64,000 nucleotides of DNA from Prochilodus magdalenae (Eukaryota; Chordata; Actinopteri; Characiformes; Prochilodontidae). Where the stretch lies: assembly GCA_024036415.1 (NCBI GenBank), contig JAMWET010001294.1, forward strand, positions 124,001-188,000. Reading direction: 5' to 3'. Numbering within the stretch: the stretch's first letter is position 1; each line of letters begins with the position of its first letter. Shown in pieces: positions 1 through 64,000 of the stretch. The translations under genes and the position numbers were made by a program. The notes beneath the pieces are model-generated. The model was given only the letters and a program-made list of their open reading frames with translations, had not been told where the DNA came from and made no database searches.

Positions 1-520
1 GGTAGGCAGTGGAATTCATAGTTCCATTTATCACAGCAAGTCTTCCAGGTCCTGAAGCACCAAAACAGCCCAAGGCCATCACACTACCACCACCATATTT
101 TACTGTAGGTATGATGTTCTTTTTCTGAAATGCGGTGTTACTTTTACGCCAGATGTAATGGGACACACATCTTCCAAAAAGTTCAACTTTTGTCTCATCA
201 GTCCACAGAGTATTTTCCCAAAAGTCTTGGGGATCATCAAGATGTTTTCTGGCAAAATTAAGACAAACCTTAATTGTTCTTTTTGCTCAGCAGTGGTTAG
301 CATCTTAGCACTTTGCTAAGTGATTTCTTGATTGAGAACAGGCATGGCAGTAATAATTTTTTGTCTCCCTTAATAATAAAAACCTTCATTTAAAAACTGC
401 AATTTATATTTATAGGTGTTGTCTTAGACTAATATTTAAATTAGTTTGATGATCTGAGTGACAAACATGCAAAAAAATTACAAATCATGAAGGGAGCAAA
501 CACTTTTTCACACCACTGTA
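1..520 (-). mobile_element. Tc1/mariner transposon remnant, truncated at window edge
   Basis: On the minus strand positions 1-300 read, with frame breaks, as the middle of a Tc1-type transposase: WENTLWTDETKVELFG-like and GGGSVMAWGCFGASGPG-like stretches are recognisable. The right part (about 330-520) is the non-coding end of a common fish Tc1 family and finishes CACACCACTGTA at 509-520, where TA would be the target dinucleotide. The transposase N-terminal half is missing: around 297-322 coding sequence runs directly into terminal sequence, so the copy carries an internal deletion. The left end lies outside the window. Confidence 0.85.
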
Positions 521-2170
521 CATATGCTGGCTCTAGGGGTAAACTAGCTTTATAAGTTGCTCTACTTGTAACACAGTTACATTGTGACAATGTTGAGACA
601 ACCTATTGAGCTGGTGCCCACGGCATTGCCATAATCTTGAAATGTAATTCATGACAACCTTATCTGCTAACATTGTGACAACGCAGTGGCATTATTGTCA
701 ATACATTGTTACATCATCCTGTAAGTCTTCAATGTGTTCTGCATTGGTCTTCATGGAATTTTGCAAAGTAGCCAATACAAGTATTCATAATACTGTATGG
801 CAATATTACTGCAAACACTGTTTTGACAGCATTGTAACAATGAAGGGTAATAGCATTACAGGAAAATGCTACAATCAGTCTGCTAACCTTCCCTAACTTA
901 GTTACTGCCTGTCTGATTAAACAGGACACGTTAATGCTTACATAGGTGGTTAAAACATACTTCTGGCACTACAAGCTCTTCTTTATTAGCCATAAAATAC
1001 TACCTCTTTAATAAAGCATGCACATTTTTTCAGTTATCAAATATGTATTTCTGCATTAAACAACTTTAAGCCAGGTAATTTTTGTAATGGAAAATCATTC
1101 AGATCATATCTCTTGTACTATATGCTCCTAAAGTTTTCTTTTAACAGTGATGCTGAGTGATAAGCTAAAGGTTTGGCAAATTGCTTGGTTTTTAACACTG
1201 CAATAGTAGATAGTGTTTAGTTTTTATGTTTGCTTTAGAAGTCTGCATTATGTTTTGTCCCGTTTTCCACAAATACCTTCAGTAGTAGGCATGGATGGAT
1301 ACATAGCTACATGTACATGCACAGTGATCTAGGTTCAAATGACATGGCGAGAAATTTTGCGCTGGTCTAAGGGAGGACCTGATATTAAAATCTTGCTTAA
1401 CAATTGCTTCCTCTTGTTATGTAGCATTTTCAGCTAAAAAAAGCACATTACTAGCCTTACCTTGTCTCGTATTATTTTCAAAGACCTTTTGAGTTCACTG
1501 TATTGGGTTCACATAGTTTTGTTTAGAATTGCTTTCATTGGTCTAAAAAAACTAAGCACAGGTTAAAAAAAACCACACCCACATACACACATCACAGCGT
1601 GAGTCAGTAGTCAAGTATAGAAAGGTAATGAATCACTAAATGCCTGCAGGTTAAGTCCTGCCCTCCCAGCAACTGGCTTTCAAAACCTCCATTTATCCAA
1701 TATGTTTCTCTGTCTCTCCTGTTGTCTGCTCAGCCAAGATTTCACATCCCGCTCTCCTGACATCAGAGAGTCAGGCAAATAGAGACTAAGACTTCCTGCA
1801 TAATTAACCTTAACACAAACATAAAAAACTCCAGTTGCTTTATCACCCATGGGTTTTAACAACTTTAAAGCACCCTAAATCTAGAGTACTTTGCTTTAAC
1901 CAGGGCATTACCATAGTTTGATCACTGTTCATGCATTTTCCAACCTTTCAAATGGTAATTTGTGTTACTTTCAATAATTCTGTAAAAACATATTTTGCTT
2001 CTGTGCAAGCCCTTGGTAGGTTGGAAAATCTTTGGGCTCCATATTGGCCAAAATCAAGTCTCCCAAGCTAAAAATAAAAAACACCTCCATGCCACCCACA
2101 TTTTGTGCCAGAACAAAACCTCTGCTGTCATCACCACATACGTCAGCACCTAAAGTACAATGCACACCAC
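521..2170. other. Intergenic, no gene seen
   Basis: AT-rich sequence with only short chance reading frames. No recognisable protein similarity or RNA gene was found. Confidence 0.5.
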
Positions 2171-2179
2171 TGGCACTTT

Positions 2180-2420
2180 AATTGGATGATGGAAACATCA
2201 TCAGATGGAAACAGTAGGCCAACTAACACCTGAACTCCAAAAGGACAATAAAACATACCTTCAAATTTACACAAAAAGCTGATTGACTGACTAGAGAATT
2301 AAACTTTTTCAGTGGCCAGCATATTGCCCAGACCTAAGCTTTATGGAAAGCCTGTGGGATTCCACAAGTGAGAACCTCATTTAGTATTGTAGGGCTGTTG
2401 TCAGTGCCAATAATTATTGA
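2180..2420 (+). mobile_element. Possible Tc1-like transposase fragment
   Basis: Around 2305-2372 the plus strand resembles the Tc1 transposase segment QWPxQSPDLNPIENLW, disrupted by substitutions. No terminal repeats were identified, so the limits are approximate. Confidence 0.35.
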
Positions 2421-3385
2421 CAATGACAATTACTGAATGTCAATAATTGTAGTACTGTGGTTAATTAACCTTAAAAAGAAAAGCACTAAAATGTTAGAAT
2501 TTAGTCGTATTTTCAGCATAAAATTAAAAAAACGCACAATAAAGTACAAAATAATATGTTTCTTTGTGTCCACTTTGTTTTTTTTTTTAAGTATGACTCT
2601 TGGTATAACCCTAGACAAGCTTCTATATTACATAATATCTACGATGAGATTCTGCAGATTACAACCTCTAAATTATTTGCAGTGGATTTTTAGAATTTTT
2701 GGTGGTGTGAATTTTATTTTGCTGTAAATTAATAACGTAAATAATGACGTACGTAGCATGCATTTAGGTCAATCAGATAGATGGATGGGTATATTTTATT
2801 TACAGGACACATGCATCACACATTGTTTGGTTTTGACTGTCTATTGGGAGGAGGAACACGGAGTGGCCAGGCGCCCTGCTGTATAAGCAATGATAAGGAG
2901 CTTCTTAATGTGTTTGCACAGGGGCTGAAGGAGAAAGGGCCTCTGACGCAGAAGGGCCCGTTGCCTGCTGCCTTCATCACAATGGAGGGCCCCGACACCA
3001 AACACAGTTCTAAATGTCACACCGACGCCCAGTGATAGCAGGGAGGGGCATATGGCCGGATTGGACGGTGCTGAGGCGGGTGGTTACTCCACACCCATGC
3101 CATGCCTGGTTTAAAGTGTCGGATGGAGCCTGTGTGATGATAGAGACAGCGAAGTCCAGCACTGTAACAACCCACGCACTCGACAAGCCTTCTCATCGCA
3201 GGGGCGCATCAGCGTAACAAGTGTGGCAAGTGTATGTGTTTCACAAGGACAGAAAAGATATTAAGAAATAAGATCCATAAAAATTAGACTTCATTTAGAC
3301 TCTACTTTGAGACTGTCCTTTTGTTAGAAGAAGCTAGAAGATCCTAAGTTGAAAAGGACGACGTTCATATCTAGACGACGCAGAC
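2421..3385. other. Upstream region of urp2
   Basis: Non-coding as far as I can see. From about 2810 to 3220 the base composition is richer in G and C than the flanks. A TATAAG at 2882-2887 is a weak promoter candidate, but the transcription start of urp2 cannot be set from the sequence and a 5' non-coding exon is possible. Confidence 0.3.
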
Positions 3386-3509
3386 ATGCAGAAGAGAGAG
3401 ATGCTGAAATTAATGACAGCAGTAGCACTGTTGATTTCAGCTCCAGCTATGGATGCTGCACCATGGGTTTCAGAGGTACCAGATCTTCACCAGGTATCAC
3501 TACATGGAG
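3386..3509 (+). CDS. urp2: urp2 exon 1 (signal peptide)
   Basis: Encodes residues 1-41 plus one base. The hydrophobic core covers about residues 7-21 with likely cleavage after A21 or A25. The donor GTAAGT follows at 3510. Later ATG codons at residues 6 and 10 are in frame, so the exact initiator is not certain. Confidence 0.85.
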
Positions 3510-6039
3510 GTAAGTCTGATTGAATGGTCAAATATCCATTTTCAACTGCATCTACTAATGTTTTTTTTGTATTTGCGGAATAGAAGTATTAATGTATGCA
3601 TTGCCTGCCAGTGATCAAGTGATCAGTTCTCATCCTTAATCATTACTTAGAATCCAGGGAGCAGTCTAGCGAAAAACAGGCTAGTCACCATTTAAGGTCC
3701 TAGTATACTGACCTTGACTTTCAAAGAGAGGCACATGCTCTAGTCATCAAATATACCACTAGTGCCTGATGTAGACCAGCTTTAAATTGGCCAAGATTTC
3801 ATTGTGGTGTGGTCATTAATCTATTATTCCAGCGTGGCAAACAAGGCTTCATGACACAAACTGTCTAAATGAATAGGATTTGGAGTGGATTACATGTTAG
3901 ACGAATAGGCCCATGTCTTTCAAAAGCTCTCTAAAGCAGGGTTACCCATTGGAGGCCAACACTGACCAGTGAAGGTATTTAATCTGGCCAGAAGGTTACC
4001 CTAACACTGCCCCCTCACCCAAACACATTATCATACGGAATGTATCATTAGAACTAATTAAAAATTTATTAAAAATTCAACAAATATTTAACATTTTATT
4101 CTTTCAAGTATTTTAGTAAGCATGTGCACTGAAATCTTTCTTTCTTAGTTTTTTGGCACTTAACGACCACAACCAAAACACTTCGGGGCCACAAAACAAA
4201 ATCTGGTAATCACTGCTTTAGAGTAATAATGAAAGACATAATAAATGAAAAGTAATAATGAAAAGTAGTTGCTTGAATAGATCATTTGTCAGAGTGGTTA
4301 GAGTTGTTTAAGTGGTGCACAAAGTTATACCACACCTTAGTGTTCCCCACATGTTACTGCAGAGAGTGCCTATGAGAAGATCTTTAATTAAGTGATGGCA
4401 TTTTCAGTAAGAACAGGTCTTGATGTTGTGTAGCCTTGTCCACAATCTCGCCTGTGACGCCATCAGCTCTGTCTTGCCATGTCCCCTAGCAACTCCTTGA
4501 CATCCTCTAAGCCACTGTCAGCAAGGGTGTATGTACATTTCTTCTTATGAGTGTGTACACGCAATTTGTCTCTGTCTACCTCTAGCGTGGTGAAATAGAA
4601 AAGGCTCTTTTGAAGGTTTTCAGGGCATTTTAGCTGTATCCCCATGTACTGACTACTGATCACTGGGTCTGTTGCTCCAAATAACAAAAGTGTTGAAAGT
4701 GATTACAGGATACATAGTAGCAGTGAATGCTTGTGTTTTAAAAAAAAATACATTAATAAAATATTTGGCTGAGCTCCTGAGACTTATGGAATTATCTACA
4801 TTTTGTCTCAAAGGTGACCAAAAATCGCCAGACCCTTGGACAAGTGGTTCAGATATCCCGGAGATGACAGCAACTGGCAGTCTTGCTAAACTACTGAACA
4901 CAGGACTGACAACAGTGTATTCCAAAGGGCATGGAAAGACAGAAGGAGCCTCACACCAATTAGACAAAGCCACAGCTAGTCCCACTTATGTGGACGAAAA
5001 CTTGGCAGCGACTAACAGTCTAGGCAGACAATTGAAAATTGCTTCAGTGACAATCAGTTCTGATGAACAAGAGAAGATGGTGCCAGCAAGTAACAACTAT
5101 GATAGACGCCTTAAGATAGGCCTTATGATAGATGACCCTGAAACAAGGGAGCATACCACAACAGAAGAAAACGACTCTCACAGACGATTCAACATAATGT
5201 CAGTCACCACTGATTCAAATAAACAAAGCAAGACTTTGCAAGCCACCAGGAGGGCAAAAATAAGTTTGCCCAATAGTAGCCCCAATAGACGAGAGAAGAT
5301 TATGAAGATGCTGAGTGCCCTTGAAGAACTTCATAGGACAATGAACAGCACACTGAGTAGCCGCATTACTATCATATCTAGAGGTAAGGAAAAAGGACAG
5401 GCTTAAAGAAATACGCTATAAAAAGCTATAAAAGCTAATGATTAAACTGCATTGTATCTCCAATGGTTTGCACCTTGTCTTCACCAGGTACAAAACAATA
5501 AGATTCTATTTTTTGGTTTGTTTCAAGGTAACAACAATGGGCGAAGTTCAGGAAAGAAGAATAAAATGGTATGTTGGTGTAAAATTAATTATATATGCAT
5601 AAGTGGATACACGCATCGTTCAATAACTTTAAGGTCACTTTTCTGGATTTCTGTCATCATTTCAGGTAGTGACAGAGGGGATCCTGAAATCAACTACTGT
5701 GTCATCTGTGGCCAGCAATGGCACCTCTCCAAGGACCAGCACCGACCAAGTCGATCCCAAACTCCTGAATGGGAAGACATTTAAAAAGTCCTTTCCATCA
5801 ACTACCAAAAAAAACAACAAAAGAGGTGAGAGAAACTTAAACATACTATAGACAACAGAGTGCATAATATGATACGCTACTTGCATTATCAATGTGTTAT
5901 GGTTGATTTGATGCCAGTTTAACCCAAAGTAATTATACTGACTATTGTTATATTATACTGTTGTTATAAAATTAAAACAACTATTCTTTTGTCCCTCCCC
6001 TTTACAGTGTGCTTCTGGAAATACTGCTCTCAAAATTAA
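3386..6039 (+). CDS. urp2: Urotensin II-related peptide 2 precursor (urp2)
   Basis: Secreted neuropeptide precursor. Exons 3386-3509, 4814-5383, 5528-5568, 5666-5825 and 6008-6039 join in frame (phases 1,1,0,1) to give 308 residues. The start at 3386 opens a signal-peptide-like N-terminus (KLMTAVALLISAPAMDAAP). The precursor ends ...NNKR followed by VCFWKYCSQN and a stop: a dibasic cleavage site, then the urotensin core CFWKYC, whose two cysteines form a disulfide ring. This decapeptide is the one I know as teleost Urp2. In zebrafish it is made by CSF-contacting neurons and acts through urotensin receptors on body-axis straightening. The family places the peptide on a short final exon, as here. 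Unusual: exon 2 encodes 190 residues with internal repeats, whereas human UTS2 and UTS2B precursors are about 120 residues in all. A poly(A) signal lies at 6247-6252. The middle exons rest on splice consensus and phase; the peptide exon is certain. Confidence 0.9.
3929..4223. mobile_element. hAT-like MITE in urp2 intron 1
   Basis: The element runs 3937-4215 (279 bp). Its ends are imperfect inverted repeats: CAGGGTTACCCA on the left, and CAGTGATTACCA on the right read on the minus strand. The CAGNG start is typical of hAT elements. The flanking octamers CTCTAAAG (3929-3936) and CTTTAGAG (4216-4223) agree at 6 of 8 positions and centre on TA, as in Buster-type hAT target duplications. The interior is AT-rich with no transposase. 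Confidence 0.7.
4463..4660 (-). other. Unrecognised coding-like open frame in urp2 intron 1
   Basis: On the minus strand an open frame ends ...TLADSGLEDVKELLGDMARQS, stop at 4463-4465. It has a protein-like composition, and AG acceptor-like sites precede it near 4660. I recognise no family. It could be a retrocopy or exon fragment of another gene, or chance. Confidence 0.25.
4814..5383 (+). CDS. urp2: urp2 exon 2, long repeat-bearing propeptide
   Basis: An AG acceptor at 4812-4813 and donor GTAAGG at 5384 bound 570 nt in the correct phase, continuing from exon 1 as G-D-Q-K. The product is hydrophilic and Ser/Thr-rich. From residue 113 a degenerate unit of about 26 residues recurs: RQLKI at 113, RRLKI at 139, RRFNI at 165, RRAKI at 187, with a shorter RREKI at 200. 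The open frame upstream of 4814 is intronic read-through. Confidence 0.75.
5528..5568 (+). CDS. urp2: urp2 exon 3
   Basis: A 41-nt exon between acceptor TTCAAG and donor GTATGT. It adds 13 full codons rich in Asn, Lys and Gly. It is supported only by splice signals and by restoring the frame of exon 4. Confidence 0.6.
5666..5825 (+). CDS. urp2: urp2 exon 4, ending in the Lys-Arg processing site
   Basis: Acceptor TTTCAG, donor GTGAGA. Encodes a Thr/Ser-rich propeptide that finishes KKNNKR. The Lys-Arg pair directly precedes the mature peptide encoded by the next exon. Confidence 0.85.
6008..6039 (+). CDS. urp2: urp2 exon 5, mature peptide VCFWKYCSQN
   Basis: After acceptor TTTACAG at 6001-6007, the split Val codon and nine further codons give VCFWKYCSQN, then TAA at 6037-6039. 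Both cysteines and the FWKY pharmacophore are intact. Confidence 0.95.
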
Positions 6040-6246
6040 AGCTTCATCGCTGTCCACAATTTCTGCCTCTAAAGCCTCTAGGAACTTGCCAGCATCTAAT
6101 GTAACCCCATGCTCATAAGTAAGCAACTATGAGGGTACTTCTCATCGACCCATCAGTAACATGACTTACCCCTTGACCTCCCATGACGTGTGTATCCTTA
6201 TTGCACGAAACCCTTTTAACCCTTCCTCCATCTACAAATGACATCC

Positions 6247-6252
6247 AATAAA
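6247..6252 (+). terminator. Poly(A) signal of urp2
   Basis: AATAAA about 210 nt after the urp2 stop codon, followed by AT-rich DNA. The predicted 3' UTR is 6040 to about 6270. Confidence 0.65.
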
Positions 6253-7905
6253 AATTTTACAAGCATGCAAAAACAAAAGCCCTGATAATAAAGAGAATTT
6301 TATTTTTGCACATCCCTTTCTGGGTGATCATTGTGACGTGATAAAGGACTTTAAGAAGTTCACAGGGGTCAGGTATGTGTTGTGTACACTGAGTCAACTC
6401 TTTTCCTCCTGTTTGGCCTTTTTTTACATTTTCTAAATGTTTGCTCAAGCTCAGGCCCAGATTCTCTTCCTGGAGGTCTCTGTGGTGACAAAGTATATTT
6501 AGTAACCCATAAAGCCAAGCTGTTGATATTATGGCTTTAAAAGTGATTTTATTGTTCAGAGGATTGTTAACACAGTCACCTCGACAACCAGTTAACAAGG
6601 TTCTCTGAGTCTATGGTGGTGGGGCGGGGGACAAAAACCAGTAGGATAAGTAGAGGAATGATGAGAGATTTGGATCCAACGTGTCTGCCGACCTTTTTTC
6701 CCCTCTTTGTCCTGTCTCCCTGTCTCTTTACTGCACTCGGTTTGTCACTGGCTGCAGAAACAAATGGGACTGAAATGGGAAGCAAATTACAGGCTAAGCT
6801 CTTATGATAAGCGAGTCAAGGAAACAAGGCATAAAATATACAAAAGGTTTTAAGAAATTGTTTTTAATCAGTTTAATTAAAGTCTCCATTTCAGAGCTCT
6901 ATGATACATTACAACCAGATTACTGAATCACTTTGTATTAACAAGCATTGGCAAGAAAAAAAAAAAAACAGAAGAAAAAAAAAGAAAAGAAAAATCTTTT
7001 TTTCCTGTCAGATTTAATAAAGTAGAAACCAGTAATAACACTGTGGAATAATTAATTCCCAGAAACAACAATTATGGAGGAAAGCTGTCACCATAATATA
7101 AAAGAACAAATTATTTTTCTTTTTGTACTGCATCAAATAGAAGTATAAAATGTACATGACTATCTACTGTGTTTAGGCCTGACCATAGGAGTCGTATACA
7201 TACTTATTATTAGCCACAAAGAAAAACATGCAGGCAGATACTACAACATATAACAAACAGTAAGACAAATATATAAAAATTGGCTGGGTTGATCGATCAT
7301 GAGAGTACTGGCAGAGATCAAGGCATTGTACTTTAGGAGTTAGTACACTGGAAGGAAACCAAGATGAATGACACTTTGACACATGTTTAATACTGTACCC
7401 AAAACCAAATGCTATGTTGTCTAAGCCATGCTATGTCTACAACTCTGTCTCTACATTAAAATGCTTTTAGTAATTGCTTAACTCTTCAGAATAAGTAATT
7501 CAGCATTTTAACAATGCAACCCAACAAGTGAGTGCACTTTCTCACTCACACACACATTCATACCCACTCACATAGCAGTCTAAACTGCACTTGTGCACCC
7601 TCAAAAGTAAACGGTTATAAATGGCTCTTAGCCTGGACATTCAGTTCTTGTAAATTTTGATGAATAGTGATGTGGCCCTCCTGCAGCTCTATCTTCCTAC
7701 TGAGTTTGTTATTATTAAGTAGCTGGGGCAGGTATGGCTGACTGTGGTTCATACTACAGTTAACAGGAAGGTATATCTCAGGAACAAGGGTTACATTAAT
7801 GTTTATATTTAAATGTATTTAGGCCATTTAACTTCCTAAAACAACCTGTAAGATGCAGAATGGCACTGCGGAGGTTTTAAGAGTGCACATCTATATATGT
7901 CCAGA
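6253..7905. other. Convergent gap between urp2 and clic6 3' ends
   Basis: Holds no gene. The upper part should be the clic6 3' UTR, read on the minus strand below 7906. ATTAAA on the minus strand at 7391-7386 is one weak poly(A) candidate. There is an A-rich tract at about 6956-7000. Confidence 0.4.
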
Positions 7906-8067
7906 TTATTTGATTTTTTTTGCAACATCCAGGTAAGCAAACTCAATTTCTCGTTCTGCAGGGCAGGTGTTGATGAACTCTTCTCTCTGGTAGGCAGAGT
8001 TCAGGTAGCGCCAAATCCCTTTCATGTCGGCTGGAAACTCGAAACCTCTATACTTCTTCGCAACAAT
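7906..8067 (-). CDS. clic6: clic6 last exon
   Basis: Encodes [20 protein letters not shown] and on to DVAKKIK, stop TAA at 7908-7906. This is the C-terminal all-helical part of the CLIC fold. Confidence 0.96.
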   Translation of the reverse strand: MVAKKYRGFEFPADMKGIWRYLNSAYQREEFINTCPAEREIEFAYLDVAKKIK

Positions 8068-11000
8068 CTGAAACAAGCCAACATGTAAATACAACAGAAG
8101 ACAATGAAATGGACTGACATGAATGTCCTATGCTTCCAGACATACAAAACATTCCTCCAAAGTCACTGTAGCTTTGGCAGTGAGGTCCCAAGTGGATGTC
8201 CACAGAATACAGATAAATATATTCCTAAGAGACACAATTTCCTGACTGAGGCATTTAAGTTTTAATGTAAAATCTGCTGGTACTACCATGAACTCAAATG
8301 GGGCCTTTGCAAAAAAGCCCTGCAAAACTGTACTTTGCAGTGAGGATGTACTTTGTACTTTGCAGTGGGGATGAAGTGCCAACAATTGGGACACACATCA
8401 ATTTAAGACAAAAATTTATTTCATGATAAGATTTAAGTTTTAAGATTTAGTTTTTCCCTTTTAGTCACTTCAAAGAAAAAATTGTGTTTTGAATGAAAGA
8501 CTACAGCAGAATGGGATTACTGCTCAGTTTGCTCATGTTTATGCCAGTATTTGTGCATATTTAGAACTTCACACATTTTGAAATTCACACTTAGAAACAA
8601 CATAAACAAAAACACTGCCATAACATGTATTATTTTTGAGACCAAAAGTGAACTGGATTTTTGCTTTTATAGGTGAGGAGGCAAGTTAACATTTATAGTT
8701 GTACATGATTTTCCTCTCCCAATCCGTCCTTGCAGCTCTCTTAGCAGCTCAACATAGACTCACAACATTTCAAACTGCTGATGTGATGTCTAGGGCCTAC
8801 TTAATCTGATAATGATGTGTTACAAGGTAACAGTTCATTTTTTAAAATTTTGTAAAAAATATTTAAGATAATTGTCATTGTGCTGGCATAATGGTTGGTA
8901 AGAAGTGGATAGGAAGTGATATTTTGTGCATCAAAACACATGATCTCTATCCAGAGCATCAGGCCCTTCATAAAATATGTGGGTGCTGAAGATTGCCACT
9001 TTAACATTCTGTGGTGTAATCACAGAGAGTAAGAGTAGATACCTTGATGATGTGTAGTTTTGGAAGTAGGTTACAGTCAGCCAGAGTCAGGTCTGGTCCA
9101 TCAAGGAAGCTGCGTGTGGATGGTGCTGGGTCATCTGTGCTATTCTCATCAATCTCCTCTGGCAATGGAGACTGTAAATACTCATCCAATCTCTTCAAAG
9201 ATTTTAAAAGAACTTTCTCCAGTCCTAAAAAATACATATGATAATAAACAAGAACACATGTATTAAATACCTATTTTTTTACATAGATGTGAGAAAAAAA
9301 TCTCTCTCCCTTCCTGGTGTACAGAATAGACTGGTCACTCCAGAGCCCTGAGCTCAACATCACTTCATTTATTTGGGATTTCCTGGATCATGAGAACCAC
9401 AAAATTGCTTTGCACATTATTGTGCATTTACTTACTGTCCTACAAACTTAAAACAAGAAATAAAATAGAACAGCTGTTTGCTATGTTGATTATAATTATT
9501 TACCATCATTTGCTTCTTTGCGAGGGTTCTTGATATAGGCAGAAAACTTGGCAAATACATCTATCCCTGCTGTGTTTGACTCTGGGTGTTTGGCAGCCAA
9601 CTTTGGGTACCTTTACAAAAATCAATATGAGATTATCAGAAGGCTGTGAAATGGGGCAATGAAGCAGCATTCATTTTCATCACAACTGCACTGTAGTGAA
9701 AGATTCGAATAAACAGAGGAAGGTAATATTTGGTCCAGGACCTTGGTGGCACAAGCCTTTCCTCAAGAAATTCTTCAATTTTGTTAACATCCACCAGCAC
9801 TTCACCATTAAAGGTCATAAAAGGCGGGTTGGTGCCTGGGGCAAGATCCTGCAGGTCAGCTGGTTTCCTGCAAGGTGCACATAAACAGTTCTGTCAGTCA
9901 GCACAGCTAATAAAGGTACAGCACAGTCCTCAGAAAGTTATTTCATCTTAAATCATGGGATCTGCTTGTACTCCAGGAGAGAGTGTTTGTTCTGAATATT
10001 AAATGACAGATTTTTGCTAATTACCTCTTGAGATCCACAGTTGTGACATTGAAGATGACTCCCTTTAGCCATAGAATCATAAAGAGCCTCTGAGAGAAAG
10101 GACAGTTTCCAATACTTTCCCCGTCACTTCCTGCCTGCAAAATGCAATGCAATACAAGCTAAGAAAAATGCAACTCTGGAAAATCAGTGATCACCGGTGA
10201 TAAAAAAAAGTATGGTATATACTGATGAAACAGGTGGAAGATAACAGTTAGAATTTAGGATTTAAAGCTTTCAGGGGATACCAAATTTGAGTTAATAAAC
10301 GAAATATTATTTATTATGCTTTGTAAAAAAGCGAAGGCACCCTTTAGAGGTTTGCAAAGTTCTTATCATCTTTTAAAGTCAACCTGAAGTAAAAATCTAC
10401 CTTTTGTCCCTGTCATATTAAGCAGTATCCACCATAGCTTATCATTTCAAAGACTTCTGGGTTTCCTGTCATTATTAATCAAAAAGTAGTGACTTTTCCT
10501 CACCTGAAAAGTTACAGTGATATTGAACTCCCCCTCCTACCAAAAGCAACAACACTCATGAAGACCTTCCCAGGTATTGCATTTCATAATGTCATGGTAC
10601 AAAAGGAATATTCACTACAGGTTTTGATTTTATGTCAACAACTGTAAAAACATTGGAAAGTGACTAGATCATGTCAGTAAAGAATTTAAGCTGAAAGTAA
10701 ATGTAATTAAGGGCATAACTGTGTGATTCGATATGTAAGTGCATAATTATATTTGGAATGTGCTGTAAATGCACAGTAATACTTTCAATGGCATGAATAC
10801 AGACATTGTATAATCAACATCATAAATACAAACATGGTAACACAAGCCAAACACATTTATTTGGTAAAGCTTTAGTCACTCAGTGAACTGAGCATAAATT
10901 TCCATGAGCCTTTATGCCAAGAAATGAACACCTATCATTCAGTCTTTTATGCCAAGGGGAATCTACTATTTTATTCAGTCTACAATATTTAAGTTTTTAT

Positions 11001-14000
11001 GAATAACATTTTGTGCAGGATCTTTAGCTTCAGCAACTTCAGAATAAAAGCTTCTTAAATTTCTCTACTGCTACTGCTTAGCCATTTGCCAGGCCACCCA
11101 CTGATTCAACAATAGGCCTATAACAATAAAAAAAATATATATTTTTAAGAATGAAGAAAAAATGTTTATGTACCTTGGTATTTTGACATAATATTAAGAT
11201 TAACTCATTTATTTCATTATAACTACTTTAAATTAAACATCCAGATAAAAATAAAAAGCAAAAATGTAAAAATTCGTAACTTTGGGTCCAACCTGCTAGA
11301 CATGTCAGTAGACCAGGGATGAGTATGATTCTCATTAGGTTCCTCTGAGTTGCACTTTGTTATTCAGGGTTAACTGTCCATGATTATTTGACAAATTTCT
11401 GAAAACACCATCTCTGTTCTTTTACACTCTTCCAAACCTTTTATCCAGCATCTTATATTCTTAGAAGTCAAATAAGCCTATGCATGACCAACAAAATAAA
11501 ACTGCATTCAATCCTAGAGCTAAAAGCCTTCATCTATCTTTTTATTATTTTCAGTATGAATAATGTCTTACCTTTACAAACAGCTGAATAGTGGGAAATC
11601 CAAACTTTTTAGCTGTTATATCAAACCAAGCCATTCTTCAAGGTTTCAAAACAAAAAGTCATTAGAGAAAACGAGTCATTTCTGCCTCACCTCTGACCTT
11701 TGACATTGCAGACCCCAAATTGTATCATTTCCATATAGAATTGTTTGTTTGGTTTTGTAGAATTTAACACTCCTGTAGCCTCTGTATTGTTAAGTTTAAA
11801 ATCCACCTCTGAAAGTATTTGTTTTATTGTCCGCAGTCGTGTCAGTCCTCATGTGCTAATACTCTGTAACCATGTGGACTGGACTAAAATATGCGGTCTG
11901 AGAAAGCTAGATGCCTGGATAAAACACTTGGTCTTTGTTACAGCACACAGACATCAATAGTTGGCCTGTTTATGAGCCTCTGTTCTGTGATCATTTTGTG
12001 TAGGCAAGCGGAATTCAAAGCTCTTTGTTTGACAGGCACACACTATGTATGGCAAATGCTTTAGGGCAAGTATCTTTTATTAAAATATTAAAATTGAAAA
12101 CATCTACTCCACATGTATACACCGATGGTTGACTTCAGGAAATTATTGTTAATCATTATCATTATTGAAATCAAGGACCACCAGATTATGAAATAGTTTC
12201 AACTCTGAACACCTCACTTTCTTCAACCACTGTTCCACCTCGCCTACCTCATCTTCCCACATGCTCTGTCCTCTCTCCTACAAGATGGCTACCAAAACAT
12301 TACAGACTGCTTAACTGCACAGACTGCACATTTCGCTCACATCCTGGTGATTTAATGTATCATTTCTTTATAAGGCCTGTATTATTATGTTTCTACTGCA
12401 TTATGTACACTATGTGTATGATACATGTATACTTAATAAGGATACTTACATCTATATTTGGCTGCTGTTGCACAGTTTTGTCATTTATTTGCACTAATAC
12501 TGCATACTGTACAAATGTTCTGCTCCTGTGCCTTTCAGACTTATATAGCATATATTGTACATTTTCCTAATTGATATACATATCTATTTTTCTTCCCTCT
12601 TTTTTTCCTTTCTTATTTAGTCCTTAGTATGCATATTGTAATTGTTAGTACTTGATGTCCATGAGCGAGCGCAGAGTAAACATTTCATTGTACATGGTAA
12701 CCGATTGTTTCTCTTCACATATAACAATAAACATCTTGAAGATAATGTTTGGCAAAACTGAACAGTGCATTCCAGCATATGAACCTTGTCCGTGTTGGTG
12801 GTAGTAGTATCATGGTTTGGGGAAGTTCTGCTGCTATTGGTACAGGACAGGTTACCATTTTTGTTGGAGCTGTGAATTCTGAACTTGTATCATGAAATTA
12901 TAAGGGTTAATGTTTGGGCATCAATATGTGAACTAAGCCTCAACACTAGATGGGTTCACCAGAAAGAAAAGATCCTCTAAACACCAGTTACTCTACAAAT
13001 AATGGTTAATGTAGATAGAATGTTGGGTTTTGGAATGGCTTAGTCTGGACCTTAATCCAATAAATGTTGAGGCAAACCTAAGACATTGTCACGGCGCGGT
13101 TGGGGGTGTGGACCCAAGCGCAGGGCAGGAATCCGTTTGCGGCGATGTAAATACAAAGGTGTAGCAGAGGTGTTTGTGTGGTGGGGGCTTATATGGCTGC
13201 TGTCTCAGGTGCTGCTTGTTGGCTTGATCAGCCCGAGGCATTCTGGGGTTTGGAGTTCCGGGCTGTAGTTCCCCCAGAACGGCACCGCCGCGGCCGCCCT
13301 CTGCTGCCTGCCGGCGGTACAGCCCGGCCCTTACAGACATGGTGTTCATGCCAGAAAGCCCACTAACATAGCAAAGTTAAAACAGTTCTGAATTGAGGAA
13401 TGGACCAAGATTCCCTAGTCAATGTGCAGAGCTAATAAATGGTTATAGGGACTGCTTGGTTCAACTGTCGGGTCATGCCAGTTCTTGAAAACGGAGGTTC
13501 ACATACATTTGTTATTAAAGTATTCCTGATATTTCAAGTCAACCGTTTTAATTATTGTTACACAATATTGTAAGATTCTTGTGGTTTTATATGAATGACG
13601 CACTCCATGAAAGAAGATCATGCTTTGCCAGCAGAAGCTTCAAAACAACAAAAGTTGTAATTAATACAGCCCGGAATTTCATAACAACTCAGCTATGGGG
13701 GAAGTTTGAATGAGAGTTCTAGATTTTATTACATTACTACATAAATCAATTGGTTAAGATGTAAACGTTCATAACGTGTGGTAAAATGGTGCATTGCAGA
13801 CAAACATACTCAGATTTCCAAGGAACACAATGTCACAATTTTATCTACAAACAAATATCACCAGTCTACTTGTCTTCCAACATGCATGATTGTACATGTA
13901 ATGCTTATAACGGTAAAATAATGGTTAATCTGACAAAAATACTTTTGTGAAGTGCTGTTTAGGCCTTCATGTACCTATCAGGATTAAAATATATACAGGC

Positions 14001-17000
14001 TGTTAATTGTAGCATATTAATAATCATTTCATTTAATGCTGAAAGGGACATGTAGAAACCCTTTTGAGGTTTTTAACACTTCAGACTGGTGTGGTTCCTA
14101 TCTGCCTCTGTACGTCTTTCTAAAGGTGCATTTTCACTGCAAGCCCTGATATTTTTTGTACTTAAATTATGAAGTTTATATAATGAAGTTTCTGTCTATT
14201 GAACTGTGTGTTTGAAAATAATAAGTGCACTTATTTTTGTGCAAACAGAATGTTTATTAGCTATTATATTTTCTTCATATTCTGTTAAAAAAAAAACTCT
14301 TTTGTATGTCGTGTATGTTTACAACTCCATGTATAGTTTGAAAATTAATTTCATTTGCAGTAATGAGTTTCTCAAACAGTTTGTGTAAACTGAGCTTGTC
14401 AGAGTTTACGGTATATAAAACCACTCTAAAACTTTATTTTAACTGAATAGAATTTATCGGTGGAATTTAGAAGTTTAAGCTTGACCAAGCGTGAAGAAAC
14501 CTTCCTGTGTCAAACCAAGGGTCACCAAAGGGGGCACTGCAGAGTTTCTTGCTTTCAAAGTGTACAATCTATTCTATGAAACCACGCTTCAAAATGTTCT
14601 CTGTGTGCTATGTACCTACAGTTAACGAAGGCTCATCACGGATCAGCTGCTTAATGCTTTTAAGATGCCTTTAAGACGTAAGAGGCTGAAAATCTCAGTG
14701 GACTCAATCAGTGCTTGCCTGTCCATGTGTCAGTGTCAAGCGCATTTGAGCACATGGCAAAACCCTTGTTGTGTTGACTTATCACCTACAGTGTTTCTAT
14801 TAACGTATACTGTGTTTATTTGTACACTAATAAATAATTAAAACTCTGAGAGAGCGACTTCAACATAAATGCTAACCATGTCAACTGGCACATAATATTT
14901 TGTTAGCAGGGGCTCTTATGTAAAGGGTTATACCCCACCCCCACAATCACACACTTCATCCCATAACAGGTCCAGACCAGCAAACGTCTTAATGGGATTA
15001 GTTTAGAGGAATGCAGAGCAATAGCAAGATTAACCTTCTACTCCTCTGTGTATTTTGCCATGACAGTAAAAGGACTTTTCAATGCCTGATCTTCAACAAG
15101 CAAATCATAAAAAGGCATATAAATTATGAATGCGTACAGTATTTAAAACATACTTCTTGGCAGTCAATATAGTTTGTAAATCATGTAAATACTAGCCTCA
15201 TTTAGGTGATCATTCAAGCAATGAATTGTTGTTTTGTGTAGGCCTTGGTGTCAGTTCTCTCTCCTTGCTAAAATAAATGGGTAAATAAGTACATAAACAA
15301 CAACAAAATAAATAAATAAATTCAGACAATAGACATCTTTGTTTTCTCTGCACAGGCCTAAGTTTATTAGGACATTTTTACTAGGCTTAAAACCTTGCTG
15401 CTCAGCCACTTTCATTTCTCAGGAATTTAGCTCTCACATTTTCTAGTAAGCAACAGGTACCCCTGCAGGGGGAAATTACATTTCATATTGTCTTGCCTTG
15501 AAGGCACAGCAAGTGTGGAATGTGCAGTAGGGTTATTTTAAATGAAATGACTGTTTTAAGGTGAAATGATCTGTTCTATGAATTCAGAACTGTCAACAGA
15601 TACAGTATGATGATAGCCTCTACAATGCTACCAAAAGTTACTTTATGAAATGCATATGAACATATTGCCTAACGCCTGAGACATTGTTTTGTGACAGTTG
15701 TGAGACAAATAGTACCAATTTATACCATTATCATCATTGCATTTTAGAAGGCTGAAGACGTCAATTGTAGAGTGACATGCCAATTTTTCATAGTAAATAA
15801 ACGGTATATATTTGTGTTATAGACATGGTGATATTTCTCAGGACTCCCACCTGTGTTTTTCAACATATTAGTCAAATGACTTTTGACTTAATGACCAGTC
15901 GTTACATTACAGCATAAAAGCTTGTTATTGTAAATAGCCTTTACATTTGAAATGACTTTTTTAAAATAGCCTTAAAAAGCCCACTCCAGTCAGGCACAGC
16001 AGAAACAAATTGCCTATTTCTTTTTCTAGCAACAATATGTCACATTTTAACTAGCATCTTAAAATGATGGGCAGGTTAACATTTTTGACATAGGAGGACC
16101 AGAGGAGAAACAGTCTACTTTATAAGGGGTGGGCTTCAATGCCAAACTCTCCTTACATCTTAATTAGTCAAAGTGGGTTAAGAGTGGGCTAGGTAATAGG
16201 ATAAGAAGATCACTATGAGATGAAAATGCACATTGACCTGCTATGCTGATCTGTGAATCATCACAGATCCTCTTTAAGCTTCTAAACTTCAAAGATTCAC
16301 CTTGTGGTAACAGCTGCAAACTGTTTTTATGTACATTCCTATACAAAATATGGTCTTCATGTACCACAAATAATAGACTTTAATGGCAGGTTTTCAGTAC
16401 ACTTTTACATTTACATCCATTTACTAAATAGTCAAATAATGCACAAAGTAAAATACTTTGACAAAAACTATGAGTTGACTATTTTTTTTTAAAAATGTGT
16501 AGAGCAACAAATGCATTAATGTAATCGAACTATATTTTGTGTATTTATTTTCTACTTATCCAGTCGGTGTATTCATAAAAATGGTTAATAAAGTTAGTTG
16601 CTTATTATATTTAGATTTCAAACGGACATATTTAAATACAATACAGTGATAAACAAGGTATGACACACTTGTTGTTTATCGTTCATACACCTTAGTTGCT
16701 ATGTCATTTTCCTAAAAATAGGTGAGCTAAACATGAAATCATCACATTTTCTATACAGCATACAGTCAGTTATTTAATTATGTAGAGGCCTAGCCTTAAA
16801 AAGAATATGTTTTCCTAAACATCGATAGGTGTTCAATAAATTTTGTTGTCTAGCCCTAGGTTTACTGTGCACCTGGGAAGCCAGTGCCAAATGAAAAGTT
16901 TAAACTATGTAACTGTACACTTAAAAAAAGGCTCTTCAAGCAAAGAGCAGTTTTGTAGTGGTTTAAAACCACAAACACTTTAAGAACCCATTTGCTTGGT

Positions 17001-20000
17001 TCTTTGCATTGTGAAATGGTCTGTCCTGCTCCAACACACCTGACTGAACTTACCAGTAAATTTAGGCAAATCACTAAACTGTGCTGGTCTCTGGCCCTTG
17101 GGGACTGGAATGAAACACCCTTGCCCAGTGAAAAGACTAGGATCTTATAGGTTTCAGTGCAAAAGAACTAAATGGCACCCTTACATCAAAAAGATCTTGA
17201 AGGAGTAAAATTGAATGACAATGTAATTTGATTGTTTAATTGTTATTGCATAATCTCTACAAAAGTGGGTGCTTTGATGTAGACTAATGGTTAAAGTGGA
17301 TAACTGAGGTAGAGTTACAGATAACTGGAAAAATAAAAGCAAAAAAAATCACTTGCCTGCATTTCCAGTAGCTTCACCACTGTCCTACACTGCTGATTAT
17401 AATCAAATTTTATACTAGGCTCTAAGAAACAAAAGTGCCATAAAAAATAACTTTTGTTTCCAAGAACAACTTCTTAAGTGTTCTATAAGGGAACTATTGT
17501 GTATTCATCATTTCAGGGGTTCTTTTTTCAAACCTTTTCATTGAAAGATATCTAAACAATCTACAATGTTTTTCAGTTTCCCTCTTGAAGAACAATCTAT
17601 TGAAATGTTTTAGGCAGTCAAATACAGTTCCTCCATGACATTGGGTAAAGAAATCGTTTTGGCACCTTTGTATGTAACCCTGAATAATAGTAGGCTACAT
17701 TTAACCCTCATGATTTTACTGTTTAATTGTAATGTTTGAGAGTACCTTTACATAGAGAGAGATCTCCCAGTCAGAAGGATCCGTACTGTAAATCTTCGCC
17801 TCCATCCGCTCAGTTGGACTCATCTTGGGAAGCTCCACACCTTCCTTTTGTATCTCAGTTGGGAGCGACTGCTTCAGCTGAGCTGCCTCCCTCACCAGCG
17901 CGGGTCCAGGGACCCCATTCTCTGCCATGACCTCTTGGCCTTTAGTCTTGACACAGATTTCTTCTTCACGTTCCATGCCAATGTTTCTGGGGTGGCTGCC
18001 AGTAGGTCTAGGCAGCTCCTGTACCTCTAAGGTCTCGCTGGCAATCAGCCACGCTGGTATTGTCACTTTCCGCCCACCTTCTCTAACTCGCTTTTTTGGC
18101 TCATCCTCAATGACAGTCTTGGGCTGTTCTATCTCCTTATCCTCAGCCCCCTGCACAGCTTTTGGCACCACTTCAGTGACTCGACTTGGCTGTTCTTTTT
18201 TTGTGCTCTCTCCCCTTGCTGCCTTCTGTTTACTTTCAATCACTCTCATTAGCTGTTCTAGTACTAGCTTGCTGCTCCTCCTTTCCACCACAGTGTCTAG
18301 TTCATCCTTCATGACCTGCCCAGGCTGTTCTATCTTCTTACACACTCCTTTGCTTGGCTGCTCTATCTCATTACACACCCCCTCCCCCCTGACCCGCTTT
18401 AGTGCACCTGTAGCCTCAGCCATTCTTTCCACTTCAATGCCTTCCTGATCCCCCATGTTTTTACTGCCTGCTCCCGCTTTGCCTCTTTCATTATCTCTAT
18501 CTTTGTGCTGTTCTTTTTCTACAACAGTTTTAACCTTCTCTTCCTCTTTGTATTCTTCTGGTCTATCCACAGTGGGTGGTGTTTCTTCCATGACTATCTC
18601 CTCACATTCTTCAGCTAATTCCAGGCCAGTATCATTGTGCGTCTTTTCAACTGCCTGCTGCGGTTGTATTCCATCATTGCTTGTAGCCTCTATTTCAGCA
18701 GTTGGATTGATGCCATCTTGGTCCTGCAGAACAGTGACAATAGCTTCTGCTTTCTGACCAGTCTTCATCATTACTGATGATTCATCTGTATTGGCCTGTT
18801 GACTTATCTTGGTCATGTGTCCACCAAAGGCATCATCTTTTTGAAGGGTCTTTGGTGATTTCTGAGTTGCCTGGCAGTCTTTTCCTGCACTGCTTAAAGA
18901 CACATCTTGCATAACTAGTTTAGTTTTATTTTCTTCATCTTTTGTTTCTTTGTTAAGATGACTAATTAAAAGTTGCTCAACACCAAATTCCACTTTTGCC
19001 TCTTTTGGTTCTACCTCTTCACTGGGTAAAACTAGTTGCAGTCCTTCTTCTTTAATTGTTGCATCGTCCCCAGCTATTACTGCATTATCCTTTAGGTCTG
19101 GTAATGGCTCCTTTGGGATTTCTTCAACCTCACCATTGGTGGCCAAATCTGGTTGCTTCTCTAGTAATTGTAATATTTCCTTTTCAACATGATTTATCTC
19201 GGAGTTCGAAATAATAGAAACCTGTTTCTCTGGATGTGAACATTCATTATCTTGGCCTTCATTTACATTATAACAGTGAGACAAAGCTGGTTGATTATCC
19301 AGCACCACTTCTTCAACCTCCTTTACTTTCACATTTTCTGAAAAAATGTTTTCTCCCTCAGACTGCTCTATTCTACAAACTTGTACATTATCACCGGTGG
19401 CCTCTGTAGGAAAGCATTTACTTACATTTGAACCGTCATCAGTTTCCTGCATTGTTTCATCTTCAGAGACCACAGAATTTAGCCTCGTCTTTTTTTCTAG
19501 AGTGTGACTTTCTGTCGTGACTACCTCCAAGGATTCCACCACCTGTTCCACTTCTGTCTCTGCACCAAGGCCTTTCTCAGCCTGGTCCTGAATAACTGAT
19601 ACCCCCTCCATTTTCTCCATACTTCTTTCTTGGGAATTTTCACTCAGCATTTCTGGCTTCCTTTCATCTTGCTTTTGTAATGGTCTTGGTTCTACATCCT
19701 GCATTTGTTGATCAAGAACCATAACTGGCTGTTCTGTGTCTTCTCTGCTTGTTACAGGCAGATCTTTAGCAATGGCCTGTGCTTCATCTTGCGTTTCATT
19801 ATACTTTTGTACAGGTCTTGGTTCTACATCCTGCATTTGCTGATCAGGAACCAAAACTGGCTGTTCTGCGTCTTCTCTGCTTGTTACAGGCAGATCTTTA
19901 GCAATGGCCTGTGCTTCATCTTGAGTTTCATCTTGCTTTTGTAGAGGTCTTGGTTCTACATCCTGCATTTGTTGATCAAGAACCAAAACTGGCTGTTCTG

Positions 20001-20502
20001 TGTCTTCTCTGCATGATACAGGCAGATCTTTAGCAATGGCCTGTGCTTCATCTTGAGTTTGCAGTGCTATCTGAGGATACAATTCAGTTGGAGCAGGCGG
20101 GTCAACATCATTCTGTGGTTTACTTACTACGAGATCCAGATCTGTCTTTTCTACCACTTCTTCAAACTCCTCATTTGAAGAGTCTTCTCTAGGTTCTGCA
20201 TCAGTTGGGCTCTTCACATTCGTTTTACTATTTGCATCCTCATTTTCATGCACTATGATCAGGGCCAGTTTGGACTCCTCTTGTTGGCCAGGTGAAGATC
20301 TTTCATTTCCATGTGTCTGCTTTTCTGTTGTGCCATCCTCACTTCCCATGCCAATATCCTCATCCACTTCTTCTGCTAATTCAATTTCTTCCTCCTCATT
20401 GCTGTGATGGTCCTGGTCCTTAGAGGGTTCCGTAGTTGAGAGGATGATTGTATCGTTAGAAATCTCAGCATTAAGCCCTGTATCACTTTTGGCCTGGGCC
20501 AT
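7906..20502 (-). CDS. clic6: Chloride intracellular channel 6 (clic6), long isoform
   Basis: CLIC-family protein: a GST-fold protein with a glutaredoxin-like N-terminal thioredoxin domain, found in soluble and membrane-associated forms. Exons on the minus strand: 20502-17746, 10134-10025, 9867-9742, 9610-9504, 9224-9043 and 8067-7906, joining in phase to 1147 residues. The shared exon lengths 110, 126, 107 and 182 nt are those I know for CLIC genes. The active-site-like segment GNCPFSQRL (Cys930) is intact, as are [12 protein letters not shown] and the end ...DVAKKIK. The last residue of exon 1 continues DWEISLYVK into AGSDGES, as in CLIC6. The N-terminal 910 residues are acidic and low-complexity, as in other long CLIC proteins (CLIC6, CLIC5B). 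Neighbouring rcan1 and smim11 favour CLIC6 over CLIC5 or CLIC4. The start at 20502 is the first Met of the frame. Confidence 0.92.
9043..9224 (-). CDS. clic6: clic6 exon 5
   Basis: Encodes [16 protein letters not shown], the acidic foot loop, [20 protein letters not shown] and IK. 182 nt, the usual length for this CLIC exon. Confidence 0.96.
9300..9420 (+). mobile_element. Small Tc1-like transposase fragment in clic6 intron
   Basis: CCTGAGCTCAACATC and the GGGATTTCCTGGATCATGAG stretch resemble the PDLNIIE...WDxLD region of fish Tc1 transposases. Short and without termini. Confidence 0.35.
9504..9610 (-). CDS. clic6: clic6 exon 4
   Basis: Encodes [15 protein letters not shown] and on to [14 protein letters not shown]. 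107 nt, with donor GTAAAT. Confidence 0.95.
9742..9867 (-). CDS. clic6: clic6 exon 3
   Basis: Encodes [20 protein letters not shown] and on to [10 protein letters not shown]. 126 nt. The donor GTCCTG is a weak splice site, but the phase and the conserved junction R-YPKL require it. Confidence 0.92.
10025..10134 (-). CDS. clic6: clic6 exon 2 (active-site-like Cys)
   Basis: Begins [18 protein letters not shown] and ends VTTVDLKR. The Cys in GNCPFS corresponds to the glutaredoxin-like cysteine of CLIC1 (Cys24). The [10 protein letters not shown] helix is the putative membrane-inserting segment. 110 nt. Confidence 0.95.
11572..11634 (-). CDS. clic6: clic6 alternative short first exon
   Basis: Encodes 21 residues beginning [13 protein letters not shown] and ending IQLFVK, followed by donor GTAAGA at 11571. 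It ends in the same phase and with the same FVK/YVK junction as the long exon. Splicing to 10134 would therefore give a 249-residue protein, the usual length of short CLICs (about 240-253). It implies a second promoter upstream (above 11634) within the first intron of the long transcript. Confidence 0.85.
12725..13540 (+). mobile_element. Tc1-like transposon remnant interrupted by a solo LTR
   Basis: Plus-strand sequence at about 12760-13085 resembles the Tc1 transposase middle (HGGGSIMVWGSF-like, then TGQLTI-like), broken by frameshifts. Matching C-terminal sequence resumes at 13341 ([13 protein letters not shown] through EEWTKIP-like) to about 13500. The 249-bp LTR at 13087 splits it. It lies in the intron between the two clic6 first exons. 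Confidence 0.75.
13082..13340. mobile_element. Solo LTR (249 bp) with 5-bp target duplication
   Basis: A GC-rich insert begins TGTCACGG at 13087 and ends CCTTACA at 13335, giving the TG...CA ends of an LTR. The pentamer GACAT stands directly on both sides (13082-13086 and 13336-13340). No internal retroelement sequence is present, so a solo LTR from recombination is the simplest reading. A non-autonomous element of another class with 5-bp duplications is possible. Confidence 0.75.
13541..16850. other. clic6 intron, no gene seen
   Basis: AT-rich intronic DNA between the two first exons of clic6. Only short chance frames were seen. Confidence 0.5.
16860..17080. repeat. GGTTCTT-type MITE-like repeat
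   Basis: Contains paired AAGGCTCTTCAAG and GAACC/GGTTCTTT motifs typical of a fish palindromic MITE family. Related motifs recur at 17460-17610 and at 50.3-50.6 kb. Ends not defined. Confidence 0.35.
17746..20502 (-). CDS. clic6: clic6 long first exon, acidic repeat-bearing extension
   Basis: 919 codons without interruption, ending ...DWEISLYVK, with donor GTACTC at 17745. The composition is Glu/Asp/Gln-rich, with no predicted fold. Residues 149-280 are three 44-residue tandem repeats. Further on, degenerate IEQP-type motifs recur around residues 710-815. No transmembrane segment is visible. The nine residues after the donor in the same frame are intronic. Confidence 0.93.
19663..20058 (-). 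repeat. Three 132-bp coding tandem repeats in clic6
   Basis: Units 20058-19927, 19926-19795 and 19794-19663 each encode 44 residues starting [14 protein letters not shown] and containing [10 protein letters not shown]. The copies differ by only a few residues, which points to a recent expansion or gene conversion. The frame is kept because 132 is a multiple of three. Confidence 0.95.
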
Positions 20503-22079
20503 AATGCAAATGGAGCAAGCCTACAGTTTGTTGAGAATGTTCTAAGTCTGTGTAACTTCGGTCCACACCATGCAACTGCCTCTCCAGTCTATGCCTTTAG
20601 CACAAACTAGAGCTAACTCTTTCTCTCTCTCTCTCTCGCTCTCTCTCTCTTATTCTCTGACTACCTACCCCCTTTTCTCTGGAGGATTACGGTGAATTTC
20701 GGATCCTGATCCCCACATGACTTGCCAGCTCTCCTAAATCCGCTCCACTGGGAGCCAGGCTGACCCAGGCTGATCGGTTTAAAGAGCAGGACACGCCTTC
20801 CACCTAACCAACTTGCCAATCTGCAAGCCCTCACTCTTTAATAGAAATGACAAAGAATGCCTAAGACAAAAATCCAAGACAAGTTCCAAACAATGTCATT
20901 GTGACCTAAAAGGTACAAAAGTGGTCCTAAGTTACAGGTGTGAACTTTTTAAAGGTAAAAAGGTGTGAATTTGTATAAATTTATAGCTTAATATTTTAAC
21001 AGAACAATTAAATGAACAGAATAAAACCATAACAGGGTGTGTGACATCCATGCAGTTTAAAAAATACAATTGCAATAAAATATGCTACAATTATTTAGTC
21101 ATTAAAGGGACTGAAGATTGAGAATACCACCCAAGTGGCATATGGGGATTTTTTTGAAAATAGTTCTATATTGCACCAAAATTGTTCTGCTTTTGTTACT
21201 ATGTCACACCTCTTTGTTGCCACAAAACATTTAAAAAACTTGGGCTTCTTTAAAAAGTGTACTTCATATGCATCTGGTATCAGTCCCAGGACACATGTTT
21301 TACCAGGGGTGTTAAACACCTGAAGGGCCATGTTTTCCAAAAAAATAAAAAATAAAAAATAAACTCATCAATGCCAGGGACCAGAGCATGTGTGTGTTTT
21401 AATGTAATTTTTAAATGACATTTTGCTGTCGCTAAAGATTATAAAAGATCTGTCAAGTTGGAAAGTCTCCACCTGACTTCCAAGCAAGCTAATGGCAGTC
21501 GCATTGGTGCAATAGAAATGCATTGATATAACAAGCAATATCTGTGCTATTGCATGAAATCAAATATGGGGAACAGCAAAAGTGAAAAGACTTTATTTAA
21601 TTATTTTTAGGTTAAACAAAACATTATTGGTGGCTGCTCAGGCTTAACTGTGTGAAGTGACTGGTATAAAAAGTTTTAACTAACTGTTTCAACTGAGTCA
21701 TGGGGGGTAAACCACTACAATTAATTTACACTGTCATATTAACCCATTAGAAAAAACACAAAATATAACTAGTGATTAGTGATGGGACTCTCTTTATGAT
21801 GCAACTTGGAGTTATTCAGTGTTCTAGAAATACTTCTGAAATGCACATATATATGACATTGTATGACATAACGCGTCACATTAATGATATGTACTGTCAT
21901 ACTGGCCAGTCATAATCAATAACTAATAGACGCCACCAACAGAAACGTTCAGATTTAAACAGATTTTGCAGTGTATAACAACAACCGCAATAAGAGGGCG
22001 CCAAACAACCGTTTATTGAGTCACCACCTACTGAGTGCCCTGAAATCCTACGAATAAACCCGGTTACTCGAATAAAACC
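20503..22079. other. Head-to-head spacer of clic6 and rcan1
   Basis: No gene seen. The part nearest clic6 (20.5-20.8 kb) should contain its 5' UTR and promoter. I could not identify a clear TATA box. Confidence 0.4.
20620..20650 (-). repeat. (GA)n tract upstream of clic6 long start
   Basis: A CT-rich simple repeat on the plus strand, that is GA on the transcribed sense strand, about 120-150 bp before the start codon. It may lie in the 5' UTR or core promoter. Confidence 0.7.
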
Positions 22080-22579
22080 ACGTTTACGTACACAGCCCGT
22101 GCATCACTGGAGGGAAGTGTGTGGCGCTGGTCTATCTGTACGACTATTCATAGCTTTGTTTCTCTCTAGCGTCTAAAAGGTAGACGAACTGACGCGAGCT
22201 GACGTTAGCGGAAACCAGAACGTCATATCTGCTGTTTTCCTTCCAGCGTAGCAGGCGTCATTTCCGGTTTGGAAAACGACCCAATTGAGCTTTGCTTTTT
22301 TAAGTTTGAAAACGTTTAATAATTGTACGCAAAAAAGAAGGACAGAACGGTCCACTGTGATGCTCCGCACTGTTGTCTTAGGTTGCATGGCCGTCTTGTA
22401 ATGTGCATCAGTGAAGCGGATGTCGGACTGCTTTGTTGTCAGCGGCTCCTCTGCGGCGGCAGCGGAGGGCTGTTAGCGGCGGAGCAGCACGGCATGAACG
22501 CAGCCCTCCTCCGCTGCGGAGCCCGGTTTTACGTTTGACACCACACATTAGTGCTGCACCGAGCGTGTTTCCATCTGCC
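22080..22579 (+). promoter_or_regulatory. CpG-rich promoter and 5' UTR region of rcan1 long isoform
   Basis: CpG dinucleotides are dense from about 22180 to 22690, in contrast to the AT-rich surroundings, and no TATA box is obvious. Two short upstream reading frames (22420-22476 and 22494-22538) precede the rcan1 start if the transcript begins before 22420. Confidence 0.55.
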
Positions 22580-33227
<10,648 letters not shown>

Positions 33228-34021
33228 AAGGGGAAGTCTAGGACATTTCATCTAGGTGACCGTCCTGGCAAGCTCCAGGAGACACAGTCATGCAGTTTGT
33301 CCTCCCTACTGCTGGGGGCAGCAAGTGTTAAGCGCCTCTTCCTGATAGGGAGTTGCCCATCCTCATCATCTCATATGGGTTTGAATTCATACTGGTTAAA
33401 TACGGTGGAACCAGAGGTTTAGAGGTCTGACTGTTTTTATTTCATTTAACAAATGTTTCTTGGGTTGTACTTAAACAAAGAAGTGACATTTGGGGTGTGC
33501 TAGGCTGTTTTTATTTCTTTTCCACTTGAATTGAAAGAGTTTTTGTCTAGCACAGAACGTGTTGTTGTCTGGATGTTGACTGTACACTGTCAGGGGCCGC
33601 TGATGTAGGCCTCGTAATTGTCATTAACTTTGTAGCCTGTTGTCTCTGTCTGTGTTGACTCTTGTCTGCAAAATTGTTGTTAATGTCTCCTCTAAATATT
33701 ATGCACTTTAAGAATAGAGCCTTATAATGTGGTACACCTAACATTATTAAGTATTTGTCGCAGGATATCGACTGTGTTATCTGCATTGCTCTGTTGTGCT
33801 TTTTTGTGTGTAGAGGTTAGATTCGCCATCACCACTGTCAGGATAAAAATGTACAATGGGTCCTGTGATTTTCAGCAAAATTGGCATACTGTATATACAG
33901 TATTTGTTGTATTTGAATGTAGCCCATATTTGTTGAATACACTGCAGGATTTATCTTGAATGAAGTAATCTCATTCTTAGGACGCAGGAATATGAGCTAG
34001 AGTGAACATTAGCCTACTGTT

Positions 34022-34027
34022 AATAAA
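34022..34027 (+). terminator. Poly(A) signal of rcan1
   Basis: AATAAA about 800 nt after the rcan1 stop. It gives a 3' UTR of roughly 33228-34045. It is the best candidate I see. Confidence 0.55.
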
Positions 34028-34319
34028 ACAGGATTGACCGAACTGGTGCCAGCCCGTTACTTATTTTTCTTTATTATTTGTCTCTTGCTTGCTAATTGTT
34101 TAGACTACCACAATGTGTGCATTCCAGCAAATCATGTGCTACACGATGGCAGTGCCTAGTATACATCATGCCAACCAGTATTTCTGCTATCAGTTAGTGT
34201 TTATTAAAGTTCTGAAGTGTGCAAACCAAGTCACTCTAGCTTTAAATAGCTTATTCATCTTTATTACACAGTCGATTTAAGGATTTGTTGGTAAGTAACT
34301 GGGTATCCCTTGGACTAAA

Positions 34320-34960
34320 AGGGCTATGGGGGCCAGGGGAGAATGCCTAGAAGCTTGCAAACAAATCAGTCACAACCATTTTGAAGTCAAAGGCCAGTGT
34401 CCACCAACAAAGATCATGAACATGTGGCACTTGTGGGGTCTGGACTGTTTAGGAAAAGATCACTGCAGAATCCCTGTTAGAGCAAACCCAGTTTCCTTTT
34501 GCATCATGAAGATGGAAGGATCATAGTTTGGCACAGCATGGGTGCATGAAGCCATCCTGTCATCAGCAGTATATGTCAGTGGTGGAAGAGTGATGTCATG
34601 TGAAATGTTTTCCTGGCACACATTAGGGTCTCTGTTAGCCACTGAAGAATGTTGGGACATATATATCTGAACATCACTGCTAACTCGTTTACTCCTTTCA
34701 AGTGTATACAGCCCACAGATCTTAACCCTACCTACCATTTTAGGATGTTTTAGTCAGAAATGCTCTGCTTAATGCAGGTCTCCACCATCATTCATTTTGT
34801 AGTATGGGCACAATGCAGTCAGTATCTTGCAAAACCCATGCATAGTCAAATTCATAATGCTTTGAAAGCCAAATGAAACACAGGCTGGTTTGTTTTATTG
34901 GCAGTGTTCCAAACTTTGACTGACTATGATCAGTTCACTTCTATCATGTATGTTGCTAAG
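34320..34960 (+). mobile_element. Decayed Tc1-like transposon
   Basis: A segment near 34580-34640, TCATGTGAAATGTTTTCCTG followed by GCACACATTAGGGTC, resembles a fish Tc1-type element (VMWNVFSWHTLG-like). The rest is heavily mutated and no intact frame remains. Confidence 0.45.
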
Positions 34961-35135
34961 GCCCTAATACACATGACGATCTACTCTAAAAGACTATAAA
35001 TAAAAAAAAACATTAATTCTAAATAAAAAGATCCCAGAAACCAAGCAATTTTCACACTAGCACTTTATAGTAGCATTTAATCTTATAATAAAACCAGCCA
35101 ATAAAACCATATTATGTATAATGGGTGGTTTTGGT

Positions 35136-35195
35136 CGGTTCTGTAAATCACTCTGGATAAGAGCGTCTGCTAAATGCCTTAAATGTAAATGTAAA
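35136..35195 (+). repeat. 3' tail of a tRNA-derived SINE
   Basis: CACTCTGGATAAGAGCGTCT followed by GCTAAATGCC and TAAATGTAAATGTAA is the same tail as in the SINE copies at 43.7-44.1 kb. The tRNA-like head is absent. Confidence 0.85.
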
Positions 35196-35544
35196 ACATG
35201 TATCGGCAGCAGTGGTAACTGAGATGATTAGGTGCTGTAGCTGTCATCTATCCACTCTACAGAGCATTGTTAGCATAGCCACCATCTATTAAGTCAAGTC
35301 ATGATTGAGTGTCCAGGAATTTTATAGGGCTGAGGAGGCAGCCGCAGGTTTTAAAGAGTCACCAACTCTCCAAAACAGTTTGCCAAAAAAATGGATTGTA
35401 ATAGTGTTAAACTATACTATTATATCTTTACAAATGAGCTGGAACCAGGATGCACACTCGCAATGTTAAAATACATTCATTTCTAAATTTACTTCACTCC
35501 TCAAATGTCTGGGTCCTTTCTTCCCATTTGAAAATAATTGCTAT

Positions 35545-35600
35545 ACACACACACACACATATCTATATATATATATATATATATATAGATAGATAGATGC
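35545..35600 (+). repeat. Compound (AC)n-(AT)n-(GATA)n microsatellite
   Basis: Adjacent short AC, AT and GATA runs between rcan1 and smim11. Confidence 0.95.
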
Positions 35601-36334
35601 CTTTGTGGATCTTGTTCATCTACAGGGCCCCTGAGTTCAGCTGTTTCCAACTGCCTTGTCCATGGCTGATATCATAAATGATAAAGGATTGTAATGTTGT
35701 AAAGATTTAAATGTACACCAAACTTTGGTTTTACCTTGTGTAATTATTTTCTCTACTCTTAATACAAAGTATTGTGCTACCTGCTCCAACACATCTATTC
35801 TAATGGAATTGATAATTACATGTTTAATTAAATCTAAAAAGGTAAAATCAATGGAGTACAATGATGTACAATGGTACGCCAGTGCTTGGGGTGACAATGA
35901 CCTATCACAAAACAACACAGTCTGCATCTTGTTGCCATCTAGTGGTGAAAATGTGTTTTATTAAGAGACCTGATAGTTTAACGTTGTAGTGCCCAAGCTA
36001 AGATGCTGCTTCAGCATCTATGTAAGTATGTGGTGTATGTACATAAAAGAGAACAGAGAATGTGCTAAAGAGCAGAGCCTGGTGGAATTCTTTATTCTAG
36101 TAACATTTCACAGCAGGCTAAGTTCAGGTTGACAAATACAAATTTAGTTTGCCTTGGCTATAGTACATGTCTGTTTGTATTGTTTTTAAAAATATTTCTA
36201 GGTACCATGTTGTCTCTCTTTGTGACATGCAATTGTTCATTAGGAACTCAGTGTTATTTGAGACCCTGAAGACAAAAATGTAGGTATATGTAAAAATAAT
36301 TATAAAAACTGAACACTGGAAAGTAATAACCTGT

Positions 36335-36503
36335 TCCAACAGTACAAAAATGTTTTATTTATAAAGTCCATCTGTTAAATAGTATTAAATAAGATGCTAA
36401 AAATAAGCAGCTAAATGATACAGTCCAATCCGCAGAATCTTCTGAACCTTTTGCACAACCGTGTGTGCAAGTAAAGCATGGCATCAAAGGTAGGTGTAGA
36501 TCT
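36335..36503 (-). other. Predicted smim11 3' UTR exon with poly(A) signal
   Basis: Acceptor after a C-rich tract. AATAAA on the minus strand at 36359-36354. Its short open frame is probably not coding, because the smim11 stop lies upstream. Confidence 0.55.
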
Positions 36504-38266
36504 CTGGGGGGGCAGGGAGATAAAAAGCTTGTTAGTGACAGTACCAAAAGCATTTTAAAATTAATTTTACATTTTTAAATGACTAAACGTTCAAAGACTT
36601 TTATTATTATTTTGTTTAAATGGAGAAATGTGAATTAAGGAAGCTTAACCTTATACACAGACAGGCCTACTTGTAACTCCACAACCACTTAACTATTTAG
36701 GTACACTTTATTGTACTCTGTTTGCCCCCTTTTATTTTACTCTTCAATGATCAGGACCCCCACATAGCAGGTATTATTTGGGTGGTGGATCATTCTCAGC
36801 ACTGCAGTGACCCTGATGTGGTGGTGGTGGTGGTTTCTTAGTATGCGTTGGACAGGTGTGAGTGGATCAGACACAGGAGTTTTCATACACCTCAGTGTCA
36901 CAGCTAGAGTAAGAATAGTTCACCAACCAAAAGTATTCAGTCAATGTCTGGTGGGCAGTTTTCTGTGACTAGACAATGACCAACACAAACTGTGAAACAG
37001 ATATACCATCATCTCTGATGATCTGCAGAGTGGACCACAAGGTAGAAGTGTCTAATAGAGAGAACAGTATTTAAAACGCTGCTTTGTCTGATCCATTTGT
37101 ACCAGGGCAACACACATTGAGACTGCGCTGCTAAAAATAATACACCAAATGTCTGTTTTATGGTACTGTGGGGGTCCGGACCACTAAAGAACAAGGTAAA
37201 AAGCCGCTAACAATGTATGCAGAGAAGCAGGTGGACTACAGTCTGTAATTGTAGATCTACAAACATGCACACGTAATGTTGTTTAATAATAGAGACACTT
37301 TTAGTTCATTCAAATTTAAAGTTAATTCACTTCATAAATGACTAGCTTACCATGTGACTGTTTTCTCTAATGCACCCTGGCATTCAGTCATCCTTCTTTT
37401 TGTTAATGAGTTCCTGGGTTTCCTGAGCGAGCTTCCTCTTCATCTCCATTTGCTGTTTAAGGGCTGCTTCTGCTCTCCTCTGCTGATATAGTTTAGCTCC
37501 AGCAAAGGCCAGACACAACAGCAGGGTCTTAGCTGCCAGAATGTAGAAGAGTAGTGGGACATTGTCCAAAGCCTACAACAAAAATATCAAAATCAGTTAA
37601 AAGAAATAGCGGTAGAATTCTAGCACAGGAAAAGTCCCCTCTGGAAATGTCTAGAACACCTGGCATAATCTGACATGGGTGGGGGTCGCTACTTTAGACA
37701 GCTGACCAACTGTATGTATATGTACCAGTTCCTCAATCAATGATTAATACTCAGCTAAGCAAGCGGTAACGCAGTCCTGCCGGGAAACGCAGAAACTTGG
37801 GCTAAAATGATAGAACAACCTCTATCTGTACTCAAAAGTAATAAACTCTCGTATGCCTACACATCTCTGCTGATTCTCGGAGCCCGTCTAGAAATGTCCA
37901 GAACAGCTGAGCCCAATCTGAAGAGGGGGCAGGGCAGTCAGCAGAGACAGCGCAGTAGCTGTTTATACATGTGTAATATCTGCTGTCCAGCGAGTCTTCC
38001 TTTCCAGTGTACTGTTATATTAGTGCTTATTCAGACACGAAGGCTATGCTGACTTTAACTGTATATCTCGTTTTGTGTGAAATATCAGAGATATTTAAAT
38101 ACATGATAACAGATATACATACATTCAAAACGCTTCAGAGACCGAAACTGCCTGGACTGAAGTGGAAGAAGGTTTTTAGGGAGGAACACAAAAGTTCACC
38201 ATATTCGTACATGATAATAAAATAACAAGATAAGAAAAAAAAGCTTCTTACCCGCCAGTTAATCAT
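36335..38266 (-). CDS. smim11: Small integral membrane protein 11 (smim11)
   Basis: A 67-residue single-pass membrane protein of unknown molecular function. Coding exons 38266-38252 (MINWR) and 37572-37384 (ALDNVPLLFYILAAKTLLLC and on to ELINKKKDD) join in phase 0 through donor GTAAGA and acceptor TTGTAG. It aligns with human SMIM11 (MNWKVLEHVPLLLYILAAKT...). The hydrophobic segment spans about residues 10-29, followed by a charged Lys/Glu/Gln-rich helical tail, probably cytosolic. The stop is followed 33 nt later by a perfect donor, GTAAGC (37350). An acceptor with a CCCCCCCAG tract precedes 36503, so a 3' UTR intron is predicted and the last non-coding exon runs 36503 to about 36335. The stretch 36335-37383 is therefore 3' UTR and intron. 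Confidence 0.9.
36715..37275. mobile_element. Long palindromic repeat element in smim11 3' UTR intron
   Basis: Two imperfect inverted arms. 36847-36873 (GTGAGTGGATCAGACA) pairs with 37085-37112 (TGTCTGATCCATTTGTACC). The outer parts pair too: CAGGACCCCCACATAGCAGG near 36752 with GTGGGGGTCCGGACCAC near 37168. The same family occurs as a single arm at 26.45 kb. It resembles a very common ostariophysan repeat and has no coding capacity. Confidence 0.8.
37384..37572 (-). CDS. smim11: smim11 coding exon 2
   Basis: 62 codons and a TGA stop. Contains the transmembrane segment and the basic tail. Confidence 0.95.
   Translation of the reverse strand, partial: ALDNVPLLFYILAAKTLLLCLAFAGAKLYQQRRAEAALKQQMEMKRKLAQETQELINKKKDD
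38252..38266 (-). CDS. smim11: smim11 coding exon 1
   Basis: Five codons, MINWR, then donor GTAAGA. Matches the MNWK start of mammalian SMIM11. Confidence 0.88.
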
Positions 38267-38480
38267 ATTTGTTGCTCCGTTTTATCACCTGTTCAGCACT
38301 GATCGATCCAGCACGTTCACATTAGTTCAGAAAACCATTCTTAAAATAGGCTAAGAAGGCGGAGCCAATCTACGATTAACCAATGAGGAATAACATCCAG
38401 AGCACAGTGTCAAGTTAGGCCAATCACAGCTCCCACTGGTTGGATAAGTCCATACCACTTCCTGCAGATCGGTGAAGAAT
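38267..38480 (-). promoter_or_regulatory. smim11 promoter with three CCAAT boxes
   Basis: CCAAT occurs on the plus strand at 38365-38369, 38380-38384 and 38420-38424, that is ATTGG on the gene's strand, 100-160 bp before the start codon. There is no TATA box, which fits a housekeeping NF-Y-type promoter. Functional role inferred. Confidence 0.5.
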
Positions 38481-38559
38481 CGCTGATCAGCAAATCATAA
38501 GTACAGGCAAATGTAACTTCCGGTACGGTACGCTATGATATGTATATCGCACTGCGGTA

Positions 38560-40058
38560 GATATGGCTTATTAGACTTTACTTAAAGGGACACAGACTTC
38601 TTAGGGCTATGACAGATTTTGCACGGAATGTCTACTTTGAGAAATATATAAACCTTAAAACTCTGTATACGAATCTGTAAAAACGCGTCTTACAGATTTT
38701 GACAACAAAAAAACAGTTTGGTTGCCTGTCCAGGAAAAAAAATATTAATTCCTGGACACAAAATCCCCAGCCATAGATACTTTGTTGGTACATAATTGTT
38801 ATATCGTTTTTTCTCCTCCCAGTAATAGGACAGTTAATTAACTTATCATTAGCTGTTTTCAGCAGAGTAAAGGTTGATCAGGGCTAACCTCTACAGTACA
38901 GAAACCAGTACAGTAGGTTCGGGGCTCACAGTTTGTAGTTCTTGTGTTCTATGTGTCCAGCCATTGCAGTATTACAGACCAAGCCCTTGGCTAAAAATGA
39001 TTTTCCATACAGATGCTCCAGTTCACACTATGATTATGTCTAAAAACAGGTGTGCTTTAAAGTGCGTTTTATTGTACTCTGTGTTGCTAAGATGCTAATT
39101 TCTGTGAGTTTTTCCTCCTTTCTTTGTGTTTGCATTTTTCTAGCCTTATAAATAACGCAAAAAGTGTGTTAACCACCAGGGGGAGTGAGAACCCTGTTGT
39201 TGATGCTAAGGGGTGGAGCTGTGAGCATGAGTGTACAGTAGTGGGTAAATTTTTTATTTTTATTTTATTTATTTATTTATTTGCTTTTAAAAAATATATT
39301 AATGTCAAATGATATGCGACATCAAACCAAGACGGAGTACGAAAAAAGGTGCACAATTTTTGTTTTTTGGTTTTTTTTTGGATATGGCCTACTCATCATT
39401 TTGTGACACATAAGACCACCCTTAAGGACATTTTAGCAAACCAACATGGTAACATTCCACCTACATTATTAACACAGTATTTTACTAGTAACAAGAAATC
39501 CATTGATTAATTAACTGATGGTGACAAAAGCTAAGCGTTCTATAATGTTTCTGAAAGTTCCTATGTGTCCACTCAGGCAGGAATGCGTTTCCCTCAAAAA
39601 AAATCTCTTGGGGTTTTGTCAACATGGCATCTGAGAAAAGTCTACGCCATAAAAATGCTTAAGAAACAGAGTCACTGCTTGACTGAAATTCAGAGGAACA
39701 AAGGGCAGCAAGGGTCACACAAGTCAGCTCAGCTGCCACTTCTTGTGGTGCTTGCTCAGCTGCATTATCAATGCAATGAAAACCTCAGTTTAGAAATCAG
39801 GGTCGTTTGAAGGTTGTGGAATGTATACATCAACAGTTGTGACTGAACATCTAAAAATAAATTAAGACACACTCTTAGTCCTTCCAAAAATGCAAGTGCC
39901 TAGGTAGCCTAGGTAGACAGCAAGTGATCACAGACATGGCCCTAAATCTGCGTTCTACAATATGCATTACATAATTACTTCGAATTAGTGGGCTGTGACA
40001 AACACGGCTAGATTTGATTCAATAGATTTGCAACAAAGCCAGCGATTGAATGTTTTAA

Positions 40059-40093
<35 letters not shown>

Positions 40094-40530
40094 GGGACTT
40101 TTACTGGACCAACTTTACTGTATAGGAGAGCAACACAACATTGTGCTCATTTAAGTTTTTTTTTTGCAGTTTTATGTAATATACATTCCTAAGAGAAGAA
40201 AAACGTTCCCTTTTCTTCAGTACAGTGCCACAGAAATCTTTAGAATTATTTCTACATAAAGTGTTAAAACAAAAAATCTATAAAAAATTATCATTTTGAT
40301 TACCGGCATGAAATAACTATAATGGATAGTTTGACGAATAGTTAAAGGAACTTTTTTGCCTTTTGACTATATGCAGCTATGGAGAGCCTTTAAAAGTATA
40401 TGAAACTTACATGAAGTGTAAAGACATAATGCTATTCTGAACCTTTATTAAGAGGAAGTATTGTACAAGAATACAAGGACAAGTTTGAAAACAGCTGAAG
40501 ATCACTGTACCTAGCTGTTATAGCTCTATT
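38560..40530. other. Intergenic, no gene seen
   Basis: AT-rich. Short (ATTT)n tract at about 39246-39283. Confidence 0.45.
40057..40093 (+). repeat. (AAAT)n microsatellite
   Basis: About nine AAAT units. Confidence 0.97.
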
Positions 40531-40539
40531 GTGAACCTA

Positions 40540-40960
40540 ATTTAATCTGTCTCCACTTATGACAGGGGTCAAGCTGCTTTGCAGCACAGTAGAAGTCAGT
40601 GCGAGCCCCATCTGAACAAACACAGACAGAGAAGTGAGGTGCGTGTGGAATGTCACGCCTTCTCGGCAGGCTGACCCTCCCTGCTCCCCTTGCTCCACAG
40701 GCCTCCTCTCCCAACTGGGAGACCAAACGCTCAGCCTGCTGGGTGAAACAACACTGGATTCTGGGAAACTGGGGCCTTTTTTGGACCCTTCATAGAACAA
40801 CACCAGCAAGCTTGTGCAGCTGACTAGTCGTGTTTGTCAAAGAGAGCAGTGGGGGGACGGGAGTTTGGAGAACTGTGCTAGTTTTGCAGTGACTATGAGG
40901 AGAGATCCTGTATGTTACATTGCCAGACAGGCTCAGATGCTGGTGGCAAATAAAACATTA
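40540..40960. other. Less AT-rich island of unknown function
   Basis: Richer in G and C than its flanks, with short open frames on both strands and AATAAA at about 40949. No family is recognised. It could be a conserved non-coding element, an RNA exon or an old repeat. Confidence 0.3.
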
Positions 40961-41828
40961 CACATCTTAGAGAAGAGTCTAAATAACATCTTGAATTGCT
41001 TTTTACTGTTAATGGTGAAAATCTAGGTCATAAGTTTACTGATGATCATGCAGTCTTAAAAATAAAAGCTCTGCACTTAGACATAGAAAAAGCTTTAATT
41101 AGTATGGAACCTTTTGTCACTGTCCAATGAAAAACGTTTATTTGCATTTTTGTTAAGTTTCACCTTTATGTATGATTTGAACACAGCAGGTGCTGTTTAC
41201 ACTGTGTGTAAAATTTCATAATGAATGGACCAACTGAAACGGTCCAAAACCATGTCAAAAACACTGGTTCTATTGACATACATTAATATTACATTAGGTT
41301 TTTTGCCCTCTCGTGTGAAGTTGCCATTTTGGAGATACTTGTTTGTCTTTGGACAGCGACAATATATGATACATTTTATTATTGCGATACACAATGCTTC
41401 ATCAGTGGTCATAACTGCAAATTTCTTCTAACAAGAGAGCGTAATTAGTTCTGTTTAGATGGTTTTATTTTTGTGCCCAATGTAAAATGTTGAATAAAAG
41501 ACCTTGTGCTCTGAGATTATGATGACTGCTAAAATAAGGTGTATTTAGTGTATATGTGTATTGTACAAATGCCCTACTTGTATGGCATCTCTGCAAATAA
41601 CCTGTTTTGTACCATCCATTTTAGGAATGTAGTAAAGTAAGATATATAATATATGTAGGGTAAATATGAAAATCACACGATACTGTTTCTAAGGGGTTTT
41701 GACACTAATGCTCCTAGTAACTGCTTGCTGTTCCTACTTCCTACTCATTGGCTTTAAATTGATCAGATGTGGGTAACGATTTTGACCGATTCTTTTTGAA
41801 ATTATACTTTCAAAAAGAATAGATAGTT

Positions 41829-42120
41829 ATGTTTTCTACACCCATCCATCATTTAAATCGCATATCTTCTTGGGTCATAGGGGGTTCTGGAGCCTATAGT
41901 AGTCCTGAGCAGAAGGCAGGAAACATCCAGGATAGGCTGCAGATACAGATACACTCATCCGCACCTAGGGGGAATGTAATAACTCCAACTTGCCTGGCTG
42001 CACGACTTTGGACTATGGAAACCCATGCAGCCACAGGGAGAACATGAACACAGAACTGCACACAGGAAGGAGCCTGTTCATCCAGCTGAGGAATTGAACC
42101 CAGGTCCTCCTTGCTGTGAG
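41829..42120 (+). repeat. Fish interspersed repeat, possibly L2-type 3' end
   Basis: Begins near CACCCATCCATCAT and contains GGGTCATAGGGGGTTCTGGA, ACAGGGAGAACATG and GAATTGAACCCAGGTCCTCC, motifs of a very common fish repeat. I think it is related to L2/Maui-type LINE ends, but the class is uncertain. Confidence 0.65.
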
Positions 42121-43694
42121 GTGACAGCTAGTGATGGGGAATTGACTCCAAAAGGGTTGATTCTTTGATTTCAGCCAGTCTTGTCATTCAAGTTGAGGTT
42201 GACGCATGCCCAAAGACTCTGTCGTGTTTTTTAACTGTAATCAACTTGAAGACAGTTGAGTGTAAGCGTGTAAAGAGTGAGAGTTTAATTACCAGCTTTA
42301 AACAAGGCCAGTGTCCCTCACCACCTGCTGTAGCACTAAATCTGCTTTCTATACACCTGGAACCTCAGCTTTTTATTTTCTTGATGATTTAGGATGCAGT
42401 TATTAGAAATGGTACAAGGAATTTAAACTAAAAACAAACAATGCTTTTCACCAGAATACATAGGACATATGTGAAATTAGAGTCTTTTTAAATTTCTATT
42501 CCAACTTAAATACCACCAAACTTGTAGTCTGGCACTGGTGCCCCAATAAGGCCAACAAGGCTGTCGAATATTACACTGGCAAATATGAAGCCACTTAAGG
42601 CCCTTAAAAAGAGCAACTAAACTACATCCGTCTCAGTGTGTGAAATATGCTGACACACTCAAAAGTGGCTAACTTTTAGGATGGTATAATATGTATCCCA
42701 TTATCCCCTGCTCTGTCTGGGTTAAAATGAAATGGAGTCAGGAAGTCAGTTCCATTCCAGTCAAAAGTCAGAGTCATGTCTTGGACTCAAAGTGTCCAGG
42801 CCTTAAATCAGTTTTGCCTCTGCTCAGCAGCAGCCCTTTTTGTTGCCAATTCCTAATGCAGTCACTTAGTCTTCTTCCAACCATATACCAGAAAGGTATA
42901 TGTCTAGACTATTAAGTATGCTGTGTCCACCATCCTGAGACCATACTTCAGCTCTAAAAGGTAAGATTGTGAAGGGATTCTCAAAGATCTTTGTTCTTTT
43001 CAAACTACTCTGACCTGAATCTGTCATAAGCCCCTCAAGACTGTAGCAGCTTGTTCAATAAGCTGTCTGTGTTACTGTGTAATAGCTCCCTGGTATTTCC
43101 AGGAAGGATTTCCAGGAGTTTTTTCAATGTTCGGATGTTGATTTCAGTGTTACAGGGATCACAAGAAATTCACATTTACCTATAGTGTGTTGGTGTAAAA
43201 CATGGTAGTACAGTAGTACAGAACAGAAAGCATTAGAGCTTTTTCATTTCAATGGAATTTTGTTCCTAGACCCTCCTACCTTTGCTTCACAGAGAGTGTT
43301 GTTGGGTATCAACTTGTATGTCAATGATATAAGTCATGACATTCATGTGACTGTAAAAAATTATCCGTTAACAATGTTGATTGGTTAATGGTACAATCAT
43401 GACAATAGCCAAGCTTACAAGAACCATGCCCAGTGTTCATGCATAAGTAGTGACATAAATCTAGAAGACAAGTTCTAAAAGTTATTAAGTTATAATTTAT
43501 AAGTGCATTCCTGATGTTTGAAATGCCCTCGGAAACCGGAAACTTTTTATGCTGTCCAGTAGTGCTAGCAAGGCACTTTTTAAAATGCTAAACCCAGTAA
43601 AAGGATTGGAAAGGACAATTTTACACCACGGCAGACATAAGAATGTGAATCTGTGTCTGTGAATTTCAATATATTGTTTGACATTTATGCAGTT

Positions 43695-44125
43695 GATGTG
43701 GCACAGATGACACCACTACCTGCCAGTAAGCTTGGTTGGTGTAGCTCAGCGGATAACACCCCTACCTGCCAGGGAGTCAGCACTACATATGGGAAACAGG
43801 GGTTTAAATACTGGTTTGGGTGACTATGCTGTACTACACCAATAAAAGTCCTTGGGCATGACTCTTAACACCACATTTGCCTAGCTGTAATATGATTAAC
43901 CTTGTAAGTTGCTCTGGATAAGAGCGTCAGCTAAATGCCATAAATGTAAATGTAAGCTACCACCTCATGTTGAAGACTGGGGTTTGATTCCTAGTCTTGA
44001 TGACTATGCTGCACTCAGAGCCCTTGGGCAAGACTCCTTACACTACATTGGCCTATCCCTAATATGATTAAACTTGTAAGTTGCTCTGGATAAGAGTGCC
44101 AGCTAGATGTGTAAGAAATGCAAAA
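43695..44125 (+). repeat. Tandem tRNA-derived SINE copies
   Basis: The first full copy starts GGTTGGTGTAGCTCAGC at 43734 (box A-like). Its tail, GCTCTGGATAAGAGCGTC then TAAATGTAAATGTAA, ends near 43955. A second copy, without its head, follows at once. It has a good box B-like GGTTTGATTCC near 44000 and the same tail at about 44080-44110. A fragment of another head precedes at 43695-43730. This is repeat DNA, not a tRNA gene. Confidence 0.85.
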
Positions 44126-44129
44126 ATGT

Positions 44130-46800
44130 CTAGCATTAAAATCTTAAATTTAGTGTATGCAAAATTCTCTCATCCAGCCTGTGTAATTGTAAATGGACAA
44201 ACAGGACAGGACAAAAGTCACTAACTCATTTTAATACAAGAACAGTAAGCTGAAAGTCTTGGAAAAAAACTTATACTTCCATAATCTGGAACAGAAGTAG
44301 CTCCTGTCTATGGCATTATTAAGGATTTTTTAAAGAATATTCCAGTCCATGCAACCTGTTTGTTTTCAGGGACAAAAATGCCACTTGAAGCTTACAGAAT
44401 AAAAATGTGGCCGCAGTTATTAGAAACTAAATAAAAGCTCAGTGGACTGCAGTGATTAGGAATAGTGTTCTATCAGGGTAGATTTTTATCAGATTTCACT
44501 GTAGAACCCCCATGCATGGTAATTCAGGAGCACATACCATAGGTTATTGCTTGTTTACATCCTCACACTCCACTCCACTATACTGCACTTCAGTCATTTA
44601 GTAAGTTTATATGCTGGTCTAGACCCAGAATTCCAAAATGCAAATCAAAATTGAACGGTTTACTATTCATACCAATACTAGCCTCAGATGATGAAAGGGC
44701 ACATATTATGGCCCAGAGTTCATGAGTACTCATTTGTGTTATTCAGTTTTAGACCTTAAATCTTTTCATAATATTATGCACCACACCGGGGTAAAATGCC
44801 CATATCAGCACCCAAAGGGGAACATGAACTGTTGAATATTTGCTAATGCATTTTTTGGCAAAGTGACGAGTTTCTATCCATCTATGCTCATTAAGCCTAG
44901 GCTTTTTGTCTGGGTGCTCCTTTAACACATTTTAAAGGTGTTTTATGAACATTTCACAATGTCCTTAGACAAAAAACAGATCCATGCCAACTTTTGGAAC
45001 ATGGTGCAGTCATCACTTTCAGGATAAGCATATATTCACAAAAAAATTGATTACAAAATTAGATTAATCACGTCTTTATGTTTTATCACTGTTTTATTTA
45101 CATTTCATCTACTGTTCCAGCATTTTGAAAATTACATTTGTGTATTTGTATGTGCAGTTTCACAGCTATTGGTAACGGTCTAAGTACTCTGTGGGAGGGA
45201 TTTTAATTCCAGGATCTTCCACAGATGTTTGAAAACATTCATTAAATTAGTTAATTAAAATGTCAGTAGACCCTTCAATGTTTATTTTTTAGATTAAATG
45301 CTAGCTAGTTTCTGATTAGTACTGTTACATTTATTTCTGAAAATACATAAACGCATGAAAGAAATATCACCAGAAAGAATCAGGCTGCACAGTGTGTTAA
45401 GAACTGGCAAAATCATCTCCATTGTGTTTTTATTTTACCATAATTGTCAACAATTCGATTTGGTTTAGTCTGTTCTCTTTATGTTTACCACCACTTAAAA
45501 TTCGTTACTTGGTACACATGATATGGTAACTGTAAGCTATCCATCCATGTTTACAAAAATTCAGATTGTGTCTACATGTAAGTGCAATTTACAACAATGT
45601 TGTGTGTGTGAAAATATCTACATGTAGATCAGAAAATTCTTTATGTAACAATACTGTTCTGCATGGTAACATGGCATTTTAAACTGGAAACTTTCAACAA
45701 ACTGAGTGCTGATAGATCAATTATTAAAAATGACCATAGTGCAGCTGATTCGATTCCAAAAGTGAGATTACTTTGATACTTACTTTTCTCCATTACACTC
45801 ACTTTGACCTTCCTCTTCTTTGGTGCAACCCCAGATGTGCATCAGCACATGATGATCCAGAACATGCCACGTATATACGAGTCGATATAAAAGTATGATA
45901 GTGAGTGCTCTGAATGACGAGCAACTTTATTTTTTTAGTTTTCTTTAGTTTAGTTTTTTATATTTTTACCTGCAGGGAATCTTTTGGTCCTTTGGTTGTC
46001 ACTGCTTGTGCTATATATGCATGTGAAAACCCAGTGTAAGATGTATTCAGATGATGAAGAGCTTAATTATTCAGCTTTGACAGTTTTTCTTTAGGCCACA
46101 AGCCCCTAATTAAAGTTATGGAGTGGAGTCTAATTAAAGCTGTGGAAGGCAAACCTTCCTTATATGTGTGAGTGATGCCTAGGCTCACGTGCTAGTGCAC
46201 CAGATGCTACTCGACAGCCCCTTCTGCTGTAGTGGCCTCTGGTGTCGTAGCTTAATTAGTGATTGGTTATCCAAGTCATGTCCAGGAGCACCCAGAGGGC
46301 TGAGGCTATATAGTATCAGACATCATCTGACTTAAAACCACTGAATTCTTTTTAAGGTACTCACAAGAACAAAATGGATTTTAAATTAAAAGTACTTTTT
46401 GAGTGATTGATATTGACTGAAACAAGCATGTATTGATCAAACAGATTTATTTTATTGGTCTCCTCATTTCCCAAATATTTACAGGCTGGTACTAAAAGAA
46501 GAAGGGATGCTAAACAATGGCAGACATGACCCCATCCCAAGTATTATTAGATGCATCGTTACCATCTAGCTTTAAATGAGTTAATCATTTTCATGAAATG
46601 GTAAAATATCTTACTTTCGACATTTAAAATATGTTCTATGTTCTATTGTAAATAAAACATGAGTTCTATTGCATTCTGTTTTAATTTACACTATTAAAGT
46701 CCATTCTGTCCATCCATCAAACCAAAGCTGCGAAAAACAGCTTTTTTGGAATTGCGTTTGTATATTAAGCTCTTTTAAAAATCATTGTTCAAGGATGGCT
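44130..46800. other. Intergenic, no gene seen
   Basis: AT-rich with no supported gene. Confidence 0.45.
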
Positions 46801-46929
46801 CTGTTATATGGTACTGGCCCTTTAAGAGAGAACAGCTAGAGGACAGGATAATAACATAACAGCATAAAAGAGCCACTTCAGCACAACACAGCATGACTGT
46901 CATCAGTCACCACATGCTCCATTTCTAAT

Positions 46930-46960
46930 AATCCCCGCCTCCTGCTCTGCTATAAAGGTC
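46930..46960 (+). promoter_or_regulatory. Promoter-like GC box and TATA box
   Basis: CCCCGCCTCC at 46933-46942 is followed by TATAAAGG at 46951-46958. No coding exon is evident downstream, so any product would be non-coding or distant. It may be chance. Confidence 0.25.
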
Positions 46961-46999
46961 AGCTGGAAAAAAAAACACTACAACAATAGGTTTATTGTG

Positions 47000-49900
47000 A
47001 AGTGTGTTGACTTTAATTTGCTTACCGTGTCAGCCAGTCTGTGAAAGACACCATTAGTTTACTACATCATCTAGTCAGCAAACACCTATATATGCGCTCG
47101 TTTCATAGAAAATATTGTTAACCCTCTTAAACCTTTCAATAAGCCAATGGATCAGGCATGTGCTGCTGGCTGTTGGATTTCCTACTACACAGATGTCAGT
47201 TAGTCAAGGTGAACAGGCTTATCCTGTCCCATCAATGCCTAATGCCTAAAACAATCCTATGTGCAATACAATGCTTGATTGAGCATCAACACCAAACACC
47301 ACAGATTTCACAAAGCAGGATTCCTTGATTTAGCAATATATAACTTTTCAGAATGTTGACAATATTTTTATTTAATCTAATGAGAAATTGTCTTTTAGTG
47401 TAAAAACAAGAAAAACAAAATGAAATCACTAACTTTTCTAAATGTAGAAATAATAGCAAACACACAGATACCACTGTTTTAGTACTAACTAGAAACAGAC
47501 AGAGAAATCATCTGCTCTGCAAAATATCTATAGCTCAACAATTCAACTCTCAACACATTTTAAAACTGACACTTCTGTCAGACTTCATGAACAGACATGC
47601 CTTTAGCCACACGGAAAGAAGAACAATGCAATAAAAACACCCCCAAAAAATAAACATGCTACTTCCTCATTAGTTAAGCTAATGAGCCAACCACTGGATG
47701 CTGATAAGGACATGCAGTCTTCTACACAATGTATTTCATTTAAATGGGCAATGTGTCAACATGTATGTTATTTGTCTGTGAGATATTATTTTATTGTTTC
47801 TGGACATAGCTAAGACCAACAAGCTAGTCTAGTACCTAGCCTAGTCAGTGATCAGTGGCCCTATCAATGCCTTTTAAGTCACATCTTTAACATAAAATAC
47901 AAAAAATATAATTCAGCGTACTTACTAGCTTATATATTTTCTCTGTCTTCTTATCATTAACAACTAAATAGTAATTCTGTATTCAAGCACTGGCACCTTG
48001 AATGATTAGCATCTGAATACGCCTGCACATCCCTAATATAATTTCACATAGCCTCTTTATATCAGTACCTTTTTCTATACAGCCAGTACTAATTCTGTTA
48101 AATCTCTAAGTTCTTCAAAAACATCTACAGCCCTTAAAATGACATATAAACACAGATCACATCATAAAGGATTGCCAGGAGCCATAACTGACTTTTTCAA
48201 ACAGTTGAGGTTTGGTATACACCTTTGTCTAATTCTACACATCCACCATAGAGAACATTTTGGGTCAGTGGGGAAAGTGTTCAGGATTATCTGACTGTAA
48301 CTATTTATGTTTGTCATTGTTTAAGTTTGGGGATGGTGGCCCACAAGGCCACAGATATGCTATTAGTTACTATGCGTGTATAGTGTCATGATTGCATGAA
48401 TGGAACAGGCTGCAAAAAGGGAAAAGGTATAAAAGGTTATTTTTCTTTCCATTCAGTGGAACAGCTGTACATTAAGCATGCCACTATAACTGCTGCATTG
48501 CACATGAGTGATCTGAGCTTCTTGCCTCAGGCAGATGATTCAGATCACTTACAGTCAAAACCTAATTTTTTTCCCAGCATCTTACCTCACTCAGAAACTA
48601 TGTTGTCACAATTTCACCCTTCTTACACTTCTTACACAATATCTAAACTTTAATCATTATTTTCAGTTTTAAAATTGTTTTAGAATGTTTAGAATTCTGT
48701 GTTTAACTCAGCCCAGTGGTTAGACTTGGTTTGTTGTTTTTGGGTTAATTGCATATTTATTCTGATTAGGAGTAATGTCTAGAATGTCCTGTAATTATAA
48801 TCTGCCCTGTGTGCATGAGCAGGTACTGTTTTTGTATACATTTGTATCTCTTCAAGTAGATTTTGAATTCATAAATATATTATTATTGTTACTTTACTAT
48901 AACCAATTTACTGTATTTAATGTAGTGTATACAGAACTGTACCCAAATCATAAATCACAAAAAGCCACTCCTAAGAATACTACAGGAATTGGTAGTCTAC
49001 CAGAACTACTCCCATCAGATAAACTGGACTTAAAGCTTTAATTAAGCTCTACTCTTATTTCACAGGTGCTTCTGTCATATACTGTACTTCTGTATATCCT
49101 TCCACTTTAAGGCGTCAGTTTGGATTATGTGAAGCAGAAAATGTAACCAGTATCTAAGACTGAACTTTGGAAACATTTTTGCAGATTTCTTTGTTAAACT
49201 AAAAGCCCGTCCCCTGGTCCCCTGAAAACAATGGAAACTGTGAAACTGTGATAAAGACAAATGGTGGTCAAACTAAATACTGAAATATAGAATATACATA
49301 TTTATATATATATGGCACAGAATATGCAAGACCTTCAGTTATAAAGCCAGAATTCGGGTAACAGCTGACACAGTACTGACATAGCTACCTGAGTCTAAAA
49401 ATTATTTTGTGAAGTAATTGACACATACTACCTCTGGCTCCATAACCAGTTTTTAAGTAAACACATTGTAACAGGTTTAAATGAGCAGGTAATAGTGTTC
49501 GTTTTATAGCTGTTTCTTTTATAAATACCTTATTCTGTCAGATTTTCAGATAATCTGCTAATGCTTTTGAGATAATAAAAAACATGTTGTAGTTTTATTC
49601 TTTGTAGATGCACTAATCTGGATGAGTGAAGCCAATGTGGCAGTATTTCAGGGACCCTATATCTGCAGTTGATGATTGTTTACAGATCAGCTTGAATATC
49701 AAATTTAGCATAAGCTTTTTCATAGCTACTGAAGCTGAAAGCATTCACTTCAAAGCTTTTTGCTTAAGGCTTCATACCTTTACTTTGGCCTCAAGCACAT
49801 TCATGAAATATGTTTCAAATGAGTGTAAAATGTCAGTTATGTTTGTCTTTTTGCAGCCACACTGAACCTGCAAAGCCACCACCATGACACTTCTGCTGAC

Positions 49901-50320
49901 ATGTCACTTGGAACCATGTCATAACACGTCCCGTGACCTCAGATGGTTTTTCTCATGGATCTGCAGTCCACCAAAATCTGTTTAAAACATTTTGGCAGAT
50001 TATGTAAACTAATTTTATTGGACTTTAAACAGCTTTCCCCTGACCTTTTGACAAACTGTGCTTGTCTTTTTGTTATGGTGATCATCTACTGCCAAGGAAA
50101 GACAGTCCTAAAAAAAAAATCCTGCAAAATACATTCAAATATTAGTAAGGAAACTGGATGGTTTTGTTAGGAACCAGCTTTGGAAATGAGATGTGGCAGT
50201 GTGACAAACACCTTTAAAAGTTTAAAGAACATTCACATTATGTATAAGTTACTGTATATTTATCAAAGTTTATTCATAGAACTACTTAACTTAACTTACA
50301 GTTAAGTTTAAGGTCATGAA
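47000..50320. other. Intergenic, no gene seen
   Basis: AT-rich with no convincing exon or RNA gene. Confidence 0.45.
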
Positions 50321-50329
50321 GAATATAAC

Positions 50330-50640
50330 CTGGTATAGAGTTTACACATTTCTCCTTATGAGTTCTTTACTAAAGAAATGGCTCCATGTAGAACTATGAA
50401 CACTCATGATTAAAGGATTCTTCACATCGTGGTAGAGTTCTTCAGACTGATTAAGAGTGTAATGTAGATGGTCATATGTAAAACTTTTTTGAAAAGGGTT
50501 CTATACAGCACCAAAAAGAGTTCTTTTACATAATAACAGTACCAGAAGCATTTTAATGCATTTTAATCTTTTATGGTTCAGAGTTCTGTATAGAACCATT
50601 ATCTCCATTGAAAAAACCCTCGAGAATCCATCATTTTAGG
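50330..50640. repeat. MITE-like palindromic repeat (GGTTCTATACAGCACCAAAAAG type)
   Basis: Contains GGGTTCTATACAGCACC and its inverted partner GGTTCAGAGTTCTGTATAG about 70 bp on, typical of a common fish MITE. The outer ends are not precise. Confidence 0.55.
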
Positions 50641-51569
50641 TTAGTCTTAAAACAAAAGCTTGTTACATTTTGTATTTTCTGTTTCAGTTTTCTGTTCATG
50701 ATCACTCTTTACTTGTTCTGAAACTTTACATCTGCACAAAACACACACACAATAATTTTATGCACATGTAATTTTTCTTCCTCAAGCTCTTTGAAAATAT
50801 GAAATAAGCGTGCATTCATTATTCATCATAGCAGTTCTACCATAGAGCATGATTATTAATTTTTCATACATCATCATAAAAGCCCTTCATAATGGAAGGT
50901 GATACAGATGACTGCAGCACTGGTACAGTATTCAGTATTCAGAGTGGGAGTTCATCAAGGCTCTAGATAAACGTCTAAACAGTGTTTCCAGTGACACCCC
51001 ATAGACTTGGCAAATAAAATGCACAACAATACACTTTGCAACACTGCAGCTCACTGAAATAGTGGTGATTCAAGATGTTAAATAGGACAGGCTGATAAAT
51101 AATAAAATAGAATTTGAGGATGAATACAAAACTGTTTTTTGTTTTTAAAGCATTTAATGAGACCAGATTTTCTTTTTTTCTTGGCACAATAACTAAAATG
51201 TCTCCATTTAAGCATCCCAGACATTGATGGATCAAAAGCTTTGGGAATTTCCTAATTATTAAATTTGATAAATGCTGTGAGGTTAAGGGGCCTTATGTCC
51301 AAGCTCCTCTAAGACTGCATCAGCAATACACAATCGATCTCACTCATTTTGGTATTGTACATTATTGAGGAGCTGACTGATTTAGAGCCCGTAGTCTTAT
51401 TAGTGTTGTCCTTTAGACTGGTTCTCCTAGTCATTTTAAAATTGTAAATCTGTTCAATTTCCAAGTCTCTCAACCTGTTCAAACCGTTTTTTAGACTGGT
51501 CAGTGTGGTTTAGGGTGCAGTATGACTTACTCTGAACTGTAAAAATGAAGAAATCTTTTATTTTTTAAT

Positions 51570-52120
51570 TCTAGCTCTAAATGCTGTGATCGGCCATTTT
51601 AAATCTGACACTACACTTGTTGTCTTCCAAAATTTGGATCCGGCCTGGCTGATTGGCTGCATCTGTGGTAAGTAGAAACTTGTGTAAATGTAATCTTTTG
51701 CTGAGCCAAAACATATGTAAAGAAATTAATTGCATCCGGCCCATTACATAGATAGGATATAAGGGCTTCGATAGTGACAGCTGTGGAAGGTGAAAAACCC
51801 AAAGTCCTGGGGGAGACCTGTTGCCAAGGAGACCCCTTGGGTTTAAGTGAACCAAAAGTGTGAAAAATCAAATGGCGAGATCAATGCCTTCTGCTCCGCT
51901 CCTATCCTGCGGCCATTAGATGCGGAGTGCATCTGAGCAGAAGGAACTTCTGCGAGATATCCAATAAGGGGTATCCCAAGAGAATGGAGCAACAGCAGTC
52001 CCTCAGAGTGCTGAGGACATCAGATGTGTCACAGACACATATTAGGAAGTACGCTAGAAAGTGTATCACATTTGGTGCTGTCATGCACAGGGCAGAAGGC
52101 AATAGAGGCATGCCATAATA
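51570..52120. other. Candidate conserved non-coding block with an X-box
   Basis: Composition differs from the AT-rich flanks, and no transposon similarity is obvious. GTTGCCAAGGAGAC at 51820-51833 fits the RFX X-box form RTYNCC-WW-RGNRAC. Short open frames are present on both strands with no recognisable product. Confidence 0.3.
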
Positions 52121-52544
52121 GTGGATTCATTTAATTTCTGTGGCATATATATTTGATACTTTTATATTAAAAAGTGCTTTAAAATGTTTTCTTAATACAT
52201 TAGCACACTTATATTATAAAAGCACTTTTAATAAGATGTATAATATGTATCATTCCAGCACTCTGTTCTATAAGGTCCTGCCTTCTGTTTTGCATTATAC
52301 TAACACTACTACTACTATTGAAAATAATACAATTACTTTATATAACAGTTATGGTAGGCAACTACTCCAAACATAGTTATTATACTGTATGTTCTGAAAG
52401 AGCTAAGAATATTTATCAAGTGTACGAGTTTATTGGTCTCACTCTTCTTCTCCCCTGGCAGTTTGTGTTTCTCTCCAAACATGTTAAGCTGTCGAATGAC
52501 ATTGTATTGATGCCCAATGTCCATTATTTCCATAAATAATCTAT

Positions 52545-53060
52545 AAGGTTGACTCGTCAGACCACAATACACCCTTCCAATACAAGTGCATTAGTCGATT
52601 TTACATGAGCTTTAGTCCAGAGGAGTCAGTGATGACTTCCACTGAGCAAGGTACAGGCATTTGTGGATACAACGACACACAGTGTTTACTAATAAAGCTT
52701 TTGAAAGTATTTCTGACCCCACATGGTGATACCCATCATTTCTTATATGCAGAGGTTTCTCAAATATCCCTGAATTTTTTGAGAATATTATCTACCCTAG
52801 AAGGTGAAATACCTATGCTTGCAGGTGATCATTGAGGAACGTTGTTGGAACTGCTAAATCTTTTGCTAATGCATTTACATTGCACAAAAACCTGAACTTT
52901 GCCTCATTCTTACACATAAAGTATTAAACCTTTTACTGGATGCTTCTATTGGGGTCAAATATGGTTGCATCATCTGTATAAGATTATTTACACAATGTTT
53001 CCTAGTCTTAAATAGCCCCTGTCCCAACTGTTCCAAATGCATTTCATCACTAATTGTCTT
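52545..53060 (-). mobile_element. Decayed DNA transposon
   Basis: GTTGACTCGTCAGACCACAA, AGTCCAGAGGAGTCAGTGAT, TGGATACAACGACACA, CCCCACATGGTGATACCC and GAACGTTGTTGGAACTGCT occur in the order of a very abundant fish DNA transposon whose transposase lies on the minus strand. All frames are broken. Confidence 0.65.
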
Positions 53061-53419
53061 AAATTACTCATTTCTGTAGGGTGGTTTCAATGTTAAGTGA
53101 AATTCATAATTATGAAGTCATAACTGCATCTATATAATATAATACCCTTGTTTTAATATACACCATATGCCTGGTGAATGAACACCTTTTCACCCTTTTA
53201 TTATCTGGACTGGTCTGATCTGCAGTGTAAAATCTTCTGTCATCAGCATTCTTGCTTTGCTGTGTGATGACCTCATTTTCTGATGCACGTTATTTCTGCT
53301 AGCAAGGAATACAAGGATTTTTGCATTCTGGAAAAGTGCTGAAATCTGCTGACCTATGCTCAGTCTGCACCTAATCTAAATACTCCCCACTATATTCTAG
53401 CTTATCTGTCCTGTAGAAT

Positions 53420-53650
53420 GCACTCTTCTTCCAAGAAAAACAATGTCCCAATTACTGCACTTCAGCTGAGATTTAATCGAAGAGATATTTGAGCCTCATA
53501 GATTCCACACGATAATCTTTAAAGCGGTATCTCAGGCATGTGGAGAAGGTTGCCTAGCAACAGCAGGTTTTCATAGGACCTCTGTGCAATTGGAGCTACG
53601 TGTCCTCTCTCTCCATTTTGCTTGTTAGCCCCCCAGTTCTACCTTTAAAC
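53420..53650. promoter_or_regulatory. Candidate enhancer with palindromic RFX X-box
   Basis: GTTGCCTAGCAAC at 53549-53561 is a near-perfect inverted pair of RFX half-sites with a 1-bp spacer, set in a non-repetitive stretch. Function is inferred. Confidence 0.35.
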
Positions 53651-53819
53651 TAAACATCCGTTACGTGAGTACTGGATATAGAATAATCTGAGATTTGTCA
53701 ATCTATGGAAAAAAGCACTTATAAAATTAGTGAGGAAAGGGAGAGACAAAAAGAGAAAACAAGAAAAAAGCCTATCCTTCTGAAAACATGGGCTGCTTAG
53801 AAGAAATGTTTAAACAGCA

Positions 53820-54000
53820 CTTTCTAAATGAATCAAAAGGAAATAAATGAACTCATCCACCAATAAAAGCTAATAGAAAAAAACATTTTAAAAATGTGCC
53901 ATAACTTTTCTACTGCCTGTATTTTATGTGTTCTCTGTAGAGGATGTGGTAAACAACAAAACATGGACAAGGGGTGCCAAAACTTTTGAATAAGAATGCA
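53820..54000. repeat. Tc1-derived terminal fragment
   Basis: Ends GGGGTGCCAAAACTTTTGAA, resembling the terminal sequence of a fish Tc1 family, as does the fragment near 24.28 kb. Confidence 0.35.
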
Positions 54001-54009
54001 CATTCAACT

Positions 54010-57000
54010 AAAAGATTCAAATCAAATCACACAGCATGGCTGCTAAACAGAAAGCTGTTGGAGTAGTGATAGTAATCAGGGAGAAATCCCCCACTTTACA
54101 ATGTGTGAATCCTCCTCTTTAAAAAAGTTGGTGCTTAAAGATGCTGGATTCCTGTTTGTAACTGGATTTTATTTGTTTTACAGCCTACAAAAACAACAGC
54201 ATTTGAGTTCTATACACTCAACCCCTTTATTCCCTTTTCAATCCCTTTATTCGCTCATGGTGATGTAAAAAAATCCATTTTATAGCACCTTTAAGGATCC
54301 AAAAGGTTTTTCTCTATGACATCACTTCAAATACCCTAATATGGCACCTTGATGAAATAGGTGTATTGTGTGCATAGTGAGTAAAAGTCTTGAGAGTGAG
54401 ATTTTCCTGTCTTAGGTCTAGGAACACCCAAACTGATTATTATTGAAAGTATGATGAAAAACAAATACAGAAGTGCTGTTAATTTTATTTTCCACAAGAT
54501 AGCTAATAAAGAAGGAAGCCACATACCTAGCACAATCAGGGGTCCATCAGTGAACTGATTTATTATAGTATTCACAGTGGTTCTATGCATTTGCACTAAG
54601 CATTTACTGAATGAAAGAGACAAACATTCATGATTTCTACCAAACTAATGAGGCTGCGGTGTACAATTCTGTGCTGCACAATATTACATAACATAACAAA
54701 CAACATATTAAATAATGGCTTTTGGTCAGTAAGCCCCTTTAAGAGGCAACCTCTAAAGCTCTAAAATCACCCATTCCAGTTGAAAAGTCTTAGTTACCAG
54801 TAATCATGACTTACAGGCTGTTGTTAGGAATAGAACCTGAAGTGAATGTCTGTTCTGTTCAAGATCATAGAGCACTAGCAGCAAGGTGCCCTGGAAAAGG
54901 AGTTTAAATGAACGTAAACCGAGAGACATTAATGCGGTGTGACCTTATGCCTTGTGCATCATCACCGTAAACGGAGGTTTAGCATGCTTAGCATTCATTT
55001 TCCATGCCAAATCTGTAATATAGAGAATGGAATTTCCTACGGTGATGTGAAAATGTGTTCCATGGTGCGTTGAGTAATGCGTATTACACATACACTGTGC
55101 ACGCAGTATGTGATTACACAATCATAATCCCTTGTGTGTGGATGCTCATGCGTGCACTCCCCTTTCTCCCTCTCTGCCCTTCCCCCAGCCATCCTGCTGC
55201 CTGTCTTCCTCTATTCTCATCATCCACCCTCCTTTCCGTTTCGTCCATTTACCTACGGCCCTGCCTGCCCACCCTCATAGTCTTAAAGAATTATTAAACC
55301 GGGGATGTAATCTGCTGTGTGGTCAGTGTCACTATCCCTAATATCCTCAAGACTTCTAAACGCACGCTGAAACGTTTGTTCATCATATTCCACCATATAC
55401 TGGAGGTTTAACATACTTACACGTCACTGGCAACAGAGTGTATTTCAATGTCCAGTGGATTTTCGCCATAATCTGATTCCATCAATGATGGGGATTACCA
55501 CTGACCCTGCCTGCACTGTCACAGATGTTGAAGCTTCTGACATGCATTAAGCCCCTGGGGGCATGTGGATCATTTTAGTGTCCAGAGTTTGCATTCCAAT
55601 CTCAGATCGGCTGCCAGCCTTCTAGTGTGATATTTTACTGCTGTGAATGGATTTAGAAATAGAGTTATTTGTTCAGACCCAACCTGCTGGTTTATTATTG
55701 GGTTTTATGACATTTAAGTTTAACCGTTAAGGTAATAGGTAACTGAGTAACTTACACTCTGAGGTGTCCTCTGCCTGTTATAGAGGTCAGCTGTCTCTCA
55801 TATCAGTGTCATCTCTAAATGACATGCAAAAAAGTGTCTTATAATTTTATAAGAATACTATGAGTGCTGTGAGCACTAGGAGTTCTACAAATAAGGGTTC
55901 CTAAATGGTTGTTAGCCTGGACATATTCTATACCCCTAAAAAAATGTTCCCTGTTCAGTTACCTGAAGACCTATGTCTGAAAAAGAGCATTGTGATTATG
56001 AAAAATGTCTTAACATAAGGTGAATTAATTGGATATAGTGTTTTTATTCTGATTTAAGTGTTCTTTTTTAAGAACTTCTTTCTTCAAACAGTTTATTCAA
56101 ATTCATACACTAACCTTCACAAAAATGGCTAAAAAACACTACACTGAATTTTTTATTTTAGTTGTTCTACACCTTTTTGGCACATTTATATTCAAGAGTG
56201 TATAAAAAGACTTCAACTTGTATGGATCCTGTACCTGTTATGTGGAGGTTCTTTCTTCTTTAAACAATATTCTTTATTAGTAAAGCTTTTTAGGTACCCA
56301 GAAGTGGTTGTTCTCTGGCGTCTAGCTATGCTCCAAAGAGTCTTTGATGACACGAAGTGTTCTTATCTGACAATGCATGGTTCTTGTCAGTTTAATTTTT
56401 AGGAGTGTTGGATATGGTAGACTGTCTGCACCTTCAGTAGTGAATGAGGAAGGGCAGTGGAGTTTTTGCAGTGACCGCCCTAGACAAGTCACTACAGCCT
56501 ATTGCGTCATCTGACCTTGTGAGCAAACTGAAGCAGACAGAGAAAGACAAGGGGAGAAAAGCAGAACGCTTAAAAACCACAAAAAATAAAAGGCATGCAG
56601 TCAATCTGGGCAAGTGAAGAAAGGAGTTGGAGAAGCACAAGCTGAAGTATATGGAGGGGTTGATCAAGTCAAGGACAGAGGGTGTGTCAGAGTACAAACA
56701 TCAGCTCCTCCCCCATATGCTTGCCCGGACTAAACTTTTCCACTCCTCTCATGCATGCTGAGCCTTGTTATGTCCTTGGCCCTGTTCCGAACACTGACTT
56801 TTGTGAACATTTTATACAGCAGGAATGGAGTGTGTGGGAAGCATGCTTTTATGCTTGTAGAAAATGTAATAATTTAAATAAATGATTTAATTAATTAAGT
56901 TATTCATCTTTGCAAAAGTGGATCCTTGATAATCCTTTTTTAAAATCGCTTAAGTATTTAACCTCATAGTGAGTTCCAAGCTTCAGATTCGATTGCAGAC

Positions 57001-58800
57001 CCTTTAGTTACTGAACAATAAGACTAAGTATGTAATAAGCCTGGGGTTAACTAAATCACAACCAGAACCCAGCTATTATGATGATATAGTAAATAACTCT
57101 GAATTTGATAATTGTACACCATTCCCACTGTAATGTCCCACATTTAGACTGGAAGATAAAAACTTAATAAGAGAGATCAGATATGTAAGAGGATATATGT
57201 AAAAAACAGTATCAAGACATCTTAAGAAAACATCTTAGGGTCTGTCTGCTACTTAGAAGTGCAAATAAAAAAACTAGCAATGATTAATGCTGTAGTCCCT
57301 AACACTTTCACATTCCTGCTTAAACATGTATATTACATGGGTTTGCTGGAACATACTACATTATTACTTCAACTAATTATCTATTTATAGGACAGGTTAC
57401 TATGTCCATTATCAGCTTTATAACTAAAACCTTTTTGGTCATTTCATAGAATCAAATTGTAATTAAGTGTAACTAACTGTCTCAGAATTGCCTAGTTTTG
57501 TATTTGGATTTAAACAAATACATCAAAGCTAAACATATCTATTGTTAAATCTATTGATTTGCACTGAAGATTAATGCTGACAAATATTATGATATATGCT
57601 TGTGCAAGGCAGGTTCTGAGAACATTTGGGAATTTGACGTCTGATTAAACCAAGGTCAGAAGGCATGACACAACTGGGTGGGTCCAAAGTGTACTCTATG
57701 TGGTGTAAAGTTCACACATCTTAACTAGCTTAACTTGCCTAAAATGTGATTAGGTAGCAATTTGCTGTGGAGGGAGAAAAATACTTCTCATCTTTACAAT
57801 ATATGGAGAATAACTGATGCTTACGCTTCTCAATATCTACAAGAGCATGGTGATGAATTGTGCTCCTGAAACTGATGCCAACAAACCTCCCTTACTGTAT
57901 TATAGTATAAACTAGTTTGTGCCATAATGCTTATTTGCTAAACTCTTTAAATGTTCATATTTATAAATGTATTCTGTATTTTATGTACATAATTGTTACT
58001 TTATTATACTGTATGTTTAATCAGATCTGCATATGTATAGACAAGTACAGATATTCACACTTAGCTTTAGCTCCTCTCACATTGAATACTTTTATTCTAT
58101 TTGTTATATTTTTAATGCCTATTTTATACCTCTTCACCCTACACTGAATAAGGTAATATTAAATAACGATTAGTAATATTACAAATGTTTTCAAACTTCT
58201 TAACAGTGGTGGTAAAGTTCATTTTGTGTAATGTTCAGGACCATATACCTAATAAAAATTAAAATAATTAAAATTACTCAGAAGCCTGAAATGGGTGCAT
58301 TATTATATTTTATTTTGGGTTACATTTTCAGAATAATTATCAGAAAAACAATAAACAACAGAAAACCAAGAATCAGCTTGATCACAGGGTTTTTTATTAA
58401 TTGCACAATCTTTTCATAGTGATGAGTATTGGGAATATGATCAAATATCACTCTCAACTGCATTAAAGTGTAAAAGTTTTAACAAGTACTACTCAGTCCA
58501 TATATAGAAACTGTGCTGCCAAAACCATTTGTTTTTTTATTTGTGATGTCACAAGAACCAACTAATTTACATATATCACCTATTCAGTCTACAGCAGTTT
58601 AGCTCTACCATTCATAAGGAGTGTCCTGCTTCTGAGTGCTTTTCTGATTGATGAAACACAGGGTAGCCAGTTAGAACAGAGCTCATTTGGCCATCTTTAA
58701 ATACATAGTAACTATAACAGCCTGTTCAGTTGTAATAGATAATGTACATGTATAATGAATTTGGCCATGTTTGACACGTGCAAAATGTGTAAGAGCAGTA
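54010..58800. other. Intergenic, no gene seen
   Basis: AT-rich with scattered MITE-like GGTTCTT motifs (about 55.9-56.4 kb) and a C/T-rich stretch at 55.15-55.27 kb. No gene supported. Confidence 0.4.
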
Positions 58801-59429
58801 ACTGTATGTCAGAATGTGAATACCAGAACTGAGGCGCAAACAGCAGTTAGGATATACAGTAGAGTGAAATGCAGCCTAATGTAAGAGTACATATAGAATA
58901 GTGCAGTATGTTGAGGTAGCCAGGTGTGAAGTATGTGGTTGTAAACAGTAGAAGAGTATATAACATGTACAGAGCAGGTAGGAGAATAGCAGCCTAATGT
59001 TCAGGTGAAGAGTTAAAACAACTTACAGTGCAGATGTACAGTTAGTAGATAAATAAAAAAATCATTATTGTCTGATAAGAATCACAAAGAAATCCCTGTT
59101 GTACTACAGATTTCTTTCCATAAACACATTATTGTGTTGAAGGACAAACAAATTGTGACCAAGGCGATGTTTAGTAAATAGATTTGTAGTCAGACACAGC
59201 AGCTACAAGAGCAAAGCGGACATAACCAAAGGGCAAAGACAAAGTCAGTAAATAGGTGGGAGTCAAAACCAAGCAAATAATCAGACCACGGAAAGGTACC
59301 AAAGGGATAAACATAAAGAGTAAGACAGATAACCAGTGCACAGAGTGGCAATACTTTGCAATGAGCCAGTGTGAGAGAGTAGTACAGTAGTACAGATTAG
59401 ATGAGGAACAGGTGTGTGTGATTTTTCAG

Positions 59430-62400
59430 GGATCTGGAGAAAGGAACAGCATTGGAAGATGGCAGACATGTGATAGTAACATCATTGGGTAATGGGAAAT
59501 AGAGTCGGGGGTGAGAGGAGAACGCCCCCTCCCCCCCAAGAGGTCAGAGATCAGCACAACAGCCACAACAAGCACCCCCCTATAACCAGGTCTGGTCAGG
59601 AAGTGAGCTCTGGGACCTGTCGCGGCAGGGAATGGGGACCCCTTCTCATGGGACAACCCCATTGACGGCCAACGGACAGGCTCAAGGAGCAAAGGTTTTA
59701 ACTGTGGGGAAAGTAGCATCAATTACTTTACTGATGATTTTGAAAGGACCAATGTATTTGGGTAACAACTTCTTACATCCCTCAGAAACCTTGGTCACTG
59801 GTTGACAACCATACTCAACCCACCAGGAACATATGAAGGGGCGTGCTGACGATGGTTATCAGCCTGAGACTTATTGCACTGTGGGGTTGTCTCAATGAGC
59901 TGGTGGGTCTCTTCCCAAACTTCCTCACTCCTCCTCATCCAGTGTTCTACGGAGGGTACATCTGAAGGATGATCAAGACATTAGTAGTGGTTGATAACCC
60001 AGCATACATGGAAACTGTATGACAGATGTGGCAGAATTGATGAGTGAGTTTTATACAATTTCTCCTTTAGGGACCAGTTGACAATTATGACAATTAACTC
60101 TTAGACTCTTAGACTTTTCTTAGACTTCTTGAATTACTCTCCTACACTGATAGAGATATTCAGTCCCTTTATAAATTGACACGTGGACTGAGTACCTCTG
60201 TTAGACACAATGTCTTTGGCGATACCGAAAAAATGGAAAATGTAATTCTCAGCAGTCTGGAAGCAGTTGGTAACTGTGGGAATGGGATAAATCTAACACA
60301 ACTAGAAAAGAGATCAACCACCGTAAGAATGACCATGCAATACAGGAAGGTCCATGACAAAATGTATTGCAATATGCACCAACAGGCTAGCAAATGGAGC
60401 GAAAAGCAACATCTGAGAACATGCTCTTCCACCAATATTTGCCCAAACTCAGTTGAAGTGTTCTGGTCTCCCCAGGATGTCCAAAGGTGAGCAATGAATG
60501 AGAACAAATTTTGAGGTGGAAATGAGAGAAGAACAAAGACCAATGGCTGTGAATTGAAGCTTTTAGTGGTAAATAAATATTTAAAGTTTTTGTGATGGGT
60601 TAGCACTAGGAATGGATATTGGACAATCTCTAGCCAATGATGCCACTCCTCCAAGATGAGCTTCATGACTAAAGGTTCACAATCCCTAATTGCGTAGTTA
60701 CGTTCTGCAGGGCTTAATTTGTGGGGAAAGAAAGCAATGGGGTGAAGTTTTTTGGAAGAATTGTGACGTTATGACAAGACAGCCCCAAGACAGGTTGGAG
60801 AGTTTAAACAGAGATACAGAAGTAAATTGAGACTTTAAATCATTAAAAGCTGATTCGGCTTAAGGGTGTTATTTTTGAACAGGGAAGTAAGTGGTGTCTC
60901 AATGGAACTGTAGCTACGAATAAACTGACAATAAAAATGAGCAAAACCTAGGAACCTCTGGACATCTCAAACAGACTTAGGAGTTTGGCACTTCACAGCT
61001 GCATCGACCTTATGGTCGTACATAGCCACTCCTTCTGGACTAAAGACATAATCAAGGAATACAGTTGGTCTACATTTAAATTTTTCATCCATAACAAATA
61101 GCTAATGTCCAAGGAGAAAAGTGAGTACCTGCCTAACCTAAAGCATATGAGTAGAATAATCTGAAGAGTAAATTTTTTGAAGAGTAAAAATTTATCTAGG
61201 CAAGGGCAAATCGGCCTAACATGTCCCAGAGAACATGGTTAATAAACATCTGGATAACCCAAAGGGCATAACTTGGTAGTCATAGTTCCCTCTAGTGGTG
61301 AGGAAGACTCATCTCCTTGGCAAACTCTAACCAAATTATAAGCACTACAGAGATTCAATTTAGTGAATACCGTAGCACCTCTACGTTGTTTGTGAGCTAC
61401 AGGGACCAACAGAAGTGGATAAGAAAAGGGTTTGGTGATGGAATTGAGACCCCTGTAATCGATGCATGGCCTGAGACCACCATCCTTCTTTTTAACAAAA
61501 AGAACTCGGAAGTAGCAGGACAGGTGGATATACCCTGTGATAAACCCTCCAGTATGTACTCTTCTGTTGTGGCCTCCTCTGCATGAGTTAGCAGGTAAAC
61601 ACGAGACTTAAGAGGTATTTGGTTATCGACTAAGTCAATAGCACAGTCATATTCACTGTGTGGAGGTAATTTGGTGGAATTTGCCTTATTAAAAACCTCA
61701 GCTAGATCTGAGTACTCAAAGCCCATACATACTAGATTTTGTACCTCTGGACTTTTAAATGGTGGTGACTTGACAGACAAATTAGATAACGCAAGACAAT
61801 TTTGAAAACAATAGAAAGACCAAGACAAGATCTCTCTTTTTGACCAAGAGATGAGAGGGTCAGGAGTTCCAGAATAATGGCATACTCAGGAATCTAACAC
61901 AAAAAAACACAGCAGTGATGGGTTGAGTGGTTTGGGAGATGACACAGTGTCACCATCAACTGCAGACAGCCTCAGAGGTGAGTCCAGGGTAATGACAGGA
62001 ATCTGGAGATGAGTAAATATAAATTAAATTGATTTTTCTTCTAAATAAAATTCCCCTCAGCCTGTTGCAGAAAATGGTTAGCAAAGTGGGTTCATTCCAG
62101 CTGCTACCAGCAGCCATTGTGCGAAATTCCAATGAATATTTGGCTACAGAACAATTACATTGACACAAGAGAACTCATAGCTCACCATAAGATACTGTCA
62201 TGGGGATGGTCAAACACAAACTTTTGGAAATTTAGAAATCAAATTATCATAAGTATCGTTCTCATAGACAGCGCAAACCACAGTGACCCAATCCTAAGCC
62301 ATACCAGATAAACACAAGATGACAAAAAAGATACAGGACTTATTGGTACTAGGTGGAGAATTAGCGAAGTAAAAGGAACACTGAAACAAAAAACCTCAGC

Positions 62401-62560
62401 ACTGATTATGGGAAACTTTGCTGACTGAGATTAGTTGTTGAAGGGACGACTACTGCATGATCTGTAGCAGGCTGAGAGGAGATATCTCTAAGGTTAGCAG
62501 AAATTGAAGATAGCTGAGAGTGTTGTACCAAGCAAACTAGTCAGGGAATCAAACCACTGG
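59430..62560 (-). mobile_element. Degenerate Ty3/gypsy retrotransposon
   Basis: Read on the minus strand from high to low coordinates, frame-broken gag (about 62560-62000), protease region (about 61990-61860), reverse transcriptase N-terminal part (61770-61400, with YSDLAEVF- and LPPHxxYDCAIDL-like stretches), RNase H (about 60640-60560, PFLVLTHHKN), and integrase core (about 60340-60180, TVVDLFS) can be recognised in the usual gypsy order. Each part has stops, frameshifts or deletions, and the whole is shorter than an intact element of this type. LTRs were not identified. It cannot encode working proteins. Confidence 0.8.
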
Positions 62561-62599
62561 TTGTCTTGACCAAGCAACCCACGCATAATTGCTAAAAAG

Positions 62600-63540
62600 A
62601 CACTGAAACAGCAACATGTAGAGAACAGAGAAAGACAGACAATAAATCAAGGTGAAGAGGAAATACAAAAGGTAAAGAGGACAGACAAGAGAAGAATATT
62701 AGGAGAGCAAAGAGGATGACTATGTGCTATATACATGCAAAACTGTGTGAGTGTCATTAATGTTTTTTAAATATATCAAATTGAATAGAATTTAAATCAA
62801 CTTTTACTCTATTAAACCAAAAACAATCTACAAACTGTGTGGTGTGTTCAGGGCAATTAGTAAATAGAAGTTGTGGTCAGCTTTGTGGTTTACATACATA
62901 CATTCTAATTAGATGTAAAGGATGTTGACTAAGTATGCCACAAAGCTAAGAGAATGTAGATACTTTAACTTAACATACCATAGGGGCTTGAAAATGTGAA
63001 ATAGCTTAAGATTATAATTATATAATTGTTCTGATGTGGGGCACAAGTAGTAGGTTTAAACCAGGCTAACCTTTTGGATTTCACCTAACATATCTAGCTA
63101 CTTGTCACATTTGTCTTAAATTTTAAATCATTTCATCATGCACATGCATGTTTGGCACTTTATTAAGCCATATTTCAATCTAGGTTACATTGGGTAGCAG
63201 GAAATGCACAGTTGCAGAGCAAACTGATAGACTAAATAAAACGGATAAGATTTATCTTTTGAGCCTGCATGAATGATTGGTTCCTATTTGTTTAAACACC
63301 ACGACGTATGCTGCAACTAATATCAGTCTAATAAAACTAGGCGTTCCTATTCTTGCTTTGTAATATGTGAAATGTAACCTATTATCACATAAAAAATCAT
63401 GTCACTTTACCAGGTGTATTGAACATTTTGCACATGGCTGTGGTACCTCTGTTAATCAAACTAGGGTCCTCAAGCTATAGAATTTAGAATTAAGAACCGT
63501 TATGCCAATCGTACATGCACACAGAGGAATTTGTCTACCA
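62600..63540. other. Intergenic, no gene seen
   Basis: AT-rich. The gypsy 5' LTR would be expected here, but I could not recognise it. Confidence 0.35.
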
Positions 63541-63544
63541 TCCT

Positions 63545-63714
63545 TAACACACTTGCCTGGAGCAGTGGGCAGCCCTATTCACTGCACCCAGGGAGCAATT
63601 GGGAGTTAGGTGTTTGCTCAAGGGCACTTTAGTCATGTCCTGTTCAAGGAATTAAACCAGCAACTATCTATCTACAAGGTTGGTTCCCTAACCTCCAGCG
63701 CACAACTGCCCCTA
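63545..63714 (-). repeat. tRNA-like SINE, minus strand
   Basis: On the minus strand the copy begins GGGGCAGTTGTGCGCTGGAG (head/box A-like), then has GGTTTAATTCC (box B-like) and the body segment GCAAACACCTAACTCCCAATTG. The family is common in fish and differs from the 43.7-kb SINE. Confidence 0.65.
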
Positions 63715-64000
63715 CAATAAGGTGTAGCTGCTACAGTCTGTTGCAACTGAAGTAAGCACCCTCATTTGTGAATTCTTGATGTAAACAGGCCAGCATAACC
63801 CTGCAGTTCTGCAGGTTAATTATCATTACAATGTGTAAAGAGTATTTATGAGCCCAGACCACACCTTAAGTTGACTGACTGTGGTGTAGAAGTTAAGTTG
63901 TTGAATGAGGAAAGAAATGTGTGGACTTATTGCTTTGGTACTGGGCTGCATTTGCACGTAAGGAGTACATTATCTAAGAGGGAAGAGTTCTAGATGTGGT

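Follow-up and report, generated by a model that had tools for sequence, protein, structure and literature searches.

An intact urp2 gene in the characiform Prochilodus magdalenae and a conserved helical segment of its precursor

Contig JAMWET010001294.1 of Prochilodus magdalenae carries, with a probability that we put at about 0.96, an intact characiform urp2 gene for a secreted prohormone precursor, an orthologue in its known place. The window referred to below is the whole 64,000-nucleotide stretch analysed (contig positions 124,001 to 188,000), and all coordinates are counted from its first letter. The structure, orthology, conservation and neighbourhood of urp2 were obtained from this stretch. 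The encoded precursor would comprise a signal peptide and a long spacer that is largely disordered apart from a single conserved helix, and convertase cleavage after a KR pair is predicted to release the disulphide-ringed decapeptide VCFWKYCSQN.

Gene structure and orthology

The coding sequence is divided among five plus-strand exons, whose borders are all canonical (GT/AG) and whose phases are 1-1-0-1:

3386..3509 (+), urp2 exon 1: start codon and putative signal peptide region (about residues 1-24); GT donor, open reading frame
4814..5383 (+), urp2 exon 2: extended middle part of the precursor (residues 42-231); flanked by AG and GT, with phase 1 at either end
5528..5568 (+), urp2 exon 3: 41-bp micro-exon, residues 232-245; AG/GT borders, residues match homologues
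5666..5825 (+), urp2 exon 4: residues 246-298 and the first base of V299; AG/GT borders
5819..5824 (+), KR cleavage site preceding the mature peptide, residues 297-298; invariant in 138/138 homologues
6008..6039 (+), urp2 exon 5: VCFWKYCSQN, whose V codon begins at 5825, and the stop codon; splice model and homologues
6247..6252 (+), possible polyadenylation signal AATAAA; motif position only

A preliminary description of this DNA had proposed an intact urp2 gene at 3386..6039, in which KR from the previous exon is followed by VCFWKYCSQN with both cysteines and the FWKY core intact, and the gene model agrees with it on each of these points. The spliced frame encodes a 308-residue precursor without internal stop or frameshift, ending NKR-VCFWKYCSQN. 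Exon 4 closes with ...AAA AGA G and thus encodes KR, the V299 codon is split as G and TG between exons 4 and 5, and exon 5 supplies CFWKYCSQN and the stop. CFWKYC occurs a single time when the window is translated in all six frames, with 0.00015 occurrences expected from base composition alone. The start region of exon 1 is similar to the Colossoma and Serrasalmus precursors and is hydrophobic by eye, and exon 2 is covered by the full-length alignment to homologues.

The best protein matches were those of Colossoma macropomum (78% identity, E 3.9e-144), likewise one of the Characiformes, and Serrasalmus rhombeus (77%), both over the full length. Identity was 64% for Astyanax, and 42% over 98% of the query for zebrafish. 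As the Colossoma match extends over 100% of the query, chance is ruled out and all five exons are supported, the 41-bp exon 3 among them. The matched records are named 'urotensin II-related peptide', and we assign them to the Urp2 type because their decapeptide is VCFWKYCSQN. The Pfam model Urotensin_II (PF02083) reached just 7 bits at residues 300-305, below its cut-off of 18.6, which we attribute to the model spanning only 12 positions; the precursor is accordingly not assigned to that model.

The homologue set was assembled from a protein search with 110 matches, the best 120 of 141 and a further 44, giving 144 proteins; it holds no frog, shark or lobe-finned sequences. In the first search 104 of the 110 homologues end in NKRVCFWKYCSQN and six lack the core. 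Among the matches listed, the CFWKYC core is present in 138 of the 144 proteins, with the C-terminus NKRVCFWKYCSQN in 136 of these 138 and NKRVCFWKYCSQK in the other two. The six proteins without the core (P0019, P0022, P0050, P0051, P0052 and P0110) were dropped before counting. One of them, P0022 of Bagarius yarrelli, is named 60S ribosomal protein L24 and appears to be a fusion of L24 to most of an Urp2 precursor; this fused gene model is probably an annotation error. Closely related species, additional gene models of one species (e.g. P0076/P0134) and partial models are found among the 138 core-bearing rows, so counts over these rows are not independent. On this set the ending is SQN in 136/138 and SQK in 2/138, NKRV is invariant, and both K297 and R298 are retained in every row. 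Across the 118 positions that a partial Hoplias model covers, the window agrees with Hoplias at 86, with Astyanax at 91, with Colossoma at 100 and with Serrasalmus at 101; by this measure, and among the species compared, the gene is closer to those of Serrasalmidae than to those of Hoplias and Astyanax.

With the teleost Urp2 precursors of Colossoma (P0002), Serrasalmus (P0001) and zebrafish (P0039), the window gene shares full-length homology, an identical decapeptide and the preceding KR. Its division into five exons, the last of which encodes the peptide, is that published for Xenopus and zebrafish (PMC8354755, PMC9836392). Xenopus Urp2 also encodes its peptide in exon 5 and has rcan1 and clic6 as neighbours, but by published description its peptide is ACFWKYCIQNK, its precursor has 152 residues (PMC8354755), and frog Urp2 precursors are described in the same source as having no appreciable similarity outside the peptide. 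Urp1, UII and Urp (UTS2B) have the CFWKYC ring in common with the window Urp2, whereas the flanking residues differ.

Could such a gene nonetheless be an untranscribed pseudogene of intact appearance? The X. laevis urp2-S copy, which is described as little expressed (PMC8354755), lends this idea some substance. However, 308 codons run over five exons without a lesion and with canonical splice signals, and the mature peptide with its KR is identical to that of other teleosts, so that we regard a pseudogene as highly improbable and retain the reading of an intact gene.

Neighbourhood of urp2 and the paralogy question

Downstream of urp2, the following genes were located in the window:

7912..10155 (-), clic6 CLIC-domain exons, five matched blocks; tblastn E 5e-13 to 1e-23, Pfam
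17719..20520 (-), 934-residue open frame, probably the long clic6 first exon; open frame, no CLIC domain
31081..33212 (+), rcan1 exons, three matched blocks; tblastn with an RCAN1 query, Pfam Calcipressin 3.1e-21
37411..37572 (-), smim11; Pfam FAM165 6.9e-26, tblastn with human SMIM11 1.5e-15

The CLIC blocks were found with a CLIC domain as the tblastn query, and Pfam recognises CLIC-like_N there at 4.8e-15. That the CLIC gene is clic6 and the RCAN gene rcan1, rather than one of their paralogues, follows from the neighbourhood, i.e. from position. The frame at 17719-20520 probably represents the long first exon of this clic6 gene, judging from its position and from the architecture of CLIC6. 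The placement of urp2 beside a clic6-rcan1-smim11 block, as put forward in the preliminary description, is therefore borne out by CLIC (-), RCAN (+) and smim11 (-) genes, with the clic6 and rcan1 types assigned by position. A search for kcne1 with a core sequence as the query gave no convincing match in the window (best E 0.39).

This linkage was already known, since the published map matches the CLIC and RCAN neighbours in the window: rcan1, clic6 and gart adjoin urp2 in X. tropicalis and in ray-finned fishes (Alejevski et al. 2021, PMC8354755), and gar and zebrafish are shown in the urp2 synteny figure of that paper. It also bears on whether the gene could instead be urp1, or a different UII paralogue whose sequence has come to resemble Urp2 by drift. 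Urp1 and Urp2 do have the ring and the five-exon structure in common (PMC9836392), but the window gene aligns over nearly its whole length to the zebrafish precursor bearing VCFWKYCSQN, its SQN ending is the type described for fish Urp2, and its CLIC and RCAN neighbours are those of the published urp2 locus (PMC8354755). A drifted paralogue thus has very little to recommend it beside orthology with urp2.

The preliminary description also proposed that the linkage to a RUNX/CLIC/RCAN paralogy region may shed light on the expansion of the UII family through the vertebrate genome duplications. Pfam scans of 20 chosen open frames of the window returned matches in seven at the thresholds used (5/10 and 2/10), three of them only below the family cut-off (17719-20520, 9004-9270 and 61242-61607), and no RUNX domain. 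In human, UTS2 maps to 1p36 and UTS2B to 3q28. With RUNX/CLIC/RCAN clusters on human chromosomes 21, 6 and 1 (PMC3896409), one-to-one co-duplication is not evident, and the locations of the UII family and of these clusters would match in part only. A 1R/2R origin is cited from earlier work in PMC8354755, where loss in amniotes is inferred. Among the mostly open-access matches listed in a literature search, titles and the opening lines of abstracts held no description of a link between urp2 and a RUNX paralogon.

Elsewhere in the window, retroelement remnants with reverse transcriptase and RNase H lie at 60172-61607 (-), with Pfam RT_RNaseH at 2e-12 and RVT_1 at 7e-5, the latter below the Pfam cut-off. 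A UnaL2 LINE 3' element at 35130-35183 (+; 57.5 bits) is the sole Rfam match in the window at gathering score, and a tRNA scan of the window found none. An open frame at 2-286 (-), which matched no Pfam family, presumably represents the end of a Tc1/mariner-type transposase, judging by resemblance.

Repeats, a helix and a G-dibasic site in the pro-region

Outside the mature peptide, the following elements of the precursor were identified:

5014..5151 (+), internal repeat pair, first member, residues 109-154; self-alignment
5170..5295 (+), internal repeat pair, second member, residues 161-202; self-alignment
5281..5364 (+), conserved helical pro-region module, residues 198-225; column counts in 138 homologues, Colossoma model
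5344-5352 (+), sequon N219-S-T; N-x-[ST] in 124/138 homologues
5551..5559 (+), G240-K-K, conserved dibasic with preceding glycine, a possible cleavage/amidation signal; homologue counts

The exon-2 repeats align to each other with a score of 62, against a shuffle mean of 30 and maximum of 52, and none of 200 shuffles reaches 62. Among 15 chosen relatives, the signal of internal repeats is strong in Serrasalmus, Colossoma, Astyanax and Alosa (0/60 shuffles each), borderline in Pangasianodon (1/60) and Silurus (3/60), and not detected in the other nine, where 11 to 40 of 60 shuffles reach the score. The best repeat pairs have other borders in the relatives, so a single common duplication is not established. 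The repeats may account for part of the precursor length, which is 308 residues in the window as compared with 243 in zebrafish and 152 in gar. Basic pairs (RR) recur within the repeats (5014-5295).

When identity to the window was averaged in blocks of ten residues over 104 homologues, residues 211-230 gave means of 0.76 and 0.70, which by column identity makes them one of the most strongly conserved regions of the precursor apart from the mature peptide and its adjacent basic residues. Individual positions are retained across the 138 homologues to a similar degree (L211 in 136, N219 in 131, M207 in 128, R231 in 127). The sequon at N219 has S as its middle residue in 100 of the 124 rows that possess it (N 8, R 7, G 4, K 2, and H, Y and I 1 each), and is absent from 14 of the 138 homologues, zebrafish among them. 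An AlphaFold2 model of the Colossoma orthologue, built with 60 relatives, is mostly disordered (mean pLDDT 51.6). It contains helices at residues 3-17, in the signal peptide region, and at 196-223, where Colossoma numbering equals window numbering minus 2, with a pLDDT of 93 for the block 201-210. In the window, residues 202-219 have a hydrophobic moment of 0.46, against a shuffle mean of 0.23, and 2.5% of shuffles reach the observed value.

The glycine-preceded dibasic site at residues 240-242, within the micro-exon, closes the conserved pro-segment and reads G-[KR]-[KR] in 123 of the 138 homologues, and two basic residues are kept in 133. K/R exchange is seen at the site, and the two residues before the glycine are variable. 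The 15 exceptions comprise 12 rows in which the motif is broken (AKK 3, RRK 3, GGK 2, and ARK, SRK, VKK and KRK 1 each) and three gene models without the exon-3 residues. Spotted gar reads ...AAGKRNR at this site; since gar has GKR, the site is not confined to teleosts. At the N-terminal side of the helix, the dibasic at residues 200-201 occurs in just 74/138, with gar and zebrafish lacking it. The dibasics nearer the peptide are kept in 134/138 (residues 285-286) and 137/138 (293-294).

We compared the helix block with human pro-regions, submitting 200 shuffles for each comparison. The somatostatin pro-region scored 3.5 bits, reached by 2 of 114 reported shuffles, which is borderline, and no homology is claimed. 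UTS2 (-0.7 bits, reached by 26/111 reported shuffles) and UTS2B (-4.6 bits, reached by 123/123) gave no indication of homology. A longer C-terminal profile scored 3.1 for somatostatin (2/198 shuffles reach), 10.4 for UTS2 (0/137) and 15.0 for UTS2B (0/186), the last two as would be expected of precursors that have the ring peptide in common.

Compatible with an intact urp2 gene, though unlikely, is the release of another conserved product besides Urp2, namely the helical segment cleaved at G-[KR]-[KR], which might be glycosylated and carry a C-terminal amide. The conservation of the segment and its frequent sequon would fit such a product, as would its forming the sole helix of the Colossoma model beyond the signal peptide, and a G-dibasic site that keeps its basic character through K/R exchange next to variable residues, in gar as well as in teleosts. 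Against this, the motif is broken or missing in the exceptions listed, the N-terminal dibasic is present in little more than half of the rows, the sequon is lacking in 14 of the 138 rows, zebrafish included, and the frog precursors are described as dissimilar outside the peptide (PMC8354755). The dibasics nearer the peptide are moreover equally conserved, and the conservation would be accounted for just as well if the segment served in sorting or folding. A role of the pro-segment in sorting, glycosylation or folding is at least as likely as that of a second messenger. The most specific version, for which we hold out slightly less hope still, is that the Urp2 precursor of ray-finned fish (gar and teleosts) is a dual prohormone, yielding the ring peptide together with a helical, often N-glycosylated peptide that ends at G-[KR]-[KR] in micro-exon 3 and would be co-released from CSF-contacting neurons. 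No description of a second Urp2 product was found in the titles and abstract openings among the literature matches listed, mostly open-access.

Proposed function and significance

In zebrafish and frog, the ring peptide of CSF-contacting neurons is thought to act via Uts2r3/Utr4; published findings differ, as knock-down and overexpression suggested a role in embryonic straightening, whereas in peptide-deletion mutants Urp1 and Urp2 proved dispensable for it (PMC8354755, PMC9836392). By orthology, the Prochilodus peptide would likewise be made in CSF-contacting neurons and may act with Urp1 on body and spine shape, probably via Uts2r3/Utr4 in dorsal muscle. Published deletions targeting the peptide encoded by the last exon were not conceived as a test of the dual-prohormone reading. 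In the zebrafish urp2-deltaP line the sequence coding for the peptide is deleted, and transcript decay is also reported for this line, so that a role of the pro-segment itself is not separated there (PMC9836392).

The window gene is a further characiform orthologue of urp2, whose peptide has been linked to spine shape and to scoliosis models. The Urp2 peptide and its locus have already been described. The pro-segment is a modest, testable lead, and it could matter if it proved to act as a second messenger or to be needed for sorting.
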